Assembly (NCBI RefSeq): GCF_016743335.1
Contig: NZ_WCJE01000002.1
Coordinates: 62,001-126,000 of the forward strand
Source of the DNA: Streptococcus suis
GTDB taxonomy: Bacteria; Bacillota; Bacilli; Lactobacillales; Streptococcaceae
DNA: 64,000 nucleotides
Direction of reading: 5' to 3'
The notes beneath the pieces are model-generated. The model ran no database searches. It saw only the letters and a program-made list of their open reading frames with translations, and was not told the DNA's origin. This document shows positions 1 through 64,000 of the stretch, piece after piece; position 1 is the stretch's first letter, and every line of letters begins with the position of its first letter. Both the position numbers and the translations under genes were made by a program.

Positions 1-26
1 AGGAAACGAACAGAAAGGAGTACTAA

Positions 27-137
27 ATGTTTAGGTACTTAAAAAAGCCAATCAAGATTAGAACTGATAAGCTGGTCATCAAACTCAATCTTATCATTCT
101 AACTCTTGAATGGCACATAGAATTGGATAGTGAGTAA
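27..137 (+). CDS. Small phage-end protein, 36 aa, unknown
   Basis: ATG at 27 is preceded at a good distance by AGAAAGGAG (12-20); 36 codons end at TAA 135. The product is basic at its N-terminus (MFRYLKKPIKIRTDK) and then hydrophobic (LNLIILTLEW). It lies beyond the lysis genes on the opposite strand, a position where temperate phages often carry lysogeny-expressed accessory genes. The function is unknown; reality as a gene rests on the ribosome site and complete frame. Confidence 0.5.
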   Translation: MFRYLKKPIKIRTDKLVIKLNLIILTLEWHIELDSE

Positions 138-145
138 TCACTATC

Positions 146-161
146 CACCCCTTCGGGGGTG
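146..161 (+). other. Stem-loop with TTCG tetraloop
   Basis: CACCCC-TTCG-GGGGTG forms a perfect 6-bp stem with a very stable tetraloop, 8 bases after the stop of the 36-aa gene. No U-run follows directly (GTACTTAAATATT), so it may be a weak terminator or a transcript-stabilising element. Confidence 0.5.
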
Positions 162-186
162 TACTTAAATATTATCAAAAAATGCT

Positions 187-288
187 ATGAAAGTAAAATA
201 CAAAGTAAACAAACATGGTTTTGACTGGAAAGCCTTCTTGGTGTGGTCATTGCTGATTGCATTGCTACTCTGGTTGGTTTTCAAATAA
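187..288 (+). CDS. Single-pass membrane peptide, 33 aa
   Basis: ATG 187 to TAA 286. A charged N-terminus (MKVKYKVNKHGFDW) is followed by one hydrophobic helix of about 18 residues ending in FK. No convincing ribosome site precedes it, so translation may be coupled or weak. It sits 9 bases before the helix-turn-helix gene. Function unknown; size and topology recall toxin-like or superinfection peptides, but nothing proves that. Confidence 0.4.
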   Translation: MKVKYKVNKHGFDWKAFLVWSLLIALLLWLVFK

Positions 289-297
289 GGAGTATCT

Positions 298-522
298 ATG
301 ATCCAAGTATTATCCAAGGAAGAAATGATGAACTTCTTCCAGACACATTCGCGCTATCAAATTGCACAAGCTACAGGTCTTTCTGAGTCCACCTTGGCAA
401 ACTACGTCAAAGGTCGGACTGATGTTGGCGGTATGTCTTTTGATAAAGTTATCAAAATAACAGAATACTACAATAGTTTGCATGGAAAGAAATATGGTTA
501 CAGAGACCCTAAACTAAAATAG
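298..522 (+). CDS. Small helix-turn-helix protein, 74 aa
   Basis: AAGGAG at 287-292 precedes ATG 298. Residues about 14-50 (TGLSESTLANYVKGRTDVGGMSFDKVIKI) fit an Xre/Cro-type helix-turn-helix. It is too small to carry an effector domain. It is the last gene of a three-gene plus-strand group convergent with the lysin and is followed immediately by a terminator, suggesting an independent lysogeny-expressed unit. Targets are unknown. Confidence 0.65.
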   Translation: MIQVLSKEEMMNFFQTHSRYQIAQATGLSESTLANYVKGRTDVGGMSFDKVIKITEYYNSLHGKKYGYRDPKLK

Positions 523-531
523 GGTCTTTTT
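504..531 (+). terminator. Intrinsic terminator after HTH gene
   Basis: AGACCCTA (504-511) pairs with TAGGGTCT (520-527) and is followed by TTTT. The left arm overlaps the 3' end of the HTH coding region. Confidence 0.8.
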
Positions 532-631
532 GTGTCCGTAAAAACGGCAATTTTTAAAAATGTCCGTGATAAAGGCAAGTATTTTGCTATCGAATTTTGA
601 AAAAACGCTATTTTTTTGAAATTCGGGCAAC

Positions 632-658
632 AAAAAAAGCCCAGCAGACCGCTGGGCT
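632..658 (-). terminator. Intrinsic terminator of the lysis/late operon
   Basis: On the minus strand AGCCCAGC-GGTCT-GCTGGGCT is followed by seven U. It lies 4 bases past the endolysin stop and ends the late transcript. Confidence 0.9.
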
Positions 659-662
659 GAAA

Positions 663-1430
663 TTATTTTAGACCTTTGATTAGTTTGTTAACTGTCTCGT
701 CATCCAAGCGGTCTAGATTTGACTTGTGTTGGAAATTATCAAAAGTCGCTTGGGAGATTTGCATATGTGGTACACCCTTGTCCCAAAATGCGACAGGGTC
801 TTTTGCGTCAAGCAAAGCGTAAAATGTACCGCCTGCAACTAATGCAATCCCTCGTCCTGGTGCTGAAATTGTAAACATATCTTGTTCCTCTACTTTCTTT
901 TCTTCTGGTGCCTGTGCACCATTTTTTAGTTGGTCCAAATAACTCTGGACATTTTGCTTAAACCCTACCCAGTTACCATTATCCAATATTCGGTGTGGGC
1001 AATATTTGCCAGACCAATCTTGATGCTTGCGGATGCGGTCAACGCCCCAACCCATCTGATGCAAAATAATCGCTGCTAATTTAGCTCCGTTATCCTCAGC
1101 TTTTGCATATTTAGGATGCCCAGGAGTCAGACTATAACAAATCTCAATACCGATTGACTTCCGGTTTCCGTTGCCACTGCCACCGTCACCGCAATGCCAA
1201 GCGTTACGATTGTGTGGAATGGCTTGGATAGCCTGCGCATCATCAACAGCCCAGTGATAAGATACCTCGTTCCCATTACCAACCATGTAACTGATTTCAG
1301 CCAACGCAGAAGCGTTATTAGCTGTATTGTGGATAGTGATATACTCTGCGGTCATTGTGTAAGGACATTTGATATCTTGCTTTTCTGATGGTACAAGCAT
1401 TTGAACCATTTTAAGGCCTAGATTACTCAT
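663..1430 (-). CDS. Phage endolysin, N-acetylmuramoyl-L-alanine amidase (Amidase_2)
   Basis: 255 aa. The N-terminal 160 residues form an Amidase_2/PGRP-type domain that cleaves the bond between muramic acid and the stem peptide; zinc ligands are likely H34 (ITIHNTAN), H136 (KHQDW) and C144 (YCPH). After a charged linker (EEKKVEEQ, about 177-184) comes a C-terminal domain of about 70 residues, probably wall-binding but not recognised as a standard repeat. No signal peptide, consistent with holin-dependent export. It is the last gene of the lysis cassette and overlaps the small gene before it by 8 bases. Confidence 0.93.
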   Translation of the reverse strand: MSNLGLKMVQMLVPSEKQDIKCPYTMTAEYITIHNTANNASALAEISYMVGNGNEVSYHWAVDDAQAIQAIPHNRNAWHCGDGGSGNGNRKSIGIEICYSLTPGHPKYAKAEDNGAKLAAIILHQMGWGVDRIRKHQDWSGKYCPHRILDNGNWVGFKQNVQSYLDQLKNGAQAPEEKKVEEQDMFTISAPGRGIALVAGGTFYALLDAKDPVAFWDKGVPHMQISQATFDNFQHKSNLDRLDDETVNKLIKGLK

Positions 1431-1536
1431 GTTCTACTCCTTTACCATCTAAATCATCCGGCTCCGCAAATGTATGCCGGGCAATATTGTCTTGATATTT
1501 TTCCTCGTCAAATTCTAAAATTTCGTCAAATTGCAT
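1423..1536 (-). CDS. Small acidic protein between holin and lysin, 37 aa
   Basis: ATG 1536 follows AGGAGG; TAA ends at 1423, overlapping the lysin start. The product (MQFDEILEFDEEKYQDNIARH) is acidic and soluble. It is translationally packed between holin and endolysin. It may modulate lysis or be an XkdX-like tail accessory; neither can be shown. Confidence 0.6.
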   Translation of the reverse strand: MQFDEILEFDEEKYQDNIARHTFAEPDDLDGKGVEHE

Positions 1537-1538
1537 GA

Positions 1539-2066
1539 TTAGTCCTCCTTAATAAAATCGATTTTCCCCTCATCCAAATCTACTTTAATCTTTTCAGACT
1601 GGATAATACCGGCAGAATTTTTTCTGGCATCAAGGGTTTTAGGTTCACTTCTAACTAATTTTTCAAGCGCGACAATCACATTTGCAAAAATGCTTGTATC
1701 CCCTTTTGCTTTACCGTAGTTTTCAACCAAACTCTTAAAAGTCAAGATTAGATAACCAACGTAAATTGTGTATAGGAAGGCCACACCTGTTTGTTCAGGC
1801 AGCAAGACAGACATCGGAATCAATACAGTAAGTAAGATAATCCCCATCATCTTGCGAATCAGGCCGTTAATACCGATTTTAGATTGATAATCTATATCTG
1901 GATTAATCATTGCAGCAAACGTACCTGACAAAAAATCAACAATTTCCATGACCACAATTAACCCAAGCAAAAAGAGGACTAGACCGTCCTCTGTTGCAAT
2001 AAGTTCTCGTAGAAAATCAAACATTCCTGCAGGATGCGGTGGCATTTTAGATAACATTATAACCAT
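1539..2066 (-). CDS. Phage holin (Phage_holin_4 / TcdE-like family)
   Basis: 175 aa. Two hydrophobic segments near residues 29-52 (LVLFLLGLIVVMEIVDFLSGTF) and 74-92, then a third shorter one near 98-112, and a hydrophilic C-terminus; this layout and the EIVDFLSGTFAA stretch match the Phage_holin_4 family, which makes membrane lesions releasing the endolysin. GGAGGCG lies 8 bases before ATG 2066. Directly upstream of the lysin cassette, as expected. Confidence 0.88.
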   Translation of the reverse strand: MVIMLSKMPPHPAGMFDFLRELIATEDGLVLFLLGLIVVMEIVDFLSGTFAAMINPDIDYQSKIGINGLIRKMMGIILLTVLIPMSVLLPEQTGVAFLYTIYVGYLILTFKSLVENYGKAKGDTSIFANVIVALEKLVRSEPKTLDARKNSAGIIQSEKIKVDLDEGKIDFIKED

Positions 2067-2069
2067 GCT

Positions 2070-2414
2070 TTACGCCTCCGCTCCTGCTGTCGGGTCTGTC
2101 CAGTCTGGATTTCCGTTTTCATCAAATTTCATGATCCAATATTCCTCACTGAGCATATCAGCGATATTAATTGTCGCAGCGGTACCCCCCCATTGATTGA
2201 AAGCCCAGATAGTTTCCACATCGACAAATTTACGGCGACCATTCACAATTGCAGGACGTTTCTGCACGTCACGGTACATATAGAAGTCTTGCGTTGCCGA
2301 CTTACAACGGATAAATTCTCCATGTTCTTTCATGTAGGTCAGCGCTGTTGCAAGGTCAAATGGTTGTGTTGTTTCTTCGAGGTTAAGCAATGTGTTGTTA
2401 GTAGTTTCAGTCAT
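2070..2414 (-). CDS. Small phage protein, possible DUF2829/Tad2-like fold
   Basis: 114 aa when started at ATG 2414, which follows GAAGGAG; the frame is open further upstream but that part overlaps the previous gene. Residues about 20-95 follow the pattern of DUF2829 (Tad2, a Thoeris anti-defence protein): an F-x-x-A-x-x-x-MK start, a central beta-rich stretch, and a TINIADMLSEEYWIMKF end resembling the family's DLLAEDW ending. The similarity is by eye only. It could equally be a structural or baseplate-associated protein of the late operon. Confidence 0.45.
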   Translation of the reverse strand: MTETTNNTLLNLEETTQPFDLATALTYMKEHGEFIRCKSATQDFYMYRDVQKRPAIVNGRRKFVDVETIWAFNQWGGTAATINIADMLSEEYWIMKFDENGNPDWTDPTAGAEA

Positions 2415-2628
2415 GATTTTCTCCTTCAATGATTTCGTCCTCTGGTTTAGTAGCTTCATCTAGTTGCTGAGTCAAATCTGCAATCTGCTCCTGCAGACTA
2501 GCGATGTTCTGCTGTGCCTCAGTTAGTTGCACAGCGAGCAAGTTCTTCGTCGTCATTTCCTCGGACAGTTTCGTCACGAGGTCGTTATTAGTCAAGCGTA
2601 GCGCTTGGTTGATTAGTTCTTGTTGCAT
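2407..2628 (-). CDS. Coiled-coil protein next to tail fibre gene, 73 aa
   Basis: Residues 15-60 are a heptad-rich helix (TEAQQNIASLQEQIADLTQQLDEA) ended by an acidic tail. It follows the tail-tip gene by 9 bases and overlaps the next gene by 8 (ATGACTGA). Small coiled-coil proteins here are common in streptococcal siphophages; the role is not known. Confidence 0.7.
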   Translation of the reverse strand: MQQELINQALRLTNNDLVTKLSEEMTTKNLLAVQLTEAQQNIASLQEQIADLTQQLDEATKPEDEIIEGENHD

Positions 2629-2637
2629 ATACTTCTC

Positions 2638-5600
2638 CTATTGAATTTTATTGAATGTGTAATCAAGATTGTCTTTTATGAGGTCGTATGTTTTCTGAGT
2701 CATACCACCGTACGCAATCTGATGAAAACATGCTCGAACAGCATCTAAAAACGCTCTTAAGCTTACAGCGTTCTGGCCAACATAATAATCAAATGAATAG
2801 ACATTTTTCCAGCGGTTGCCTAATCGTCCTAGATCGAACATGCCAGACAATTGTGGATAAAGGTATTGTCTATTTTTAAAAACAAAGCCATCTGATTGAC
2901 CGCCACCGCCGTCCACGATAAATTCATCGGTGTATGCATAGATTTTATCAATAAGACCGCCATTTGCAGTTGACCGAGATTGGATTTGGAATCCCGTAAA
3001 ATCTGCAGTACCAATCGACTCATCGTTAGCTCTCCGATTGGCTCCAATGGTTGTATAGGTCGCTCTGTTAGTGTAGGCAAATTTTAAAAATTGCGACTGA
3101 CCGTTTGTCACACGTCGAATGGCGGATGTATCACTATTGAACTCTATAGATGGACTGCCATTATTAAACGTTAATTTACCCGTAGACAAATCCAAGGTAG
3201 TGCGGTCGTTAAACGCTTTTAAAACACCACTCGTTATCTGCGTAGCAGATAAGGTTACAGCTTGGATACTTGTTACAACAGCATCTTTTGCAAAGAAATC
3301 TTTCACAAGAAGCTTGTTCGCTGCTAATGCATCAAAAAACGCTTGGTCGACTTTTAATTTTGCGGCGGTAATACTGTTTGCGTCCAATCGTTCCGCGCTA
3401 ATATAACCGCTAGTAATCTTCCCTGCGTCTAGGCTTGCGATTTTTGCGGATGTAATCACCCCATCTTGGATGTAAGTCGTTCCAGTTATCTGCACCAACT
3501 TACCGTCAATCTTAACCGAGCCATCCTTGTTTAGATTAAGCTGATTGAGCACTGTACCCGCGCTGGTCAGATTTTTCACCGCCCACGAATTGCCGAGCTG
3601 GTTAACCTGTGTAGCTGTACCGCTGATGGCATCCTTAACATCTGTCTGAAACAGACTATCAGCCATGACCATGCGGGCAACCTTGTCCTTGATACCAGTT
3701 TCTGTTGAGCCGATGATACGCTCGTAAAGCTGGGCTGTCTCTTTGACAGATTGGAAATCTACTTGGTTAGCCTTCTGAGATTGCAAGGTCGCAAATCGTC
3801 CGTCGACCGTGGTCTTATATTCAGCGATTTTGGTGTCTGTATAGATCTGTTGGTCTTCAGGAGCTGGTGACCAATCAGTCGCAACTGTACCATTTTCCAG
3901 TTGATAACCTGCTACACTAAAACCGCCCTCATCTGTGCTTAAGATGGCAAATCGAGGTTTTAATATACCTGACCGAGTAACTTTAAAAGTGATTGTAAAC
4001 CGCTGAAAGTTGTTCCCGACATCTCGAATTAAAGTCGCACGAGGGACATTTGCAGTCGCAAACCATGTTTCATGCTCATCATACAGATAAAAATAAACGG
4101 TTCCTGCGTTTTCTTTCTTGATATAGGCGCTAAAGGTATAGGTGTCCCCTGATTGTACAGAAATATTGGCTATCGGTGAGGCTTTCATGCCACCGACCCA
4201 AGTCAGGATACCAGCACCTTTATAAAGTGACTCCTCTAATCGCCACGTACCTTGCTTCTCCCAGTGTGTACCAGAGAAAGTTGCAGTACCTGGAATCAGA
4301 TTTCGTCCTCCAACCCGCAAACTCTCAAACCTCTGCGTCACACCTCTGGCATTTTCCTCGAAGGTTGACTTAGCCACATAATTGGCTGATATTACAGTCC
4401 GTTCAGCAGATAACTGTTTGGCGGTTTCGGTTCGACTGGCGGATAGATACTGTTCGGCTCGTGTACCTTCTTCATTTTTGTAGGTTTCTAGACTTTCCAG
4501 CCTTGTCTTGATTGCATCAGCCGTCTGCTGGGCGTAGGTCTTAGCATCTACTGCTTTACCATCTGCCAGTTGGATTTGACGGGATAGTTCTGTGCTAGAT
4601 TCCTCGGCAGTGCGCTTGTAAGTTGCAATTTCTGAGCGTAGGTCTTCTTCGGCAGCGTGTGGTGTCGTAGCAATATTCCCATCTTCCAACTGCGGGTCAC
4701 GGATATAGAGCACATCCCCGACCTCCCAGCGACCTGTATGATTATAGAAGATAAAGCTGTGCCAACGGTTAAATTGCACCTTACGACTGCTTGCATACCG
4801 CTTCCAACCTGTCGTCACGTCAATCAATTGGCTACTTGCATCTTCAAACGCTTCACAACCATACTTCAAACGAACGGACTTCGAACACTTGATATCCACC
4901 GCAAACGTCATCATCTTACCTTGCCAGTCGGCGCCTCTAAGGTCAAAGAAGTCAGCCCCCATACCGCCTGTGCCAGCACCTGTACAAGTCGCTTTCAGGT
5001 GATAGCCACTTTTTGCCATAGCATCCACCACTCGCTCAAACTTCCAGCCGGATACGTTGGTAAACAACCTGCCCAGATTAGCAAAACCAAAATCACGGAT
5101 ATAATTCCTCCCACCAACCTGCAAACTCTCAAACCGCTCCGTCACGCCGTCGATTCCACTCTGTAAGTCAGCGGTCTTGCGATTGATACTATCAATCTGC
5201 CCTGTCTGAGTATTGACAGTCTGTGTCAGAGCCTCGTATTGGGTCCTCGTTTGGTTCAAGGTGTCTTCTACCGTCTTGGTTCGACTGATAACACTAGTGA
5301 TGTCTCCTGTGGCTTTAGACACGGTTTTAGAGAGTTCTGCGACTGTTGACCTCGTCCCATCTGCCAGAGTTTCAACTGTCGTCACACGATTGGTCAAATC
5401 CGTCTGAGCCTGCGCCTGTGCCAATAATGTCCTAGCCTGCGACGCAACATCGGTCCGAATTGTCCCCACCGACTGCTCCATCTGATTGACTTTTGTAGTT
5501 GACTGATTGACCAAATTTGTCAGCGCAACCCTGGTTTGCTCAATATTCGCTTGTGTACTTTCTGCAATGTTTTTTGCCACATTAGCCAAATCTGTTGAAG

Positions 5601-6876
5601 TGCCAGCTTTACGCAAACTCTCCTCGATTTGCCTATCCTGCTCTTGCTGATTGGTTTGAAATTGACTATCTAGCTCTTTGATGCGAGTAGATATTTCCCG
5701 CTTGATAGTATCCGCATAGGCTTCTGCTTCTGCTTTTGATTTTTCGATACCGTCGTTGATTTCCTCGACTCGCTTTTCAAATTCAGCGTCGAAATGGCGG
5801 TTTGCATTGTCAATTTCCTTCTGCAGTTTCTGTTCAAAGGATGCTGATAATGTATTTGTAGCTTTATCTACACTGCCAGCAACCATACTAGCCACTGTAG
5901 AGCCGAATGACTGCGACACCTTACCAAATCCGATTGACTTCAATCGCTTAGACATCGGTCCGAAATGGTAGCTAGTAATTTTCAAACGCAAATCCACATC
6001 GAATCGCTCGTGGAATACACTTACCGTGTCGAACAACTTAACAGACACGTCAGACTTACCTTTAACATCCAGATTGATAGAATTTTCTACCAAGTCGCAA
6101 AGGGTCGAGCTAAAATACCGTTGACCGTATGCTGTTAGAGTTGCTTCGTCCATAACATCCTGGTCGTTAACCTCGATATCTGCTTCATAGATTTGACGAT
6201 ATTGCCCAATCAACGGACTGTCCACTGTCACAGCAATAACACGGTCTGCCTCACCCTCGGACTGTCCTTGGATTGTCTTTTTGAGATGCAATCGTGTCTT
6301 TAAGTTGTTAATGTTCTCAGACTCTTCATAGCTACTGAGATTCTTTTTATACATAAATAGCGACTCATTCTCAATACCGCCATTTTTTAACAGTTTAACC
6401 TGGTACTTGTCACGCACCAAGTCGCCACCCCACTGTCCAACAATAGAGTGTTTATCCTTGGTTAAAGCATCCATAACCGAAACATTTGACTCGTTAAACG
6501 TATGACGATCCATGATGTCGCTGAAAAAAGTAAACGGACAGTTCCGCTTGATACTACCAGCTAAAGCGGTCATAACTGTCTGCCCTGGTACCCTATTAAC
6601 CGATATAGTATTGATAGAGTAGTGATTCAAAAGTGTTGCGACCTGCTTAGCATAAACCTGAACATAGCCATTTACTTTCTTTACTTCAAAAATGAAAAAC
6701 TCTTGCTCGCCGTGCAGATCATCAGCCAGCAGAAAGACTTCCCGTCTAAGCAGATTCCACTTATCATCAGTCAGCGGAAATTTAAAAGATAGTTGGTAGG
6801 AACTGTTGGCTTCCTGCACGATGTCATCATCGTAAGCAAGATTGAGCGGGATATTCCCGTCTTTAAGATAGATCAA
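2638..6876 (-). CDS. Tail-tip protein: Prophage_tail endopeptidase N-domain plus receptor-binding region
   Basis: 1412 aa, TTG start at 6876 with GGAGG upstream, overlapping the Dit stop. Residues 1-330 match the gp27-like N-domain of phage minor structural/endopeptidase tail proteins that cap the tail below Dit. Residues 340-580 are long coiled coil. Two related modules begin with FESLxVGGRN at about 587 and 857, each about 140 residues and of the carbohydrate-binding type, separated by coiled coil. The last 200 residues (GQSQFLKFAYTNRATYTTIGA) are probably beta-rich receptor-binding sequence. The protein is expected to contact the streptococcal wall or capsule and sets host range. Confidence 0.85.
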   Translation of the reverse strand: MIYLKDGNIPLNLAYDDDIVQEANSSYQLSFKFPLTDDKWNLLRREVFLLADDLHGEQEFFIFEVKKVNGYVQVYAKQVATLLNHYSINTISVNRVPGQTVMTALAGSIKRNCPFTFFSDIMDRHTFNESNVSVMDALTKDKHSIVGQWGGDLVRDKYQVKLLKNGGIENESLFMYKKNLSSYEESENINNLKTRLHLKKTIQGQSEGEADRVIAVTVDSPLIGQYRQIYEADIEVNDQDVMDEATLTAYGQRYFSSTLCDLVENSINLDVKGKSDVSVKLFDTVSVFHERFDVDLRLKITSYHFGPMSKRLKSIGFGKVSQSFGSTVASMVAGSVDKATNTLSASFEQKLQKEIDNANRHFDAEFEKRVEEINDGIEKSKAEAEAYADTIKREISTRIKELDSQFQTNQQEQDRQIEESLRKAGTSTDLANVAKNIAESTQANIEQTRVALTNLVNQSTTKVNQMEQSVGTIRTDVASQARTLLAQAQAQTDLTNRVTTVETLADGTRSTVAELSKTVSKATGDITSVISRTKTVEDTLNQTRTQYEALTQTVNTQTGQIDSINRKTADLQSGIDGVTERFESLQVGGRNYIRDFGFANLGRLFTNVSGWKFERVVDAMAKSGYHLKATCTGAGTGGMGADFFDLRGADWQGKMMTFAVDIKCSKSVRLKYGCEAFEDASSQLIDVTTGWKRYASSRKVQFNRWHSFIFYNHTGRWEVGDVLYIRDPQLEDGNIATTPHAAEEDLRSEIATYKRTAEESSTELSRQIQLADGKAVDAKTYAQQTADAIKTRLESLETYKNEEGTRAEQYLSASRTETAKQLSAERTVISANYVAKSTFEENARGVTQRFESLRVGGRNLIPGTATFSGTHWEKQGTWRLEESLYKGAGILTWVGGMKASPIANISVQSGDTYTFSAYIKKENAGTVYFYLYDEHETWFATANVPRATLIRDVGNNFQRFTITFKVTRSGILKPRFAILSTDEGGFSVAGYQLENGTVATDWSPAPEDQQIYTDTKIAEYKTTVDGRFATLQSQKANQVDFQSVKETAQLYERIIGSTETGIKDKVARMVMADSLFQTDVKDAISGTATQVNQLGNSWAVKNLTSAGTVLNQLNLNKDGSVKIDGKLVQITGTTYIQDGVITSAKIASLDAGKITSGYISAERLDANSITAAKLKVDQAFFDALAANKLLVKDFFAKDAVVTSIQAVTLSATQITSGVLKAFNDRTTLDLSTGKLTFNNGSPSIEFNSDTSAIRRVTNGQSQFLKFAYTNRATYTTIGANRRANDESIGTADFTGFQIQSRSTANGGLIDKIYAYTDEFIVDGGGGQSDGFVFKNRQYLYPQLSGMFDLGRLGNRWKNVYSFDYYVGQNAVSLRAFLDAVRACFHQIAYGGMTQKTYDLIKDNLDYTFNKIQ

Positions 6877-7568
6877 ACCTTATACCTCCAATTCCCCTTA
6901 ATCGTTATTTTCGTAACTGTCCCACTTGTTGCGACACCGCTCCGACCGACAGGTATCTCGAAGAATGGGCCACGTTTGCGAATGGTGTTTTTCACAGCAC
7001 CATTCTTGTCATAGATATTTTGTCGCTTATGCCGACAGTCGATGGTCGCACGAGTATCTAGTTCTAACTCCATCAATTGTTTACCAATAGTCAAGGTCAC
7101 ACGACCAGAACCCTCAAGAATAATGACTGGCTCCGAATAGACCGTTCCAGGATTCTGAATAGACCCAGATGAAGTCAAAACGACATCAGCTAGATTTTTG
7201 ATATAACGGAACGGATGCATGGACACCGTAATTTCCACCTTCCAACGATGTGGCCCGAGTGGCATATAGCTACTAGACACCAAATCACAGTAGAAAAGGC
7301 TATCCCTCAGATAGCCAAATTCCACCGTATTATTTTCCGACTGAAAAACCTCAATCAAGCGCATAGCATCTGTCAAATGCCGTAGCGTGATGATAAATGT
7401 CCTGTTGTATCCCTCGTAGGCACCCTCACTGACATGTAATTGCCCGTTTGCACCATAGACTTCCACTAACTCAGCCCGCTCAACCGAAGTTTGTGCTTTG
7501 CCAAAGTCAAGGACATGGCAATCTGCCAAGGTCGAAGTATCTAAGCCGTTGACGATCATATAGTTCAT
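6873..7568 (-). CDS. Distal tail protein (Dit)
   Basis: 231 aa. Located between tape measure and tail-tip genes, with size and sequence (YNRTFIITLRHL, VSMHPFRYIK, FEIPVGRSGVATSG) typical of the Dit family, which forms a hexameric hub joining the tail tube to the tip. The start codon shares its A with the tape measure stop (TAATG), so the two are translationally coupled. Confidence 0.85.
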   Translation of the reverse strand: MNYMIVNGLDTSTLADCHVLDFGKAQTSVERAELVEVYGANGQLHVSEGAYEGYNRTFIITLRHLTDAMRLIEVFQSENNTVEFGYLRDSLFYCDLVSSSYMPLGPHRWKVEITVSMHPFRYIKNLADVVLTSSGSIQNPGTVYSEPVIILEGSGRVTLTIGKQLMELELDTRATIDCRHKRQNIYDKNGAVKNTIRKRGPFFEIPVGRSGVATSGTVTKITIKGNWRYKV

Positions 7569-9766
7569 TAAATCCCCTCCCTTGCCATAATCGCACCTTG
7601 ATGCATATAGCTATTTTGAGCTAATTTTTCACCGTCCAAATAAACTGCCAACTCCTTATCCACCAAGGCAGACAGGAAGCGCTCAATATTTGCCAAACGA
7701 GCACTCAAGCTACTACCTCCATCACTTCCAGCCAAATCACCAGATGATGATAACAAATTTCGACGTACATCCACCGATGCACTTGAAGTCATATCATAAG
7801 CCAAGGACTGATTTTCAAAAGGCTTAGCAATTGCTCCAGCCATACCAGAAACGGTTCCCATCACATCCTTGAAACCAACTTGTAAGTTGGTATTTAAACC
7901 TTGCATGATAGCAAGACCAGCAGGTTTCAAGAGTACTCGGTCGTATGAGATAGGACCCTTGTTTTTCGCAATCCAATCAGCAATCCCTCCTACAAAACTT
8001 GTTACTTCTCCCCACATGGAGCGTAATCCGTTAACGAAACCGCTTAAAATTGCAGCACCAGCATCAAATAGGTCGATGTCCTCAACACCGCCTAGCAACT
8101 CAGCACCAATATCGAGTGCTACTTGACCAATATTCCCTAAAATGCTCAGAATTCCACTGATTAGAGTTGTTAAAATTTCCACACCAGCAGACAATATATC
8201 TGGTAATTTCGATAAAAGCATCGATAAAAACTCTCCCGCAAGCTCTAACGCTGTGGAAGTGAGTTGGGGTAATTCTTGAACTAATCCATTCACAATATTG
8301 ACGACAAATTCAACACCCATCTGTAAAATATCTGGAAGATTTTGTGTCAAAAAATCTATAAACATTCCGACCAATTCAATCGCTGCACTACCGATTTCAG
8401 GCAAACGCTCAACAATGCCCTGCACCAAATTAACAAGAATTTCGGAACCTTTTTCCAACATTTGAGGCAACGAGCCTTGAATAACTTCCGTAAAAGACCT
8501 AAAAATTTCTTGCGCCGATAACAGCAAGTTTGGAATATTTAAGATAATTCCATCAATGAGATTTAAAAGCAAGTCAGAACCCGCTTGTAACATCGTAGGT
8601 AAAAAGTTCGCAAATGCAACAACAAGATCAAGAAAAATATAGCTAAATGTTGTCAACAGGTCTGGAATAGCACTGATAATCCCTTGTCCGAGATTAGAAA
8701 GTAATTCTACGCCTGTTTGCATAAGTGTTGGAAACTCTTCGATAAACCACTGACGAAAGTTCGCTGTCAGACCTGTAACCAACATTTCAAACTCTGGTAA
8801 CCCTGTCTCAACTCCAATCACAAGACCAGACAACAGTGCCTTTCCTTGCTCCAAAATCAGAGGCATTGCCTCAGTGATAAACGTTCCAATCGCAGATGGC
8901 AAACCCTTGAATACATTCCCAACCATCGGAATAAAGTTTCCGAATAAAAAATTAGACGTTGTCGACGCTAAGGCTTGTAATTGTGGCGTGATATTCTCTC
9001 CCAAAGACAAACCTGCAAGTGTATTAGCCCAACTTGCCTTCATTGCAGCAAGCGAACCCGTGTAGGTATTCTCAGCCTCTGCAGCTGCTACACCTGTCAA
9101 TCCCATGCTTTCTTGGACAAGGTGGATAGCCTCTACCACATCCGCATAGTTACTGATATCAAACTTGCGACCCATAGCAGACGGCAAGCCCTCAGCAGTC
9201 GTCAACAAACGTTCCATTTCAGCCTTTGTGCCACCAAAGCCGAGTTTAAGATTATCCAGCATGGCATAGTTGCCACGGGCTAAACTTTGATAGGTCTGTT
9301 GGATGACACCGATATCGGTACCCATTTTAGCCGCATTGTCCGTCATATCCATGATAGCCACGTTTGCCATGTTGATGGCCTTGGTCGAATCACCACCAAG
9401 AGCCTGTTTCAGGCTAGCCCCCATGGACACTGCTTGTTCAGCGTAGGTGTTCGCGGATATACCAGCTTTATACGCTTCCTTGGCAAAATTCTTAGCAGAC
9501 TTTTGAGCGCCGTCATAGATAGTATCCAAACCACCAAAAGATTGTTGCAAATCAGCACCAGCTCCAAGAGCCGAACCGATAATTTTCCCAATCCCTGCAG
9601 CTGCAAGTGCTCCACTTAAAGCAGAGACGAGCGAGGCGCCAAGACTTGACCCGGCAGATCTACCTGCGCTATCAACTTCGCCACCCAATAATTTTGAAAT
9701 CGACCCGCTAATGCCTTTTGCAGACGGAACTATCTGCACATAAGCAGAACCCAAATCAGTCGCCAT
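7568..9766 (-). CDS. Tail tape measure protein
   Basis: 732 aa from ATG 9766 (GGAGGTGAGG just before; an upstream in-frame TTG is embedded in that site). N-terminal SAYVQIVPSAKGISGSISKLLGG is typical of tape measure proteins. The middle has repeated amphipathic hydrophobic segments of about 40 residues (IILNIPNLLLSAQEI, LVQELPQLTSTALEL, LLSKLPDILSAGVEI). Length scales with tail length at about 0.15 nm per residue in known phages, suggesting a tail near 110 nm. Confidence 0.9.
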   Translation of the reverse strand: MATDLGSAYVQIVPSAKGISGSISKLLGGEVDSAGRSAGSSLGASLVSALSGALAAAGIGKIIGSALGAGADLQQSFGGLDTIYDGAQKSAKNFAKEAYKAGISANTYAEQAVSMGASLKQALGGDSTKAINMANVAIMDMTDNAAKMGTDIGVIQQTYQSLARGNYAMLDNLKLGFGGTKAEMERLLTTAEGLPSAMGRKFDISNYADVVEAIHLVQESMGLTGVAAAEAENTYTGSLAAMKASWANTLAGLSLGENITPQLQALASTTSNFLFGNFIPMVGNVFKGLPSAIGTFITEAMPLILEQGKALLSGLVIGVETGLPEFEMLVTGLTANFRQWFIEEFPTLMQTGVELLSNLGQGIISAIPDLLTTFSYIFLDLVVAFANFLPTMLQAGSDLLLNLIDGIILNIPNLLLSAQEIFRSFTEVIQGSLPQMLEKGSEILVNLVQGIVERLPEIGSAAIELVGMFIDFLTQNLPDILQMGVEFVVNIVNGLVQELPQLTSTALELAGEFLSMLLSKLPDILSAGVEILTTLISGILSILGNIGQVALDIGAELLGGVEDIDLFDAGAAILSGFVNGLRSMWGEVTSFVGGIADWIAKNKGPISYDRVLLKPAGLAIMQGLNTNLQVGFKDVMGTVSGMAGAIAKPFENQSLAYDMTSSASVDVRRNLLSSSGDLAGSDGGSSLSARLANIERFLSALVDKELAVYLDGEKLAQNSYMHQGAIMAREGI

Positions 9767-10139
9767 GCTCCTCACCTCCAATCTCTATTTCTAGCGCACG
9801 CATAGCACGTTCAAACTCCTCACCAGATGAGAAGACCCTCTCTTCACGTTCCACTTTCGACCCTTCCAAGGCTTGAGCGACAGAGTTTGGACGATTCCGT
9901 CCAGCCTGTCCGTCCTTAGTTTTAGCCCAAAAGAGTAAGCGAACCGTATCATAGATACCTGCAAGTAGCAGAGTATCCAAGTCTTCCTTCTGACCAGATA
10001 AGACCTTCTTAATCCGTGATTTCTCGCTTAGCCCACAAGCGAAAACAGCTACCCGAGTTATAGGTAGCTGTCGATAATCATATATGCCATAAGTTTCAGC
10101 CAAATCACAGATAAGAGCATTCTCATCTACCGCAATCAT
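9756..10139 (-). CDS. Tail assembly chaperone, second part (DUF5361-like, gpT role)
   Basis: 127 aa if started at ATG 10139, whose ATGA overlaps the preceding stop. It can also be made as a fusion to the preceding protein by -1 frameshifting at 10157-10163, because the -1 frame after the slippery site runs without a stop into this frame. The sequence (FWAKTKDGQAGRNRPNSVAQAL) resembles DUF5361. In siphophages the fusion binds the tape measure before tail tube assembly. Confidence 0.8.
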   Translation of the reverse strand: MIAVDENALICDLAETYGIYDYRQLPITRVAVFACGLSEKSRIKKVLSGQKEDLDTLLLAGIYDTVRLLFWAKTKDGQAGRNRPNSVAQALEGSKVEREERVFSSGEEFERAMRALEIEIGGEEHGD

Positions 10140-10414
10140 TCTGGCGAGGATTGCGAGTTTTTTAAGTCTTTGACTTGTTCAAAGACATCCTTGATTTCAG
10201 CACCAAGAGCAAGAATAGGCACCAGTCCTTTTTCTGTACGGACATGCTCCTTGAGTTTCTTCGCTTCTTCACCGAGTAACAAATTGACAATCCGAATCAT
10301 GGCACTGCTGTCTCCAGCTTCTTCAGCAGCGATTGCCTCAAAAAGCTCATAGTTTTCCAAACGGTCTTGGTCAATGCTAAGCACAAGACCTGTACTAGTT
10401 TTTACTTCAAACAT
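10136..10414 (-). CDS. Tail assembly chaperone, first part (gpG role)
   Basis: 92 aa, GGAGG before ATG 10414. A small helical acidic protein between major tail protein and tape measure, the invariant position of the tail chaperone. It carries the slippery heptamer close to its 3' end, so a minority of ribosomes should make an extended G-T product of about 225 residues. Confidence 0.85.
   Translation of the reverse strand: MFEVKTSTGLVLSIDQDRLENYELFEAIAAEEAGDSSAMIRIVNLLLGEEAKKLKEHVRTEKGLVPILALGAEIKDVFEQVKDLKNSQSSPE
10157..10163 (-). promoter_or_regulatory. Programmed -1 ribosomal frameshift site A AAA AAC
   Basis: In the zero frame of the first chaperone gene the codons read TTA AAA AAC TCG, giving the classical heptamer A AAA AAC 19 bases before the stop codon. 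Slipping back one base continues CTC GCA ATC CTC GCC AGA ATG ATT, in frame with the next gene. Confidence 0.85.
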
Positions 10415-10424
10415 TCAAACCTCC

Positions 10425-11012
10425 TTACGATGACGATGGCGAGCTTATTCCTGTTGACTCGCTAGCTCCCTTAATGTACTCATAGTGTGTATTGCCTTTG
10501 CTATCTGGCAGAGCTTGGATAGTGGTTTCATAACCAGCCAAGTCACTGTCGGCGTAGGTAATCTCCCCAACCTCCAGCACCTTAGCATTTGGGATGACAA
10601 TCCGCTTCTTCGCACCATTTTTCAGCAGCATATCCACTACCAATGGATGCGTAGGCAATTCCTTAGAGTTGACCTCCACAGTAATCCCTGATGCAAGGTC
10701 GCCTTTCACATTTTCAGGACCATAGACCTCTTTTAAGACATCCACATTTAACACCTCAATGAGTGTGTAGGTAAATTTGTCTGATTTTCCTGTTTGAGGA
10801 GTATCAACCACATCACCGCCCCAGGCTTTCAGTTCTTCCGATTCACGAGTATCCTCGTTGGTCAACCCATCCTCTGAAATGTAGCCTAAGTTTTTAAAAG
10901 CTGTGTTTAGCTTAGTAGTCGCATTGGTCGGCAAGCTCGTTCCCGTTGGAGCTGAGGAAATCGCCCCAGCAATATCAGGTTTTGCCGATGACACAAGTTT
11001 TGCATCTGCCAT
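10425..11012 (-). CDS. Major tail protein
   Basis: 195 aa. N-terminal region (GTSLPTNATTKLNTAFKNLGYISEDGLTN) matches the phi13-type major tail protein family that polymerises into the tail tube. Rich in beta strands, no membrane segment. Located immediately before the chaperone pair and after the tail terminator gene. The C-terminus is Ser-rich and short. Confidence 0.9.
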   Translation of the reverse strand: MADAKLVSSAKPDIAGAISSAPTGTSLPTNATTKLNTAFKNLGYISEDGLTNEDTRESEELKAWGGDVVDTPQTGKSDKFTYTLIEVLNVDVLKEVYGPENVKGDLASGITVEVNSKELPTHPLVVDMLLKNGAKKRIVIPNAKVLEVGEITYADSDLAGYETTIQALPDSKGNTHYEYIKGASESTGISSPSSS

Positions 11013-11027
11013 TTAACAGTCTCCTTT

Positions 11028-11363
11028 TCAAAAATAAATAAAATCCACCACCGCCTGATAGCGATAGCGTTTGGTTTCCGTATCTGTAAAATTATAGTCC
11101 GAGTTCAACTCAACCCTGCTGATAGACGGCAATGCCACCATCTTCTCAACGGCTTGTTTGACCTCTTCATTCAAAAAGGCAGCCTCTTCCAAAGACTGCC
11201 CATAAGATTGTATCGCCAAAGTCGCTTGATTCAGATGGTTCTTCTTGCCACCGCTCGTCTTTTCAAAAATCACAAAACGCTCAGGCATTCCCTCCTGATG
11301 TTCCGTATAGACAGGCACAGAAAGATGCTCGGTTAAAAAGTTCAACGTGATGACTTCAATCAT
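11028..11363 (-). CDS. Tail completion/terminator protein
   Basis: 111 aa, the size and position (just before the major tail protein) of the tail terminator that stops tube growth and joins tail to head. Sequence RFVIFEKTSGGKKNHLNQATLAIQ is typical of streptococcal phage minor tail/capsid proteins of this class. It overlaps the previous gene by ATGA. Confidence 0.7.
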   Translation of the reverse strand: MIEVITLNFLTEHLSVPVYTEHQEGMPERFVIFEKTSGGKKNHLNQATLAIQSYGQSLEEAAFLNEEVKQAVEKMVALPSISRVELNSDYNFTDTETKRYRYQAVVDFIYF

Positions 11364-11599
11364 GACTTCACCGCCTTTAACAAGGTATTGTGCTTCTTGT
11401 TGTCCCGTTTAGCTTGAAAGCTATCCGCATAGACCATAGCGTTGGCACGAGTCTTACCGACATAGATATCCGATTCATATCCATCGCCTGCACGGTTTCG
11501 GATAGCATTTGCCTTGTCAGTCAAAACTGCCTGCATCTCAGGCGACTTTAACAAGTCACGGACACCTGCACGGTTCAACTTAAATTTCATGCTAGCCAT
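11360..11599 (-). CDS. Head-tail joining protein, HK97 gp10-like
   Basis: 80 aa with start at ATG 11599, preceded by AGGTGG; the longer open frame overlaps the previous gene. KSPEMQAVLTDKANAIRNRAGDGYESDIYVGKTRANAMV fits the gp10-like/minor capsid 2 pattern (helix then RAxxMVYA strand). Probably a neck component. Confidence 0.65.
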   Translation of the reverse strand: MASMKFKLNRAGVRDLLKSPEMQAVLTDKANAIRNRAGDGYESDIYVGKTRANAMVYADSFQAKRDNKKHNTLLKAVKS

Positions 11600-11930
11600 A
11601 TCGTTCCACCTGCACTTTCTTATTCCATTCAAGCGGGATCAGATGGTCAAGACCTTCCAGCGGTTCACCAACTGTTCGCCATCGCTGACCGAAAAAACGA
11701 ACTTCCTTGTTCGTCCAGTTGTGAACATCGCCTTTAGGAATTGCAAGAGTATAGACAACTTTTTTACCAGTCAGATTGATTTGATTGGTGATATCCTCAG
11801 TTGATGCAGGAGCAATCAAGACATTCTCAACCACAATCTCCACATCTGCAGTCTTTGGATGACCAAACGAATCCTTGCCAATAACCTGTTTGTCAATCAA
11901 GACAATCGGTATACCTTTAATCCGTCCCAT
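11592..11930 (-). CDS. Head closure/stopper protein
   Basis: 112 aa from ATG 11930 (GAGGGA upstream). Beta-rich; NWTNKEVRFFGQRWRTVGEPLEGLDHLIPLEWNKKVQVERYG is characteristic of the minor capsid 1/stopper family that closes the portal channel. Lies in the connector cluster and overlaps both neighbours. Confidence 0.65.
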   Translation of the reverse strand: MGRIKGIPIVLIDKQVIGKDSFGHPKTADVEIVVENVLIAPASTEDITNQINLTGKKVVYTLAIPKGDVHNWTNKEVRFFGQRWRTVGEPLEGLDHLIPLEWNKKVQVERYG

Positions 11931-12312
11931 AAATATCCCTCGCTCCAAAACGTTGTTTCTTCAATCCTAATCGCTTCAGCTCGCTATCTTTGATAAAGAG
12001 CCCTCCGCCAGGAACCAAAAACGAACCAGACACCGAATAACCAAGAGCTGACTCGTTAAATTGAGTCATAGGTTCTTGGTCTGTTGATGTCATGAGAGTA
12101 CGGGCGACCACATCTACCGTGACAGATTTGACAACAGAAGCAAAGACAGGATTGTCCGAAATCAACGCATCCAAATCCTTCCCGACTTTTTGAGCTTCAT
12201 AACGAATAGAGTTTGACACAACTTCAAGCAGGGCTTCTGCCCGCTCCGTTTCGTCAAATTTCAACACCCGCCACAAAGTTTCCAAATCGGATATTGTCGC
12301 AAAAGGAGTCAT
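11917..12312 (-). CDS. Head-tail connector adaptor (phage Gp19/Gp15-like)
   Basis: 131 aa. FATISDLETLWRVLKFDETERAEALLEVVSNSIRYEA is a helical start typical of Gp15/Gp19 adaptors that bind below the portal; the C-terminal SELKRLGLKKQRFGARDIYGTD is also family-like. First of four connector genes. Confidence 0.75.
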   Translation of the reverse strand: MTPFATISDLETLWRVLKFDETERAEALLEVVSNSIRYEAQKVGKDLDALISDNPVFASVVKSVTVDVVARTLMTSTDQEPMTQFNESALGYSVSGSFLVPGGGLFIKDSELKRLGLKKQRFGARDIYGTD

Positions 12313-12315
12313 AAG

Positions 12316-12540
12316 CTACTCCTCTTCATTCAGATTCTGGCTTTCTTGGTAAAGTTGCAACAACTCATCTTTATTCGCTTTCGGATTAAATTCAATCCCC
12401 AATTCGGTCAACATCGACTTCAATTCAGGCACTGTCGGAGTTTTTTGAACATCCTTCTCTTTAACTAGTTCCCAATCGCCTTTTAGTTCGCTATCTGTGA
12501 CAACAACCGCACCTGTTTCTTTATGTTTATAAATAGCCAT
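12316..12540 (-). CDS. Small phage protein with HeH/LEM-like helix pair
   Basis: 74 aa from ATG 12540 (AGGAGGTG 6 bases before); the longer frame overlaps the capsid gene. Residues 42-68 (TVPELKSMLTELGIEFNPKANKDELLQLY) match the HeH/LEM-type helix-extended-loop-helix seen after many phage capsid genes. Precise role in head assembly is unknown. Confidence 0.7.
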   Translation of the reverse strand: MAIYKHKETGAVVVTDSELKGDWELVKEKDVQKTPTVPELKSMLTELGIEFNPKANKDELLQLYQESQNLNEEE

Positions 12541-12550
12541 AGGGCACCTC

Positions 12551-13450
12551 CTAAGCTTGTTCGACACGAGCAAAGGCAGTTTCATCAAGGATACCCCAAC
12601 CGATAAACGCCTCTGTACGTAGCAAAATCTCATTGTAAGCTTTCAAATCACGACCTGAGCCATCTGGATCACCATACTCAATGATTTCCATCGGGATATT
12701 TTCAGCATACCCCCACTTAAATTTATTTTTAAAGTCGCCCACAATGGCATGGTCAGTCTTGGCAGTACCGACAGTCACGGTTAGCGTCTTGTTGATGTCA
12801 AGGTCCATGTTGAAGAAGTTATTTGGTCGCTGACCAAATCGGAATTCTGGGTACATAATACCATCAAATTTATCCTTGATTTTAGACATAGCCTGACCTG
12901 CAACTGGTGACATGGCAATACCGGTCACTTCGTTTCCGTTAATAACAATAGTTTGAACAGCTGCATCAATGTTGTCATCGATTTTATCTGCACTATAGGT
13001 AATAACATTTCCTGTAACTACACCATCAAAAGAATTAGTCGCTTTAAACGATGCATCTGTTAAAGATTTTGGTTCAAGACCATGTAATGCAGCGATGTCA
13101 AAAGCCTCTGCCATCTTTTTGGCGAATCCATCGGCATAGTGTTTCAAAAAGTCCAACTGCTTCTCTTCTGATGCGTATTTAAATTCATCAGTCAAACGGG
13201 CTTGATAGACAAACTTAAGTGGTTTGATTACTTTTGATGTGACCGTAGCTGAACCAGCTCCCTTTAACTCCCCTTCCCCAACAATCTGTGCATTACCATC
13301 CAGATTAAAGATGAATTGCTCGGTACCATTGAATGGAATTGGAGTTTGAGTCGATAGTTTAGCAAGAGTCGAATGACCTTGAACCTTCGACATAATTTCT
13401 TTTACTAATTCTGATTTAAAAAGTGTTCCAGCTTTCATAGATGTTGGCAT
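12551..13450 (-). CDS. Major capsid protein, HK97 fold
   Basis: 299 aa. MPTSMKAGTLFKSELVKEIMSKVQGHSTLAKLS followed by IPFNGTEQFIF is the N-arm of Gp5-like capsids, and IPMEIIEYGDPDGSGRDLKAYNEILLRTEAFIGWGI the P-domain end. It is preceded by a separate scaffold gene rather than a delta domain or protease, so no maturation protease is expected. Confidence 0.9.
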   Translation of the reverse strand: MPTSMKAGTLFKSELVKEIMSKVQGHSTLAKLSTQTPIPFNGTEQFIFNLDGNAQIVGEGELKGAGSATVTSKVIKPLKFVYQARLTDEFKYASEEKQLDFLKHYADGFAKKMAEAFDIAALHGLEPKSLTDASFKATNSFDGVVTGNVITYSADKIDDNIDAAVQTIVINGNEVTGIAMSPVAGQAMSKIKDKFDGIMYPEFRFGQRPNNFFNMDLDINKTLTVTVGTAKTDHAIVGDFKNKFKWGYAENIPMEIIEYGDPDGSGRDLKAYNEILLRTEAFIGWGILDETAFARVEQA

Positions 13451-13453
13451 AAA

Positions 13454-13912
13454 TTATTCTCCTTTATTTAGATCTTTTATAACGTCTCGCCATGCGGCGT
13501 CTTCGCCTTTTACTTCTGGCTCAATACTTTTAAGTGGTGGAATTGGAGTTTGTGGTTTCATGAGACTTGCAAAGCGTTCAGCATCAGCCGTAAGGCTTGC
13601 TTCATCTTCGCCCTGCAAACGATCAGCAAATTCAATAGGCAAGCCATATTTAAGAGCAATAGCCGTCTTCGTTTTCGCAGTTTCATAACCTGTAATAATT
13701 GACTTATACTCCTCGATTTGGCTTTCAAAATCAGCTGCAGTCTGATTTGATTTTGCGACCGTTTCTTTGAGCCCAGCGTTCTCCGCTTCCAACGTTGAAA
13801 CACGGGATTTCAGTTCGTCATAGTCAGCATATTGCTCTTTCAGACGATTTAAACGAGCCTTGATAATCGTATCTAGCTCTTCCTGTGTTTCGATTGCTTT
13901 AAATTCAGACAT
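13454..13912 (-). CDS. Capsid scaffolding protein
   Basis: 152 aa, acidic, with a coiled coil at 20-80 (LKSRVSTLEAENAGLKETVAKSNQTAADFESQIEEYKS) and a variable C-terminal tail (PLKSIEPEVKGEDAAWRDVIKDLNKGE) expected to bind the capsid protein. Sits 3 bases before the capsid gene. Confidence 0.82.
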   Translation of the reverse strand: MSEFKAIETQEELDTIIKARLNRLKEQYADYDELKSRVSTLEAENAGLKETVAKSNQTAADFESQIEEYKSIITGYETAKTKTAIALKYGLPIEFADRLQGEDEASLTADAERFASLMKPQTPIPPLKSIEPEVKGEDAAWRDVIKDLNKGE

Positions 13913-13992
13913 ATCAATGTCTCCTTTCTCCTGCTTTCCCGGCAGTTCGGTAATATTTTTTGCATTAAAAAAGTCAGGTCGCCCCTGTCCAC

Positions 13993-15405
13993 TTAATACC
14001 TAATCTGTTGCTTTTTCTTAGGCTTGGTTGTAGCACAAGCCCAATGTGCCAGCAAAGCACTGTCCATTAAACTAATATCCATATCGTCAAAATGCGAGCG
14101 ATAGCCAAAACCACCATTTGAGCCAATGTTCCGCTTGTCACAGTTGGTCACAACCTTTGCCAACGACGGTTGCCCGTTATGACAAATCGTGTGCTGGTAA
14201 ATTCCCTGCTCCCACATAGAGTTAGCAATGATGATTTCCTTGACGGTTGGCAAGATGACATTACGGATTTTAGAGTCTTTCAATTCCTCTTCTAACATCT
14301 TCTGCCCACTAGCTCCGTCAATGACAATCTGAGCCACATCTGCCTGCTTCAAAAAGGCTACCAGCCAGGCACTACCATTCCGCACAGATTGACAGTCGAT
14401 AGTTTCCACAAAAAATTGACTGTCTTCTGTCCGAACAGCAATAGACAAGGCTACGTTGGTGCCGTCCTGCCCAAACTTGATGCCAGCAAATAGCTTGCCA
14501 GTCAGCTTCGGCATATCGTCAATCTTGAGTGCGTTCCACTCAGTCTCAGATATAGCTGATTTCTGGTTGTAAGTCGGCCAGAAACCCAAACGCTGTACAT
14601 TATGGTCTAACTTGTCTTCGCCAAGCTCAGCCTCAATCTTCCTCTCGTTGAGATGATAGCCCATGGACGGATTAGAGTTGTACCATGCTGCTACATCGTC
14701 AATCTCTTTCTCTTGGTCCACAGACCATTCAGCCCAACCCGAATACTTACCCTTGCCAAACAGACAGGTCTCACGGTATTTGGTAAATACCGTACCGCTT
14801 GAAACGGGTGTCGGAGGAGTTCCACACATGATTGTCATCGGATTGTCCGAGTCTGTAACAGTGTACTTTAGAGCTGATTCCTGCTCTGTCGTGTACTCCT
14901 GCGCCTCGTCAATGATGAGTAGGTCAAATCCCTCACCAAGACCACCATTGGATGTTCTGGTACGAAACTGGACCACACCACCAGTCTCATAGAGTTCGAT
15001 TCGCTCCTGCCCCTTGGCTCGAATGGAATTAAAATCCTCACCGTCCACATAGCCCATCTTTTCCAGATAACGCTTGACCTTCTCAAAGGACGAATGCGAT
15101 GTAGAAATGCGATGGGCTGTGTGTAGGATATTCAGCCCATTGTGCAAGCCCCAAATCTCCAGCATATAGAGGATTTCAGACTTACCATTCCGACGTGGGA
15201 TTGAGTAACCAAACTTTTGATGTACCCACAGGCCATTCTTGTCGACAGCCATGATTGGATTGAGCAAATTGACCTGCCAAGCGTAGCAAGACAGACCTGT
15301 TCGCTCATAGAGTTCTATCGCTTCTTTGGCTTTAGAATTTCGTTTAACGTATTTGAGTATTACCGATTGAGTAGGATTTTGATTGCCAAGTTTCTTTCTT
15401 GCCAT
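13993..15405 (-). CDS. Terminase large subunit
   Basis: 470 aa, ATG 15405 after AAAGGAC. ATPase half: Walker A-like PRRNGKSE at 70-77, Walker B DLLIIDEAQ at 161-169. Nuclease half: FAGIKFGQDGT, VIDGASGQ and DISLMDSALLAH supply the likely acidic metal ligands. It packages DNA into proheads through the portal. Unusually it lies after portal and minor head genes, not before; a terminator-like hairpin separates it from the genes upstream. Confidence 0.92.
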   Translation of the reverse strand: MARKKLGNQNPTQSVILKYVKRNSKAKEAIELYERTGLSCYAWQVNLLNPIMAVDKNGLWVHQKFGYSIPRRNGKSEILYMLEIWGLHNGLNILHTAHRISTSHSSFEKVKRYLEKMGYVDGEDFNSIRAKGQERIELYETGGVVQFRTRTSNGGLGEGFDLLIIDEAQEYTTEQESALKYTVTDSDNPMTIMCGTPPTPVSSGTVFTKYRETCLFGKGKYSGWAEWSVDQEKEIDDVAAWYNSNPSMGYHLNERKIEAELGEDKLDHNVQRLGFWPTYNQKSAISETEWNALKIDDMPKLTGKLFAGIKFGQDGTNVALSIAVRTEDSQFFVETIDCQSVRNGSAWLVAFLKQADVAQIVIDGASGQKMLEEELKDSKIRNVILPTVKEIIIANSMWEQGIYQHTICHNGQPSLAKVVTNCDKRNIGSNGGFGYRSHFDDMDISLMDSALLAHWACATTKPKKKQQIRY

Positions 15406-15453
15406 ATTTTCGTCCTTTCAATCGTCTGCCTAGTTTTCTGTCATACGGCAGGA

Positions 15454-15485
15454 CAAAAAGAAACCGCCTCGAATTCGACACGGTT
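15454..15485 (-). terminator. Terminator-like hairpin before terminase gene
   Basis: Minus strand AACCGtG-TCG-AATT-CGA-GgCGGTT then TTTCTTTTT. One mismatch in the stem. Lies just past the stop at 15487, 49 bases before terL. Confidence 0.55.
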
Positions 15486-15486
15486 C

Positions 15487-15717
15487 CTATTGCATTTCTT
15501 CCAACAAAATAGCTTTACCAACTTCCAACATTCCTAATGCTTCCAGACTACTGTTTCTGCTGTAAGAGACGTTAATCTGATTATCTTTATTCAGGCTAAC
15601 GATAACGATTGATTCAATATTGGCAACAGTGTCTAATTCAGCCTTGAGGATGCCACGGCAGCCGACACCTCGTTCTTTGTTCTTTGCTAATTCATCAATA
15701 GTAACTACTTCGGCCAT
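15487..15717 (-). CDS. Unknown small phage protein, 76 aa
   Basis: ATG 15717 shares its A with the upstream stop (TGATG) and has GGAGG 5 bases before. The product (VVTIDELAKNKERGVGCRGILKAELDTVANIESIVIVSL) looks like a small alpha/beta protein. No family recognised. It lies between minor head and terminase genes. Confidence 0.6.
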   Translation of the reverse strand: MAEVVTIDELAKNKERGVGCRGILKAELDTVANIESIVIVSLNKDNQINVSYSRNSSLEALGMLEVGKAILLEEMQ

Positions 15718-15971
15718 CACTTCCTCCGTTTATACCATGGTTTCTTAAGCTGTTTGACTTCACGCTCTAACGTTTCAATCCGTTTTTCGTACTCTTCAAA
15801 CTTACGATTGATGGTCTGGATGTTTGTAGATTCAATGCCTTTCAGATTATCCAAACGATTTTCCAAACTATCAAGTCTAGCAACATGTCTATTCAATCTA
15901 AACATAATCCATTCCATACAATCCCATAATTCTTTGAATGGTTTGTATTTCTTTTTGATACGCTTGTTCAT
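15717..15971 (-). CDS. Coiled-coil protein with MNKRIKKK leader, 84 aa
   Basis: AGGAGG precedes ATG 15971. Residues 1-8 are MNKRIKKK, the same leader as in the genes at 20797-21066 and 22331-22729. The rest is helical with heptads (LDSLENRLDNLKGIES, RKFEEYEKRIETLEREVKQLKK) and a basic end. Function unknown. Confidence 0.65.
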   Translation of the reverse strand: MNKRIKKKYKPFKELWDCMEWIMFRLNRHVARLDSLENRLDNLKGIESTNIQTINRKFEEYEKRIETLEREVKQLKKPWYKRRK

Positions 15972-15991
15972 AGCATCCTCCTTTCCAGAAA

Positions 15992-16132
15992 TTATAATCT
16001 TTTAGTGACCTTACCGCACTTTTTGCAATAATAAAAATCAATCTTATAATGCCCTAAATCTTTGAACCAAAAATCATGAACACATAAGAAAGTCTTGACG
16101 AACCATTTTTTTATTTTACTTAGTTGGTACAT
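15992..16132 (-). CDS. Small CxxC protein, 46 aa
   Basis: Too short for routine gene calls, but ATG 16132 has a strong GGAGGGAGT site and the frame is complete. A Cys-His pair (LCVHDFW) and a later CKKCGK could together bind zinc. Similar tiny zinc-ribbon-like proteins occur in phage genomes; role unknown. Confidence 0.6.
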   Translation of the reverse strand: MYQLSKIKKWFVKTFLCVHDFWFKDLGHYKIDFYYCKKCGKVTKRL

Positions 16133-16154
16133 ACTCCCTCCTTTTTTTTGCAAC

Positions 16155-16181
16155 AAAAAAGCACTCGATATCTCGAATGCT
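16155..16181 (-). terminator. Intrinsic terminator after portal-MuF-small gene unit
   Basis: Minus strand AGCATTCGA-GATA-TCGAGTGCT followed by TTTTTTG; the 9-bp stem (one G-T pair) overlaps the stop codon of the 73-aa gene. Confidence 0.8.
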
Positions 16182-16402
16182 TAGTAAAATACGTTTTCTG
16201 GATCTGGCTCAATCGGGACGCCACTGTCTATTGCTTTTTGGAGGTCGCCAATAGCTGACTCCAAACAATTTTTCCAATAAATTGGGTAATCGTGAGGTTC
16301 CCACAAAAAAACATTGTCCAATGAGTGTTCGCCAAATTTTTCAAGATAAATTTCTACTTTCTCGTCATATTTTTGACGAAGTTGTTGATGTAATTGATCC
16401 AT
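16181..16402 (-). CDS. Small acidic protein after MuF-peptidase gene, 73 aa; candidate partner/immunity
   Basis: Starts 6 bases after the MuF gene ends and finishes inside a terminator, so it is tied to that gene. It is helical and acidic (YDEKVEIYLEKFGEHSLDNVFLWEPHDYPIYWKNCLESAIGDL, EPDPENVFY end). Polymorphic MuF toxins are often followed by a small immunity gene; that role is inferred here from position only. Confidence 0.55.
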   Translation of the reverse strand: MDQLHQQLRQKYDEKVEIYLEKFGEHSLDNVFLWEPHDYPIYWKNCLESAIGDLQKAIDSGVPIEPDPENVFY

Positions 16403-16408
16403 AACTTG

Positions 16409-17902
16409 TCACACTTTCACAAATAATCCGATAATAAAGTTTAGGAATTCAGGGTCGTCATTGATTGTCTTTTTCTCATAGCTCCAATTCTGCCTATTAT
16501 ATGATTTAACAAATAGTTCCTCCGGAACAAATATTCCTTGTAGTCCCATTGTAAATACCTCAGCAGCATCACGATAATATTTACCGATATATGGATCAAC
16601 GAAATCATCTTTCTTCGTGACTTCTCTCGGTCCATATGAGGAACCTGGGAAAATATCTTTGAGCCGTGAATCCATTTCTCCAACAGTACGTTGGTCTACC
16701 CAAGCTTTCTCTAAACGAACCAAATCAGGGGTTGCCCATTCTACCAAATGTCCAATTTCGTGGAATGGAGTAGATTGTCTAACTCCATTAGTTGCAATAA
16801 CAAGATTTACATCATAGCCAGAGAAATATCCGCGTTTTCTTTTAATGGCTGACAGTTGTTTCCCGTGTTTCTGTGGTATTTTAGCCCATTCTTTTGGATA
16901 ATACGAAAAAGCATTTTGCAATTGGTCTTTTACAACCTTAGAAGAACCTTTAGCCCAAACTTCTTTAGGAATTTCTCCGCCAATATCACGAAAATTTGAA
17001 AAAATCTCCTTGAGTTTTGCGTTGTTTCCGATATGTTCTGATACGTTAAAGTGATAATTGATTCGCTTCCCTATCTCAATTATATCATTTGGAGTGGCTG
17101 TTGTCATGTTAATCTTAGCAATATCCTTTTTGAGTTGCAAAACACCTTCACTAAACACTGCTTCAGAGACTCTTTTTTCAGCTTCTTCTTGTTTTTTTTG
17201 CTTCCGCCACAACTTACTCCAAATATCCTGAATTTTCCCATTCTTTGGATCATAATCCACTGTGCATCTGCATCGTTGATGCCTGCGATAGGCATCTTTC
17301 GGAACTTTTGGATACTGGTAGATTCCAACAACTTCGCGACACCAGTCACAGCATTTGCCACCTTCTTTGCGGATAATCTGAGGAGATAGTCCCGAATCGT
17401 AATGAAACTCTGCATTTGCTTTGATACTATCATCCACAATCGACTGCGTGAAATTGACAATCGGTTCCTGCAACATCCAAGCAACCTTATCAAAATCATC
17501 TTCGAATGACAAACGATTGACAAGACCGTCAATCCTGTCCTGATTGATTTCTGGCACCTGCACCTGTAGACCAATATTTGCAGACTTATTCAAATCCTCC
17601 TGGACTTGAGTAGTATAACCACTCACAAGCTCGAAATTCCGCCCTAGCGTGTCCGCCAAGAGCCTATCCGCTATGTTGTAGTACATTTTACCGTCTGGCA
17701 ACTTATCGCCCCTTACAGACGAACTGAGAGCCTCTGCCAGAATGTCTCCAACCTCCAGAGCAAAATCATTTGCTGTGGCATAGGTCGCCCTCTTCTTTTT
17801 CAACTCCTCAAAAGCACGACGGACAACCTCACTCTTACCATAGGATGCTTCAAACTTGTCCTGCACTTCCTTTAGCAAGTCTGGTAACATATCACGTTCC
17901 AT
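16409..17902 (-). CDS. Minor head protein (MuF/SPP1 gp7-like) fused to HExxH metallopeptidase-like domain
   Basis: 497 aa, ATG 17902 after GAGGTGACG. Residues 1-220 form the MuF domain with the usual Cys/His cluster C184, C185, C188, H208, C211, C213. After a charged linker (225-245) a C-terminal domain contains H381-E-I-G-H385 and E448 in DAAEVFTMG, the expected three zinc ligands and catalytic Glu of a zincin. MuF proteins sit inside the capsid and can be ejected with DNA. The coding region is not needed at this length for the head function alone (MuF domain is near 250 residues). Portal gene overlaps by 11 bases. Confidence 0.85.
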   Translation of the reverse strand: MERDMLPDLLKEVQDKFEASYGKSEVVRRAFEELKKKRATYATANDFALEVGDILAEALSSSVRGDKLPDGKMYYNIADRLLADTLGRNFELVSGYTTQVQEDLNKSANIGLQVQVPEINQDRIDGLVNRLSFEDDFDKVAWMLQEPIVNFTQSIVDDSIKANAEFHYDSGLSPQIIRKEGGKCCDWCREVVGIYQYPKVPKDAYRRHQRCRCTVDYDPKNGKIQDIWSKLWRKQKKQEEAEKRVSEAVFSEGVLQLKKDIAKINMTTATPNDIIEIGKRINYHFNVSEHIGNNAKLKEIFSNFRDIGGEIPKEVWAKGSSKVVKDQLQNAFSYYPKEWAKIPQKHGKQLSAIKRKRGYFSGYDVNLVIATNGVRQSTPFHEIGHLVEWATPDLVRLEKAWVDQRTVGEMDSRLKDIFPGSSYGPREVTKKDDFVDPYIGKYYRDAAEVFTMGLQGIFVPEELFVKSYNRQNWSYEKKTINDDPEFLNFIIGLFVKV

Positions 17903-19154
17903 TCGCCGTCACCTCTGGAATCACAGGTTTAGCTTCACTGTCACCAACAATTCCCGTCAAATCACGGATAGTCTCAGCTGTGATATAACCTGGCAAAGCT
18001 TGGTTGATTTTGATAGCACCGTCCCCTAGCATCGTCAGCGTCGTAGCATCAGCTTCAAAGAGTGGTTCCCATTTAGGAACAGTCTTGACAAACTGTTCTC
18101 TCAAAAACGGATACTCATCACGCAAGCAGACAGCGACATAAGCAACATTCAATAACCCACTGCCCAAACTACGTTGAGCTTTTCTACCAGCTAATCGCAA
18201 ATTCTCATGACTAGCTTTGATTGCCTCTACCGATGATGGATTGTCCGACACAAAACCAAGGTCATCTAATGTCAACCCCATTTCCCCAGCAAATCCAGCT
18301 GCTGCAGTCCGCAACTGTTCCGTAAATGGACTCATACTTGCCGTGGTAAATTGTCCAATGCTCGGCACGTCACCATCGTCATCCTTAGTAAATTCCAAGA
18401 GACTTGTCACAGTCGCTTTCCATTTATCCATTGGTTCCGCATCTTGGCTTGTGCCCAAAACATATTTCTGTGGGAACGAGTAAAACTCTGCCGTCACATC
18501 GGCACGTTCCAAAGTCCTCTTAGCATACGATTGATAGTACATACCTGCACGAGTTATCCGACTACGACCAAACGGACGAACCGCATCTGGTCTATGTATC
18601 ACGGGAACAAGCAATGGCCGACCTGTTGGATTGGTAATCGGAGTGAACGTTGCACCCGAAATATAGATTGTTTGCTCTGCCGTAAAGTAGGCTTCGAGTT
18701 TCGGGTTGCCATTGTCGTCCCTTTGTAAGACCGCATAACCTTCTGTCAACAGCCCTGTAATTGGGTCTAAGATACCTGTCGCATTGCTGGATTCAATGAC
18801 TTGCAGACGCACCTTATCCTCAACCTTGGACAGGTAGACAAAACTACACGAACCTATCAAGGACGATAGAACCACAGAGTCGAAAAAGACATCTGGATTA
18901 TTCTGCTGAAAAATATCATTGACTTGAAACTGGTCATTGTCAAACTCACGGAAAACCAATCTGTCCGCTAAGCTATCCACACCTTTCGCACACCAGCCCA
19001 AGACCGACCGATACTGTTGACGGATATTTGGTGGAATGGTAATCCCGAACGAGCTATCTTTATGCTGCATAGCATACTGCTTGTACCTCAAATCAACACG
19101 AGGTTTCACCTCGTTTAGCTTTCGTCTGAGGTATCCAATACCTTTGTATTCCAA
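17892..19154 (-). CDS. Portal protein (SPP1 gp6-like)
   Basis: 420 aa, TTG start at 19154 with AAAGGAG 6 bases before. RSVLGWCAKGVDSLADRLVFREFDND, RPFGRSRITRAGMYYQSYAKRTLERADVTAEFYSFPQKYVLG and DDLGFVSDNPSSVEAIKASHENLRL are portal signatures. Forms the dodecameric DNA gate and binds terminase. Upstream are an HNH gene and a palindromic noncoding stretch. Confidence 0.9.
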   Translation of the reverse strand: MEYKGIGYLRRKLNEVKPRVDLRYKQYAMQHKDSSFGITIPPNIRQQYRSVLGWCAKGVDSLADRLVFREFDNDQFQVNDIFQQNNPDVFFDSVVLSSLIGSCSFVYLSKVEDKVRLQVIESSNATGILDPITGLLTEGYAVLQRDDNGNPKLEAYFTAEQTIYISGATFTPITNPTGRPLLVPVIHRPDAVRPFGRSRITRAGMYYQSYAKRTLERADVTAEFYSFPQKYVLGTSQDAEPMDKWKATVTSLLEFTKDDDGDVPSIGQFTTASMSPFTEQLRTAAAGFAGEMGLTLDDLGFVSDNPSSVEAIKASHENLRLAGRKAQRSLGSGLLNVAYVAVCLRDEYPFLREQFVKTVPKWEPLFEADATTLTMLGDGAIKINQALPGYITAETIRDLTGIVGDSEAKPVIPEVTANGT

Positions 19155-19213
19155 TCTGGTCTCCTTTCAATTTTGGCGCGAGAAAAAATGTACAGTGACG
19201 GCGTGAAGCTCTG

Positions 19214-19259
19214 CCGAGGCGGTGGGGAGGGTGGTACTCCCCTATGTTCTCAACCTCGG
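19214..19259. other. Nested palindrome between HNH and portal genes (candidate packaging site)
   Basis: The 95-base gap 19155-19249 is GC-rich compared with its surroundings. CCGAGG (19214-19219) pairs with CCTCGG (19254-19259) and, inside, GGGGAG (19224-19229) pairs with CTCCCC (19237-19242). HNH nucleases beside head genes are usually linked with cos packaging, so a cos or pac element could be here; not demonstrated. Confidence 0.35.
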
Positions 19260-19588
19260 TACTTCGTCCAATTCATACTTTGTGGTAAATTTCGATTGCC
19301 AACAACTTTCGTTCCATTTACCTTATCGTCAGCAAATAGTTTATCGGACTTCTGCCGATTGCATTGCCAGTGAGCAAGTTGAAGATTGTTAATATCCGAT
19401 GGATGTCCATTGCGATTGACAGGGATGATATGATCTATCACAGGACTTAATGGATGCGGATAACTTAATGACTTATCAACGAGGTTTCCGCAGATTCCAC
19501 ATGTGTTTCTTGTCTTAAGAATTATCTTCTTGTTTTTCTCAAAAGCTACCCGATGCGGACCACTTCTGTCTGGTCTAGTTTCAGCCAT
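19250..19588 (-). CDS. HNH endonuclease (packaging-associated)
   Basis: 112 aa. CGICG, then DHIIPVNRNGHPSDINNLQLAHWQCNRQKSD: the catalytic DH, the N of DINNLQ and the final H/N with Cys pairs forming the zinc site. HNH proteins near terminase genes stimulate specific cleavage at cos sites in studied phages. Good AGGAGG lies before ATG 19588. Confidence 0.88.
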   Translation of the reverse strand: MAETRPDRSGPHRVAFEKNKKIILKTRNTCGICGNLVDKSLSYPHPLSPVIDHIIPVNRNGHPSDINNLQLAHWQCNRQKSDKLFADDKVNGTKVVGNRNLPQSMNWTKYRG

Positions 19589-19612
19589 TTTTTACCTCCT
19601 GAAACACCTGTT

Positions 19613-19644
19613 GAAAGTAACATATCTTATATTCTGTTACGTTC
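19613..19644. repeat. Inverted repeat copy 1 (GAAAGTAACA arms)
   Basis: GAAAGTAACA (19613-19622) and TGTTACGTTC (19635-19644) are inverted with one mismatch and 12 bases between. The same element recurs 88 bases away. Confidence 0.75.
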
Positions 19645-19700
19645 GCTATAATCTACTCTAAGCTAGATACATCAAGACTTCAGCTGCATTCTAAAAAAAT

Positions 19701-19731
19701 GAAAGTAACATGCTTTTATTTTGTTACATTC
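19701..19731. repeat. Inverted repeat copy 2 (GAAAGTAACA arms)
   Basis: GAAAGTAACA (19701-19710) and TGTTACATTC (19722-19731) with 11 bases between; overlaps the stop codon of the tyrosine recombinase gene. Spacer also resembles copy 1 (CTTATATT versus CTTTTATT). Confidence 0.75.
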
Positions 19732-20296
19732 AATAGTCAAACGTCAGTATTGCCTCATCCAATTCATCCTGCTGATAACCAATGTAAATCAGGGTTATTG
19801 TTGGAGTTGAGTGGTTGAATATTTTTTGTAATGTGACCACATCATGTGTCTGGATATAGTAATGATATCCAAATGTTTTCCTCATGGAATGACTACCAAG
19901 GTTTTCCAGCCCGATATGTTGACCAGCTTTCTTGACAATCTCCCACGCTGTCTTCCGTTGGATTGGGGCGAACTGAACACCATTACGTTTGTCGCGTTTT
20001 CTACTTGGAAATAGAAAGTCATAATCTTTCAGTTCTTTATTTTCTATGTATTGATTTAGGGCTTTTCTTAGCTTTGGATTGATGGCAAATGGCTTGGCTT
20101 TCTTGGTCTTCTTCTCGACCACAAACACCCTGTCCCCTTTAACATCTTTGACTTTAAGGCCAATGAAGTCACTGATCCGAATACCAGAGTAAATCCCAAA
20201 CATGAACAAGATATAATCTCGCTCGTTTCTCTCTTTCAGATAATCTTTGATACGTTCGATATCATCAACGTTCCGAATAGGTTCAACAGACCGCAC
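19730..20296 (-). CDS. Small tyrosine recombinase, catalytic domain only
   Basis: 188 aa from GTG 20296, chosen because GGAGGTGAGCAA lies just before; an ATG 18 bases upstream would include that site. Contains only the catalytic domain: R40 (SGIR), K64-66 beta hairpin, H136 and R139 (HSMRK), H162 (IFNHST), Y171 or Y174. The arm- and core-binding N-domain is missing. The prophage already has a full integrase at 33456. Genes of this type precede the packaging genes in several Firmicute phages. Two identical-armed inverted repeats lie at its 3' end. Confidence 0.85.
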   Translation of the reverse strand: MRSVEPIRNVDDIERIKDYLKERNERDYILFMFGIYSGIRISDFIGLKVKDVKGDRVFVVEKKTKKAKPFAINPKLRKALNQYIENKELKDYDFLFPSRKRDKRNGVQFAPIQRKTAWEIVKKAGQHIGLENLGSHSMRKTFGYHYYIQTHDVVTLQKIFNHSTPTITLIYIGYQQDELDEAILTFDY

Positions 20297-20417
20297 TTGC
20301 TCACCTCCAATCATAAAAAAGACAGGTCAATGCCTGCCTAGTTCCTGTTGTCTCATACTACTATTTTAGCATTGAAAATTGTATATTTCCTGCGGTCTTA
20401 ATCCGTTTAAACTTCGC

Positions 20418-20855
20418 TCAAACTCCGCCCAAACTCCGTTTTTCAACCAACAACACACCTCTACGGTAAATCTCTGCAAATGAAATCAATGCTAAATTAA
20501 GTAATTCATGATAGCGAGTTTCCTCATAACCGATTTTTTTCATGATTTCTTCTCTGGGTATTGGATAGGGTTTGAGATATTTAAAAATCAGTATCAATCT
20601 TAGCTCTGGCTGTAAAATATGTGAAACCGAATATTCTATGGCTTCTAGCTCATTAACTGCCTCGACATGATTAAGTGCCAATTTCTCAACTTGTTGATTT
20701 GGTTTTGAAACACTTTGTCTAGGCTCAAAAGTGTATTGCTGAGTAATCTTCTGTTCCTGAAAATCATTAGCAATGTTTCGCCACATTTTGTACTTTTCAA
20801 GAGTGCTCTCTGCTTTCTCTATCGTCTTCTTCGTGTCCAATTCTGCTACAATCAA
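20418..20855 (-). CDS. ArpU-type phage late transcription regulator
   Basis: 145 aa, TTG start at 20855 (AGGAAGG upstream); start not certain. Helical, with a sigma-like region (VSHILQPELRLILIFKYLKPYPIPREEIMKKIGYEETRYHELLNLALISFAEIYRRG) typical of ArpU/RinA-like regulators that turn on the late operon in Gram-positive phages. It stands between early and late genes, with a 120-base gap before the recombinase where a late promoter would be expected. Confidence 0.7.
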   Translation of the reverse strand: MIVAELDTKKTIEKAESTLEKYKMWRNIANDFQEQKITQQYTFEPRQSVSKPNQQVEKLALNHVEAVNELEAIEYSVSHILQPELRLILIFKYLKPYPIPREEIMKKIGYEETRYHELLNLALISFAEIYRRGVLLVEKRSLGGV

Positions 20856-21066
20856 TAGAATTTACCAACCTTCCTACTCCCTCTGCAAATGTAATGACTG
20901 CTTTGTATAATCCATCAATCACTTGTGCACAACATATAGCGACATTTTGGGCAATCTGTTCAAACGAAATATCATTTTCATTCAACCATCGAATCAGCTG
21001 TTCAAGTTCCTTCTGTCTTCTCAACTCTTCTTGCTTAGCTTTCTTCTTCTTGATTCTTTTGTTCAT
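20797..21066 (-). CDS. Small phage protein with MNKRIKKK leader, 89 aa
   Basis: Start at ATG 21066, preceded by AAGGAG; an upstream ATG in frame lies inside the previous gene. Begins MNKRIKKKKAKQEELRRQKELEQLIRWLNE, a basic then helical segment, followed by a hydrophobic middle (IAQNVAICCAQVIDGLYKAVITFAEGV). Overlaps the late regulator start. No family recognised. Confidence 0.6.
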   Translation of the reverse strand: MNKRIKKKKAKQEELRRQKELEQLIRWLNENDISFEQIAQNVAICCAQVIDGLYKAVITFAEGVGRLVNSIDCSRIGHEEDDRESREHS

Positions 21067-21184
21067 CTTTCTGCTCCTTGTAACCAGATAGATACTTGAT
21101 GCACTCTGCGAAATAGGCACAGGCTACCCACACAATAAATGCAGTCAAAAATGGATGCTGGGCCATAAACTCGTAACCATTCAT
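21035..21184 (-). CDS. Single-pass membrane protein, 49 aa
   Basis: ATG 21184 shares its A with the preceding stop. One hydrophobic helix at 11-29 (PFLTAFIVWVACAYFAECIK) then a charged tail (KEQKDEQKNQEEES). Ends inside the next gene. Unknown function. Confidence 0.55.
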   Translation of the reverse strand: MNGYEFMAQHPFLTAFIVWVACAYFAECIKYLSGYKEQKDEQKNQEEES

Positions 21185-21441
21185 CAATTTTCTTCTACCT
21201 CCGAATAATATTTATCACCTTTCGCCCTTACTTCTTGAAAATAGGCTCTGTAGCTTTCGTCTTGAATGTCATCAAGGTTGATTTGCTTTGCCACTTCATA
21301 TACTGGTTCGTTATAGTCACAGCAATGTAAATGCCACAACTGGTTCTCCTGCAAAGTGTTTCGATTGAAACCGCATGAGCTTTGAGCTGCTGCAAAAACA
21401 AGTGCTGTCAATAACTCTTCATCAAGCTGAATAGTAATCAT
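21184..21441 (-). CDS. Unknown early phage protein, 85 aa
   Basis: Start ATG 21441 follows GGAGGGCGAG. Sequence MITIQLDEELLTALVFAAAQSSCGFNRNTL suggests a small helical protein; a middle stretch contains HLHCCD. No family recognised. Part of a tightly overlapping early operon. Confidence 0.6.
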   Translation of the reverse strand: MITIQLDEELLTALVFAAAQSSCGFNRNTLQENQLWHLHCCDYNEPVYEVAKQINLDDIQDESYRAYFQEVRAKGDKYYSEVEEN

Positions 21442-21704
21442 CTCGCCCTCCATTTTCTAGTATTAGCCCTTTTCTTGGCTGTTTCTCTAGCCATTTCGTC
21501 CCAGACATAGTCAGCGTTTTCCAACATGAGGTCGACGCATTTGTCCTTCAGGGTCTCAATTTCAATTTCTTGACGCTCGATGTCTTTGTATGCACGGTTG
21601 TAAAGTTCATCTTTCAGGAACTCATTTTCTTTGAGCAACTGAACTACATCAATTTCAATCTTACATCCATAATCTGGTAACAATCTAATTCCATTTAAAC
21701 TCAT
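21438..21704 (-). CDS. Unknown early phage protein with coiled coil, 88 aa
   Basis: Residues 24-65 are a charged helix (LLKENEFLKDELYNRAYKDIERQEIEIETLKDKCVDLMLEN) and the C-terminus is basic (KKRANTRKWRAR), suggesting nucleic-acid or partner binding. ATGA overlap with the next gene. Confidence 0.6.
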   Translation of the reverse strand: MSLNGIRLLPDYGCKIEIDVVQLLKENEFLKDELYNRAYKDIERQEIEIETLKDKCVDLMLENADYVWDEMARETAKKRANTRKWRAR

Positions 21705-21958
21705 TTAATACCTCCTGTAATTTTTTTAAAGTGATTTTTACATAAATCCATGCCATGAAATCTGTTTGAGCAACTGTCACAGAGCAGCTTATCACAAGTA
21801 AGAAACCTTGGTTGCTGATTTTTAAATAAACTGAAACTTCGATAGAATGTTATTCCTGTCTGACCAATTATAAAATCACACAACTTTGTTGCTCTCCTCT
21901 TGTAGCATTCATAGCATATATCATGTTTCGGTATGAATTGGACAATGTTGGTCGTCAT
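21701..21958 (-). CDS. Cys-rich putative zinc-binding protein, 85 aa
   Basis: CYECYKRRATKLCD near residue 15, CDKLLCDSC near 55 and a following CKNHF give two possible zinc sites. Small zinc-finger proteins like this occur in streptococcal phage early regions; target unknown. Confidence 0.6.
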   Translation of the reverse strand: MTTNIVQFIPKHDICYECYKRRATKLCDFIIGQTGITFYRSFSLFKNQQPRFLTCDKLLCDSCSNRFHGMDLCKNHFKKITGGIK

Positions 21959-22334
21959 CTAACACCTCCATGTCAAATCCACTATCAATAAATCTATACG
22001 TCAATTCTGGATTGATTCCATTGCCTAATCTTTGATAAATCAAAACTATATCCTCATCTGAAAAAAGTGTTCCTAAGTAGTAATTAAAAGATTTTTTGAT
22101 AACTTCTCTAAATAAGTTATTCCTTTTCTGACTACGAAACGGTTGACCTTTTACTATTGTCCTACTGCACCACATCAATAATTTTGCGATGATGTCTCTT
22201 CGTGATTGTACTCCTTCCAAACTAAAATACGTGTTTGTTTTTGGAATCAGTATCACTTCCAGGTTCGCATTTATAAATGACCTTGGAAATAAGCCGAGCA
22301 GTTCTTTTAGTTCATTCATTAGTTCAGTATTCAT
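21921..22334 (-). CDS. Unknown early phage protein, about 137 aa
   Basis: Start taken at ATG 22334, which overlaps the preceding stop (ATGA); an upstream ATG at 22349 is possible. Helical with a conserved-looking middle (SLEGVQSRRDIIAKLLMWCSRTIVKGQPFRSQKRNNLFREVI). No family recognised. Confidence 0.55.
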   Translation of the reverse strand: MNTELMNELKELLGLFPRSFINANLEVILIPKTNTYFSLEGVQSRRDIIAKLLMWCSRTIVKGQPFRSQKRNNLFREVIKKSFNYYLGTLFSDEDIVLIYQRLGNGINPELTYRFIDSGFDMEVLDDDQHCPIHTET

Positions 22335-22729
22335 TTCTTCCCATAGCATTCGTAATTGTAGGCAAAATATAGATTTTCGCCTATCGGATAGTAATAGACA
22401 CCGTGGTAATCATCTTCAGAATAACCACAAGATTGATCGCAGTATTCTCCGTCAAATTGCTCATCTCCGTAAGCACTGTGACAAATAATAAAACAACTCC
22501 GTAAGATACTATCAGATTCAATATTGATTAAAAAATCATTGATTCTCTTGTATTTACGAACACAATTTTCCACGAGCTTTTTCGGATAATGACCATTTTC
22601 AATATCTCGAAACTCAGCCATGAAAACTATCTCGCTGTCCAATTCCGTCCATCTTCTTGCCAAGCGAATGATCTGTTTTGGAATTTTATATGCTGCCTTT
22701 TGCTTTTTCTTTTTTATCCGTTTGTTCAT
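22331..22729 (-). CDS. Unknown phage protein with MNKRIKKK leader, 132 aa
   Basis: AGGAGGAT precedes two adjacent ATG codons (22732, 22729). Begins MNKRIKKKKQKAAYKIPKQI, later acidic and aromatic (YCDQSCGYSEDDYHGVYYYPIGENLYFAYNYECYGKK). Third gene in this prophage with the same leader. Function unknown. Confidence 0.6.
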   Translation of the reverse strand: MNKRIKKKKQKAAYKIPKQIIRLARRWTELDSEIVFMAEFRDIENGHYPKKLVENCVRKYKRINDFLINIESDSILRSCFIICHSAYGDEQFDGEYCDQSCGYSEDDYHGVYYYPIGENLYFAYNYECYGKK

Positions 22730-22738
22730 CATATCCTC

Positions 22739-23152
22739 CTAAAACGGCAACCCGTCATCTGTAATATCCATCGGCTGGCCGCCGAACCCTGGTGGCATTT
22801 GCTCGTCCATACTTGAATAGTTAGCAGTATTATCACGCTTTTCAAGCACCTGGAAACTTTCAGCGACAACCTCGGTCACATAAACCCTCTGCCCTTGCTG
22901 ATTTTCATAGCTTCTGGTCTGGATTCGTCCAGTAATGCCAATCAGATGACCTTTCTTGGTCCAGTTGGCTAAGTTTTCGGCCTGCTTGTTCCAAATCACG
23001 CAATTGATAAAGTCAGCTTCACGGTCGCCAGCAGCGTTCTTAAAATTACGGTTGACTGCCAGGTTGAAGGCTCCAACTGCAACATTGTTAGGCGTGTAGC
23101 GTAGCTCCACATCTCTGGTCAATCGACCAATCAGTACAACATTATTGATCAT
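22739..23152 (-). CDS. ssb: Single-stranded DNA-binding protein
   Basis: 137 aa. OB-fold residues 1-105 start [35 protein letters not shown]; the C-terminus ends DDGLPF, the partner-binding acidic tip. Protects ssDNA during phage replication. Overlaps the previous gene by 11 bases. Confidence 0.95.
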
Positions 23153-23384
23153 GTAACTCCTCCTCCATCAACTCAGGATTCTCATCAAACTTTACCTCAT
23201 TAAGCACAGCACTGACTAGCCTGCCGTTAATTTTGACTACAGCAACTGGTCTTGCATACGGTTGACCGAACAAATCTGTGCCAGTATCTTGAAATATACC
23301 AAGAAATTCAGCCCGCCTCCATTCTTTGTTAATCCTTACCCTACATTGCTCAGAGTGGTAGCCTACAGAAATTTTTCCTTTCAT
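23142..23384 (-). CDS. Unknown phage protein, 80 aa
   Basis: Small basic-to-acidic protein ([60 protein letters not shown]) with a predicted beta-rich core. Translationally coupled to ssb. No family recognised. Confidence 0.6.
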
Positions 23385-23671
23385 GTTCTAGTCTCCTGCA
23401 GAAAAATCTTTAATTTTTCAAAATTGATAATGGCCACTTCTTCAACCCTATATTTTTCAACATCAAAACTCGGGTCATCTTTTCCAAATTCTTTTTGGAT
23501 TGATTTTCTAGCTTCTGAAGGCAAGGAGAATACACTGGCACCATTTCTCAAACTGAGTATGTTACCGTTTTCGGAGATAACTCTATAACCAATATCATAT
23601 GGTCTAATGATAGTTGGTACTTTGAAGCTCTTAGAATCATCTTTTAATGTCTGCTCTAGTGTTTTGACCAT
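23381..23671 (-). CDS. Unknown phage protein, 96 aa
   Basis: ATG 23671 overlaps the preceding stop (TGATG) after GAGGTGGAG. Contains IIRPYDIGYRVISENGNILSLRNGASVFSL, beta-rich, then a helical end. Not recognised. Confidence 0.55.
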   Translation of the reverse strand: MVKTLEQTLKDDSKSFKVPTIIRPYDIGYRVISENGNILSLRNGASVFSLPSEARKSIQKEFGKDDPSFDVEKYRVEEVAIINFEKLKIFLQETRT

Positions 23672-23868
23672 CACTCCACCTCCACCTTCCTAAAGATATA
23701 TTTGTCAGCAAATTCTTTCTTGTAGCGACATTTGGTCACTCGCATGGCATCGTCCTTGTTTGTTGTTGGTACATTCGGATTGGCACTGTGCAGATATACT
23801 GGCACAGCTTGACCATCTTCAAATGCCATAAAGTCTTTAAATTCAAGTATTCCTACTGTTCTGTGCAT
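23671..23868 (-). CDS. Unknown phage protein, 65 aa
   Basis: Small mixed-charge protein (MHRTVGILEFKDFMAFEDGQAVPVYLHSANP). Packed between its neighbours with overlaps at both ends, supporting expression. Function unknown. Confidence 0.55.
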   Translation of the reverse strand: MHRTVGILEFKDFMAFEDGQAVPVYLHSANPNVPTTNKDDAMRVTKCRYKKEFADKYIFRKVEVE

Positions 23869-24158
23869 TGCTTTTCCTCTTCCTCAATCAACCAATCAAG
23901 GTTCTTTCTTGCTTTTTTCAGGTCTTCCAGACCGTTTTTCTTTTGATAGCGTAGCTGATACTTCAAGGCATTTCCGAGATGAAAGCCTTTCAGTTGTTCT
24001 GGTGTCATGAAATTTCTAAGTACATCAATTGACTCCATGCCGTAATTACCTTGGTAATGGCTTGGACTGTTCACGTTGTCATGAATAACCCTGAAACCAA
24101 ACTGACCTTCATCAGTCAGTGTATTTAATCGCTTAGTCGTAAAATCACAATGCGTCAT
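23853..24158 (-). CDS. DUF3310 protein
   Basis: 101 aa from ATG 24158. VNSPSHYQGNYGMESIDVLRNFMTPEQLKGFHLGNALKYQLRYQKKNGLEDLKKARKNLDWLIE is the DUF3310 domain (SPSHY start, GN-x-KY core), common in phages and sometimes called nucleotide-kinase-like. Biochemical role unproven. Confidence 0.85.
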   Translation of the reverse strand: MTHCDFTTKRLNTLTDEGQFGFRVIHDNVNSPSHYQGNYGMESIDVLRNFMTPEQLKGFHLGNALKYQLRYQKKNGLEDLKKARKNLDWLIEEEEKQCTEQ

Positions 24159-24463
24159 CAACTCCCACGTCCTTTCAGAAAATTCGGTATTGGATCGCCT
24201 ATGTTAATTTGGTCATATTGCTTTTTAGTGACCATAAATTTCCCATAGGCTCCAACCGTCACGATATATCTACTTTGGATAATTTCCTTGTCCGTCACAG
24301 TGCCAACCATTTCAGCACCCGCATTGTCAACTCGATAGACGATGATTTTTGGTTGCTCAATCTTAGAATCTAGCTTGTCAATCTTATAGATGATCAGCAA
24401 TGGTGTTGCCAGGATGGATAGTAAAATGCAAAAGTTACCGATAGCTGTTAATGTCTTTCTCAC
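24158..24463 (-). CDS. DUF1372 membrane-anchored phage protein
   Basis: 101 aa. One N-terminal membrane helix (8-27) then an extracytoplasmic-size domain with YRVDNAGAEMVGTVTDKEIIQSRYIVTVGAYGKFMVTKKQYDQINIGDPIPNFLKGRG, which matches DUF1372 of streptococcal phages. Function unknown. Confidence 0.75.
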   Translation of the reverse strand: MRKTLTAIGNFCILLSILATPLLIIYKIDKLDSKIEQPKIIVYRVDNAGAEMVGTVTDKEIIQSRYIVTVGAYGKFMVTKKQYDQINIGDPIPNFLKGRGS

Positions 24464-24945
24464 AAGTCTGCATCCTTCACAAATACTCCGTCAATCATCT
24501 TGCCCTTTCGGTCCTTGATTTCGTCATAGGCTATCTTTAGACAAGTATCAGCCGTTGTGCAATTATGGATAGCAACAGAATGGATGTTGCTGTGTAGCAT
24601 AATCAAATCTGGCTTGATTAGTGGTGTCTTGGTTTCATCGTAAAATACATGCTTGTGTAATTTGTTGGCGAGATTGCCAAGACTGGCAACCATTAGCAGC
24701 AATTCCATTTCTTCTGGTGTCGCTCGAATGTCTGCACCATTCTTGATCTGCAATTCCAGACCAGTCAAGACAACTTGCATGTCACCCAAGGAATCCTTAA
24801 TCAAGTCAGACTTGCCTTTGGCAACACCTTCAAATAATTCTCCAGCTTCTTCCATGAGTTTTTCAAATTGTTTGACTGGATTGGCTTCGTGTAAATTGCG
24901 GTCGATAAACCATTGCTGGACCTTTTCATCAAGTGTTTTAGTCAT
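24460..24945 (-). CDS. MazG-like nucleotide pyrophosphohydrolase
   Basis: 161 aa from ATG 24945 (GGGGGAT upstream). FEKLMEEAGELFEGVAKGKSDLIKDSLGDMQVVLTGL has the EExxE...DxxxD metal-binding pattern of MazG-type all-alpha NTP pyrophosphatases. Phage versions hydrolyse (d)NTPs or lower ppGpp. Overlaps the previous gene by 8 bases. Confidence 0.8.
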   Translation of the reverse strand: MTKTLDEKVQQWFIDRNLHEANPVKQFEKLMEEAGELFEGVAKGKSDLIKDSLGDMQVVLTGLELQIKNGADIRATPEEMELLLMVASLGNLANKLHKHVFYDETKTPLIKPDLIMLHSNIHSVAIHNCTTADTCLKIAYDEIKDRKGKMIDGVFVKDADL

Positions 24946-25120
24946 TTTCAATCCCCCATTTATTTGCTAAGTATTCTGCATACCAGTTTTCGTCTCCGAT
25001 GTTAATAATAGTTTCTTTGCTGATGACACCATTTTCAATTAAGTCATCTAGCGCCTCAGCTTTGGCCATCATCAAGTTTCCCTCCTTGATTGGCAATGTC
25101 ATCATTTGTCCTCTAGTCAT
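24938..25120 (-). CDS. Unknown phage protein, 60 aa
   Basis: GGAGGAAATACAAA precedes ATG 25120. Sequence MMAKAEALDDLIENGVISKETIINIGDENWYAEYLANKWGI; short helical, no family seen. Overlaps both neighbours. Confidence 0.55.
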   Translation of the reverse strand: MTRGQMMTLPIKEGNLMMAKAEALDDLIENGVISKETIINIGDENWYAEYLANKWGIEND

Positions 25121-25346
25121 TTTGTATTTCCTCCGTTAGTTTCTTAGTTATCAAGTAATAACAATCAACTGCTCCATAATCAATCCTGATAGTATTTCCA
25201 CTCATACTTTTGCGAAAACGTGGATTGTTGATAGCTGATGATGATTTTTGGTGTGCTTTGAGTGCATCGATAGCATCCTGGACCTGAACAAAGTTTCCAA
25301 GATGATGTCTGCGATATCCATTGAAGATAAAATATAGCTCAATCAT
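25113..25346 (-). CDS. Unknown phage protein, 77 aa
   Basis: ATG 25346 overlaps the end of the methyltransferase gene by 8 bases. Contains FVQVQDAIDALKAHQKSSSAINNPRFRKSMSGNTIRIDYGAVDCYYLITKKL. Not recognised. Confidence 0.55.
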   Translation of the reverse strand: MIELYFIFNGYRRHHLGNFVQVQDAIDALKAHQKSSSAINNPRFRKSMSGNTIRIDYGAVDCYYLITKKLTEEIQND

Positions 25347-26115
25347 ATAATTTAATAAAATCCTTATACACCCTGCTAAATATCTCAATCACAAGTTTTT
25401 GAGGTATATTTGACCTCTCATTGTATGACTTTGAAAAATGTCCCCATTCGATTTCCTGTTTAATGATTTCATTTTTCAAATCTAAGTTGATATTGCTAGC
25501 GAACTTTGTAGGTTTTTGAAGTGGATAATCATAGTTGTTATACCTTGTGATGTTTAGGTAAGGTAACTTAAATCCCATAACATCCTCAATGTACTTCCAT
25601 AGCCGACCACTTGCAGGGTTTTCAATAATGAAATATCTGGGATTGTACCGCTTGATAATCTCAACAGTGTTGAAGGCACATAATTCTCCATTCACACGCT
25701 TCATGAACTGTCTATCGTACTGATAATTGATATAAGCCTGTTCATAGTCGGACTTATTCCTGATTGTGAACATACTAGCCTCACGCTGTGGTACGAATAA
25801 ACTATCTGAAAGGTCTTCTTGTTTCCAACAGGCATTCCCCTCATTCATGGCACTTGCGTTGGACCATGACTCGCATGGTGGACTTGCGATTATTAGGTCA
25901 GGTTTTGGTAATTGATCCAAAGTGTCAAATAGAGTGTTGTCCCCAAAAAGCCTGCTATAGTCAGCTAAATTCAAGTTGATAAAGTGATTGTTCTTGTTTT
26001 CTATGTCTATGCCAATCGGATAGATGTCAATGTTCGCCCCCCCTGAACGTTTAAGTGTAGCAACTCCTTTTGTGTAGGAACCATTGCCACTATCAAAGAG
26101 AGCCCAAACTATCAT
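25339..26115 (-). CDS. DNA (cytosine-5) methyltransferase-like protein, orphan
   Basis: 258 aa from ATG 26115, 11 bases after the loader gene; AGGAGG lies 16 bases before, so a nearer non-ATG start (ATT) cannot be excluded. LFDSGNGSYTKG is the SAM-binding start, IIASPPCESWSN (C81) the catalytic PPC motif IV, and FIIENPASG (165-167) motif VI. Small relative to C5 MTases, with a reduced target-recognition part. No restriction partner nearby, so likely protects phage DNA from host restriction. Confidence 0.75.
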   Translation of the reverse strand: MIVWALFDSGNGSYTKGVATLKRSGGANIDIYPIGIDIENKNNHFINLNLADYSRLFGDNTLFDTLDQLPKPDLIIASPPCESWSNASAMNEGNACWKQEDLSDSLFVPQREASMFTIRNKSDYEQAYINYQYDRQFMKRVNGELCAFNTVEIIKRYNPRYFIIENPASGRLWKYIEDVMGFKLPYLNITRYNNYDYPLQKPTKFASNINLDLKNEIIKQEIEWGHFSKSYNERSNIPQKLVIEIFSRVYKDFIKLYD

Positions 26116-26125
26116 TGCTTCAATA

Positions 26126-26947
26126 TCAATACCTCCTATCTTCCGTCTCTTTCGGATATGCAAAGCTGTTTCCGACCACACCTTCCAAAATCCGACTGGA
26201 CAAGGCACCGTTGCCATAGTCATCTGCATACAAGGTTTTAATTTCCTTGCTGGTCAGATTCGTGTTGATGATCGTGTTGCTTCGTTTGTCCAAAATCTCG
26301 TAGAGTATCTGATGTGTCCACTCGTTATTGCGAGTATCAGCCTTCCGACTCTCTTTTCCAAGATCATCCAAAAATAGAAAGTCAACCTTGCTGAGTAGCT
26401 CAATCATTTCAGCTTGAGAGTAGCCATTTTCTGTATGGAAACTCTCCTTGATTTTGGTAAAGAGAGTGACCAGCGATACAAACAGCACCGACCTCGGATG
26501 TCCGTATGCCTTGAATTGCTCGTTCATGTACTTGGCCAATCCGTATGTCAGATGACTCTTGCCAACTCCTGACGGTCCAGTCACAATGGCATTGCCGAAG
26601 CCCTTATGTCGATAAAATTGCTCAATCCTCTTGGCAAAATTGATAGCCTTCTGGTCAATGTCAGCCTTAATCTCATAGTTATCAAGGCTCTTGCTTTTCA
26701 GCTTGTCAGATACCAGACTGTCTCTCTCAAAGACTGCGTAGGTATCAGCAAGCTTGTTGTTGACCTTGCTCTGACTGTTCAGTTTACTTTCAAAGGTCTG
26801 GATTGCTGCCTTGGTGCATTCTGGACATTGCTTGAGTTCTTCCATCTGTCCCTTAATAGGTACCTTGGTCAACCAAAGCTGACAACCGTGGACCTCACAG
26901 GTTTCGTCCAAGACTTGTCTGGTCTGAAAATTTTTGAATGGATTCAT
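26126..26947 (-). CDS. DnaC-like helicase loader ATPase
   Basis: 273 aa. N-terminal zinc motif C17-H20-C22...C41-C44. AAA+ core with Walker A GPSGVGKS at 124-131 and Walker B LFLDDLG (D194, D195); sensor-like NTNLTSKE further on. Loads the DnaB-type helicase encoded upstream. Confidence 0.92.
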   Translation of the reverse strand: MNPFKNFQTRQVLDETCEVHGCQLWLTKVPIKGQMEELKQCPECTKAAIQTFESKLNSQSKVNNKLADTYAVFERDSLVSDKLKSKSLDNYEIKADIDQKAINFAKRIEQFYRHKGFGNAIVTGPSGVGKSHLTYGLAKYMNEQFKAYGHPRSVLFVSLVTLFTKIKESFHTENGYSQAEMIELLSKVDFLFLDDLGKESRKADTRNNEWTHQILYEILDKRSNTIINTNLTSKEIKTLYADDYGNGALSSRILEGVVGNSFAYPKETEDRRY

Positions 26948-27706
26948 CTAAAAGCCCAACCTTTCGTCAACTTCTGTAGCATCGTTCTTTTTACTTCTGG
27001 GTGGTTGCTGATTGATGTAGTTTTCAAATTTTGTCCCAAATAAAGTAACAGGTCTCAAGAACTTGGCAAATTCCGTTCCTTGCCATTCGCTAGTTTTAGT
27101 GTCAATAACCTGTTTGAAGTCTTCAAGCGTGTAGCCTTCTTTCAACCTGGCATTGATATGTTTCTGTGTAGCTTGTGAGCCAGCAGTAAATCTAGTCCCA
27201 GCAACTTGATTGAGATAGAGAATCACTTCTGAAACAATATCTATATTATTACTCTTCTCAGTCTTATTCTTCTCAGTCTTATTTCCCTGTAAAATTTCCA
27301 GTTCTTGACCTGTATTTTCTACAGTTCCTAACTGTAAAATTTCCAGTTCCTGACCTGTACTTTTTACAGTTCCAGTAACTGCACTTAGATACAGTCTGTT
27401 AGGGAGGTTAACACCCTGGCGAACTTCTTTCAATAGCCCGATATTTGACAATTCCTTTTTGATTTTGATGACTGTCTTCTCACTTGCTGACAAGTCAAGC
27501 ATGAATTGCTCATTTGTGTAGTATTGGAAAACTATACCGTCCGAGTCATACCATTTGTTTTTTAGAGACAACTGCAAGCGGTCATAGAGTAAGCCGTACA
27601 TAAACTTGGCTGCCAAACTCAGTTGATTATACTTTTGATCGTGAATCAATGGCTTTGGGATTCGTATAAAAGCTATGTGACTTTCAACATCTGTCTTCCT
27701 AATCAT
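26948..27706 (-). CDS. Phage replication initiator (RepA_N N-domain, DnaD-like C-end)
   Basis: 252 aa; ATG 27706 chosen because GGAGGA stands 7 bases before it. N-domain IPKPLIHDQKYNQLSLAAKFMYGLLYDRLQLS is a RepA_N-type winged helix; C-end (LEDFKQVIDTKTSEWQGTEFAKFLRPVTLFGTKFENYIN) is the phage-conserved DnaD-like tail. Residues 111-150 are a low-complexity linker encoded by tandem repeats that may hold the origin. Confidence 0.88.
   Translation of the reverse strand: MIRKTDVESHIAFIRIPKPLIHDQKYNQLSLAAKFMYGLLYDRLQLSLKNKWYDSDGIVFQYYTNEQFMLDLSASEKTVIKIKKELSNIGLLKEVRQGVNLPNRLYLSAVTGTVKSTGQELEILQLGTVENTGQELEILQGNKTEKNKTEKSNNIDIVSEVILYLNQVAGTRFTAGSQATQKHINARLKEGYTLEDFKQVIDTKTSEWQGTEFAKFLRPVTLFGTKFENYINQQPPRSKKNDATEVDERLGF
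27253..27374. repeat. Tandem repeats inside initiator gene, candidate origin
   Basis: Two 42-base copies, 27288-27329 and 27333-27374, differ at 3 positions and have a 45-base period (15 codons, TGQELEILQ twice). Each holds CTGTAAAA and TTxTACAG inverted ends. Directly before them a 15-base unit CTTCTCAGTCTTATT occurs twice. Iterons within the initiator gene are a known origin design (lambda O). Confidence 0.6.
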
Positions 27707-27708
27707 CC

Positions 27709-29037
27709 TCATTCCTCCGTATTTGTAAATTTGGTGTATTCCTTGTGGAAGTACATCTTGACTGTCCCAAGGTCACCATGCCTATTCTTCTTGATGATCA
27801 GCTCAGTCAAGTTCTTTTCTGGCTGATCGTCCTTTTTGTCCTGGTAATAATCATCACGATAGAGAAAGGCTACAATATCAGCATCTTGCTCAATACTGCC
27901 TGACTCTCTCAAATCGCTCATGATTGGTCGTTTGTCCTGACGTTGCTCAACACTACGAGAAAGCTGTGACAGAGCGATAACAGGCACTTTCAATTCCTTA
28001 GCAATAATCTTCAATTGACGGGAAATCTCAGACACTTCCTGTTGCCTATTGTCCGAACGTGACCCTTGTATCAATTGCAGATAGTCAATGACAATCAGAC
28101 CTAGGCCTTCTGTTGCTTGGGCTAGCTTTCTAGCTTTGGACCTAATTTCAGCTATTCTGATGCCAGCCGTATCATCGATGTAGATTGGTGATTCTGCCAG
28201 TTGCCCTTGGGCATATATCAACCGTTGCCATTCAATCGGTGTCAGCTTCCCTGTCCTGATGTGATAACTCTTGATAGTGCCTTCAGCTGCAAGCATACGT
28301 TCAACTAAGCTCTCTGCACCCATTTCCAAAGAGAATATAGCCACAGGCTTATTAGATTTGCAGGCGACATTCTGGGCGATGTTGAGGGCAAATGCCGTCT
28401 TACCCATTGCAGGTCTAGCCGCTAAGATTATCAACTGGTCCTCATGCAGTCCAGTTGTCAGCTTGTCAAAATCTCTAAATCCAGTGGCAATTCCCGTCAC
28501 ATCGCTTGACACATTTGAGCGTTGCTCAATCTTGCTATGGCTATCCAAAATCACATCATAAATTGGCTTGAAACCTGTATTGTGATTGGAATTGCTGGCA
28601 TTAACCAAAGCTTGTTCCGCCCTGGCAATCAGGTCATTGGCAGACATTTCACCAGTATAAGCACCTGTAACCGTATCTGAGAGATTAGCAATGACTTTCC
28701 TTAACAGGGCCTTCTCAGCGACTGTCTTAGCGTAAAATTCAGCGTTAGCGCTGGTTGGCACAGCGTTGATAATCTCAGCAATGTAGGCCAATCCTCCAAC
28801 ACCGCTCAAGTCTCCCTGGTCTTCCAGAGCGGTCTTCATCGTGACCGCATCAATCGCCTGCCCATTGTCAGACAAGGTCTGCATGGTCCGAAAGATAATC
28901 TGATGTCCTGGTCTGTAGAAATCTTCTGGTTTTAGATGCTCAGCTACTAAGACAATTTTGTCTGGGTCAATGAAGATAGAACCAAGGACTGCCTGCTCAG
29001 CCAAGACATCATGTGGTAGAGTTGCTATGTTGTCCAT
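27709..29037 (-). CDS. dnaB: Replicative DNA helicase, DnaB family
   Basis: 442 aa full length. N-domain 1-100 (PHDVLAEQAVLGSIFIDPDKI), RecA-like core with RPAMGKT at 208-214, LIVIDYLQLI Walker B and an arginine-finger region SGSIEQDADIVAFLYRDDYY. Phage-encoded, acting with the loader and initiator. Confidence 0.95.
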   Translation of the reverse strand: MDNIATLPHDVLAEQAVLGSIFIDPDKIVLVAEHLKPEDFYRPGHQIIFRTMQTLSDNGQAIDAVTMKTALEDQGDLSGVGGLAYIAEIINAVPTSANAEFYAKTVAEKALLRKVIANLSDTVTGAYTGEMSANDLIARAEQALVNASNSNHNTGFKPIYDVILDSHSKIEQRSNVSSDVTGIATGFRDFDKLTTGLHEDQLIILAARPAMGKTAFALNIAQNVACKSNKPVAIFSLEMGAESLVERMLAAEGTIKSYHIRTGKLTPIEWQRLIYAQGQLAESPIYIDDTAGIRIAEIRSKARKLAQATEGLGLIVIDYLQLIQGSRSDNRQQEVSEISRQLKIIAKELKVPVIALSQLSRSVEQRQDKRPIMSDLRESGSIEQDADIVAFLYRDDYYQDKKDDQPEKNLTELIIKKNRHGDLGTVKMYFHKEYTKFTNTEE

Positions 29038-29185
29038 TCCTCTCCTCCCACATTTCAGTCACTATGCCCTTATTCCAAAGGTCCTGTTGATAAACTCTGG
29101 CTTCTTGCCAGGTATCAAAAGACTTCTTGTAGTGGTACTTCCGACCACGACTCTTTTTATTTATTTTTGCCACAATCCAGACCAT
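29009..29185 (-). CDS. Small basic protein, 58 aa
   Basis: GAGGT lies 8 bases before ATG 29185. Basic, aromatic start (MVWIVAKINKKSRGRKYHYKKSFDTWQEARVYQQDLW) resembles AP2/integrase-arm-like DNA-binding folds, but too short to decide. Overlaps the helicase start by 29 bases. Confidence 0.55.
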   Translation of the reverse strand: MVWIVAKINKKSRGRKYHYKKSFDTWQEARVYQQDLWNKGIVTEMWEERNGQHSNSTT

Positions 29186-29187
29186 AG

Positions 29188-29442
29188 CTAGACCTCACGA
29201 TCTGCTAATAGCTCGGCTTGGCATCTGTTAACCTTCTCTAAATGCTCAATCCGTCTATTTAACTCTTGGATTAGCCTAGCTTTACCAACACATTCCTGTT
29301 CTTTCAGGTCTGCCAACTTCTTAAATTCCTTGACCCTATACCTTTCGTATGCCAACTCACGTTCCAGCTCATGTTGGCTTTCAGGAATGTAGTCATCTTC
29401 CTCAACGCTCAAAAACTTTTTCATCATGTCCCAAAATTTCAT
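29188..29442 (-). CDS. Coiled-coil protein, 84 aa
   Basis: Charged helix over most of its length (HELERELAYERYRVKEFKKLADLKEQE, IQELNRRIEHLEKVNRCQAELLADREV). Role unknown. Confidence 0.6.
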   Translation of the reverse strand: MKFWDMMKKFLSVEEDDYIPESQHELERELAYERYRVKEFKKLADLKEQECVGKARLIQELNRRIEHLEKVNRCQAELLADREV

Positions 29443-29443
29443 T

Positions 29444-29632
29444 CTATCCTCCGTAATATCTGTGGATTTGAAGATATCTCAAATTCCGCTCTGGTTGCTT
29501 TTCTTCAATCACTGGCTCCCTGACCTCTATTTCAATCTCAACAGGTTTACGAATCAGCCAGATTAAGATTGGGGTCAAAATAGCAATAAATGCCAAACCT
29601 TGCTCAGCTGTCAACATCAATTCTTCTGTCAT
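29444..29632 (-). CDS. Single-pass membrane protein, 62 aa
   Basis: ATG 29632 after GAGGACAG. Membrane helix at about 12-28 (LAFIAILTPILIWLI) then a charged cytoplasmic tail (KPVEIEIEVREPVIEEKQPERN). Resembles LcnG/DUF-type small phage membrane proteins but unassigned. Confidence 0.55.
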   Translation of the reverse strand: MTEELMLTAEQGLAFIAILTPILIWLIRKPVEIEIEVREPVIEEKQPERNLRYLQIHRYYGG

Positions 29633-29913
29633 ATCGCTGTCCTCTGCCAATTATTGTGATACCATTCAATCACTGCATCACGAGGGTACTTCTCGCGAGC
29701 GTTCGGAATACGTGGGAAATCTTTGTGGCAATTAAATCGTGCATCAAAACTTCCCGTATCCTTTGTTCCTAAGAGCATTTCAGCACATTGCGACTTGTTG
29801 AGTTCCATTGGATATCGCCTTTTTTCATCGGTCACTATGTGCATGACCTTCAACGCTCTGTCCATTAGCCCAGCTTCAAACTGGTCCAACATTTGAATCA
29901 TTAGATCATTCAT
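29629..29913 (-). CDS. DUF771 / excisionase-like DNA-binding protein
   Basis: 94 aa from ATG 29913 (GGAGGACTTT). MELNKSQCAEMLLGTKDTGSFDARFNCHKDFPRIPNAREKYPRDAVIEWYHNNW is the DUF771 domain, a winged-helix related to excisionases and found in early regions of Firmicute phages. Could direct integrase toward excision. Confidence 0.75.
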   Translation of the reverse strand: MNDLMIQMLDQFEAGLMDRALKVMHIVTDEKRRYPMELNKSQCAEMLLGTKDTGSFDARFNCHKDFPRIPNAREKYPRDAVIEWYHNNWQRTAI

Positions 29914-29926
29914 AAAGTCCTCCAAC

Positions 29927-30715
29927 CTAATCTTGTTTAGGCAAACTTGGAATCACTAATGCACCCTTTCGATTAATGAAATATTGAATAACAGAAGGAT
30001 GATCATCACTCCATCGACCGTTATATGTTTCTAAAAAGAGTAATAAGAGTCGTTTTTTAGAATATCCTTCAATAGTTTCACTATTCACATTTGATTTTTT
30101 TAGTTGGGATAGCATTCTATCTTCAGAAAATACTGAGGTTGTATAAAGAGTCCAAAGCACAGATTGTAGAAATGGTTTATTTGGTAATTTTGTTTCAGAT
30201 AATACCCTTTCATAAAACTTGCAAAAACTTCTTAGCTGTTTCTCATTTGAAAAAATGTAGTCTCCATCTTTTAATCTTGTAATAACTTGAGTACCTGTTC
30301 CGTCTCTACGACCAGCACCCGCAGTAATTACCATCTTATCGCTCAATAAATCATTTTCTTCTAAAAAATTCATTAGTTTTATGAATTCGGTATCACCCTC
30401 TAATGAGTAAGAATAGACATAATCACGTAACCCCCAATTCACTGCGGAGGTATTCATTGAAATAACCGTCTTGAAGTCTGCGGTCGGATCAATGATGTAG
30501 CGAACTGGCTTACGATGTTTTTTGAGGTAATACAAGCGATGTTGGCCATCAATCACTTGTAACTTATCATTTACCAAAATTGGTTGCCGTTGCCCCTGTG
30601 AAAGAAGTTCATCCTCTAACTTACTATTCTCTGTGATTTTTCGATTACTTAATTTACTAAAAATGCTATAGTCTGTTGTTATTAATATTTCATTTGATGT
30701 TTCATTTGATTTCAT
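29927..30715 (-). CDS. ParB/Srx-like N-domain protein
   Basis: 262 aa. SQGQRQPILVNDKLQVIDGQHRLYYLKKHRKPVRYI is the ParB N-terminal (Srx-fold) motif with the CTP/nucleotide-binding GQHR box. The C-terminal 160 residues are not a ParB HTH. No parA nearby, so plasmid-type partition is unlikely; DGQHR proteins also occur as nucleases and in phage defence loci. AGAGG precedes ATG 30715. Confidence 0.65.
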   Translation of the reverse strand: MKSNETSNEILITTDYSIFSKLSNRKITENSKLEDELLSQGQRQPILVNDKLQVIDGQHRLYYLKKHRKPVRYIIDPTADFKTVISMNTSAVNWGLRDYVYSYSLEGDTEFIKLMNFLEENDLLSDKMVITAGAGRRDGTGTQVITRLKDGDYIFSNEKQLRSFCKFYERVLSETKLPNKPFLQSVLWTLYTTSVFSEDRMLSQLKKSNVNSETIEGYSKKRLLLLFLETYNGRWSDDHPSVIQYFINRKGALVIPSLPKQD

Positions 30716-30745
30716 GGTATAATCCTCTTGTAATATTTATTTGTG

Positions 30746-30769
30746 AGCCTGATTGCCGTCAGGCTTTTT
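30746..30769 (+). terminator. Plus-oriented intrinsic hairpin
   Basis: AGCCTGA (30746-30752) pairs with TCAGGCT (30759-30765) and TTTT follows on the plus strand. It opposes the surrounding minus-strand genes and covers the stop of the next one, so it would act on antisense transcripts or as a structured 3' end. Confidence 0.55.
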
Positions 30770-31103
30770 GTGTTGTATTCCAGTAGTTTTCCAAGTTCAC
30801 CGACATGATCGCTGCTAGATTCTTCTTCTCGGTTTCAATCTGTCGCCTATATGGTACCAACCCATCCAATCTCTCATGCTCTGACTTAGGCAGGTAATAT
30901 CCATTTGGCTTAGTCTTCTTTGCTACTATCGGATGATTAAAATTAACCCGCAAGCTTTCAATCACTTCTTCCAAGCTACGCTTTGAAATGCTGAATATTA
31001 GCCGTAGTTCACTTGCTTGGATTGGCAAGTCGTAACTAGCATTATTCTTGATAGCATTGAGAACTTTGATTTCCAAGTCATTCATTTCCCTAGATACTGT
31101 CAT
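30759..31103 (-). CDS. Winged-helix early protein, 114 aa
   Basis: Start at ATG 31103 (AAAGGAAATGGC before). Residues 10-75 (LEIKVLNAIKNNASYDLPIQASELRLIFSISKRSLEEVIESLR...NHPIVAKKTKPNGYYLPKS) form a helix-turn-helix plus wing typical of small phage regulators. Target unknown. Confidence 0.65.
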   Translation of the reverse strand: MTVSREMNDLEIKVLNAIKNNASYDLPIQASELRLIFSISKRSLEEVIESLRVNFNHPIVAKKTKPNGYYLPKSEHERLDGLVPYRRQIETEKKNLAAIMSVNLENYWNTTQKA

Positions 31104-31234
31104 GCCATTTCCTTTCTGATTTTTCCCAGTGCCACCACAGTCTCCCAAACATCTAGCCCCTCGAGGCTATCAACTATCAGTTGACTGAGCTGGTAGTTTT
31201 TCTTTTGCCAGTTGGCGATCAATTTACTTTCCAT
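31100..31234 (-). CDS. Small helical protein, 44 aa
   Basis: AAAGGAGAGAGAAC precedes ATG 31234; the stop overlaps the next start (ATGA). Helical amphipathic sequence (MESKLIANWQKKNYQLSQLIVDSLEGLDVWETVVALGK). Unknown. Confidence 0.5.
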   Translation of the reverse strand: MESKLIANWQKKNYQLSQLIVDSLEGLDVWETVVALGKIRKEMA

Positions 31235-31248
31235 GTTCTCTCTCCTTT

Positions 31249-31464
31249 CTACGCAGTAAACACCGCATTACCTTGTTTGTCCAAGTAGCCAATGACTGTA
31301 TGGCTGTTTGCATAGCCACATCGTGGGTTAACCCTTGGAAACCGCATCACTTCTTTTAAGATGAGCGTTCTTTTTTCGTTACAGTCGTAGACTGTTAGAA
31401 AACCTTTCTCTTTCAGAGAATTTGTTGTTTTATTGCGTTTTCTTATGAGTTCAATTCCTGACAT
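31249..31464 (-). CDS. Unknown early phage protein, 71 aa
   Basis: ATG 31464 follows AAGGAAG. MSGIELIRKRNKTTNSLKEKGFLTVYDCNEKRTLILKEVMRF..., basic; possibly DNA-binding. Not recognised. Confidence 0.55.
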   Translation of the reverse strand: MSGIELIRKRNKTTNSLKEKGFLTVYDCNEKRTLILKEVMRFPRVNPRCGYANSHTVIGYLDKQGNAVFTA

Positions 31465-31486
31465 CTTTTTCTTCCTTTCTAGTTTG

Positions 31487-31723
31487 TTAGTTGGATAGTT
31501 TCCGTTCGGGAACGCTATCTTCAAAAAAAATTCCTAATTCATCTCTTGAAAATCCAAGGATTGCGGCAATATTCGCGAACTCATTTACGCCGATATCTAC
31601 CAAACCATTCTCTCGTTTAGCGTATAAAGCACGGTCTTTCCAGCCCATACGGTTTGCCACTTCATCTTGGGTTAGACCTTTTGCTATACGTTCTGCTTTT
31701 AGACGTTTTAAATTTATTTTCAT
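31487..31723 (-). CDS. Cro-like helix-turn-helix regulator
   Basis: 78 aa. LKAERIAKGLTQDEVANRMGWKDRALYAKRENGLVDIGVNEFANIAAILG is an Xre-type HTH. First gene of the minus-strand early operon, facing the repressor across shared operators; so by position the Cro equivalent. Confidence 0.85.
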   Translation of the reverse strand: MKINLKRLKAERIAKGLTQDEVANRMGWKDRALYAKRENGLVDIGVNEFANIAAILGFSRDELGIFFEDSVPERKLSN

Positions 31724-31751
31724 TCGTACTCCTTTCTTGATAACTTTTATC

Positions 31752-31802
31752 GTTCCCGTTGTGGAACATTTTTAGTATATGCCTTTCGTTCCGTTTTGTC
31801 AA
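31752..31802 (-). promoter_or_regulatory. Early promoter with operators
   Basis: TTGACA (31797-31802 complement), 17-base spacer, TATACT (31774-31779 complement). GTTCC...GGAAC inverted half-sites at 31752-31767 and a CGTTCCG at 31787-31793 in the spacer are likely repressor/Cro operators. Confidence 0.8.
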
Positions 31803-31860
31803 CATTTTTTGCAAAAAAAAAATAAAAATATTATTTTTTTGCTTTTGTTTGTGTTTTTTT

Positions 31861-31877
31861 GGGAACGATGTTATAAT
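31861..31877 (+). promoter_or_regulatory. Repressor promoter with third operator half-site
   Basis: Extended -10 TGTTATAAT (31869-31877) directed at the repressor; GGGAACG (31861-31867), inverse of the CGTTCC half-site, lies just before it and would allow autoregulation. AAAAAGGAG at 31890-31898 is the ribosome site. Confidence 0.7.
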
Positions 31878-31905
31878 GAATTCAAATTGAAAAAGGAGTA
31901 AAAAT

Positions 31906-32271
31906 ATGAGGACCAATGAAGAAATAATCCAAATATTGATGGATAAATTGGGAGAAAAGAATATCTCAATGAGTGAGTTGGCCCGTCGTACAGGAATTGC
32001 CAAATCAACACTTTCTAGATATTTTAATAAAACAAGAGAGTTCCCGCTAAACCGTGCCGATACTTTTGCAAAAGTATTAGGTATTACAACTGAGTATTTA
32101 CTTGGTATGGAAGTGACACCCACAAAAGAACCTACTCCCACAATCGACCTCTCAAACCTACGCGAGCGTGTTGTCTTATTCGACGGCAAACCACTCTCGG
32201 ATGAAGATGTAGAGAAAATCACCAAGATCATTGAACTATCCTTGGAGGTTAGTGCTAGTGAAGATAGATGA
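31906..32271 (+). CDS. Phage repressor, HTH without protease domain (ImmR-like)
   Basis: 121 aa. NISMSELARRTGIAKSTLSRYFNKTREFPLNRADTFAKVLGITTEYLLGM is the HTH. The C-end (VVLFDGKPLSDEDVEKITKIIELSLEV) lacks the S24 self-cleavage domain of CI; a separate metalloprotease gene overlaps its 3' end, as in ImmR-ImmA systems. Maintains lysogeny. Confidence 0.85.
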   Translation: MRTNEEIIQILMDKLGEKNISMSELARRTGIAKSTLSRYFNKTREFPLNRADTFAKVLGITTEYLLGMEVTPTKEPTPTIDLSNLRERVVLFDGKPLSDEDVEKITKIIELSLEVSASEDR

Positions 32272-32635
32272 ACTGTTAGAAGAATACAAAGTTAAATTAT
32301 TTGTTTATCCAGACGATATGTGGGATAGGCCTGGACTTTATTTTCCAGACTTACGAACCATCTATATATCCGCCGCACTCACTAAAGCTGAGCGAGAACG
32401 GGTAATATTGCACGAACTTGGACACATCAACCACAATCCTGTCAATTACTCTCGATGCTTACTGCAGTATGAGAATCAAGCTGACAGATTTATGGTTAGA
32501 GAACTGCTCAAGGAATATCTTAGTAAGTACGACCCGAATGATTTTAACTGGTTGTACTTTGCAAAAACTAACAAAATCGCAACCAGCTGGGGCGAGCGAA
32601 TGATACAAGAAGAATTTTATAAATTGGTTAGTTAA
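32258..32635 (+). CDS. ImmA/IrrE-type metalloprotease (anti-repressor)
   Basis: 125 aa from GTG 32258, 9 bases after GGAGG; earlier frame positions overlap the repressor. HELGH at 52-56 and downstream ENQADRFM supply a zincin site. In ICEBs1 and related phages ImmA cleaves the partner repressor after DNA damage; assumed here from gene pairing. Confidence 0.88.
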   Translation: MKIDELLEEYKVKLFVYPDDMWDRPGLYFPDLRTIYISAALTKAERERVILHELGHINHNPVNYSRCLLQYENQADRFMVRELLKEYLSKYDPNDFNWLYFAKTNKIATSWGERMIQEEFYKLVS

Positions 32636-32644
32636 GGAGATTAC

Positions 32645-33337
32645 ATGACAGAGATTTATAACGACTCATTTAGACTTATGGGTACCAATTATCATCAAAA
32701 AGAAGCCCTTGAGATCATGAAGAAGCTCTCTAAGAAAAATAACTATCTGACAATGTCAGATGAAGGCATCAAAGAATACATTTTAAAAACATACTCAAAT
32801 GTGTATGAATATAAGTATCTTGAGACAAATGATATTATTTTGGTACGAGAGCCAAAAAATCCACATGATACGAATGCTGTGAAAGTCTTAGCTGGAGGGC
32901 TGTTTGCCGGTTATCTTCCTGCAGATATTGCTAAAAAAGTAAATCGGTACGTTGGCAAATCTGATTACAATATTAAGGCAACCTTACATGGTAGAGGTGG
33001 AAAGTTCAAAACCTTAGATGACACTTTGACCAAAGTAATTTCGGATGAAAAAGAAATATCGTTTAGACTGGATTTAGTAGTAAACAAGGTTCCAATTCCG
33101 AAAAAATCTGCATCTTCAGTGGATAGTCTTGCTTCACCAGTTCAAACTACCAACAGTTTCTGGCAAAATCTTTTTCTAATTCTGTCATTTTTGTTAATAT
33201 TAATTGGGATATTATTTGTCTTAGTAGCATTTAGTTTCCTGCTTAAGCAAAAAATATTAGAATTTTTTGTTGGGTTAGTCATTGGAGTATTGTTTTTTGC
33301 TCCAGCAACTGCCTATAAATTGATTTTCAAAAAATAA
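32645..33337 (+). CDS. HIRAN-domain protein with C-terminal membrane helices
   Basis: 230 aa. Residues about 56-140 (ETNDIILVREPKNPHDTNAVKVLAGGLFAGYLPADIAKKVNRYVGKSDYNIKATLHG) form a HIRAN domain, a fold known to bind damaged or free DNA ends. After a linker two hydrophobic helices follow (174-199 and 206-226). Located between repressor and integrase, where lysogens express exclusion or defence genes. A DNA-end-binding domain tethered to the membrane suggests superinfection exclusion. Confidence 0.7.
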   Translation: MTEIYNDSFRLMGTNYHQKEALEIMKKLSKKNNYLTMSDEGIKEYILKTYSNVYEYKYLETNDIILVREPKNPHDTNAVKVLAGGLFAGYLPADIAKKVNRYVGKSDYNIKATLHGRGGKFKTLDDTLTKVISDEKEISFRLDLVVNKVPIPKKSASSVDSLASPVQTTNSFWQNLFLILSFLLILIGILFVLVAFSFLLKQKILEFFVGLVIGVLFFAPATAYKLIFKK

Positions 33338-33341
33338 AAAA

Positions 33342-33378
33342 GCCCTACGCTCAACTTTGGCCGGTCAGAGCGTAAGGC
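33342..33378. terminator. Hairpin with U-tract on the minus side
   Basis: GCCCTACGCTC (33342-33352) pairs with GAGCGTAAGGC (33368-33378), one mismatch. On the minus strand it is followed by TTTTTTATTTTTT, so it would mainly stop transcription entering from the integrase side. Confidence 0.6.
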
Positions 33379-33395
33379 GAATCGTATAAGAAAAA

Positions 33396-33420
33396 TTGCC
33401 AATCTGGCAAGTCTTTTCTT
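33396..33420 (+). terminator. Intrinsic terminator before integrase gene
   Basis: TTGCCA-ATC-TGGCAA followed by GTCTTTTCTT; also has a U-run on the minus strand. It insulates integrase from lysogeny transcripts. Confidence 0.6.
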
Positions 33421-33455
33421 GTACTCATTTTATCAGAAATGAGGTAAAAAAACAA

Positions 33456-34526
33456 ATGGCATCAGTTAGAAAAAGGGGTAAATATTATGAGTACCGCGTT
33501 GTTTATCGTGACAGTCTCGGGGAAAGGCATGAAGCGACTTGCGGTGGCTTCAAGACCAAAGCACAAGCAAGAGCAGCTGGGCAAGAAAGAGAAGTCGAGC
33601 TTCGAACTTCTCCCATGTCAAATAATGATGTCACTCTGCTTGACTACTACATAGCTTGGGCAGAGCTATATAAAAAACCACACGTTGTTAAAAAAACATG
33701 GAATTCCTACGAACAAACCCGAAAGCACATCAGCAAATATTTTGGTCACATTAAACTGAAAGAGATGTCCCCTGTACGCTACCAAGAATTTTTAAACCGG
33801 TTTGGCTCCAAGTACGCACAAGACACTATTGAGCGGACACACTATCATATTAAATCAGCTGTCAAAATCGCTGTCCGTGATCAGCTCATTCCATCGAATT
33901 TTACGGAAGGGGCTGTGGTTAAATCTCAGAAAGAAAAAAAGCCAGAGGCTGAAAGTTATCTTGAAGAGGATGAATACCTCTACGTCATCTCAAAAACGCA
34001 AGAGAACCCTCAATATATTTCACACATGACACTCTATATTTTGGCGGTTAGTGGAATGAGGTTTGCTGAAGCTATGGGGTTGACTTGGGATGATATTGAC
34101 TTTGAAAGACAAGTCTTTATAGTTGTTAACACATGGGACTATTCTGACTCACAAGATTTTAGTGCTACAAAAAATGAACAATCTGTAAGAGAGATCCCCT
34201 TTAATGATAACGTCGCTAAGCATTTACTCAATTTTAAAGAGCATTACTGGAAAGAGAATGAAAAAGGTCGTATCTTATTCGGAGCGTCAAATAGAGCCAC
34301 AAATACTGCTCTGAAAAGAATGGTAAATAGAGATGTCCATCCACATACTTTAAGACACACATATGCTTCTTATCTCATTTTCAAGGAAGTCCCAGTTGCA
34401 AGTATCTCTAAACTGCTAGGACATAAAACTATTTTGATAACTTTGAAAGTCTATGCCCACCAGTTTGAAAAGATGAAAGAAAAACACCATGCAGAAGTAC
34501 GAGGTATCTTAGCAGACATTCATTAG
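33456..34526 (+). CDS. Phage integrase, tyrosine recombinase
   Basis: 356 aa from ATG 33456 with GAGGTA upstream; the frame is open 60 bases earlier but that part is a terminator. N-terminal arm-binding AP2-like segment (YYEYRVVYRDSLGERHEATCGGFKTKAQA), SAM-like core domain about 60-155, catalytic domain with R202, K239, H297, R300, H323 and Y333. Two arm-type repeats follow the stop. It integrated the prophage at the adjacent site. Confidence 0.94.
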   Translation: MASVRKRGKYYEYRVVYRDSLGERHEATCGGFKTKAQARAAGQEREVELRTSPMSNNDVTLLDYYIAWAELYKKPHVVKKTWNSYEQTRKHISKYFGHIKLKEMSPVRYQEFLNRFGSKYAQDTIERTHYHIKSAVKIAVRDQLIPSNFTEGAVVKSQKEKKPEAESYLEEDEYLYVISKTQENPQYISHMTLYILAVSGMRFAEAMGLTWDDIDFERQVFIVVNTWDYSDSQDFSATKNEQSVREIPFNDNVAKHLLNFKEHYWKENEKGRILFGASNRATNTALKRMVNRDVHPHTLRHTYASYLIFKEVPVASISKLLGHKTILITLKVYAHQFEKMKEKHHAEVRGILADIH

Positions 34527-34528
34527 TT

Positions 34529-34549
34529 GGTGGGCAAACGGTGGGCAAA
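34529..34549. repeat. Tandem arm-type integrase sites GGTGGGCAAA
   Basis: GGTGGGCAAA at 34529-34538 and again at 34540-34549, an 11-base period, directly after the integrase stop: the usual form and place for arm-binding repeats of this class of integrase. Confidence 0.7.
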
Positions 34550-34620
34550 TAGCCCTAAACCCTTGATATACCAACGGTTTCAAATCCGTCTACCGCCTTT
34601 ATTATAGGAATTTATCCGAA
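34550..34620. other. Probable attachment-site region
   Basis: Between the arm repeats and the host terminator. ACGGTTTCAAATCCGT (34572-34587) recalls a tRNA T-arm, but no full tRNA folds here. The core cannot be defined without the other prophage end, which is outside the window. Confidence 0.4.
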
Positions 34621-34632
34621 TTTATACAAGTC

Positions 34633-34660
34633 AAAAGCCCGATTTTTTGGGCTTTTTTGT
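34633..34660 (+). terminator. Intrinsic terminator
   Basis: AAAAGCCC-GATTTTTT-GGGCTTTT followed by TT; near-symmetric, so may work in both directions at the prophage/host border. Confidence 0.75.
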
Positions 34661-34724
34661 TTTGTTATTTGGTAAAATTCGGTCAAAACAGAAAAAGATT
34701 TTGGACACCCAAAATATCAACAAA

Positions 34725-34751
34725 CTCCCCATAGCTTGTCGCTATGAGGAG
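34725..34751 (-). terminator. nusG terminator
   Basis: Minus strand CTCCTCATAGC-GACAA-GCTATGGGGAG then TTTGTTG; 11-bp stem with one mismatch, 10 bases after the nusG stop. Confidence 0.65.
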
Positions 34752-34761
34752 CATGGATATA

Positions 34762-35301
34762 TTACAACTCAGCAATCTGGCTCAAATTAACTTCAGCAAT
34801 GGTATCATTACCAAACATAGAGATAACCATCTTAACCTTGTTGTTGTCGATTTCTGTAATTTTACCTGTGTAGTCTGTGAAGGCACCGTCGATGATACGA
34901 ACAGTATCGCCAACTTTGACATCAATATCAAATTCTTGAACGGTTTGACCCATAGATACCAAGATTTGACGGATTTCTTCTTCCAAAAGTGGAGTTGGTT
35001 TTGAACGGTTACCGTGTGAACCCACGAAACCTGTAACGTTTGGCGTGTTACGCACTACAAACCAAGCTTCATCCGTCATAACCATTTCAACCAAAACATA
35101 ACCAGGGAAACGGTTTTCTTCCACTTCCTTGACCTCACCGTTCTTTTCAACCTGAACAGTCTGAGTTGGAATTTCTACACGAAGGATGTTTTCCAACATG
35201 TTATAAGTGTGGGCACGTTGGAGCAAGTTTTCCTTCACTTTATTTTCATATCCTGAGTAGGTCTGCAAAACAAACCAGCCTTTATCAAAACTATCGTACA
35301 T
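34762..35301 (-). CDS. nusG: Transcription elongation/termination factor NusG
   Basis: 179 aa. NGN domain (KGWFVLQTYSGYENKVKENLLQRA) at 1-110 binding RNA polymerase; KOW domain (KVGDTVRIIDGAFTDYTGKITEIDNNKVKMVISMFG) at 127-170. Links polymerase with the ribosome and pausing. Follows secE but an intrinsic terminator lies between. Prophage sits just downstream. Confidence 0.97.
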   Translation of the reverse strand: MYDSFDKGWFVLQTYSGYENKVKENLLQRAHTYNMLENILRVEIPTQTVQVEKNGEVKEVEENRFPGYVLVEMVMTDEAWFVVRNTPNVTGFVGSHGNRSKPTPLLEEEIRQILVSMGQTVQEFDIDVKVGDTVRIIDGAFTDYTGKITEIDNNKVKMVISMFGNDTIAEVNLSQIAEL

Positions 35302-35342
35302 TGTTACTTCCTTTCTTTGGAAACACGGAATTTTTAGACGCT

Positions 35343-35362
35343 AAAAAAAGCCCGAAGGCTTT
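35343..35362 (-). terminator. Intrinsic terminator between secE and nusG
   Basis: Minus strand AAAGCC-TTCG-GGCTTT then six further U-rich bases (TTTTAGC). Only 41 bases remain before nusG, so it must be read through or regulated. Confidence 0.75.
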
Positions 35363-35410
35363 CGCTTTTCTTTATTATATCACTTCCATTTTACAAATGG
35401 CAAGTATTTT

Positions 35411-35587
35411 CTAGAAAAGATTGATCAAGCTCATGATTCCTCGTGACAAAATCAAGTCAAAGAGGTAAACCACCGCTACGAAAAAGGCAGTATATTCCAC
35501 TACAGACACGAAATCCGTCCAGCTCTGCTTACGAGTTGGCCAAGACGTATCTTTTAAAATGCGGATAATGTCTTTGATAAATTTCAT
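35411..35587 (-). CDS. secE: Preprotein translocase subunit SecE
   Basis: 58 aa, below many gene-length cutoffs. IRILKDTSWPTRKQSWTDFVSVVEYTAFFVAVVYLFDLILSRG has the conserved WPTRKQ amphipathic helix and single membrane helix of Gram-positive SecE. Clamps SecY. Ten bases after rpmG. Confidence 0.95.
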   Translation of the reverse strand: MKFIKDIIRILKDTSWPTRKQSWTDFVSVVEYTAFFVAVVYLFDLILSRGIMSLINLF

Positions 35588-35596
35588 GCGTGACTC

Positions 35597-35749
35597 CTAT
35601 CTGGTTTCCTTGTGAACAGTGTATTGTCCACAGTGTTTACAAAATTTATTTACTTCTAACCGTGTTGGCTTGGGATTGCTCGAAAGGCTGATTGAATAGT
35701 TTCGAGAACCACAAACAGTACAGGCTAGGCTTGCTTTTTTTAGTGCCAT
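35597..35749 (-). CDS. rpmG: 50S ribosomal protein L33
   Basis: 50 aa. C10-x2-C13 and C37-x2-C40 zinc ribbon ([19 protein letters not shown]), the zinc-containing form of L33. GGAGGGC precedes ATG 35749. Lies between pbp2A and secE as in other streptococci. Confidence 0.95.
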
Positions 35750-35782
35750 AAAGCCCTCCATCCTTTTCATTTTACCATGTTT

Positions 35783-37996
35783 TTATGGATTTGACAACTC
35801 TCCAAACCAAGACGTAATGTTATCCCACAAGGTTTTTGCTCGTTCTGGTAACTGGGCATCGATTAGATTTTGTTTGGTTTGCTCAATCAAGTTTTTCGCC
35901 TGATCTGAAATTTCTTGTACCTGCTCTTGACCAAGGCTTGATTCAGTTTGCGCAGCTTCATCTGGAGCTACTTCTACAATACCATTTTGTGCATAGGCAT
36001 TTTCTACTTCGAATTGAGTTCCTGCAGTATATGGCAAGATTGAATTGGCTACAGTCTGGAAGACCGACGGAGCCATCCAGTAGCTACTGCTATCTATATA
36101 ATGATTTTCATCTGTCTGCTCAAAACCAACCCACTGACTGATGACCAAATCAGGTGTGTAGGCAATATGCCACTGATCATTGACAAGATTGACATCAAAA
36201 CTCGTTTCGGTTGTTCCTGTTTTCCCAGCAATATAATAATTGGCCGCATCTGCTGTCACTCCCGTACCATTGGTATAGGTTCCAAGCATCATTGCTGTCA
36301 TCTTATCTGCGACAGAGCGGTCAATCACCTTGGTACTTGTTTCTCGATGCTCTGCTAAAACCTTTCCACTAGCTGTTTCAATACGAGTGATGAGGTGGGC
36401 ATCCTTCATCACACCCTTATTCGCAAAAGTAGCGTAGGCCTGGGCCATTTGCAGAGGATTAGTCTCCACTCCAGAACCAATTGAAACACCCAAAACTTTC
36501 TCGACATTTTCCATATCAAGTCCAAACTTTTGTCCATACTCGAAGGCTTTGTCAATCCCCAAGGTGTTCACTATATAAGCTACTGGTAAATTGTAAGATA
36601 GAGCCAAAGCTTGATACATTGGAATGGTATCAGAAGTCGAATAATCATAGTTATGCAAGGTGTAATCGCCGTAGGTTTCTGTATGGTTATCCAGAGCCAT
36701 ATCAATCGACCAGCCCGCCGCTACTGCTGGAGCATAGGCAACAAGAGGCTTAATCGTTGAACCAGGACTGCGCTTGGCTTGTGTCGCAAAGTTGAAAGTC
36801 CGAAAGACCGCATCCTCTGAACTGTTAACTCGACCAACCAAGGCGCGAACTCCACCAGTCCTAGGGTCAAGAGCTACGCTGGCAGCCTGAGCATGGGTAC
36901 CATCAAAACTTGACGTTGGGAACATAGTCTCATCATTAAAAATCACCTGCATGCTGGCTTGAGAATTTTGATCCATCTCTGTGTAAATCCTATAGCCGTT
37001 ATTAATAATGTCTGATTCTTTCAGTCCGTATCGCTCAATCGCCTCAGCAATCACAGCATCAAAATAGGATGGATAGGAATAATTGCTTTGTTTCCCTGTA
37101 TAGGTATCTGAAAGCTGACTGGCTAGGTCTACTTGGAAACCTGCATCTGCAGTCGCCTGATCAATATAACCAGCATTGACCATATTTTGCAGGACTGTAT
37201 CCCGACGATTAACTGCATTTTCTAGAGAATAATAAGGATTATAAATCTCAGGTCCCTTGAGCATCCCTGCTATGACGGCCGCTTGCTCAAGAGTAAGATC
37301 ACTGGCTGGAATACCGAAGTATTTTTGGCTTGCATCTTCCACTCCCCAGACCCCGTTTCCAAAGTAGGCATTGTTGAGATACATGGTCAGGATTTCTTGC
37401 TTGCTGTACTTTTTATTGATTTCAAGGGCCAAAAAGAATTCTCGAGCCTTTCGACTGATGGTCTGATCCTGAGTTAGAAAGGCGTTTTTAGCCAACTGTT
37501 GCGTAATAGTTGAACCACCTCCAGACCGACCTAACGTCAAGGCAGCCAAAATTGTACGCTGGTAATTAATGCCCGAATTTTTGTAGAAGCTCCGATCTTC
37601 TGTAGCGATAACGGCATTCTCTAAATTATCAGAGACAGCATCCAGCTCTACATAGGTCCCCTTCTGACCAGACAATGTCCCAGCTTCCGCACCATCTTTA
37701 TCGTAAATAATCGTTGTAGCTTTTAGCGCCTGCTGTAAATCACCAACATTAGCTGTCTTTGCAAGGAAAAATAGATAGCCACCTACTGTAAGAACTGTCA
37801 GGACCATTAAAATGATTAAAATTTTAGTCAGTTGATAACGGCGCCAAAATTTACGAATCGGCTCCGGAATACGTGAATTTTTCTTTGGTTTATCAACAGA
37901 GCCACGATTTCCCCTGCGGTGACGGCTAGGTCGGTCTTCATGATCAATTTGGAAATCTTCTGGAACTTCAATCGGCTGATGTTGCAAATCGTCCAT
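35783..37996 (-). CDS. pbp2A: Class A penicillin-binding protein 2A
   Basis: 737 aa. Cytoplasmic basic tail 1-57, membrane helix 58-79, GT51 glycosyltransferase with E133 (ATEDRSFY) and GGSTITQQLAKN, then transpeptidase with SPGSTIKP near 410, SYN near 467 and KTGTT near 594. Polymerises and cross-links peptidoglycan. Divergent from the reductase gene; followed by rpmG. Confidence 0.95.
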   Translation of the reverse strand: MDDLQHQPIEVPEDFQIDHEDRPSRHRRGNRGSVDKPKKNSRIPEPIRKFWRRYQLTKILIILMVLTVLTVGGYLFFLAKTANVGDLQQALKATTIIYDKDGAEAGTLSGQKGTYVELDAVSDNLENAVIATEDRSFYKNSGINYQRTILAALTLGRSGGGSTITQQLAKNAFLTQDQTISRKAREFFLALEINKKYSKQEILTMYLNNAYFGNGVWGVEDASQKYFGIPASDLTLEQAAVIAGMLKGPEIYNPYYSLENAVNRRDTVLQNMVNAGYIDQATADAGFQVDLASQLSDTYTGKQSNYSYPSYFDAVIAEAIERYGLKESDIINNGYRIYTEMDQNSQASMQVIFNDETMFPTSSFDGTHAQAASVALDPRTGGVRALVGRVNSSEDAVFRTFNFATQAKRSPGSTIKPLVAYAPAVAAGWSIDMALDNHTETYGDYTLHNYDYSTSDTIPMYQALALSYNLPVAYIVNTLGIDKAFEYGQKFGLDMENVEKVLGVSIGSGVETNPLQMAQAYATFANKGVMKDAHLITRIETASGKVLAEHRETSTKVIDRSVADKMTAMMLGTYTNGTGVTADAANYYIAGKTGTTETSFDVNLVNDQWHIAYTPDLVISQWVGFEQTDENHYIDSSSYWMAPSVFQTVANSILPYTAGTQFEVENAYAQNGIVEVAPDEAAQTESSLGQEQVQEISDQAKNLIEQTKQNLIDAQLPERAKTLWDNITSWFGELSNP

Positions 37997-38148
37997 ACTT
38001 TACCTCTTTCTAGTGAATTTTGTACCATTATACACCATTTCCTAAAAACTAGCAGAAAAAAGCCTGCGATAACTTGTGACAACAGACAGGGAATTTTTTC
38101 CAAAAATATGATAAAATAGGGTCATTCTGAACAAAGAAGAGGATTCCC

Positions 38149-39117
38149 ATGACACAAGTATATGATATTACCATCATCGGTGGCGGACCAGTCGGTCTCT
38201 TCGCCGCCTTCTATGCCCACCTCCGTCAAGCCAAGGTCAAAATCATTGACTCCCTTCCCCAACTGGGTGGCCAGCCTGCCATTCTCTATCCTGAGAAGGC
38301 CATTTTAGACATTCCAGCCTTTCCAAGCCTGACGGGACAGGAGTTGACCGACAACCTCCTTGCCCAACTGACTCCGTTTGACACCACCATCTGCCTCAAT
38401 GAAACCCTGACTGCTATCGAACCTGGGGAGGTCATTACCCTAACGACCAACAAGGGCAAACACCTGACCAAGACTCTGATTATCGCCATGGGTGGCGGGG
38501 CCTTCAAGCCTCGTCCGCTGGAGATTGACGGTGCCGACAGCTTTGACAACGTCCACTACCACGTGTCTAACATCCAGCAGTATGCCGACAAGGACATCGT
38601 CGTCTTGGGTGGCGGTGACTCTGCGGTCGATTGGTCCCTGGCCTTTGAAAAGATCGCCAAGACCACCCAGATTGTCCACCGACGCGATAACTTCCGAGCC
38701 CTCGAGCACAGCGTAGAAGAGCTCAAGCAGTCCAGCGTTACTATTCACACACCTTTTATCCCTAAAGGGCTTTCCGGGGAAAATGGCAGAGCTTCTGCCA
38801 TTGATTTCGATAAGGTGAAGAGCGAGGACAAGCTGACCTTGTCTTTTGACCACCTCTTTGTCAACTACGGTTTCAAATCATCTGTCGGCACGCTGAAAGA
38901 ATGGGGCTTGGAACTCAATCGCCACCGCATTGTCGTCAACAGCAAGCAAGAAACCTCTGTCCCTGGCATCTATGCCATCGGTGACTGTTGCTTCTACGAG
39001 GGTAAAATCGACCTGATTGCGACTGGACTGGGCGAAGCCCCAACCGCAGTCAACAATGCCATGAACTACCTCAATCCAAACGAAAAAGTGCAACCCAAGC
39101 ACTCGACCAGCCTATAA
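38149..39117 (+). CDS. Ferredoxin/flavodoxin-NADP(+) reductase, TrxB-like
   Basis: 322 aa. FAD-binding GGGPVGLFAAFYA at 11-24, NADP-binding VVLGGGDSAVDW near 154, and GIYAIGDCC near 274. No CxxC in the middle, so it is the YumC-type ferredoxin reductase rather than thioredoxin reductase. G+C is noticeably higher than in the prophage. One base before the following gene. Confidence 0.9.
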   Translation: MTQVYDITIIGGGPVGLFAAFYAHLRQAKVKIIDSLPQLGGQPAILYPEKAILDIPAFPSLTGQELTDNLLAQLTPFDTTICLNETLTAIEPGEVITLTTNKGKHLTKTLIIAMGGGAFKPRPLEIDGADSFDNVHYHVSNIQQYADKDIVVLGGGDSAVDWSLAFEKIAKTTQIVHRRDNFRALEHSVEELKQSSVTIHTPFIPKGLSGENGRASAIDFDKVKSEDKLTLSFDHLFVNYGFKSSVGTLKEWGLELNRHRIVVNSKQETSVPGIYAIGDCCFYEGKIDLIATGLGEAPTAVNNAMNYLNPNEKVQPKHSTSL

Positions 39118-39118
39118 G

Positions 39119-39985
39119 ATGAAAATTGATATTCGCATTCCCCAAGTCTTTCCCCAACTGACTGTCAAGGAAGTCTTGGAAGATTATTTTCTCATTCCCA
39201 GAAAAATCCGCCACTTCCTCCGCACCAAGAAACACGTCCGTGTCAACGGTGAGCTGATTAACTGGCAGAGTCCGATTGCCGCAGGCGACTTGTTAGAATT
39301 GACCTTTGACCAGGAAGATTACCCTGAAAAAAGCATTCCTCTGGGACAGGCGAACTTGGTGGAGGAACTCTATCAAGATGAGCATTTGATTATCGTCAAC
39401 AAGCCCGAAGGCATGAAAACCCACGGCAATGAACCAACGGAAATTGCCCTGCTCAACCATGTATCCGCCTATGTCGGTCAGACCTGCTATGTGGTCCACA
39501 GACTTGATATGGAAACCAGCGGAGCCATTCTCTTCGCCAAAAATCCCTTTATCCTGCCCATTCTCAATCGGCTCTTGGAAGACAAGGTCATCTACCGTGA
39601 CTATCTCGCCCTCTGCCAAGGCCAGCTAAAAAAGACACACTGGACTATTACCGATAAGATTGGACGGGATCGGCATGACCGCAGAAAGCGGGTGGTCGAT
39701 AATCGCAAGGGACAGGTGGCACTGACCCAGGTCCGCCTCTTGAAGACCCTTGGTAAAAATAGTTTGGTCTCTTGTCGCCTCCAGACAGGAAGGACCCACC
39801 AGATCCGAGTTCATCTAGCCCACCACGGTCACGCTCTAATCGGCGACCCACTTTACAGTCGAGTCGTAGCCCCCCGCCTCATGCTCCACGCCCAAAAACT
39901 CAGCCTGACCCACCCGCTGACACTCGAAGAAATCAGCGTGGAAGCACGGTCGGAGAGTTTTGAAAGAATAGTAAAAAAGAGCTGA
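39119..39985 (+). CDS. RluA-family rRNA pseudouridine synthase
   Basis: 288 aa. S4-like start (RIPQVFPQLTVKEVLEDYFLIPRKIRHFLRTKKHVRVNG), catalytic D130 in VHRLDMETSGAILFAK, and TGRTHQIRVHLAHHGHALIGDPLY. Isomerises U to pseudouridine in 23S rRNA; the exact position cannot be told. Confidence 0.9.
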   Translation: MKIDIRIPQVFPQLTVKEVLEDYFLIPRKIRHFLRTKKHVRVNGELINWQSPIAAGDLLELTFDQEDYPEKSIPLGQANLVEELYQDEHLIIVNKPEGMKTHGNEPTEIALLNHVSAYVGQTCYVVHRLDMETSGAILFAKNPFILPILNRLLEDKVIYRDYLALCQGQLKKTHWTITDKIGRDRHDRRKRVVDNRKGQVALTQVRLLKTLGKNSLVSCRLQTGRTHQIRVHLAHHGHALIGDPLYSRVVAPRLMLHAQKLSLTHPLTLEEISVEARSESFERIVKKS

Positions 39986-40002
39986 AAAACCAGCTCTTTT
40001 TT
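39973..40002. terminator. Bidirectional terminator
   Basis: AAAAGAGCTG-AAAAAC-CAGCTCTTTT with A-run left and T-run right, between convergent genes. Confidence 0.85.
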
Positions 40003-40011
40003 GCATGTATG

Positions 40012-40824
40012 TTATTCAAAAATATTTCCCAACTCTACATCGACTCGGTTTTCCTTGACATTGATGTCGGTCACAGCGAGCAAAGACTTGTAGTTAGCTA
40101 CGCTACGGTCCCCTTTTTGGTTTTCTGCAAAGACAGCCACGCCTACCAAGGTTGAGTCAAACTCAGACAAGAGGCTAATCATACCATTGATGGTGCCACC
40201 ATTTTTCAAGAAATCATCGACGATTAAGACACGGCTTCCTGCCTTCAAACTACGCTTAGACAGGAACATCTTTTCGATACGGTCGCTCGATCCTGACACA
40301 TAGTTGACAGAAACGGTTGAACCTTCTGTGATTTTCAAATCACGACGCACAATAACAAACGGTACATTAAGGACATTAGCAACAGCATTGGCCAAAGGGA
40401 CCCCCTTTGTCGCAACTGTCATGACAGCATCAATCTTTTCTTCCTTAAAAGCATTAGCAATGATACGACCGACATTTTTCAAAATATGTGGTGTAGACAG
40501 CAAGTCAGATGAATAGATATAACCGCCTGGCAAGATACGATTACTTTCAGCCATCTGATCACGAAGGGCCTGTGCAATTTCGACAGACTCTGCCTTAGAG
40601 ATCGATGGAGTAAAAACAACTCCTCCACTGGCACCAGTAATGGTTTCAATATGCCCGATAGAGCTTTCCTCGAAAGCCTTTTTAATGATGGCAATATCCT
40701 CTGAGATAGATGACTTGGCAGATTCATACTTTTCCGCAAAGGTATTCAAACTAGTTAATTCATAAGGGTGGTTGATGAGGTAATTGGAAATGACAACCAT
40801 ACGCTCACTTCTTCTTAATTTCAT
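40012..40824 (-). CDS. purR: Purine operon repressor PurR
   Basis: 270 aa. Winged helix 1-75 (LRRSERMVVISNYLINHPYELTSLNTFAEKYESAKSSISEDI) joined to a phosphoribosyltransferase-like domain with PRPP motif VLIVDDFLKNGGT. Gram-positive PurR binds PurBoxes and senses PRPP (in streptococci also as activator). Confidence 0.95.
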   Translation of the reverse strand: MKLRRSERMVVISNYLINHPYELTSLNTFAEKYESAKSSISEDIAIIKKAFEESSIGHIETITGASGGVVFTPSISKAESVEIAQALRDQMAESNRILPGGYIYSSDLLSTPHILKNVGRIIANAFKEEKIDAVMTVATKGVPLANAVANVLNVPFVIVRRDLKITEGSTVSVNYVSGSSDRIEKMFLSKRSLKAGSRVLIVDDFLKNGGTINGMISLLSEFDSTLVGVAVFAENQKGDRSVANYKSLLAVTDINVKENRVDVELGNIFE

Positions 40825-40870
40825 ATTGTTCTCCTTTTTGGCTTTTTCCTATTATAGCACATAAAAACAC

Positions 40871-40908
40871 AAAAAGCGAACCTTTTTTCTTGAAAAAGTT
40901 CGCTTTTT
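40871..40908 (-). terminator. Terminator after phosphotransferase gene
   Basis: AAAAAGCGAAC (40871-40881) pairs with GTTCGCTTTTT (40898-40908); on the minus strand TTTTTGTGTTTTT follows. Confidence 0.85.
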
Positions 40909-40913
40909 CGTAT

Positions 40914-41792
40914 TTAGCTATAAACTTGTAGATACCACGTTGGAATCCAGCGAGTAAAGTCCGCATACCATTCTGAGATGGTGGCTGCCTGTTCCTGCAT
41001 CAAGGGGATTTGGAGGGGATCTACGCGCTCTGCCCAAGAAAGAGCGCCTAGACTATTTACTGTTACATAAAGAGCCATGAGTTTCCAAAATTCCTCTGGA
41101 ATAGCCCCCTCAAAATAGGCATCCACCTGACCACGCGCAAAGGCTGGAGACAAGTCTGCCGTAAAAATCAAACGGTTGAATTCTTCCCAGGGATCTCCTA
41201 TATCATGTCGATCAAAGTCTAAAATTTTCAGTCTTCCATTCTGGCCCCGTAGAAAGTTCCCTGTATGAAAATCACCATGATGGTAGGCAATTGGTCTTCC
41301 CTCAAGCAAGTGACGATTAGCCTGAACAAAGTCTATCATAGCCTGAACATTTGGATAGGAATGACTAGCTACTTGGTAGGCAGCTAATTTACTGTCAATC
41401 TTAGCCTGATAAAAACTGTTCCAGTCCCGTTGGCTTTGGTCAATCGGTAGGGCATGCAAGGTTCGCAAAAACTGCCCTGACTGACAGCCCAAATCATATA
41501 AGACAGAATCAGACAAACTAGAAGCCACTTCATTCATATCCTGACCCTCCACCCATTCATAAAGGGTGTAGACTGACAAGTCATCCGCCCAAAAACTTAG
41601 TGGCTCTGCCACAGGCAGGTCTTGTCCAAACAAGCTTTGAACCAATCGAAATTCTGCTTGCTTGGTCTCATAGGCTGTCCGCTCGGCTATTCGCAAAAGC
41701 CCATAGCGACCATCTTCTAGTTGGACCGTGTACTTTTGGTCCGTGGACCAGCCTTTGGTGAGGGGCTGTCGAGACACTATCCTAACTGCCAT
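40914..41792 (-). CDS. Phosphotransferase, APH/choline-kinase fold
   Basis: 292 aa. Kinase-like fold with YHHGDFHTGNFLRGQNGRLKILDFD (catalytic HGDxHxxN and DFD). Family includes aminoglycoside and sugar/choline kinases; substrate not evident. Start shares a base with the yhaM stop, so co-transcribed. Confidence 0.85.
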   Translation of the reverse strand: MAVRIVSRQPLTKGWSTDQKYTVQLEDGRYGLLRIAERTAYETKQAEFRLVQSLFGQDLPVAEPLSFWADDLSVYTLYEWVEGQDMNEVASSLSDSVLYDLGCQSGQFLRTLHALPIDQSQRDWNSFYQAKIDSKLAAYQVASHSYPNVQAMIDFVQANRHLLEGRPIAYHHGDFHTGNFLRGQNGRLKILDFDRHDIGDPWEEFNRLIFTADLSPAFARGQVDAYFEGAIPEEFWKLMALYVTVNSLGALSWAERVDPLQIPLMQEQAATISEWYADFTRWIPTWYLQVYS

Positions 41793-42733
41793 CAGTCGAT
41801 ATTTGGCCTATAGAAAGCGCGGTTATCCATGGCAAAGATACGGTTGGTCATCTCGCCTGGACCAACCTTGTCCAAAGCGGTCAACATCATCATCATTTCT
41901 GCATCGATATTGTCAATCATGTGGAGGATTTCCGCCTCCATAATCTGCGGACGGACGGGACTGCCATACTCCAGCAAACCGTGGTGGCTGAGGATAACGT
42001 GGCGAAGAACAGTCACTTCCTCCAGACTGTCGTCGATACCCAATTCCATCAGGATCTTGGTAATCTCTTCATCAATCAGGGAAATATGCCCAATCAGATT
42101 GCCACGGACAGTGTAGCCTGTGTTATCAGGTCCGGTCAGTTCAATCACCTTGGCTAGGTCATGCAGCATGATTCCTGCAAAAAGCAAACTCTTATTGAGC
42201 TGGGGATAGATGTCACCAATTTTATCTGCCAAGCGGACCATGGTCGCTGTATGGAAGGACAGGCCTGAATAGAAGGCGTGGTGGTTGGTCTTGGCAGCTG
42301 GGTAGGAATAAAATTCCTTTTCGTACTTGCTGTAAAGAGCACGGACAATCCGCTGCCATGTGGCATTTTCGATGCGGAAAATCATCTGGCTCAAATAGTC
42401 TTTGGTATCCTTGACATCCACAGGTGGTTTTTCCTTAAAATCTGCAGGGTCGTTGGGCTCGCCTGCCTTTGGCAAACGAAGAACCAGTTGATTGACCTGG
42501 GGGGTGTTGTTGTAAACCTCACGGCGTCCCTGCACGTGAACAACTGTCCCAGCAGTAAAATCCTTGATTTTCCCTGGCTGGGCATCCCAGACCTTGCCTT
42601 CAATCTCACCTGTATCATCCTGGAAGGTCAGAGCAAGGTAGTCTTTGCCTGCTCGTGTTTGACGGACATCTGCGGTCTTGATGAGATAGAATCCTTCGAA
42701 GAATTCATCTTTTTTCATTTGGTTAATTTTCAT
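41792..42733 (-). CDS. yhaM: 3'-5' exoribonuclease YhaM
   Basis: 313 aa from ATG 42733 (GAGGAAGATA before); N-terminal OB fold (FYLIKTADVRQTRAGKDYLALTFQDDTGEIEGKVW) and HD domain with H-HD (LHDLAK, HHGLLEYGSPV). Trims RNA 3' ends; called Cbf1 in pneumococcus. Confidence 0.93.
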   Translation of the reverse strand: MKINQMKKDEFFEGFYLIKTADVRQTRAGKDYLALTFQDDTGEIEGKVWDAQPGKIKDFTAGTVVHVQGRREVYNNTPQVNQLVLRLPKAGEPNDPADFKEKPPVDVKDTKDYLSQMIFRIENATWQRIVRALYSKYEKEFYSYPAAKTNHHAFYSGLSFHTATMVRLADKIGDIYPQLNKSLLFAGIMLHDLAKVIELTGPDNTGYTVRGNLIGHISLIDEEITKILMELGIDDSLEEVTVLRHVILSHHGLLEYGSPVRPQIMEAEILHMIDNIDAEMMMMLTALDKVGPGEMTNRIFAMDNRAFYRPNID

Positions 42734-43961
42734 TATCTTCCTCATCTAATGGGGACAGGCCAAGCAGTCCCTTGGTTTGGTCATCTTCGTACAGGTCAAT
42801 GGTACGAAGACTACGCTCGATAGCGTTGGTGCGAGTGGTTAGGAGTTTGTCAATATTGCTGCTAGCCTGATTGAGTTGTTTCTGAGCCTTAAGCAAGAGG
42901 TCAGAAAACTTGCCAAATTCCAGCTTGACATTGCCCAAGACCTTGGAAATATCATCGGCCGACCGTTGAATATTGAGGGTTTTAAAGCCGACGGAGAGAG
43001 AATTGAGCAGGGCAGAAAGGGTGGTCGGTCCTGCTACCACGATATTTTCCTGACGGCGTAGGTCATCAAAGAAAATGGGATTGCGGACCACTTCTGAATA
43101 CAGCCCTTCGGTTGGCAAGAACAACACGCCAAAGTTAGTCGTTTCAGGCGGATTAAGGTACTTGTTCTGAATATCCTTGGCAAAACGTTTGATAGCAGCC
43201 AAGAGATTTTTGCGATGGAGGTCAATCTGGTCCTTGTCCCCACTTTCGTAGGCTTCTTCCAAGCGGTAGTAATCCGCCAGCGGAAACTTGGAATCGATTG
43301 GCAAGTAGATATAGTCGCCTTCCGTGCGTCCTGGTAGCTTGACCGCATACTCCACGCGCTCACTAGAGCCTGAAACCGTGGCAAACTCTCGCTCATATTG
43401 GCTAGGTGTCAAAATATCCTCGATAATCTGTCCCAGCTGTAATTCACCCATGATGCCACGGGTTTTGGTGCCAGACAGCACCTTGTTCAGACTGCCCACA
43501 TCACGCGCCACCGTCTGCATTTCTCCCAGTCCCCGATTGACAGACTCCAACTGTTTGGACACTGTTTCAAAGGAGGCTTGTAGACGGGTTTGCAGGGTTT
43601 TCTCCAGCTTTTCCTCAACTGTCTGCCGCATTTCTTCCAGGCGTTTTTCATTGGATTCCTGAATAGCCTGCAAACGGCGGTCGGTGGCATCTCGTGTTTC
43701 CAAGTGGCTCTTATTCAGCTCTTGACGGATGTCGGTTAGCTGTTGGTAAAGCTCCGTGCGGAGTCTTTCCACTTCCTGATGAATGGCCTGTTGCTGTTTG
43801 AGGGTTGCATTTTCTAGTTGATAGCTGAGCTGATCAGACAAGTTGTCTGCTGTGTCTTCTGCCTGATCTTGCAAAAGCAGGGCCAAGCTCTGCCATTTTC
43901 CATAAAGAAAAACCAAGGCAAGCAAGACCAGTATCAGCAAAATAAGTAATACAATATCCAT
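42723..43961 (-). CDS. rmuC: DNA recombination protein RmuC
   Basis: 412 aa. Membrane helix 1-22, coiled coil about 30-170, nuclease-like domain (GIMGELQLGQIIEDILTPSQYEREF, YLPIDSKFPLADYYRL, FLPTEGLYSEVVRNP). Limits certain rearrangements; biochemical function incompletely known. Confidence 0.93.
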   Translation of the reverse strand: MDIVLLILLILVLLALVFLYGKWQSLALLLQDQAEDTADNLSDQLSYQLENATLKQQQAIHQEVERLRTELYQQLTDIRQELNKSHLETRDATDRRLQAIQESNEKRLEEMRQTVEEKLEKTLQTRLQASFETVSKQLESVNRGLGEMQTVARDVGSLNKVLSGTKTRGIMGELQLGQIIEDILTPSQYEREFATVSGSSERVEYAVKLPGRTEGDYIYLPIDSKFPLADYYRLEEAYESGDKDQIDLHRKNLLAAIKRFAKDIQNKYLNPPETTNFGVLFLPTEGLYSEVVRNPIFFDDLRRQENIVVAGPTTLSALLNSLSVGFKTLNIQRSADDISKVLGNVKLEFGKFSDLLLKAQKQLNQASSNIDKLLTTRTNAIERSLRTIDLYEDDQTKGLLGLSPLDEEDNEN

Positions 43962-44594
43962 CTAATCCTTGTCCTTACTGTAGATAAGGACCACGTAGCC
44001 CTTATCCAGTTGAATGTCTATGTCTCTATCTATAAATTCGTTAGAGGAATAGCATTTTTTGAAAAAATAATTGCTGGCATCCAGCGGGTACTTGGCATGA
44101 CGAATGGTCAGGCAACTCTGGTCCGACGGCATAAAGGAAATGTAAGTCATGTCAGTAATCGGCGAAATCCTATGACTGCCAGCAGGTCGAAAACGGACGA
44201 TGTTCTGACTGTCCACCAATTCAATCTGCTCCATATAGGTTGCCATGTCAGGCTCTGCAGCCAGAAAGAGATTGGTCATCATGTGATCCATGCGGCCACC
44301 CAAGGCTCCGTATATACGAACCTGGGCCTGCGGATAGGCCTTGAATACTTCCTTTAAAGCCAGCTCCAAGTCTGTATCATCTTTTTCAGCAGGAGCTTGC
44401 AAAAAACGCTCTGCTTGAGCCTTTATCCGCCCTAATTCTTCAGGTGTCACCGAGTCAAAATCACCGATGGCCCAGTCAAGAGGCAGGGAATGGTCCAGCA
44501 GACGAAGAGAGCCTGCATCTACCCCCACATAGAGGTCGGCAGGCTCAGGAAGGCAGTCAAAGGAACCGCCTGCAATGACAGCAATCTTAGTCAT
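43962..44594 (-). CDS. thiN: Thiamine pyrophosphokinase
   Basis: 210 aa. GVDAGSLRLLDHSLPLDWAIGDFDSVTPEE and KDDTDLELAL carry the conserved Asp residues. Converts thiamine plus ATP to thiamine pyrophosphate. Overlaps rpe by 8 bases. Confidence 0.93.
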   Translation of the reverse strand: MTKIAVIAGGSFDCLPEPADLYVGVDAGSLRLLDHSLPLDWAIGDFDSVTPEELGRIKAQAERFLQAPAEKDDTDLELALKEVFKAYPQAQVRIYGALGGRMDHMMTNLFLAAEPDMATYMEQIELVDSQNIVRFRPAGSHRISPITDMTYISFMPSDQSCLTIRHAKYPLDASNYFFKKCYSSNEFIDRDIDIQLDKGYVVLIYSKDKD

Positions 44595-45246
44595 GGAGGG
44601 CAGCTCTCAATTTGGCAACGTTGGCATCCAAATCGCCTTTGAAGAGGTAGGAACCTGCCACAAAGACATTGGCACCCGCATTTTTGGCTGAATGAATGGT
44701 CTTGTCGTCAATCCCGCCGTCCACTTCGATGTCAAAGTTCAAGCCTTTAGCTTCACGGAGTTTAACCAAATCCGCAATCTTCTCAGCCACTTCTGGAATG
44801 TAGGCTTGTCCACCAAAACCTGGGTTGACCGTCATGAGCAGAACCTGATCCACCAAGTTGAGCACCGGCTCAATGGTCACAAGAGGAGTGCCTGGATTGA
44901 TCACCACACCCACCTTCATACCAGCCGCACGAATTTTTTGGAGGGTCCCATGCAAGTGAACCGTTGCCTCTGCGTGAATAGTCAAGATATCCGCACCTGC
45001 TCGAGCAAAGGTCTCAATATGATTTTCAGGATTAGACACCATGAGATGGCAATCAAAAACCAGCTTGCTATGAGGACGCATAGCCGCAACCACATCCGCT
45101 CCAAAGCTGATATTTGGCACGAAATGACCATCCATGACATCAATGTGCACATACTCCACGCCTGTCTTTTCTAGACGCTTGAGCTCTTTTTCAAAATTTG
45201 CATAATCTGCCGCCAAAATAGACGGGGCAATCTTATAATGTGACAT
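44587..45246 (-). CDS. rpe: Ribulose-phosphate 3-epimerase
   Basis: 219 aa TIM barrel. SILAADYANFEKEL, VHIDVMDGHFVPNISFG, HLMV, MTVNPGFGGQ and VDGGI are the catalytic and phosphate loops. Pentose-phosphate pathway. Confidence 0.96.
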   Translation of the reverse strand: MSHYKIAPSILAADYANFEKELKRLEKTGVEYVHIDVMDGHFVPNISFGADVVAAMRPHSKLVFDCHLMVSNPENHIETFARAGADILTIHAEATVHLHGTLQKIRAAGMKVGVVINPGTPLVTIEPVLNLVDQVLLMTVNPGFGGQAYIPEVAEKIADLVKLREAKGLNFDIEVDGGIDDKTIHSAKNAGANVFVAGSYLFKGDLDANVAKLRAALHD

Positions 45247-45260
45247 AGAGTACCAACTTT

Positions 45261-46136
45261 CTATTTGAATTTCTTACTTACCTTGGTATAGGTTTCACGC
45301 TGATTTTGGATTTCGCTGAGGAATTGGAGATAATTGTCAAAGCGACTTTGGGAAATGGCAGAGCTGGCAACAGCTTCCTTGACCGCACAATCCGGCTCAT
45401 GGGTGTGGGTACAGGTCCTAAATTTGCAGTCCTGGCTGCTTTCCGCAATCTCTGGGAAACAATCTGTCAGAGCCTCCGCCTCCTTGACTTCATAGTCTAG
45501 GGATGAAAAACCTGGCGTATCCGCAATTTTCCCACCGAAGACATTGTAGAAACTGACCGCACGAGTGGTATGGCGACCACGCCCCAGACTATCTGAAATC
45601 GCACCTGTTTCCAAGGCTAATTCTGGTGCAATGCGATTGAGAAGAGTCGATTTACCAACCCCTGTCTGCCCCATAAAGACCGTCACCTTATCCTGCAATA
45701 ATGGCGTCAATTCCTCCAAACTATAGACAAAAGGATAGCCAATTTTCTCATAGATAGCCTTGAAGGCATCCATCTCCGCCCGTTCTTCTACCAAGTCCAT
45801 CTTAGAGATATAGATAATGGGATCCATATCCTTCTGTTCAAGGAGAACTAGGAAACGATCCAGTAGATTGGCATTAAAATCAGGTTCCTTGGCCGACATG
45901 ATAACCACAGCCTGATCGATATTGACGATAGGAGGTCGAACCAAGCTATTCTTTCTCTCGTGGATTTTTAAAATATAGCCTTCTGAGTTTTCCTCCGCAG
46001 AAAAGTCCACAAAATCACCCACGTAGGGCGTTTGACCTTTCTTACGAAAATTTCCTCTGGCTCTGGTTTGATAAATCTGTCCATCTGCCTCGACATAGTA
46101 AAAACCAGCCAAGGCCTTGATAATTCTTCCTTGCAA
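45261..46136 (-). CDS. rsgA: Ribosome small subunit GTPase RsgA
   Basis: 291 aa, TTG start (AAAGGAG 8 bases upstream). OB fold, circularly permuted GTPase with YISKMDL (G4) before [12 protein letters not shown] (G1) and DTPGFSS (G3), then zinc cluster [14 protein letters not shown]. 30S maturation factor. Confidence 0.95.
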
Positions 46137-46251
46137 TGAAGACTCCTTTGTGTGTACTTGTTCCTATTATACCAAATTTCCTAGGAAAAAGGGAGTAAAG
46201 CCAAGTCCTGCACAGCTAGTATTTTCTTGCCAATGGGAATATGTGCACTAG

Positions 46252-46273
46252 AAAAGCCCTCAAACGAGAGCTT
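46252..46273 (-). terminator. Terminator of LPKTG gene
   Basis: Minus strand AAGCTCTC-GTTT-GAGGGCTT then TTC; 8-bp stem with one G-T pair, 20 bases past the stop. Confidence 0.7.
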
Positions 46274-46293
46274 TCTTGGTATACATAGATGGA

Positions 46294-47664
46294 CTAGTCT
46301 CTTTTGCGTGATGTGGCAGCTAGTCCGAGACCTGAAAGACCGGACAAGATGCCTCCTAAAACTAGGAGCATAGAGCTACTATCACCTGTTTTTGGCAAGG
46401 TTTTGGCAGTAGTCTGAGAGCCTTCCTCTGGTTTAACAGCAGGAGTGCTTGGAGCGGACTTGTCTACCTTTTTCTTGTCGGTTGTTACGACTGGTTGAGC
46501 CTTACCAGCTGTCTGGTCAGTTAAGGACGAGGCATCTGTTAGCTGTTCAACTGGTTTGTCTGTCGGAGTGTCAACTGGTTGTTCGACCGGCTGTTCGGCT
46601 GGGGTTTCAACTGGTTGTTCTGCCGAGGTTTCGCCTAGTTGTTCAGCTGGTTTTTCAACTGGAACTTCGACCGGCTGTTCAACTGGTTTAGTTTCAGCTG
46701 GTTTTTCAGCTGGAGTTTCAACTGGTTTTTCAATTGGGGTTTCAACTGGTTTTTCAGTTGGTTGTTCAGTTGGTTGTTCGGCTGGAGTTTCAACTGGTTG
46801 TTCAGTTGGTTGTTCAGTTGGTTGTTCGACTGGGGTTTCTGGAGCGGCGTCCTTAATCATCCAGAATTGAACCCATGCAAAACCAGCAGAGTTTAGTTGC
46901 TTTAAGGCATTATCATAGGTAAGTTCATAGGTTGGACTAGTGTATTGGTCCAACTTGTATCCATCAACTTTGGGTGTTTCTACCGTCTTTGTTTCTCCCG
47001 GGTTGATGGTAACATAGTAATGAGATAATGGACCATCAACTTCTGAAATTGCACCTATTAGTACCGAAATTGGTTTTTCAACTGGCTGGTCAGCTGGGGT
47101 TGCAACTGGTTGTTCAGTTGGTTGTTCGACTGGTTGCTCAGTTGGCTGGTCGGCTGGCTTCTCAACTGGTTTTTCTGTTGGTGTTGTAGCTGGTTTTTCA
47201 GTTGGCTGGTCTGTCGGAGTCTCGGCTGGCTTCTCAACTGGGGTTTCCACTGGTGTTTCAACTTTCTTATAGAAAAAACCTGTAGCTGGAACCCAATCTG
47301 TGTCATGCCAAACATTTTCGCCAGTGAAACTATCATAGGTTACAACCGTCTCAGCCGAAGACCAATCGGCAAGGACGTATCCATCTATATGAGGAGCCTT
47401 CTCTATTATGGTTTCTCCTTTGGAGATAGTTCCCTCTTTATAGGGGGCAATGCTCGTATATGATGGAACACGAATTACACCATCTTCTGGGATATCATCT
47501 ATATAATAATAAATTCGATAGGTGACAGTCTCTACTGGCTGATCTTCTGCATAAACTACAGCCTCTCCTACAAACTGGCTACCAGTAGGAATACCTACCC
47601 CACCCAAAACAAGGCTAGACGTAAGGGCTACGCCCCATTTAACCAATTTTTTTGCATTCATCAT
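46294..47664 (-). CDS. LPKTG-anchored surface protein with proline-rich repeats
   Basis: 456 aa. Signal peptide 1-40 ([34 protein letters not shown]). Two related globular domains of about 90 residues ([22 protein letters not shown]... and [31 protein letters not shown]) are each followed by PxExP/QPTEQP repeat stalks. C-terminus LPKTGDSSS, hydrophobic helix and RKRD for sortase A. Wall-spanning adhesin-like protein; ligand unknown. Its regulatory region holds a palindrome shared with the recombinase side. Confidence 0.9.
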
Positions 47665-47740
47665 ATTTTCCTAAGGTCTCTTGACCTTTCCTTTCCTTTT
47701 AAACATCTTATAAACCCCTGCTACAATAGGGTTTGTAGGT

Positions 47741-47768
47741 GTTTTAGTTAAGGGTCGTTAACTAAAAC
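47741..47768. repeat. 28-bp palindrome 1 near serine recombinase
   Basis: GTTTTAGTTAA (47741-47751) and TTAACTAAAAC (47758-47768), perfect 11-base arms, 6 bases between. Ends GTTTTA...TAAAAC and total length match the element at 47858. Confidence 0.8.
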
Positions 47769-47774
47769 AAGGAA

Positions 47775-47826
47775 AAATCAAAAAAATGCCGACCTGGAAA
47801 GGCTTGAAAAACCAGTCAAATCAGCA
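47775..47826 (-). terminator. Terminator of serine recombinase
   Basis: Minus strand TGCTGATTTG pairs (with G-T pairs) with CAGGTCGGCA, then TTTTTTTGATTTTT. Confidence 0.65.
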
Positions 47827-47857
47827 TTTTGAATGTTTTTTATTGATGACTTTGATT

Positions 47858-47885
47858 GTTTTAACAGACGACCGTCTACTAAAAC
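47858..47885. repeat. 28-bp palindrome 2 near serine recombinase
   Basis: GTTTTAACAGACG (47858-47870), AC, CGTCTACTAAAAC (47873-47885): 13-base arms with 2 mismatches around a central dinucleotide, the layout of serine-invertase/resolvase crossover sites. Confidence 0.7.
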
Positions 47886-47897
47886 ACACATATTCGC

Positions 47898-48575
47898 CTA
47901 CAGTTTATCATTTTGTGCTGTTTCTGTCAAAGAATTATGTGCTTTTTGACTGCGAAATGGGATATTATTTCGTTTTAAGACATGATAGATGGTCGCTGTT
48001 GAAATATTCAACTGGTTGACCATGTCTCGGATGGTTGTTTCTTCTGCCACATAGCTCTGAATCACTTGTTTTTCTTTTGATTTTGAAATACCCTTATTGC
48101 CCAATTTTACACCACGTTCTCTGGCCTTACGCAGACCATCTTTGGTGCGGTCAGAAATGGCTTGGAGTTCCCATTCTGCCACATAGCCTAGCATGAGGCA
48201 GAAGAATCGACCTGTCAGCGAGTCTGTTTCGATTTGTTCGTGGACGGATTGCAGGCGGATATGGTGGCTAGTCAAGTCTGAGATGATAGCAGACAGATGG
48301 AGCATCTTTCTGGTTAGGCGGTCTAGCTTATAGACTACAAAACTGGTCTCTATCCCGCTTTCAGCACAGGCTTTGGCTAGCCTGATAGCTTTTTGAAGTT
48401 GTGGGCGGTCTTGATGACCTCCCGATTCCTTTTCCATGTAGAGTCTGTCACAGAAGTGTAGGGCTTCTTTTTGAACTTCTAGCCCCAGTTCTTGCCGATT
48501 GTCCCTCGAACTCACACGAGCGTAGCCAATGACGACAGTGCCTTTTTCTTGGTATTGCTTGATGATTTTCTTCAT
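47898..48575 (-). CDS. Serine recombinase (resolvase/invertase family)
   Basis: 225 aa. VIGYARVSSRDNRQELG with the catalytic Ser, VYKLDRLTRKM, long E helix and C-terminal HTH (TTIRDMVNQLNISTATIYHVLKRNNIP). Complete. Next to an LPKTG gene and tRNA-Leu. Could resolve or invert DNA using the two palindromes at its 3' side. Confidence 0.9.
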   Translation of the reverse strand: MKKIIKQYQEKGTVVIGYARVSSRDNRQELGLEVQKEALHFCDRLYMEKESGGHQDRPQLQKAIRLAKACAESGIETSFVVYKLDRLTRKMLHLSAIISDLTSHHIRLQSVHEQIETDSLTGRFFCLMLGYVAEWELQAISDRTKDGLRKARERGVKLGNKGISKSKEKQVIQSYVAEETTIRDMVNQLNISTATIYHVLKRNNIPFRSQKAHNSLTETAQNDKL

Positions 48576-48705
48576 ATTTTCCTCCTTGTTCTACTATTGT
48601 AGCGGGGATTGGTATAAAAGGTCTGATGAACATGTGATCATGGTTTGATAATCATTCCATTTTCCCCTAGCCAAGTCAAGAAAAAAATAGTATAATAAAA
48701 AGCAA

Positions 48706-48787
48706 GCGGAGGTGGTGGAACGGCAGACACGCATGCTTCAGGCGCATGTGCCCATCGGGTGTGAGGGTTCAAATCCCTTCCTCCGCA
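48706..48787 (+). tRNA. tRNA-Leu (CAG)
   Basis: Acceptor GCGGAGG pairs with CCTCCGC; anticodon stem CATGC/GCATG around loop TTCAGGC gives CAG; long class II variable arm (CCC-ATC-GGG); T-arm GAGGG-TTCAAAT-CCCTT. CCA not encoded. TATAAT at 48691-48696 is its -10. Confidence 0.95.
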
Positions 48788-48801
48788 TGATAAACGAGAA
48801 A

Positions 48802-48828
48802 CCCCAAGTCAGAGTTGATGACTTGGGG
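48802..48828. terminator. Terminator shared by tRNA and toxin gene
   Basis: CCCCAAGTCA (48802-48811) and TGACTTGGGG (48819-48828), perfect 10-bp stem; weak U-tracts on both sides. Confidence 0.7.
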
Positions 48829-48859
48829 TGATACTTTATGCTAATTATTTGGCTTCAAA

Positions 48860-49195
48860 TCATTTAAGTAATGTTATCCAGTTTTGCTTTGAATGCAAGA
48901 TACGGGCTACAAAAACCTGATAGCCCTCTATGAAATAAAAAACGAGATAATGTTCTATCGGCATATAACGGTAGGGCTTTCCATCGGCAGTTAGGTTGCC
49001 AAATCCTCTGCTAGATACCAAGGGACAGACTTCAGGGAATAGCTCTAATATTTCCAAAGCCTTCAATATCAAATCAATTTTGCTAGCCGCTGCTTGTTGG
49101 CTGTAAAAATTGATCAGAATGTAATCATATATAGCCTGCAAATCCTGTTTGGCTCTATCAGAAATAACAAGCTCATATTTTTTCTTATCAGTCAA
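48860..49195 (-). CDS. RelE/ParE-type toxin
   Basis: 111 aa from TTG 49195 (AAAGGA 8 bases before). YELVISDRAKQDLQAIYDYILINFYSQQAAASKIDLIL... is the ParE/RelE helix hairpin, ending YRYMPIEHYLVFYFIEGYQVFVARILHSKQNW. Overlaps its antitoxin. Confidence 0.85.
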   Translation of the reverse strand: MTDKKKYELVISDRAKQDLQAIYDYILINFYSQQAAASKIDLILKALEILELFPEVCPLVSSRGFGNLTADGKPYRYMPIEHYLVFYFIEGYQVFVARILHSKQNWITLLK

Positions 49196-49481
49196 GACCA
49201 AATTCCTTTCTGACAGCCACGAGAGAACTTGTCTTACCTGCTAGAATATCCTGATGCCCTAACAAGATTTCTTTCTTTAACTCTTCAAAAGCAATCTTGT
49301 TGCTATCCTCCCTACTGTCTTTTGTGACAAATTCTTGGGCATCAATAGTACCTGTCGCAATTTTTCTCAAGGTCGCATTCAGCACATCTGAAACTGTCAT
49401 GCTTTCTCCTGCTAATAGCTCCTTTGTCTGCTGATAATAAAATGAATCTGCCCTAAAGTTTACCTGTTGTGTTGCTCCCAT
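49188..49481 (-). CDS. RelB/DinJ-type antitoxin
   Basis: 97 aa from ATG 49481 after AAGGAG. ATQQVNFRADSFYYQQTKELLAGESMTVSDVLNATLRKIATG is the ribbon-helix-helix DNA-binding part; the C-end should wrap the toxin. Confidence 0.85.
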   Translation of the reverse strand: MGATQQVNFRADSFYYQQTKELLAGESMTVSDVLNATLRKIATGTIDAQEFVTKDSREDSNKIAFEELKKEILLGHQDILAGKTSSLVAVRKEFGLD

Positions 49482-49556
49482 TATTCCCAACTCCTTTGTA
49501 TAGACGTTTTGTACATACAGTTTACCCCTTTTTCAGAAGTTGGTCAAGATATTCGC

Positions 49557-49890
49557 TAAATGGGAGTGGGAAAGAACTCGACCATTCATAGAAGAGTTCG
49601 TCAACAAGTCCTTATTTCCAGTTGTTGAGCTGAAACAGTCTATTCCCAGACTGTTTCACTCCCACCCCCGCATAGCTCCAACAGTCAGAGTAGTGACTGT
49701 TGGAGGTTGGAGATAGAGCGAACAAGGTTCGTTACAAAAAGGTTCAGTGAACCTTTTGAGGTTGGAAATAGAGCGAACTTTGTTCGCAACAGTCGTAATG
49801 ATCAGATTTGGAGTATAAAACACGAATTGCTGAGATTTGCTTCGCAAATCCTATCTCCAACCTTTAACAGTCTCCCAGACTGTTAAAGCC
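49557..49890. repeat. Run of consecutive perfect hairpins
   Basis: Non-coding stretch (about 470 bases between genes). Hairpins at 49632-49657, 49676-49705 (12-bp stem), 49719-49735, 49737-49757, 49773-49787, 49834-49850 and 49863-49887. The ends CTCCAACAGTC/GACTGTTGGAG and AACAGTCT recur. Looks like a degenerate repetitive element; an open frame at 49656-49847 inside it is not a likely gene. Confidence 0.75.
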
Positions 49891-49962
49891 AATCAACCAC
49901 TGCGCTGAGATGTTGACACTAACTTTGAGAAGCGGTGCTGGGCTTTTTGCTCAACCTCATTT

Positions 49963-51555
49963 TTATATCTTCTCACGCAATTTCCCATCACGCATTTCCA
50001 AAACCACATCAAACATGTCTAGGATGGCAGGGTCTGATTGGTGCAAGATAGTAATGATGAGTTTGTCCTCCAACTGCAAAAGGTGGGTCAAGACCTGTTT
50101 GGTCAAGGCAGGGTCTAAATGGGCGGTCGGTTCATCCAAGAGCAAGATGTCCTTGCCGCTCATCAGGGCACGGAGCAGACACAGGGTATTTTTCTCGCCA
50201 CCACTCAAGAGACTGGGATCGCTTGTTGTACGCAAGGTGTCCTGTAAACTCGTTGGCAAGCTCCTTAACAAGCCAAGCATGACATCTCTTCCCTTCTCAT
50301 AGGTTCCAAAAACAGACACATTGTTTTCAAAATCGGTATGGTAAAGATGCTCAAACTGGCTAAGATAGAAGGCGGTAGCTGCTTCCATTTCATGTGAAAC
50401 ATCATGTTCCAAATAGGAAACACTTCCCATGTCCATAGCCAGTTCCCCTGCCAACACTCGTAGAAAAGTCGATTTCCCGCTAGCTGACGGGCCAATGATG
50501 GCATACTTTTTCCCCTTGTCAAACCGATAGGAAAAATCTGCTACCGCTAATTCTCCCACACGATAGGCCACATCCCTGACTTCCAAAGCTGTCACCTTGG
50601 GATAGCTTGGCACTTGCTCAGACAAGACCTGACCAGCAAGATAATCTTCTAAATTAGCGACCGTTTCCTTGGTCGAATGGATATAATTGACATCCAAAAG
50701 GATGTATTTCATGGGATAGATGAAATTTTCAACATAGCTAAAAGTCGCAATGGCAGCACCGATGGTCAACTTTTTTTGTAGCAAGAGGTAGCCGACCAAG
50801 CCAAAAGCCGTTAATTGCACCAAAAACATGGAAAATCCATTGACGACATTGGCCAGGGTTTTGAATTGCCCAAAGCGAAAACGGGCCTGTTCACTTTCTT
50901 CTACCGACCGATGGTGGACACGACTGATGGAGCCGAAGGTTTCACTATTAACGCGGTTCTTAGCAGAAAAGAGGTCAGTCACCACCTGAAAATAGCGTTC
51001 CAAACTCTGTAAAAATGACCGCTGACGCTGAGAAAGAGGACCCGAAATCCACTTGGGAATGAAAACCGCCAAGGCAGATGACAAAATAATGCCTACCGCA
51101 ACCAGCGGATGAACAAAGAGAAAGAGGGAAACCGCATAGATGAACATGCTCAAACTAGAGCGGATAATGTCCATGAGGGGACTCAGGTAACTCTCCTCAA
51201 TGGTTTCCAAATCGTTGTCAAAAATGGATAGATAGGCAGAGACATTCTTCTCTGAAAATTTGGCTAAAGGCTGTGATAACAAGCTGTTTGCCAGACCTTT
51301 TTTAGCCGTGACATAGAATCCCTGAGACACCTTCCACTCATAAACCTGGGAAATGTACTGAAAGACTGAATTGGCAATGATGGTCAAAGCGTAGGCCAAC
51401 AAGAGCCAGACAAGTCCTGTCCAGCCCATCTGAAAAATATGGTCAAAAAGATACTTATTTAACTCAGGTAATACGATATTGGTCAAACTATATAAGATAT
51501 GGAAAACCAACTGAATAGCAATAACAAACCTCAATTGATAGATGATTTTTTTCAT
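49963..51555 (-). CDS. ABC exporter subunit, fused membrane and ATPase domains
   Basis: 530 aa from ATG 51555 (AGGAGGAGTT). Six membrane helices then ATPase with GPSASGKST Walker A, LSGGEKNTL signature and LLLDEPTAH Walker B. Half-transporter paired with the next gene. Substrate unknown. Confidence 0.9.
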   Translation of the reverse strand: MKKIIYQLRFVIAIQLVFHILYSLTNIVLPELNKYLFDHIFQMGWTGLVWLLLAYALTIIANSVFQYISQVYEWKVSQGFYVTAKKGLANSLLSQPLAKFSEKNVSAYLSIFDNDLETIEESYLSPLMDIIRSSLSMFIYAVSLFLFVHPLVAVGIILSSALAVFIPKWISGPLSQRQRSFLQSLERYFQVVTDLFSAKNRVNSETFGSISRVHHRSVEESEQARFRFGQFKTLANVVNGFSMFLVQLTAFGLVGYLLLQKKLTIGAAIATFSYVENFIYPMKYILLDVNYIHSTKETVANLEDYLAGQVLSEQVPSYPKVTALEVRDVAYRVGELAVADFSYRFDKGKKYAIIGPSASGKSTFLRVLAGELAMDMGSVSYLEHDVSHEMEAATAFYLSQFEHLYHTDFENNVSVFGTYEKGRDVMLGLLRSLPTSLQDTLRTTSDPSLLSGGEKNTLCLLRALMSGKDILLLDEPTAHLDPALTKQVLTHLLQLEDKLIITILHQSDPAILDMFDVVLEMRDGKLREKI

Positions 51556-51588
51556 AACTCCTCCTAGATAGGAACAAACGGACAAAAA

Positions 51589-53166
51589 TTAATTGCTCTC
51601 CCCAATCCGTACCACCCCATCATAACGAGAAAGAATCTCATCGGACACGCGGTGGGAAATATGAATGAGCGTCTTATCAGCTAGAGAGGTAAGGTAGGCT
51701 TCAATTACTGTATAGGTTTCCTGATCCAAGGCAGACAGACTTTCATCCAGCAACAAGATATCCTTATCTTGCAGCAAGGCACGGATCAAGAGCAGGCGTT
51801 GCTTTTGTCCGCCAGACAGGCCGCTATCATCACTAATTTCCTCGCTCAAAGAAGCATAACTTGGGAAACGACTGTCAAGGTTCATGGTCTTAATGAGAAA
51901 CATCAGCCTATCTTCTGGAACTTCCCGTCCCATTGTCAAATTGTAGAGAACCCTATCATGGAAAAGGGCTCCCTCTTGTGGCAAATAGGCAATCTTGTCT
52001 TGAATGGCTTGGTAGGATAAGTCTGAAAGAGAGGTTTTATCAAAGTAAATATCCCCTGTTTGCAGTTGGCTATTCTTGGTCAAAATAAGAGCCAAGGAAG
52101 ATTTGCCAGAACCACTTTCCCCAAGAATTAAATACTTCTTACCACGTTCGAACGCTACGGTCAGGTCTTCAAAGACCTGCTTCTCACCGATAGCATAACT
52201 AGCCTTGACCAGTTGAATACTCTGGAAAGCTGAAGCTAGTTCCTGCCCCTTCGTTTCTTGACCCCAAGTAGATAGCTCAAACTCTTGCTTCAATTTCTTA
52301 ACGGCATGCCTATCCAAAAAGGCTGCCGCAATGCTATTTATGGGATCCACCAACTGCTCTGAAATGGTCAGAATAGCCGTCAAACCTCCGATGGTCAAGG
52401 CCCCAGAAAAGACTTGAAAACCACCGATAAAGATAATCGAAAGAGTGGTCAGATAAAAGACAAAACCGACTAAGAGCCGCATGGTTACTGTCGTTCGATT
52501 GGCCTGATTGACCTTGTCATTGACTGCTTGATAGCGATCGTTCAGACCATCTAAAACTTGCTGTCTTTGGCGGCTATTTTTCACTTGCAAATAACTCAGA
52601 AAGACATCTGAAACCCTTGTATTATAGACCTGCTGACTGTCCGAAATCGCTTCCTGATTGAGCCTTCTCCTCTTTTTAAACAAATAGGGAATCACAACTG
52701 GCAAGAATGAGATCAGAATCAAGAAAATAGCTGTCAGACCATCCAAGCTAAGCAAGGCTAGACTGGCAATGCCAAAGGTACAAGCACCTTGAAAAATCGT
52801 AAAGAAAGCGTCGTAATAATCTTCTTTCACCGTCTCCAAATCATTATTGAGCTGGGAAATATAGGCCCCTGCCCCCTGGTCAACAAACCGCCTAAAAGGT
52901 AAATCAAAAATTTTCCCAATAAAGGTCGCCTGCAATTGGAAACCTACTTGATTGAGATAGCTGACATTGGCAATCTGACGAATGTATTCAAAGATCAGCA
53001 TGACAAGGACAGTTAGCCCCATCAGCACAAAATAAGACACAAAGGCTTGTCTATCTCCAGCTGCAATAGCATCAATAATGTAGCGATATTGGTACAGAAA
53101 GCCAACATTGAGCAGGGCTACTGCAAAAATACAAGTTAAGGTTAGCCAAAAATTCCTCTTTTTCAT
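51589..53166 (-). CDS. ABC exporter subunit, fused membrane and ATPase domains
   Basis: 525 aa from ATG 53166 (GGAGGGG). Same architecture, GESGSGKSSL Walker A, LSGGQKQR signature, LLLDESLS in place of the usual DEP. The pair likely forms a heterodimer; Rgg gene immediately upstream suggests its control. Confidence 0.9.
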   Translation of the reverse strand: MKKRNFWLTLTCIFAVALLNVGFLYQYRYIIDAIAAGDRQAFVSYFVLMGLTVLVMLIFEYIRQIANVSYLNQVGFQLQATFIGKIFDLPFRRFVDQGAGAYISQLNNDLETVKEDYYDAFFTIFQGACTFGIASLALLSLDGLTAIFLILISFLPVVIPYLFKKRRRLNQEAISDSQQVYNTRVSDVFLSYLQVKNSRQRQQVLDGLNDRYQAVNDKVNQANRTTVTMRLLVGFVFYLTTLSIIFIGGFQVFSGALTIGGLTAILTISEQLVDPINSIAAAFLDRHAVKKLKQEFELSTWGQETKGQELASAFQSIQLVKASYAIGEKQVFEDLTVAFERGKKYLILGESGSGKSSLALILTKNSQLQTGDIYFDKTSLSDLSYQAIQDKIAYLPQEGALFHDRVLYNLTMGREVPEDRLMFLIKTMNLDSRFPSYASLSEEISDDSGLSGGQKQRLLLIRALLQDKDILLLDESLSALDQETYTVIEAYLTSLADKTLIHISHRVSDEILSRYDGVVRIGESN

Positions 53167-53269
53167 TTCCCCTCCATCGTTTGATAGATTTCTAAGCAAA
53201 CATTTGGTCGCTTTCATCTATATTATAGAATAGGAATTGGAGACGATTTTATTCGTCCCCTATATGCAA

Positions 53270-54136
53270 CTATTTCTCGTTCGCTATTTTTTCAAGTATC
53301 GTTTCATACCAATCTGCTATATTCTGGCTATCGACCGCTCGTAAAAGTTCGATACACTTTCTCATCTCCAAGATAGCATTGGCACTTCCTGTTTTTCGAT
53401 AATCATAAAAAGCCTTACCAAATTTAAATAAAATGCGTTCAAAAATTTCCGTTTCATCGAAAAACAGACCTTTGATGGTCTTTTCAAGAAAGATTGCGTC
53501 GGCAAGTTCCTTATGTTGAACGCTGACGAGATAGGCACTAAGTAAAATTTGAGAAACTGCCAATCGATGTAGTTTCATTTCACGATAAAACTGTGTACGA
53601 CCAATTAGTTCCCTGCAAAAAAGCATCATAGTCTGGTGTTCTAATTCATCCATGGTATTGGCAAATAGCAAGAGCTCGTAATAACTCCAGTTGTCCACTC
53701 GAAATAAGTAATCCGTTAAAAAGGCTGTATCTTCTTTCGAAACAACTACTGTCTTATCTAAGTCGCTCAGTTTATACGCGATTAAAATAGCATTCAACCG
53801 ATGAAACTCCCTACGAGAATCTCTTTCTGCTTTTGCTAATTGTTCAGACAAGATTTTCTTTATGGTTACAACATCTCTGATATAGATGGATTGTTTTAGT
53901 TGTTCCAAAATTCTAGTCAGCTCATCTTTTTTGAAATCCTGACTGGCATACACGAACTCGTCCACATCCACATTCATTTCTGCCAGCACACCAAATAATT
54001 TACTAACAGTAATGTCGGATTCTCCATTTTCAAACCTAGAAAGTTGAGAAGTAGAAATATGTCCCTTGGCGACCTCCGCCAAACTCTTCCCCTTTCCCTC
54101 TCTTATCAATTTTAATGTCCTACCAAAACGATTCAT
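53270..54136 (-). CDS. Rgg/MutR-family regulator
   Basis: 288 aa. HTH 1-62 (FGRTLKLIREGKGKSLAEVAKGHISTSQLSRFENGESDITVSKL) and a helical repeat C-domain as in peptide-sensing Rgg proteins. No short hydrophobic peptide gene seen in either flank. Confidence 0.88.
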   Translation of the reverse strand: MNRFGRTLKLIREGKGKSLAEVAKGHISTSQLSRFENGESDITVSKLFGVLAEMNVDVDEFVYASQDFKKDELTRILEQLKQSIYIRDVVTIKKILSEQLAKAERDSRREFHRLNAILIAYKLSDLDKTVVVSKEDTAFLTDYLFRVDNWSYYELLLFANTMDELEHQTMMLFCRELIGRTQFYREMKLHRLAVSQILLSAYLVSVQHKELADAIFLEKTIKGLFFDETEIFERILFKFGKAFYDYRKTGSANAILEMRKCIELLRAVDSQNIADWYETILEKIANEK

Positions 54137-54233
54137 GCTTTACCTCTACACTCACGATTAAAAAATCATTTGTAAACATAATTATTATACCACAACTCCC
54201 CATGTTTGTGTGTGTTTTCACATAAAGAAGAAA

Positions 54234-54255
54234 CCAAGCCAGCTATCTGACTTGG
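54234..54255 (-). terminator. Terminator after LTA-synthase-like gene
   Basis: CCAAGTCAG-ATAG-CTGGCTTGG on the minus strand then TTTCTTCTTT; one mismatch. Confidence 0.6.
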
Positions 54256-54262
54256 TCTATTT

Positions 54263-56707
54263 TTATTCTGTCGTTTCAGTCGCTACTTTGAAAAAATCTT
54301 TGTATTTCAAAAGGTAGCCTTTTCCTGTAGATAGGTCATATTGGACCAGTTTGAGTTCTTCTGCAACTTTCGCATCCCGCTCAGCCTGTCCTACTCGGTC
54401 CTTATGAAGTACTTCTGTCAAGAGGGCATAGTAAGGACTGACCTTGTTGTTGGTCGTCTCCAGCATCAGTGCATTCATGTCGCTAGAATTGACCAAATCA
54501 TAATGGTAGTCTTCCGTTTCAAAATTACTCCACACGAAATAATCTGTCTTATATTGCAGACTTGGATCGGTCACAAAGGCTGACTCTGGATACAAACCTG
54601 GTAGGTGGTCACCGTAAAAAACAACTGTCACTTTCTTATCCAAGGTCTTAAGCTGATCCAGAAAATCTCTGGTTGCCTGATCCGTAAAGGATAGAAGACG
54701 AACATAGCTGGTCAAATTTTCATTTTCCTCAGCCGTGAAGCCCTCACCCGATGCTGTAATACTTGCAGGCTCAGCTGAGTTCCACTGCACATGGTTCTGC
54801 ATGGTAATAGCCGACACAAAGCTGGTATCAGCAGAACGTACCTGATCCAAAATCAAGTCATAGGTCTTCTTGTCACTGACAAAATTCCCCTGATAATCCT
54901 CAGCCGTCACAGTAAGAGGATACTTGGCACTATTGAGAGTGTAGAATTGCTCAATCCCCAGCTGCTTATAGATAGAATTTCGGTTGTAACTGGTATCGTA
55001 GTAAGGATGGATGGCGATACGATTATCTGCTGGATAGAGGTCGCTGATACTTGGCAACTTCTTCATATTTGGTGCTACATCCAAATAGACTGACGAAATA
55101 GAAGAATTATAATTGTAAAATGGCAAACCACTATAAACCTGAAACTCGATATTAGCCGTACCACCACCATAGTGGTCACTCTTCATCAAGCCACTGGTAG
55201 TCTGACTCATGATGTACTCAATATTTGGAAGGACATTCTGGCTAAGGGTCACACCCGGAATCCGACGCGGGTCAGCCAAACTCTCACTAAGAATGTAGAT
55301 AACTGTCTGGTCAGTCAGTTGACCTGTCCGTTCTGCATTGATTTCCTCAGCCAAGGCGGTGTACTTCTTCACAATAGCCTTCATGGTCTTCTCAGAGTAA
55401 TTCTCAGGCATTTCCATACTGGTCTTACTGAGTTGCTGCAACCAGAGGAATGAAAGAGTGCGATAACGAGCCACAAAAGCATAGCCCTTCCAGTCTACGT
55501 TCCGCCAGTTATTGACCTGAGAAAGAATAGGAATCCAACCAGCAATCTTGTGGTCTTTTTCATTGCGAATTGCCCAGCCCATTCCTAAAATCAAGGATAC
55601 GATAACTGAAATTCCTGCCAGCCTTTTCCAGATAGAAGCGACAATCCTTCCTTGGAAGTAGTTCTTATGAATTTTCCGATAAAGAAAGAACAGAATCACT
55701 AAAAAGAATAGTGATATGAGTACAACACGCAGACTGATAAAGCTGAGAATCATCCCCATATTACCAATCCATTTGAAATCATTTGGGGTCAATGGCTCCG
55801 AACGATAACGGAATTTTAGGAAATTGGCCGCTATCAAGGTCACATTTAAACCAGCAATGACAGCAACCGATAGGATTTGACGGTTGATAACTAGGCTAAT
55901 GATGACATTGAGAAAAAAGAGGCAGGCAATTTGAAAGACAATAGCACCCGGAAAGAGATGGCGTGTGAAATAAGAACCAGTCGCTCCAGCCATTGAAGCC
56001 TGATAACCGATATGCGACAACATAGCCATAGCCAGGCTAATAAAGAGCATACTGTGAACGTTGGTCCGATTGGCCTTAAACTCTACAAATGCCTTATGAA
56101 GATAGCGGAGAAATATATAGGTCCCTATAAAATGAATAGGTGCAAACAATGGTGTCTGGCTAAAGAATTCTACATAAGAACCTTTCTCAACCAAACTCTC
56201 ATAATGGCTATCTTTCCAATAAGAGATAGCTAGAGGGCTGAGAGAAAGCAAACTGGTCAAGAGCAAATAGCCATCTGGTACCAAGTGATTGGCTGACCAC
56301 TGGCTTAATTTTTCTCGAATTCCCGTCTTCTTCCGCCATAAAAATGCCAACAATACGGGAAGAGCCAACATCAATAGAAGCTCAAATTGAAAGAGATTAT
56401 TCCGAAAAATATTCCAGGGTTGATATTTCTTGGCATTGAGCCGATAGACTAGATTGACAAGATACAGAAAGCCTAGAAAATAGCCGACATACTTGGCAAA
56501 GCTCTTAGTCTTGATAAACTGTTCGTACTTATCCAGCAGGACCAGGATATAAAAAGTAAAAATAAGATAGGCAAGTAAGGGCAGGGGGACAAACCAGAGC
56601 GGAAAAGATACACCGCTTAACAAAAGGGCCCGCCCCATCGCCAGCAAAACGGTCATAATCATAACCAGAATAAATTGCTTGCTTGCCTTTGGATTGATTT
56701 GTTTCAT
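54263..56707 (-). CDS. LTA-synthase-like sulfatase-fold membrane protein
   Basis: 814 aa. About ten membrane helices in residues 1-430, then an extracellular alkaline-phosphatase-superfamily domain with YILSESLADPRR, nucleophile Thr near 516 (GGGTANIEFQ), and GDHLPGLYP. Family transfers glycerol-phosphate or phosphoethanolamine; the N-part is longer than in classic LtaS (about 630-720 aa), so substrate may differ. Confidence 0.82.
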   Translation of the reverse strand: MKQINPKASKQFILVMIMTVLLAMGRALLLSGVSFPLWFVPLPLLAYLIFTFYILVLLDKYEQFIKTKSFAKYVGYFLGFLYLVNLVYRLNAKKYQPWNIFRNNLFQFELLLMLALPVLLAFLWRKKTGIREKLSQWSANHLVPDGYLLLTSLLSLSPLAISYWKDSHYESLVEKGSYVEFFSQTPLFAPIHFIGTYIFLRYLHKAFVEFKANRTNVHSMLFISLAMAMLSHIGYQASMAGATGSYFTRHLFPGAIVFQIACLFFLNVIISLVINRQILSVAVIAGLNVTLIAANFLKFRYRSEPLTPNDFKWIGNMGMILSFISLRVVLISLFFLVILFFLYRKIHKNYFQGRIVASIWKRLAGISVIVSLILGMGWAIRNEKDHKIAGWIPILSQVNNWRNVDWKGYAFVARYRTLSFLWLQQLSKTSMEMPENYSEKTMKAIVKKYTALAEEINAERTGQLTDQTVIYILSESLADPRRIPGVTLSQNVLPNIEYIMSQTTSGLMKSDHYGGGTANIEFQVYSGLPFYNYNSSISSVYLDVAPNMKKLPSISDLYPADNRIAIHPYYDTSYNRNSIYKQLGIEQFYTLNSAKYPLTVTAEDYQGNFVSDKKTYDLILDQVRSADTSFVSAITMQNHVQWNSAEPASITASGEGFTAEENENLTSYVRLLSFTDQATRDFLDQLKTLDKKVTVVFYGDHLPGLYPESAFVTDPSLQYKTDYFVWSNFETEDYHYDLVNSSDMNALMLETTNNKVSPYYALLTEVLHKDRVGQAERDAKVAEELKLVQYDLSTGKGYLLKYKDFFKVATETTE

Positions 56708-56719
56708 AACATTTCTCTC

Positions 56720-58450
56720 TTAGGAAAGGTTTGATTTTCGGTAAATAAAGCCGTAGTACATCGACCAGATTAGCCATCCAGTCAAGCTAATCACGATAAC
56801 AGGCAGTAACCACCACTGTTGCTTGTAGGATAGGACAAGGGTATTCTGCCCTTTTTTGCTGGTAACCGTTGGTACTCCAATAGTGGAAAGAATCATATCT
56901 TCTCTATCTAAAACGGTATCATTCAAAATAAGCTGACTGTCTTGGTAAACAATAACTGGTACCGCAGTTTCTTCTGCTTCTGACGCCGTCCAAGTCACCA
57001 CCAGCTGATCGCCGTCAACTTCTTTGATAAACTCTTGATTTGGTAAAATCACTTGGTCACGATAGGTAAAATAGGTATTGTCCGACTCTTCATTGGTCAG
57101 ATGTCCCGTCTTCTCTGATAGATCTGGTACATAGTCAGGTGTGGATTTCTGAGCAATGTGGATAAATTCACCCAAGTCTTTAGAATGAAATGAAGCCTGT
57201 AACTCTTCCGTCGTCCCGTACAAGGTCGTATGAATTCGTTTTTGTAGGAAGGTATCGCTATAGTAATGTCCTTTGATTTCCTTATAACTCTGATTCCAGA
57301 GGAAAACAACCGAAACAAGCAAAGAAATAACAGTCAAACCTGAAAAGATTTTCTGCATTTTTTCTGACAAGCCTGAAACCTGTACCCCCACAACTGCCAA
57401 CAACAAGGCATTGGCATATAGGAAGAAGCGGAAAGGAAATTGGATCAACTCAACTAAATCGATCCCCTTGCCAGCTACTAATTGCCAAGGGAAGAGGTTG
57501 GTTGACAAAATCAAAAATACTGCGTAGGTAAGAGCAAGACCAGCCAGAACCAGCGATTGTTTCTTCCAATTTTTCACTACAAAATAGAGATAGATTCCAA
57601 AGAAAATTGGCAATGGATAGGGATAGTAGAGAAAGGCTGTTTTGAGCCATGTTACGGTATTGAGGACAAATTTCTTGTTAACAAATGGTGGTACCAAAGT
57701 GTTGGTCGCGTTGATATAAATAAGCGGCAACCAGATATTGATGGTCAGAAGCAAAAAAATTCCTACCGATAGAGCTACTTGCCCAATAATCTTCATTTTT
57801 TGGTCTGATTTCCACCAACCAATAAGGAAGAGTACACCATAGGCAATGACCAAGAACAAGGTCGATAGCATATGAACCTGCAACATGAGTCCTACCGCTC
57901 CTGCCATGAGGAATATCGGTACTTTTTTAGTCTGTAGGAAACGGACTGCAGGGATTAAACAAAGCGGAAAGAGAGCCACTCCCCAGCTGGTAAATCCTTG
58001 GGTCGCCCACCAATACTGAATGGAGTAGGTCGTCACAAAGAAGAGGGACAAGAGAACGGAGTGAACATACTTGACCTTGACCTCGCGCATGAGCAGGTAG
58101 AGGGAGGTGGCACTCAGAGTACCCAAGAGAAGATTGGATAAAATCTGATAGCGGAACCAGGTCCCACTCAAGAGTACCAAGGCTCCCTGTAGATAGGCAA
58201 AATAAGGCCCATAGAGAGCATTGACAATCCGTCCTGACTGCTGATAGCCATACAAACTGATAATATAGGAGAAATTGCCCTCCTTCATCTGCATAGCCGC
58301 ATCATAGAAACGATTGTAGTGGAAAATCAAGTCCGCACCTGTCACCATCCCCTTAGTTAGCAAGTGGGGAACCAATAATAATAAAGAAAAGCCCACAAAT
58401 AGGCCTAGGGCTACTAAATGGGGATGCTTTTTCAGCATAGTTTTTAACAT
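56720..58450 (-). CDS. Large multi-spanning membrane protein (GT-C/YfhO-like)
   Basis: 576 aa from ATG 58450 (GAAGG before); an open frame from 58531 would read through a terminator. About twelve membrane helices, then an extracellular C-domain (about 440-540) and final helix. Annotated in relatives as 6-pyruvoyl-tetrahydropterin-synthase-related membrane protein; GT-C-like layout. Followed by the LTA-synthase-like gene, so a cell-envelope glycosylation role is likely. Confidence 0.7.
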   Translation of the reverse strand: MLKTMLKKHPHLVALGLFVGFSLLLLVPHLLTKGMVTGADLIFHYNRFYDAAMQMKEGNFSYIISLYGYQQSGRIVNALYGPYFAYLQGALVLLSGTWFRYQILSNLLLGTLSATSLYLLMREVKVKYVHSVLLSLFFVTTYSIQYWWATQGFTSWGVALFPLCLIPAVRFLQTKKVPIFLMAGAVGLMLQVHMLSTLFLVIAYGVLFLIGWWKSDQKMKIIGQVALSVGIFLLLTINIWLPLIYINATNTLVPPFVNKKFVLNTVTWLKTAFLYYPYPLPIFFGIYLYFVVKNWKKQSLVLAGLALTYAVFLILSTNLFPWQLVAGKGIDLVELIQFPFRFFLYANALLLAVVGVQVSGLSEKMQKIFSGLTVISLLVSVVFLWNQSYKEIKGHYYSDTFLQKRIHTTLYGTTEELQASFHSKDLGEFIHIAQKSTPDYVPDLSEKTGHLTNEESDNTYFTYRDQVILPNQEFIKEVDGDQLVVTWTASEAEETAVPVIVYQDSQLILNDTVLDREDMILSTIGVPTVTSKKGQNTLVLSYKQQWWLLPVIVISLTGWLIWSMYYGFIYRKSNLS

Positions 58451-58464
58451 ATAGATACCTTCAT

Positions 58465-58485
58465 AAAAAAAGAGGGAAACCCTCT
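58465..58485 (-). terminator. Intrinsic terminator/attenuator in leader
   Basis: Minus strand AGAGGG-TTT-CCCTCT followed by six U, 15 bases before the ATG at 58450 and downstream of the promoter at 58548. A separate hairpin (AAATAT...ATATTT, 58496-58525) precedes it in the leader. Confidence 0.8.
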
Positions 58486-58547
58486 CTTGTTTTTGTAAAT
58501 ATTCTGCCAATTTGCAGACAATATTTTTCAAAAGTTAGTCACATTTC

Positions 58548-58576
58548 AGTATAGCAAGCTTTCCACCCACTGTCAA
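58548..58576 (-). promoter_or_regulatory. Strong promoter of membrane-protein gene
   Basis: TTGACA (58571-58576 complement), 17 bases, TGC-TATACT extended -10. Start point near 58541, giving a leader of about 90 bases. Confidence 0.85.
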
Positions 58577-58608
58577 CGAACAAGGCAAACAGAAAAACAA
58601 TTTTCCAT

Positions 58609-58647
58609 TAAAATAAATATTGATTGCAGATTTCTCCGCAATCAATA
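58609..58647 (-). terminator. ksgA terminator
   Basis: TATTGATTGC and GCAATCAATA, perfect 10-bp stem, then TTTATTTT on the minus strand. Confidence 0.85.
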
Positions 58648-58652
58648 CTTGC

Positions 58653-59525
58653 TTATAAACCGACTTCCTGAAGGCTGTCAGACAACCGTGCGAAGTCAGT
58701 CATAGAAAGTGCTTCCCCACGGACACTGGCTTCCAGCTCTGCTATGCCAAGTGCCTGCGTCAGCTTGTCCTTGACCTCTTCGGACTTGCCGAAATGGTTG
58801 GTCAGGTTGTTCCACAGGGTCTTGCGGCGGTGAACAAAGCTGGCCTTGGACACCCGGAAGAAGAAATCTTCGTCCTTGACACTGACCAAGGGTTGCTCGC
58901 GACGGACCATTTTGAGAATGGCGGAGTCCACGTTTGGTGCGGGCACAAAGACGGTCCGAGGCACGATAAAGGCCACCTTGGCAGTCATGTAGTACTGGAC
59001 CGCAATGGACAGGCTGCCGTAAGCCTTGGTGTTTGGCTCGGCAGAAATGCGATCGGCCACCTCCCGCTGCATCATGACCACGAACTCGCTGAAGGGAATC
59101 TTGCTCTCAATCAGGTGCATGAGGATAGGGGTGGTGATGTAGTAGGGCAGGTTGGCCACGACCTTGATGGGCAGGTCAGGATTCTTGAAATTCTGAATCT
59201 GGGTCTGCAGATCGGTCTTCAGGATATCTTGATTGACCACGGTCACATTGTCAAAGCGACCCAGGGTGTCCGCCAAAATCGGAATCAGCCGGTCGTCAAT
59301 CTCAAAAGCCATGACCTCAGCGGCATTCTCTGCCAAAAACTCGGTCAAAGCTCCGATTCCAGGACCAATCTCAATAACATTGACATTCTGGTCAATCTCT
59401 GCCGTGTCCACAATCTTCTGTAAAATATTGGTATCGGTCAAAAAGTTCTGACCGAAAGATTTCTTAAAGGTAAACCCGTGGCGTTCCAGGACGGCACGAG
59501 TAACGTTTTTGTCTGCGATTCTCAT
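58653..59525 (-). CDS. ksgA: 16S rRNA adenine(1518/1519) dimethyltransferase
   Basis: 290 aa. SAM motif [17 protein letters not shown] and [10 protein letters not shown] catalytic motif. Dimethylates A1518 and A1519. Upstream of the leader-controlled gene; followed by its own terminator. Confidence 0.97.
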
Positions 59526-59543
59526 GTGTGTTCTTTCTTGTTT

Positions 59544-60074
59544 TTATTTCGCCATTTCACTTAATCGTGAAACAACACTTAACTTTCTCATAGTGGCTGT
59601 AATGCCCAACTGTTTCTCTAAATAATTGGTATTTAGTTTTTTCTTTCGAGCATCTCTCGGAAGATACATGTATAGACATCGACTTCCCAGACGCAACTCC
59701 TCATCGCCAAAGTCTTGGTGCAATAATTTGTTTAATTTTTCACCATTTATCTCATCATTGGTAAAGACCAAATGAACACGAGAAGGATCATAGCCCTCAC
59801 CAAAAGAATTTTCCGCAACTGCTTGTGTTAACTCCATCTGATGTTTGACAATGATCGCTAACTCTGCACCTATTTTTTCTTTAATGGTTTGATGGATAAG
59901 CCGACTGAGTTGTTTATCTGATAAATCAGTTTCACAAACAACATTTCCACTTTGAATATAGGTTTGAACAGAAGTTAAACCAACTTCCGTCAAAATTTCC
60001 GCCAGATAGGACATCTTGGGAATTTTATTTTTACCAACAGGGGTAACACCTCGAAGGAGGGCAATTTTTTTCAT
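59544..60074 (-). CDS. DUF1697 protein
   Basis: 176 aa. MKKIALLRGVTPVGKNKIPKMSYLAEILTEVGLTSVQTYIQSGNVV is the DUF1697 signature. Function unknown. Confidence 0.9.
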   Translation of the reverse strand: MKKIALLRGVTPVGKNKIPKMSYLAEILTEVGLTSVQTYIQSGNVVCETDLSDKQLSRLIHQTIKEKIGAELAIIVKHQMELTQAVAENSFGEGYDPSRVHLVFTNDEINGEKLNKLLHQDFGDEELRLGSRCLYMYLPRDARKKKLNTNYLEKQLGITATMRKLSVVSRLSEMAK

Positions 60075-60087
60075 TTGTTAATCCCCC

Positions 60088-60345
60088 TCACCCATAATAG
60101 TCCTTTAGCGACAGGATGCACAACCGATCGGATTCCACCATATAAATCAACCGATTCTCCGCATCAATCCTTCTTGACCAGGCACCCTGATAATCATACT
60201 TCAAAGGTTCTGGCTTGGCAATACCTTCAAAAAGATGTCGTTGCATATCCTTGATAATCTTATTGATTCTCTTCAGTGTTTTCTTATCCTGACCCTGCCA
60301 ATAAAGATAGTCTTCCCAGGCGTCGTCTGTAAAATGAATTCCCAT
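60088..60345 (-). CDS. yoeB: YoeB toxin
   Basis: 85 aa. FTDDAWEDYLYWQGQDKKTLKRINKIIKDMQRHLFEGIAKPEPLKYDYQGAWSRRID...RLIYMVESDRLCILSLKDYYG: full YoeB mRNA interferase with R residues and terminal H-like YY. Confidence 0.95.
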   Translation of the reverse strand: MGIHFTDDAWEDYLYWQGQDKKTLKRINKIIKDMQRHLFEGIAKPEPLKYDYQGAWSRRIDAENRLIYMVESDRLCILSLKDYYG

Positions 60346-60346
60346 G

Positions 60347-60607
60347 TTAGTCTGCCTCTATCAGATTGCGTTCTTGGGTTTGTCCCGCTTTGACTTGAGC
60401 CATACCACGCAAAACTTTTTGAGACAGATAAGCGTTCCGAGCAACAGCAAGGGTTTCTTGTAAGCTATCCCACTCACTCTTTGACAGTACAACAATATCT
60501 TCCTCAGGATTTTTATTAACCACGACCAAAGGCTCAAACTCGTCATTGACCTTTTTCATGTAGTCCTTTAAGTGATTTCGAAAATGGGAATATACAATAG
60601 CTTCCAT
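60347..60607 (-). CDS. yefM: YefM antitoxin
   Basis: 86 aa from ATG 60607 (GAGG upstream). MEAIVYSHFRNHLKDYMKKVNDEFEPLVVVNKNPEEDIVVLSKSEWDSLQET is a Phd/YefM N-domain. One base before yoeB. Confidence 0.95.
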   Translation of the reverse strand: MEAIVYSHFRNHLKDYMKKVNDEFEPLVVVNKNPEEDIVVLSKSEWDSLQETLAVARNAYLSQKVLRGMAQVKAGQTQERNLIEAD

Positions 60608-60636
60608 AAGCAATACCTCTCATTATTTCTAGGCTT

Positions 60637-60665
60637 ACTATAGCATAGAAAAAAAGAGTTGTCAA
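60637..60665 (-). promoter_or_regulatory. yefM-yoeB promoter
   Basis: TTGACA-17-TATAGT with TGC extension; likely autorepressed by the antitoxin. Confidence 0.85.
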
Positions 60666-60682
60666 ACTTATTGTACAACCCT

Positions 60683-61138
60683 TTAGCGATTCTCCACCTT
60701 CCACTCACCGTCTTCAAACCAGTAAAAATTCTCTGTCAGCTGTGGCTGTTCAAAGATTTCCAGCATGGTTTCAAAACCGTCTGCCAACGAAACATTCTTC
60801 AAATCCGCACGATCAATCCAGAAAACCTCGCCCTCATCTGAAGATTGGATAGAGCCTGAAAAATGGCTAGTTTTATAGCAAAATACCAGATAGCGATAAT
60901 GGTCAGTCAGATCCGTCCAGTTTTGAATGCCACAGAGTTCGAGATTGGATACCGTCAAGCCCGTTTCTTCTTTGACCTCGCGGACGACGGAGGAAACAAT
61001 GCTCTCGCCACGTTCAACATGGCCCCCAGGAAAAGTCACACCTGGCCACTTTTCAGATTTCCTATCCTGGACCAATACCTGCTGACCGTCTGTAATCATA
61101 CACATATTGGTTAGGATGACTTGCTCTGTCCTACTCAT
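60683..61138 (-). CDS. NUDIX hydrolase (MutX/8-oxo-dGTP diphosphatase type)
   Basis: 151 aa. Nudix box GGHVERGESIVSSVVREVKEETGL at 39-61. Likely cleanses oxidised dNTPs. Confidence 0.88.
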   Translation of the reverse strand: MSRTEQVILTNMCMITDGQQVLVQDRKSEKWPGVTFPGGHVERGESIVSSVVREVKEETGLTVSNLELCGIQNWTDLTDHYRYLVFCYKTSHFSGSIQSSDEGEVFWIDRADLKNVSLADGFETMLEIFEQPQLTENFYWFEDGEWKVENR

Positions 61139-61144
61139 GCTCCC

Positions 61145-61474
61145 TCACTTCAACAACTTCACATAATCACTCTTGGTCGCAAAAAGGTGACCCACTCGCA
61201 CTTCATTTTCTACCACGCGATAGAGGGCGATGTAGTCTTTTCCAATGACATAGCCTCGGGTTAGATGAGGCGGGTCTATCTGTTTACCAAAACGGTTATC
61301 GGCGTTAAAGCCACGTTCAGGAAAAATTTGCAAACTCTCCAAAGCTTGGACAATCATCTCAATTCGTCTTTTGGCAATTTCTTCTGAGAACTGTTCCGAG
61401 AAATAGGCGTAAATAACTGCCAATTCCTTCTCCACTGCTGGAGCAAGTATCACTGAATAAGACTCAAATTCCAT
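61145..61474 (-). CDS. RelE/ParE-type toxin
   Basis: 109 aa from ATG 61474. SVILAPAVEKELAVIYAYFSEQFSEEIAKRRIEMIVQALESLQIFPERGF and IALYRVVENEVRVGHLF. Overlaps the antitoxin end by 11 bases. Confidence 0.85.
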   Translation of the reverse strand: MEFESYSVILAPAVEKELAVIYAYFSEQFSEEIAKRRIEMIVQALESLQIFPERGFNADNRFGKQIDPPHLTRGYVIGKDYIALYRVVENEVRVGHLFATKSDYVKLLK

Positions 61475-61751
61475 ACTTCTCTTTGACACTTTCTAGGCTG
61501 ATCCCTTGACCTGCTTCGATCGCCTGCTGATTTTCCTGGATTTCCTTTTGAAGTTGTAAAAACAACTCTTCTCTTTCCAACTCTTCTTCTGTCAGAATGG
61601 GCAACTCATTTTTTACAGCGATGTTTTGTAAAAAGAGGTTAAAACCAGCAGTCAAATCCAGCTGGTTCATAGCAAATATTTCCTTAGCTTTTTCTAAAAG
61701 TCTGGAATCAGTTTTGAAATTTACTTGGGCATCTTTTTTTATAGTTATCAA
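61464..61751 (-). CDS. RelB-type antitoxin
   Basis: 95 aa, TTG start at 61751 after AGGAGG. Ribbon-helix-helix start (ITIKKDAQVNFKTDSRLLEKAKEIFAMNQLDLTAGFNLFLQNIA). Confidence 0.85.
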   Translation of the reverse strand: MITIKKDAQVNFKTDSRLLEKAKEIFAMNQLDLTAGFNLFLQNIAVKNELPILTEEELEREELFLQLQKEIQENQQAIEAGQGISLESVKEKYGI

Positions 61752-61776
61752 TCTAGTCCACCTCCTAGTTTTCTAT

Positions 61777-61805
61777 ATTGTAACACGAATAGATATCAGT
61801 AGCAA
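61777..61805 (-). promoter_or_regulatory. Promoter of RelBE-like pair
   Basis: TTGCTA-17-TACAAT on the minus strand. Confidence 0.75.
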
Positions 61806-61810
61806 TCTTC

Positions 61811-61839
61811 AAAAAAGCAGAAATAGTAACATTTCCGCT
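61811..61839 (-). terminator. Intrinsic terminator
   Basis: AGCGGAAAT-GTTACT-ATTTCTGCT then TTTTTT on the minus strand; one G-T pair. Ends the hypothetical/rnmV/tatD unit. Confidence 0.8.
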
Positions 61840-61848
61840 CTAGATTCC

Positions 61849-62217
61849 CTATCTCCCCAAATCATCAAAATAATAGAGATTCAAAAATTCTTCCTCAGTA
61901 ACAGGACGTTCAAAATTGTAAAACCAGCGATAGACTTCCACGGCTGGTCCATCAAACTCTATCCTGTCGTCCATTTCTTGCACACCGGCAATATGAAACA
62001 AACGGCTCTGCTTCCAAATACCATCCGCATTGACATAGCCATCTTCAACTAAACCACGCAAATAGTCTGCTAGTTTGTTCTTATCAACCTGCTCATCCTC
62101 CCAAACAAGGACATCAGCCGGCAGCAAGTAGGTCACTTCTTCATAAGATGAATGATTTTCATAAGAAGGTTCAAACTCGTTTTTTACCAAGCACTTAACA
62201 GCGTAGACCCTATCCAT
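61849..62217 (-). CDS. Conserved-looking hypothetical, 122 aa
   Basis: Acidic protein (LPADVLVWEDEQVDKNKLADYLRGLVEDGYVNADGIWKQSRLFHIAG) after rnmV, overlapping it by 8 bases. No family recognised. Confidence 0.65.
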   Translation of the reverse strand: MDRVYAVKCLVKNEFEPSYENHSSYEEVTYLLPADVLVWEDEQVDKNKLADYLRGLVEDGYVNADGIWKQSRLFHIAGVQEMDDRIEFDGPAVEVYRWFYNFERPVTEEEFLNLYYFDDLGR

Positions 62218-62779
62218 GATAGCTCTCCATAGCCTCTTCCACTTCTGCCAAACTTATCCCAAACAATTCCAATCGTTTGAGGAGTTGCTTGCCGTTGCAG
62301 TAGCCGATGCGGAGTTTTTCTCCCAGATACTCCCTCCGCCTGCGACTGTCTCCGCCCATAAGCAAGCCTAGGCGCATTAGGTCTGACTTGCTGATGTCAA
62401 AGTTATTTTCATCATCATAGTAGCCACGCACGCCTGCTAGGGCCTTTTCCAAGTCCTCAAAGCTGGCGTGCTCAATGCCCAAGGACCGCCCTTTTGTCTT
62501 GGACTTGGGGGCAGCCTCGTCCCGCTGTAAAAAAGCGTGTTTGACCGTGGGAATGGCCTGCATAATGATCTTTCGAATCCGCTCCCCATTGTAGTCTGGG
62601 TCAGTAAAGACAATGACGCCCCGCAGGTTATGGAGTTTCTCGATGCGTTCCAAGTCATCGTCTGATATGGCAGAGCCTCTGGTTTCGTAGGTATCCACCT
62701 CATAAAACCGCTTCAAGTTTGCTGTATCGTCCTTGCCCTCGACAACGAGGACTTCTTGTATCTTAATTTTCTGAGTCAA
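62210..62779 (-). CDS. rnmV: Ribonuclease M5
   Basis: 189 aa from TTG 62779 (AAGGAG 11 bases before), which matches the family length; longer open frame overlaps tatD. TOPRIM motif VVEGKDDTANLKR, VIVFTDPDYNGERIR. Matures 5S rRNA. Confidence 0.9.
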   Translation of the reverse strand: MTQKIKIQEVLVVEGKDDTANLKRFYEVDTYETRGSAISDDDLERIEKLHNLRGVIVFTDPDYNGERIRKIIMQAIPTVKHAFLQRDEAAPKSKTKGRSLGIEHASFEDLEKALAGVRGYYDDENNFDISKSDLMRLGLLMGGDSRRRREYLGEKLRIGYCNGKQLLKRLELFGISLAEVEEAMESYHG

Positions 62780-63545
62780 TTCTGAACAAACTCCTTGCAT
62801 TCTCGTAGGTCGCTCTCGCCACTTCTTCGACCGACTGGTTGCGAAGCTGGGCCAGCATATCCACCACATATCTGGTGTAGCCGGTACGATTTTCCCGACC
62901 ACGCTTGGGAACAGGTGCCAGGTAGGGCGCATCCGTCTCGACCAGGATTTTTTCTAGGGGCAATGCTTGCGCCGCTTCCTGAAGTTCGACAGCTTTCTTG
63001 AAGGTCACTACTCCCGAGAAGGAGATGTGCATGCCCAGGTCCATGAAGGCCTGAGCCTCCTCCAGCGTGCCAGAGAAGGAATGCATAATGCCTCCACGCG
63101 AGCCGACGCCAACTTCCTTGATGATCTGGTAAGTATCTTCCAAAGCATCACGAGTATGAACCACAAAGGGTAAATCCAACTGCTTGGCCAGCTCCATCTG
63201 TCGCTTGAAAACACGAGCCTGGGTTTCCTTATCTGCCGTCATCCAGTAGTAGTCCAACCCAATCTCCCCTAGGGCAATGACCTTGGGATGTTTAAGAGCC
63301 TTGAGTAGATAACGTTCAACTTCCTCATCATAGGTGCCAGCCTCAGTCGGATGCCAGCCCAGTGTCAGATAAATTTCAGGGTGCTGGTCAGCAAGCTCCA
63401 TAGCCTTGTCAATGGTTGCACGGTCAAAACCGACCACATTGTGGAGGGTGACCCCCATTTCCTTGGCAAAGTCTAATTCTTCTTGGACCCGACCGTCAAA
63501 CTGCTCTACGTTGAGGTGGGTGTGGGTGTCAAAAATTTGTATCAT
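62763..63545 (-). CDS. tatD: TatD-family DNase/hydrolase
   Basis: 260 aa. FDTHTHLN, ALGEIGLDYYW, VVHTRDA, HSFSG, ETDAPYLAPVP: metal-binding set of the amidohydrolase-fold TatD nucleases. Confidence 0.95.
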   Translation of the reverse strand: MIQIFDTHTHLNVEQFDGRVQEELDFAKEMGVTLHNVVGFDRATIDKAMELADQHPEIYLTLGWHPTEAGTYDEEVERYLLKALKHPKVIALGEIGLDYYWMTADKETQARVFKRQMELAKQLDLPFVVHTRDALEDTYQIIKEVGVGSRGGIMHSFSGTLEEAQAFMDLGMHISFSGVVTFKKAVELQEAAQALPLEKILVETDAPYLAPVPKRGRENRTGYTRYVVDMLAQLRNQSVEEVARATYENARSLFRIDSEN

Positions 63546-63603
63546 CGTTCCATCACTTTCTTTCCTACTATTGTAACATATTTCAGAAGATTCTTATGAG
63601 AAG

Positions 63604-63634
63604 AAAAAAACCAGCAGACTCGAGTTTCTGCTGG
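63604..63634 (-). terminator. rpmH terminator
   Basis: CCAGCAGA-AACTCGAG-TCTGCTGG then TTTTTTT on the minus strand. Confidence 0.9.
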
Positions 63635-63651
63635 CTTCTCTTTTCATCTTC

Positions 63652-63789
63652 TTATGCTACTGTAAGAACTTTACGTCCCTTACGGCGGCGAGCAGCTAAC
63701 ACGCGACGGCCGTTTTTAGTTGCCATACGGCTACGGAAACCGTGTTTACGCGCGCGACGGATTTTACTTGGTTGAAAAGTACGTTTCAC
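63652..63789 (-). CDS. rpmH: 50S ribosomal protein L34
   Basis: 45 aa, GTG start after [47 protein letters not shown] is L34. Expected next to jag/yidC/rnpA near the chromosome origin. Confidence 0.97.
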
Positions 63790-63863
63790 GATGAATACCT
63801 CCTCTTAGATTCTTGTATTCGTTTAGCCGGCTAGTTTTGATCAGTTACTAAACATACCAAACT

Positions 63864-63892
63864 ATTTTATATAAATTCTGTTCGTTTGTCAA
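63864..63892 (-). promoter_or_regulatory. rpmH promoter
   Basis: TTGACA-17-TAAAAT on the minus strand, 75 bases before the GTG. Confidence 0.8.
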
Positions 63893-63934
63893 GCTATTCT
63901 ACCATACTTTTAGGAAAGAATCAGAAAATCATTG

Positions 63935-63958
63935 AAAAAAGAGGACTAGCCTCTTTTT
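63935..63958 (-). terminator. Terminator after jag
   Basis: AGAGG-CTAGT-CCTCT with T-run on the minus strand. Confidence 0.8.
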
Positions 63959-64000
63959 AATCATGATTTCCTTCAATATCTACAACGACATAGCGGTTCG
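63957..64000 (-). CDS. C-terminal end of Jag/KhpB-like RNA-binding protein (partial)
   Basis: Only the last 13 codons (NRYVVVDIEGNHD) are inside the window. NRYVVV and the position before rpmH fit Jag/KhpB. Confidence 0.6.
   Translation of the reverse strand, partial: NRYVVVDIEGNHD

Follow-up and report, generated by a model that had tools for sequence, protein, structure and literature searches.

The described mechanism nearest to the locus reported here appears, by analogy, to be that of TnpI and the internal resolution site of Tn4430 and Tn5401, a resolvase system in which core inverted repeats are accompanied by further subsites (PMC7157771). As with TnpI, a tyrosine recombinase lies beside a complex site in which a core of two inverted repeats, the place of recombination in the TnpI system, is joined by further subsites. 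The TnpI site, however, lies upstream of its gene, in a Tn3-family transposon, and has direct repeats as its extra subsites, whereas the present site is found downstream of a phage gene for a protein that consists of the catalytic domain alone, and has an inverted repeat as its putative accessory site. Direct-repeat accessory sites in a Tn3-family transposon were not found, and the recombinase stands among phage genes. The Xer systems offer another likeness: the core has the 11-6-11 layout of dif, and the recombinase gene adjoins its site as the host gene for XerS, the single recombinase of this streptococcal system, adjoins difSL, a 31-bp site with an 11-bp centre (PMC5357621). The present recombinase differs from Xer enzymes in having no N-terminal domain, in scoring far under the Xer cut-offs, in being phage-borne and in the presence of a putative accessory site. 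The nearest phage report that we found concerns gp50 of the Tyroviruses, which infect Bacillus; its putative attP lies directly past the stop codon and consists of two 11-bp inverted repeats around 6 bp, and its role is stated to be unclear (PMC9703825). In both cases a tyrosine recombinase of a phage is followed, past its stop codon, by an 11-6-11 site; gp50 differs in its N-terminal integrase domain and in the position of its gene, between the neck and tape-measure genes, and neither an accessory site nor use by satellites is described in the passages of that source drawn on here (PMC9703825).

FimB and FimE, of about 200 aa, are similar in size, and the recombinase gives a weak match to models of tyrosine-type DNA invertases. 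Invertases of the FimB/FimE type flip a promoter segment between two equivalent repeats. Two equivalent inverted repeats were not found here: the centres differ, the core centre is present in one repeat only, and among 12 phage or satellite records the core (at most three mismatches) occurs once in nine, is absent from three and never occurs twice. In the open-access literature, we recognised no description of this recombinase and site pair in streptococcal phages, or of its use by satellites, and a term search of the main text of two papers on streptococcal satellites did not return the word 'recombinase' (PMC13376191, PMC6813308). From its sequence features, we consider it rather probable that the locus is a self-contained module, situated near cos, that converts the phage genome between its multimeric and monomeric forms, and that satellites borrow it in trans with a changed centre.

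Organization of the module in Streptococcus suis

The features that bear on the analysis lie as follows in the window, by which we mean the whole 64,000-nucleotide stretch of Streptococcus suis DNA that was analysed.

20418–20855, minus strand: transcriptional activator phrog_248, directly upstream of the recombinase
19730–20296, minus strand: catalytic-domain-only tyrosine recombinase, 188 aa, GTG start, full R-K-H-R-H-Y set
19701–19731, minus strand: site 2, putative accessory inverted repeat with the same arms as site 1, without the TATAAG centre, spacer 11
19645–19700, minus strand: linker of the module, between the sites
19613–19644, minus strand: site 1, proposed core recombination site, spacer 12
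19615–19642: 28-bp 11-6-11 dif-like core of site 1
19626–19631: proposed overlap TATAAG of site 1
19250–19588, minus strand: HNH endonuclease, first gene past the module
19195–19207, minus strand: cos-like sequence TTCACGCCGTCAC, the same 13 bases as the annotated cos of Streptococcus phage SM1
33396–34526, plus strand: separate full-length integrase with SAM-like and catalytic domains

Along the minus strand, the phrog_248 activator (which we take to be ArpU-like) is followed by the recombinase, site 2, the linker, site 1, the HNH endonuclease, the cos-like sequence and the portal gene, and the position ahead of the packaging genes given in the first-pass annotation is borne out. The minus-strand stretch 13993–19154 reads HNH, portal (phrog_104), minor head protein and then terminase large subunit; the match to the latter (phrog_9) was only at 15405–13993, and the gene order seems unusual. 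A HIRAN-domain protein at 32645–33337 adjoins the full-length integrase.

The GTG start at 20296 is preceded by the ribosome-binding sequence GGAGGTGAG and opens a frame of 188 aa that ends in TGA at 19732–19730; an alternative ATG six codons upstream would give a 194-aa form. Residues 17–179 of the longer form match Phage_integrase (PF00589, E = 1.2e-26), and no match to an N-terminal domain was returned by the Pfam search. Tyrosine recombinases share the catalytic motif R-K-H-R-(H/W)-Y. All six residues (R40, K63, H136, R139, H162 and Y171) are present, which together with the PF00589 match places the protein among the tyrosine recombinases, and because none of them varies in an alignment of 26 members picked for diversity, an active enzyme is expected. 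The reading frame, the Pfam result and these residues agree with the earlier description of a 188-residue recombinase with a full catalytic set and no N-domain, and the complete integrase said to exist elsewhere is indeed separate, its sequence matching both domains. The best solved relative by profile is 4a8e, whose chain, named 'probable tyrosine recombinase XerC-like', was aligned over residues 116–275 of 292. Since the Xer family cut-offs were failed (TIGR02225, 62.7 bits against 329.6; XerS, 54.6 against 267; XerA_Arch, 74.8 against 220), with alignments that cover only the C-terminal part of Xer enzymes, the recombinase is not classed as a Xer protein. The invertase model NF007371 gave the weak match mentioned above (24.2 bits, cut-off 222).

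Two inverted repeats had been noted at the 3' end of the gene, one of them over the stop codon, and both are there: they lie 88 bp apart, start to start, and site 2 overlaps the stop codon by two bases. The pattern GAAAGTAACA-N9-14-TGTTAC has two matches in the window and none in 100 dinucleotide shuffles. The arms of site 1, GAACGTAACA and GAAAGTAACA, are imperfect (9 of 10 positions match) and enclose the asymmetric centre AGAA-TATAAG-ATATG. Sites 1 and 2 are real yet not equivalent, and the earlier suggestion that they are recombinase core sites survives for one of them: site 1 fits a core, because a conserved asymmetric centre lies inside arms that co-vary with the recombinase (see below), whereas site 2, which is without this centre, is better read as an accessory site with putative binding. 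The likeness of the 28-bp core to dif appears modest, with the dif sequences taken from PMC3025954: 18 of its 28 positions agree with Bacillus subtilis dif, the highest score in the window though one that 6 of 127,946 28-mers reach, and an unremarkable 15 of 28 agree with E. coli dif (206 window 28-mers are as high); site 2 agrees with B. subtilis dif at 12 of 28. The linker of relatives contains, by eye, an imperfect AAGCCTTG..CTTG..TTT element. In L002 (3370–3400), a near-identical relative of the window module, the spacer of site 2 is 5 bp shorter with the arms unchanged, as if the centre of site 2 did not matter.

No second core in the window is convincing; the sole other match (at most three mismatches in the 16-base centre), at 51487, is at chance level, and an intramolecular switch acting through a second copy was rejected on this ground. 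The genome from which the window comes holds one exact copy of the core and three copies with three mismatches, against two for the reversed control. A single core allows neither inversion nor deletion within one monomer, and the partner must be a copy in a multimer, in another circle or in another element.

Conservation of the core and co-variation of its arms

A tblastn search with the recombinase matched 156 phage records, 124 of them named Streptococcus; 14 records among 60 listed, and one more, were examined, chosen for spread. Scans of viral and genome contigs, two of which cover the best 80 matches, gave loci from at least Streptococcus, Bacillus and relatives, Paenibacillus, Clostridium, Lachnospiraceae and others. 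The 18-base sequence ACAGAATATAAGATATGT, which in the window is site 1, recurs downstream of recombinase genes, mostly about 80–200 bases past the stop in a set partly fetched because the motif was present. A further set was fetched by protein, with identical proteins or module contexts merged before counting and four of 161 loci dropped as too short. Among the resulting 157 distinct relatives, 66 have the core downstream within four mismatches and 91 do not; the reverse strand gave 2/157 and the sequence upstream of the gene 3/154. In a looser search, some core-less relatives proved to carry two repeats in the same layout but with different arms, for instance ACTTGACA or GTTATACA: 14/92 reach 29 of 32, as do 6/92 in the upstream control and 1/92 in shuffles. 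The presence of the repeats with the gene, proposed earlier as a check, has a mixed outcome: a part of the family has the core itself, and some of the others have two repeats with other arms. Distant members vary the central hexamer (TATTAG in L139, TATCAG in L155 and TATATC in L242). In L106 (2093–7232), about 2 kb with an HTH regulator, a metallopeptidase-like protein and a 144-aa ORF separates the recombinase from the module, which is itself followed by an 803-aa gene and then by a possible gene for the terminase small subunit, these roles being read by eye.

Over 60 distinct pairs, the outer seven bases of the left and right arms agree at 5.02 of 7 positions, against 3.65 when the right arms were permuted among loci (5000 shuffles, of which the largest gave 4.10). 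Site 2 matches the arms of its own locus at 13.2 of 16 positions, compared with 10.8 for the arms of other classes and 11.0 for the reversed control, and its own arms beat other-class arms in 44 of 45 distinct arm pairs. From site 2 to site 1 the distance is 84–89 bp in 68 of 74 loci, in a search that allowed roughly 40–125 bp, and 56 of the same 74 loci have a site 2 spacer of 11 and 13 have one of 10, a count confined to recombinase-bearing sites that score at least 13/16. Together, the co-variation of the arms and their sharing by site 2 indicate that the arms change symmetrically together while the centre of site 1 stays. The layout is, to judge from sequence, that of a crossover site with an accessory site. 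A core joined by an accessory site of the same motif, the TnpI-type arrangement, can thus be read in the 44 of 45 arm pairs and the spacing of 68 of 74 loci, with binding predicted.

Across the 34 loci that have all three genes, arm differences correlate with recombinase distance at a Spearman value of 0.73, with distance in the ArpU-like gene at 0.44 and with distance in the HNH gene at 0.07, values reached by 0, 0 and 267 of 2000 permutations, respectively. Where the recombinases are more than 95% identical and the ArpU-like proteins less than 60% (11 pairs), 0.27 of 14 arm bases differ; the figure is 3.75 where the ArpU-like proteins are more than 90% and the recombinases less than 70% identical (8 pairs), and 4.56 where the HNH proteins are more than 90% and the recombinases less than 70% identical (45 pairs). 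Ownership of the sites by the ArpU-like activator or the HNH protein is disfavoured, because the arms track the recombinase more closely, although the ArpU-like gene also correlates with them.

Association with cos, satellites and the central hexamer

In the genus Streptococcus, 28 of the 29 copies of this type of cos were assessable, and the module lies 0.13–1.5 kb upstream of it, on the same strand, in 22 of these 28 elements, satellites included. The other six, four of which have an HNH gene, are without a module near cos (1.5 kb of upstream sequence was scanned in five and 1.16 kb in L480), and the idea of the module as an obligatory part of the cos region was rejected on their account. 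For 55 pairs of relatives out of 131, homology breaks off directly to the right of the site; the 131 pairs, which are not independent, remain from 227 once redundant pairs, and ends no more than 15 bases from the end of a segment, were set aside. These breaks may reflect exchange between phages or ordinary mosaicism. L215 and L301 share sequence rightwards from the core and differ leftwards, with left arms GAATTTAACA and GAAAGTCACA, possibly as the product of an exchange at the core; as proof of exchange, such hybrid arms were set aside as ambiguous.

A scan of 284 Streptococcus genomes for ACANAATNNAAGATATGT, a pattern whose centre is held to TNNAAG and which passes over sites that close with ATATGA (four were listed by a one-mismatch scan), found 52 places, 51 of them distinct. 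The centre is TATAAG in 33 of 34 places with a recombinase just upstream and differs from it in 16 of 17 recombinase-less places, which have TGTAAG, TAGAAG or TCTAAG or, in L433, arms that match at 3/10, probably by chance; sites with fewer than 7/10 arm matches were kept in this 34-versus-17 count and left out of one other. Fisher's test across related elements gives p = 3.9e-11, a value that overstates the association because these elements are not independent. The exceptions are L444, which has a recombinase and another centre and looks like a satellite with its own recombinase; L128, a Streptococcus suis satellite that keeps TATAAG and also has its own recombinase; and two further sites that keep TATAAG, L451 (a site of the kind seen in the satellite-like L078) and the second module of L085.

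Translations read by eye gave an integrase and/or XRE regulator together with replication genes in L319, L320, L324, L325 and L445, and no terminase or capsid gene was recognised among them. Satellite features (integrase, XRE regulator, primase/replication genes) were read in the same way in these five and in L078 and L085; no integrase was seen within the stretch taken for L320 or L445. By eye, the recombinase-less streptococcal carriers are thus candidate satellite-type elements. A sequence like the cos of the phages lies on the same strand in 12 of 18 satellite-type loci, with none shown in the other six. Satellite arms match different recombinase classes: GTAACA (window), TTTAACA (SM1) and TAGACA (Javan374). 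Two full modules of different arm class are present in L320 (7607 and 9117) and L085 (9405 and 9575), L445 has two cores of different arm class that both have the centre TGTAAG (9094 and 9429), and L455 appears to carry a pair of cores, likewise of unlike arm class, at 350 and 190 bp ahead of cos. The two-core satellites look as if they were tuned to two helper types. We do not claim that the modules of a two-module satellite always differ in their hexamer: L320 and L085 conform to such a rule, and L445 breaks it. In the satellite-type locus L321 (4599–5460), a TGTAAG module is followed by an apparent fragment of the recombinase frame (a TMRKTFGYHYY stretch) and a second core, ACACAATATAAGATATGA. 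The last gene ahead of the module in L324, at 1176–142 bp upstream of the core, resembles by eye a ClpP-type prohead protease and is a candidate capsid-remodelling gene.

Proposed multimer interconversion and competing explanations

Our model of multimer and monomer interconversion would have the recombinase bind the arms of site 1, for crossover, and of site 2, as accessory site. Strand exchange would take place at the central 6 bp, TATAAG, of two such sites, carried either by a multimer of the same genome or by two monomer circles, and the exchange would turn multimers into monomers and back, most likely as multimer resolution during replication and before cos-directed packaging. Satellites without the enzyme would carry modules whose arms match one or two helper recombinase classes, such that the helper enzyme acts in trans, and their altered centre would let satellite copies recombine mutually and not with the helper site. 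Tyrosine recombinases in general require that the overlap match between partners. A satellite that recombined at the helper's TATAAG would fuse into helper DNA; a different hexamer should therefore prevent fusion and keep exchange between satellites. We hold tentatively, as a serious possibility, that satellites parasitise the genome resolvase of their helper in this way, with arms tuned to the helper class or classes and an altered overlap that bars fusion with the helper. The strand exchange, its occurrence between copies of the same genome, the direction towards resolution rather than fusion and the use by satellites are all what we infer from sequence comparison. Among the three roles suggested in the first-pass annotation, the resolution of concatemers comes closest to this model.

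Another of those roles, that of a DNA-binding regulator only, would have the recombinase-like protein bind sites 1 and 2 as operators and switch a promoter of the HNH and packaging genes, with the conserved centre as a -10-like element and the module serving satellites as a helper-responsive promoter. The module does lie ahead of the late genes in the same orientation, the next start codon follows about 35–60 bp past the core in the window and several satellites, and the centre ATATAAGAT resembles a -10; in Tn5401, moreover, the binding of TnpI to the resolution site of the element reportedly modulates expression (PMC7157771). However, nothing sigma-70-like turned up at site 1 in a simple scan for promoters, the HNH match of many SM1-like phages begins 120–147 bp past the core, and in L324 no forward ORF (at least 60 aa, filtered list) occurs until about 1.3 kb past site 1. 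The invariant catalytic residues (26/26) and the altered satellite hexamers TGTAAG, TAGAAG or TCTAAG, which a promoter role does not predict, also speak against regulation as the sole role, which we regard as unlikely; a regulatory side role of the recombinase is possible. Because a promoter or simple operator does not predict the hexamer pattern, and in view of the gap in L324, we read the module as one of multimer and monomer interconversion, most likely a resolvase. The same strand-exchange chemistry would equally serve fusion, and the recombinase might instead join theta-replicated monomer circles into molecules with two cos sites, in phage and satellite alike. Such building of multimers agrees with the place of the module, which in 22 of the 28 elements assessed, among them satellites, precedes cos by 0.13–1.5 kb. 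Yet a core and an accessory site at fixed spacing are typical of systems that favour the resolution of direct repeats, and four of the 28 elements bear an HNH gene and the same cos with no module within 1.2–1.5 kb; we think fusion as the main task improbable.

The common TATAAG overlap, found in phages with quite different arms, could also make the site a platform on which phages, or a phage and a satellite, swap their late halves, and the 55 pairs, among 131 that are not independent, whose homology breaks off directly to the right of the site come from several phage groups and one satellite group. Ends outside a functional unit are, however, expected as well from mosaicism with selection keeping the recombinase with its site, satellites are mostly without the common overlap, and L214 and L096, which have different arms, join near the HNH gene rather than at the core; this explanation seems to us quite doubtful. 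The remaining suggestion made earlier, a genetic switch of the FimB/FimE kind that inverts or deletes the 88 bp from one repeat to the other, could draw on the two repeats, on an enzyme of the size of tyrosine-type DNA invertases and on the weak NF007371 match. The two centres nevertheless differ in length (12 against 11 bp) and in sequence, the conserved one being confined to site 1; the spacing of 84–89 bp is kept in 68 of 74 loci, and no inverted, collapsed or single-site module was noticed by eye in 97 modules, all of which makes such a rearrangement highly improbable.

The interconversion model proposes a testable role for a gene that is annotated as 'integrase' or 'site-specific recombinase' in many records of Gram-positive phages, where it sits away from the lysogeny genes. 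It further draws attention to small recombinases of a single domain that have short sites and overlaps that differ in nature. If the model is true, the control of genome multimers would join what satellites take from their helper phages, and the overlap hexamer would be a simple incompatibility code that can be read from the sequence.
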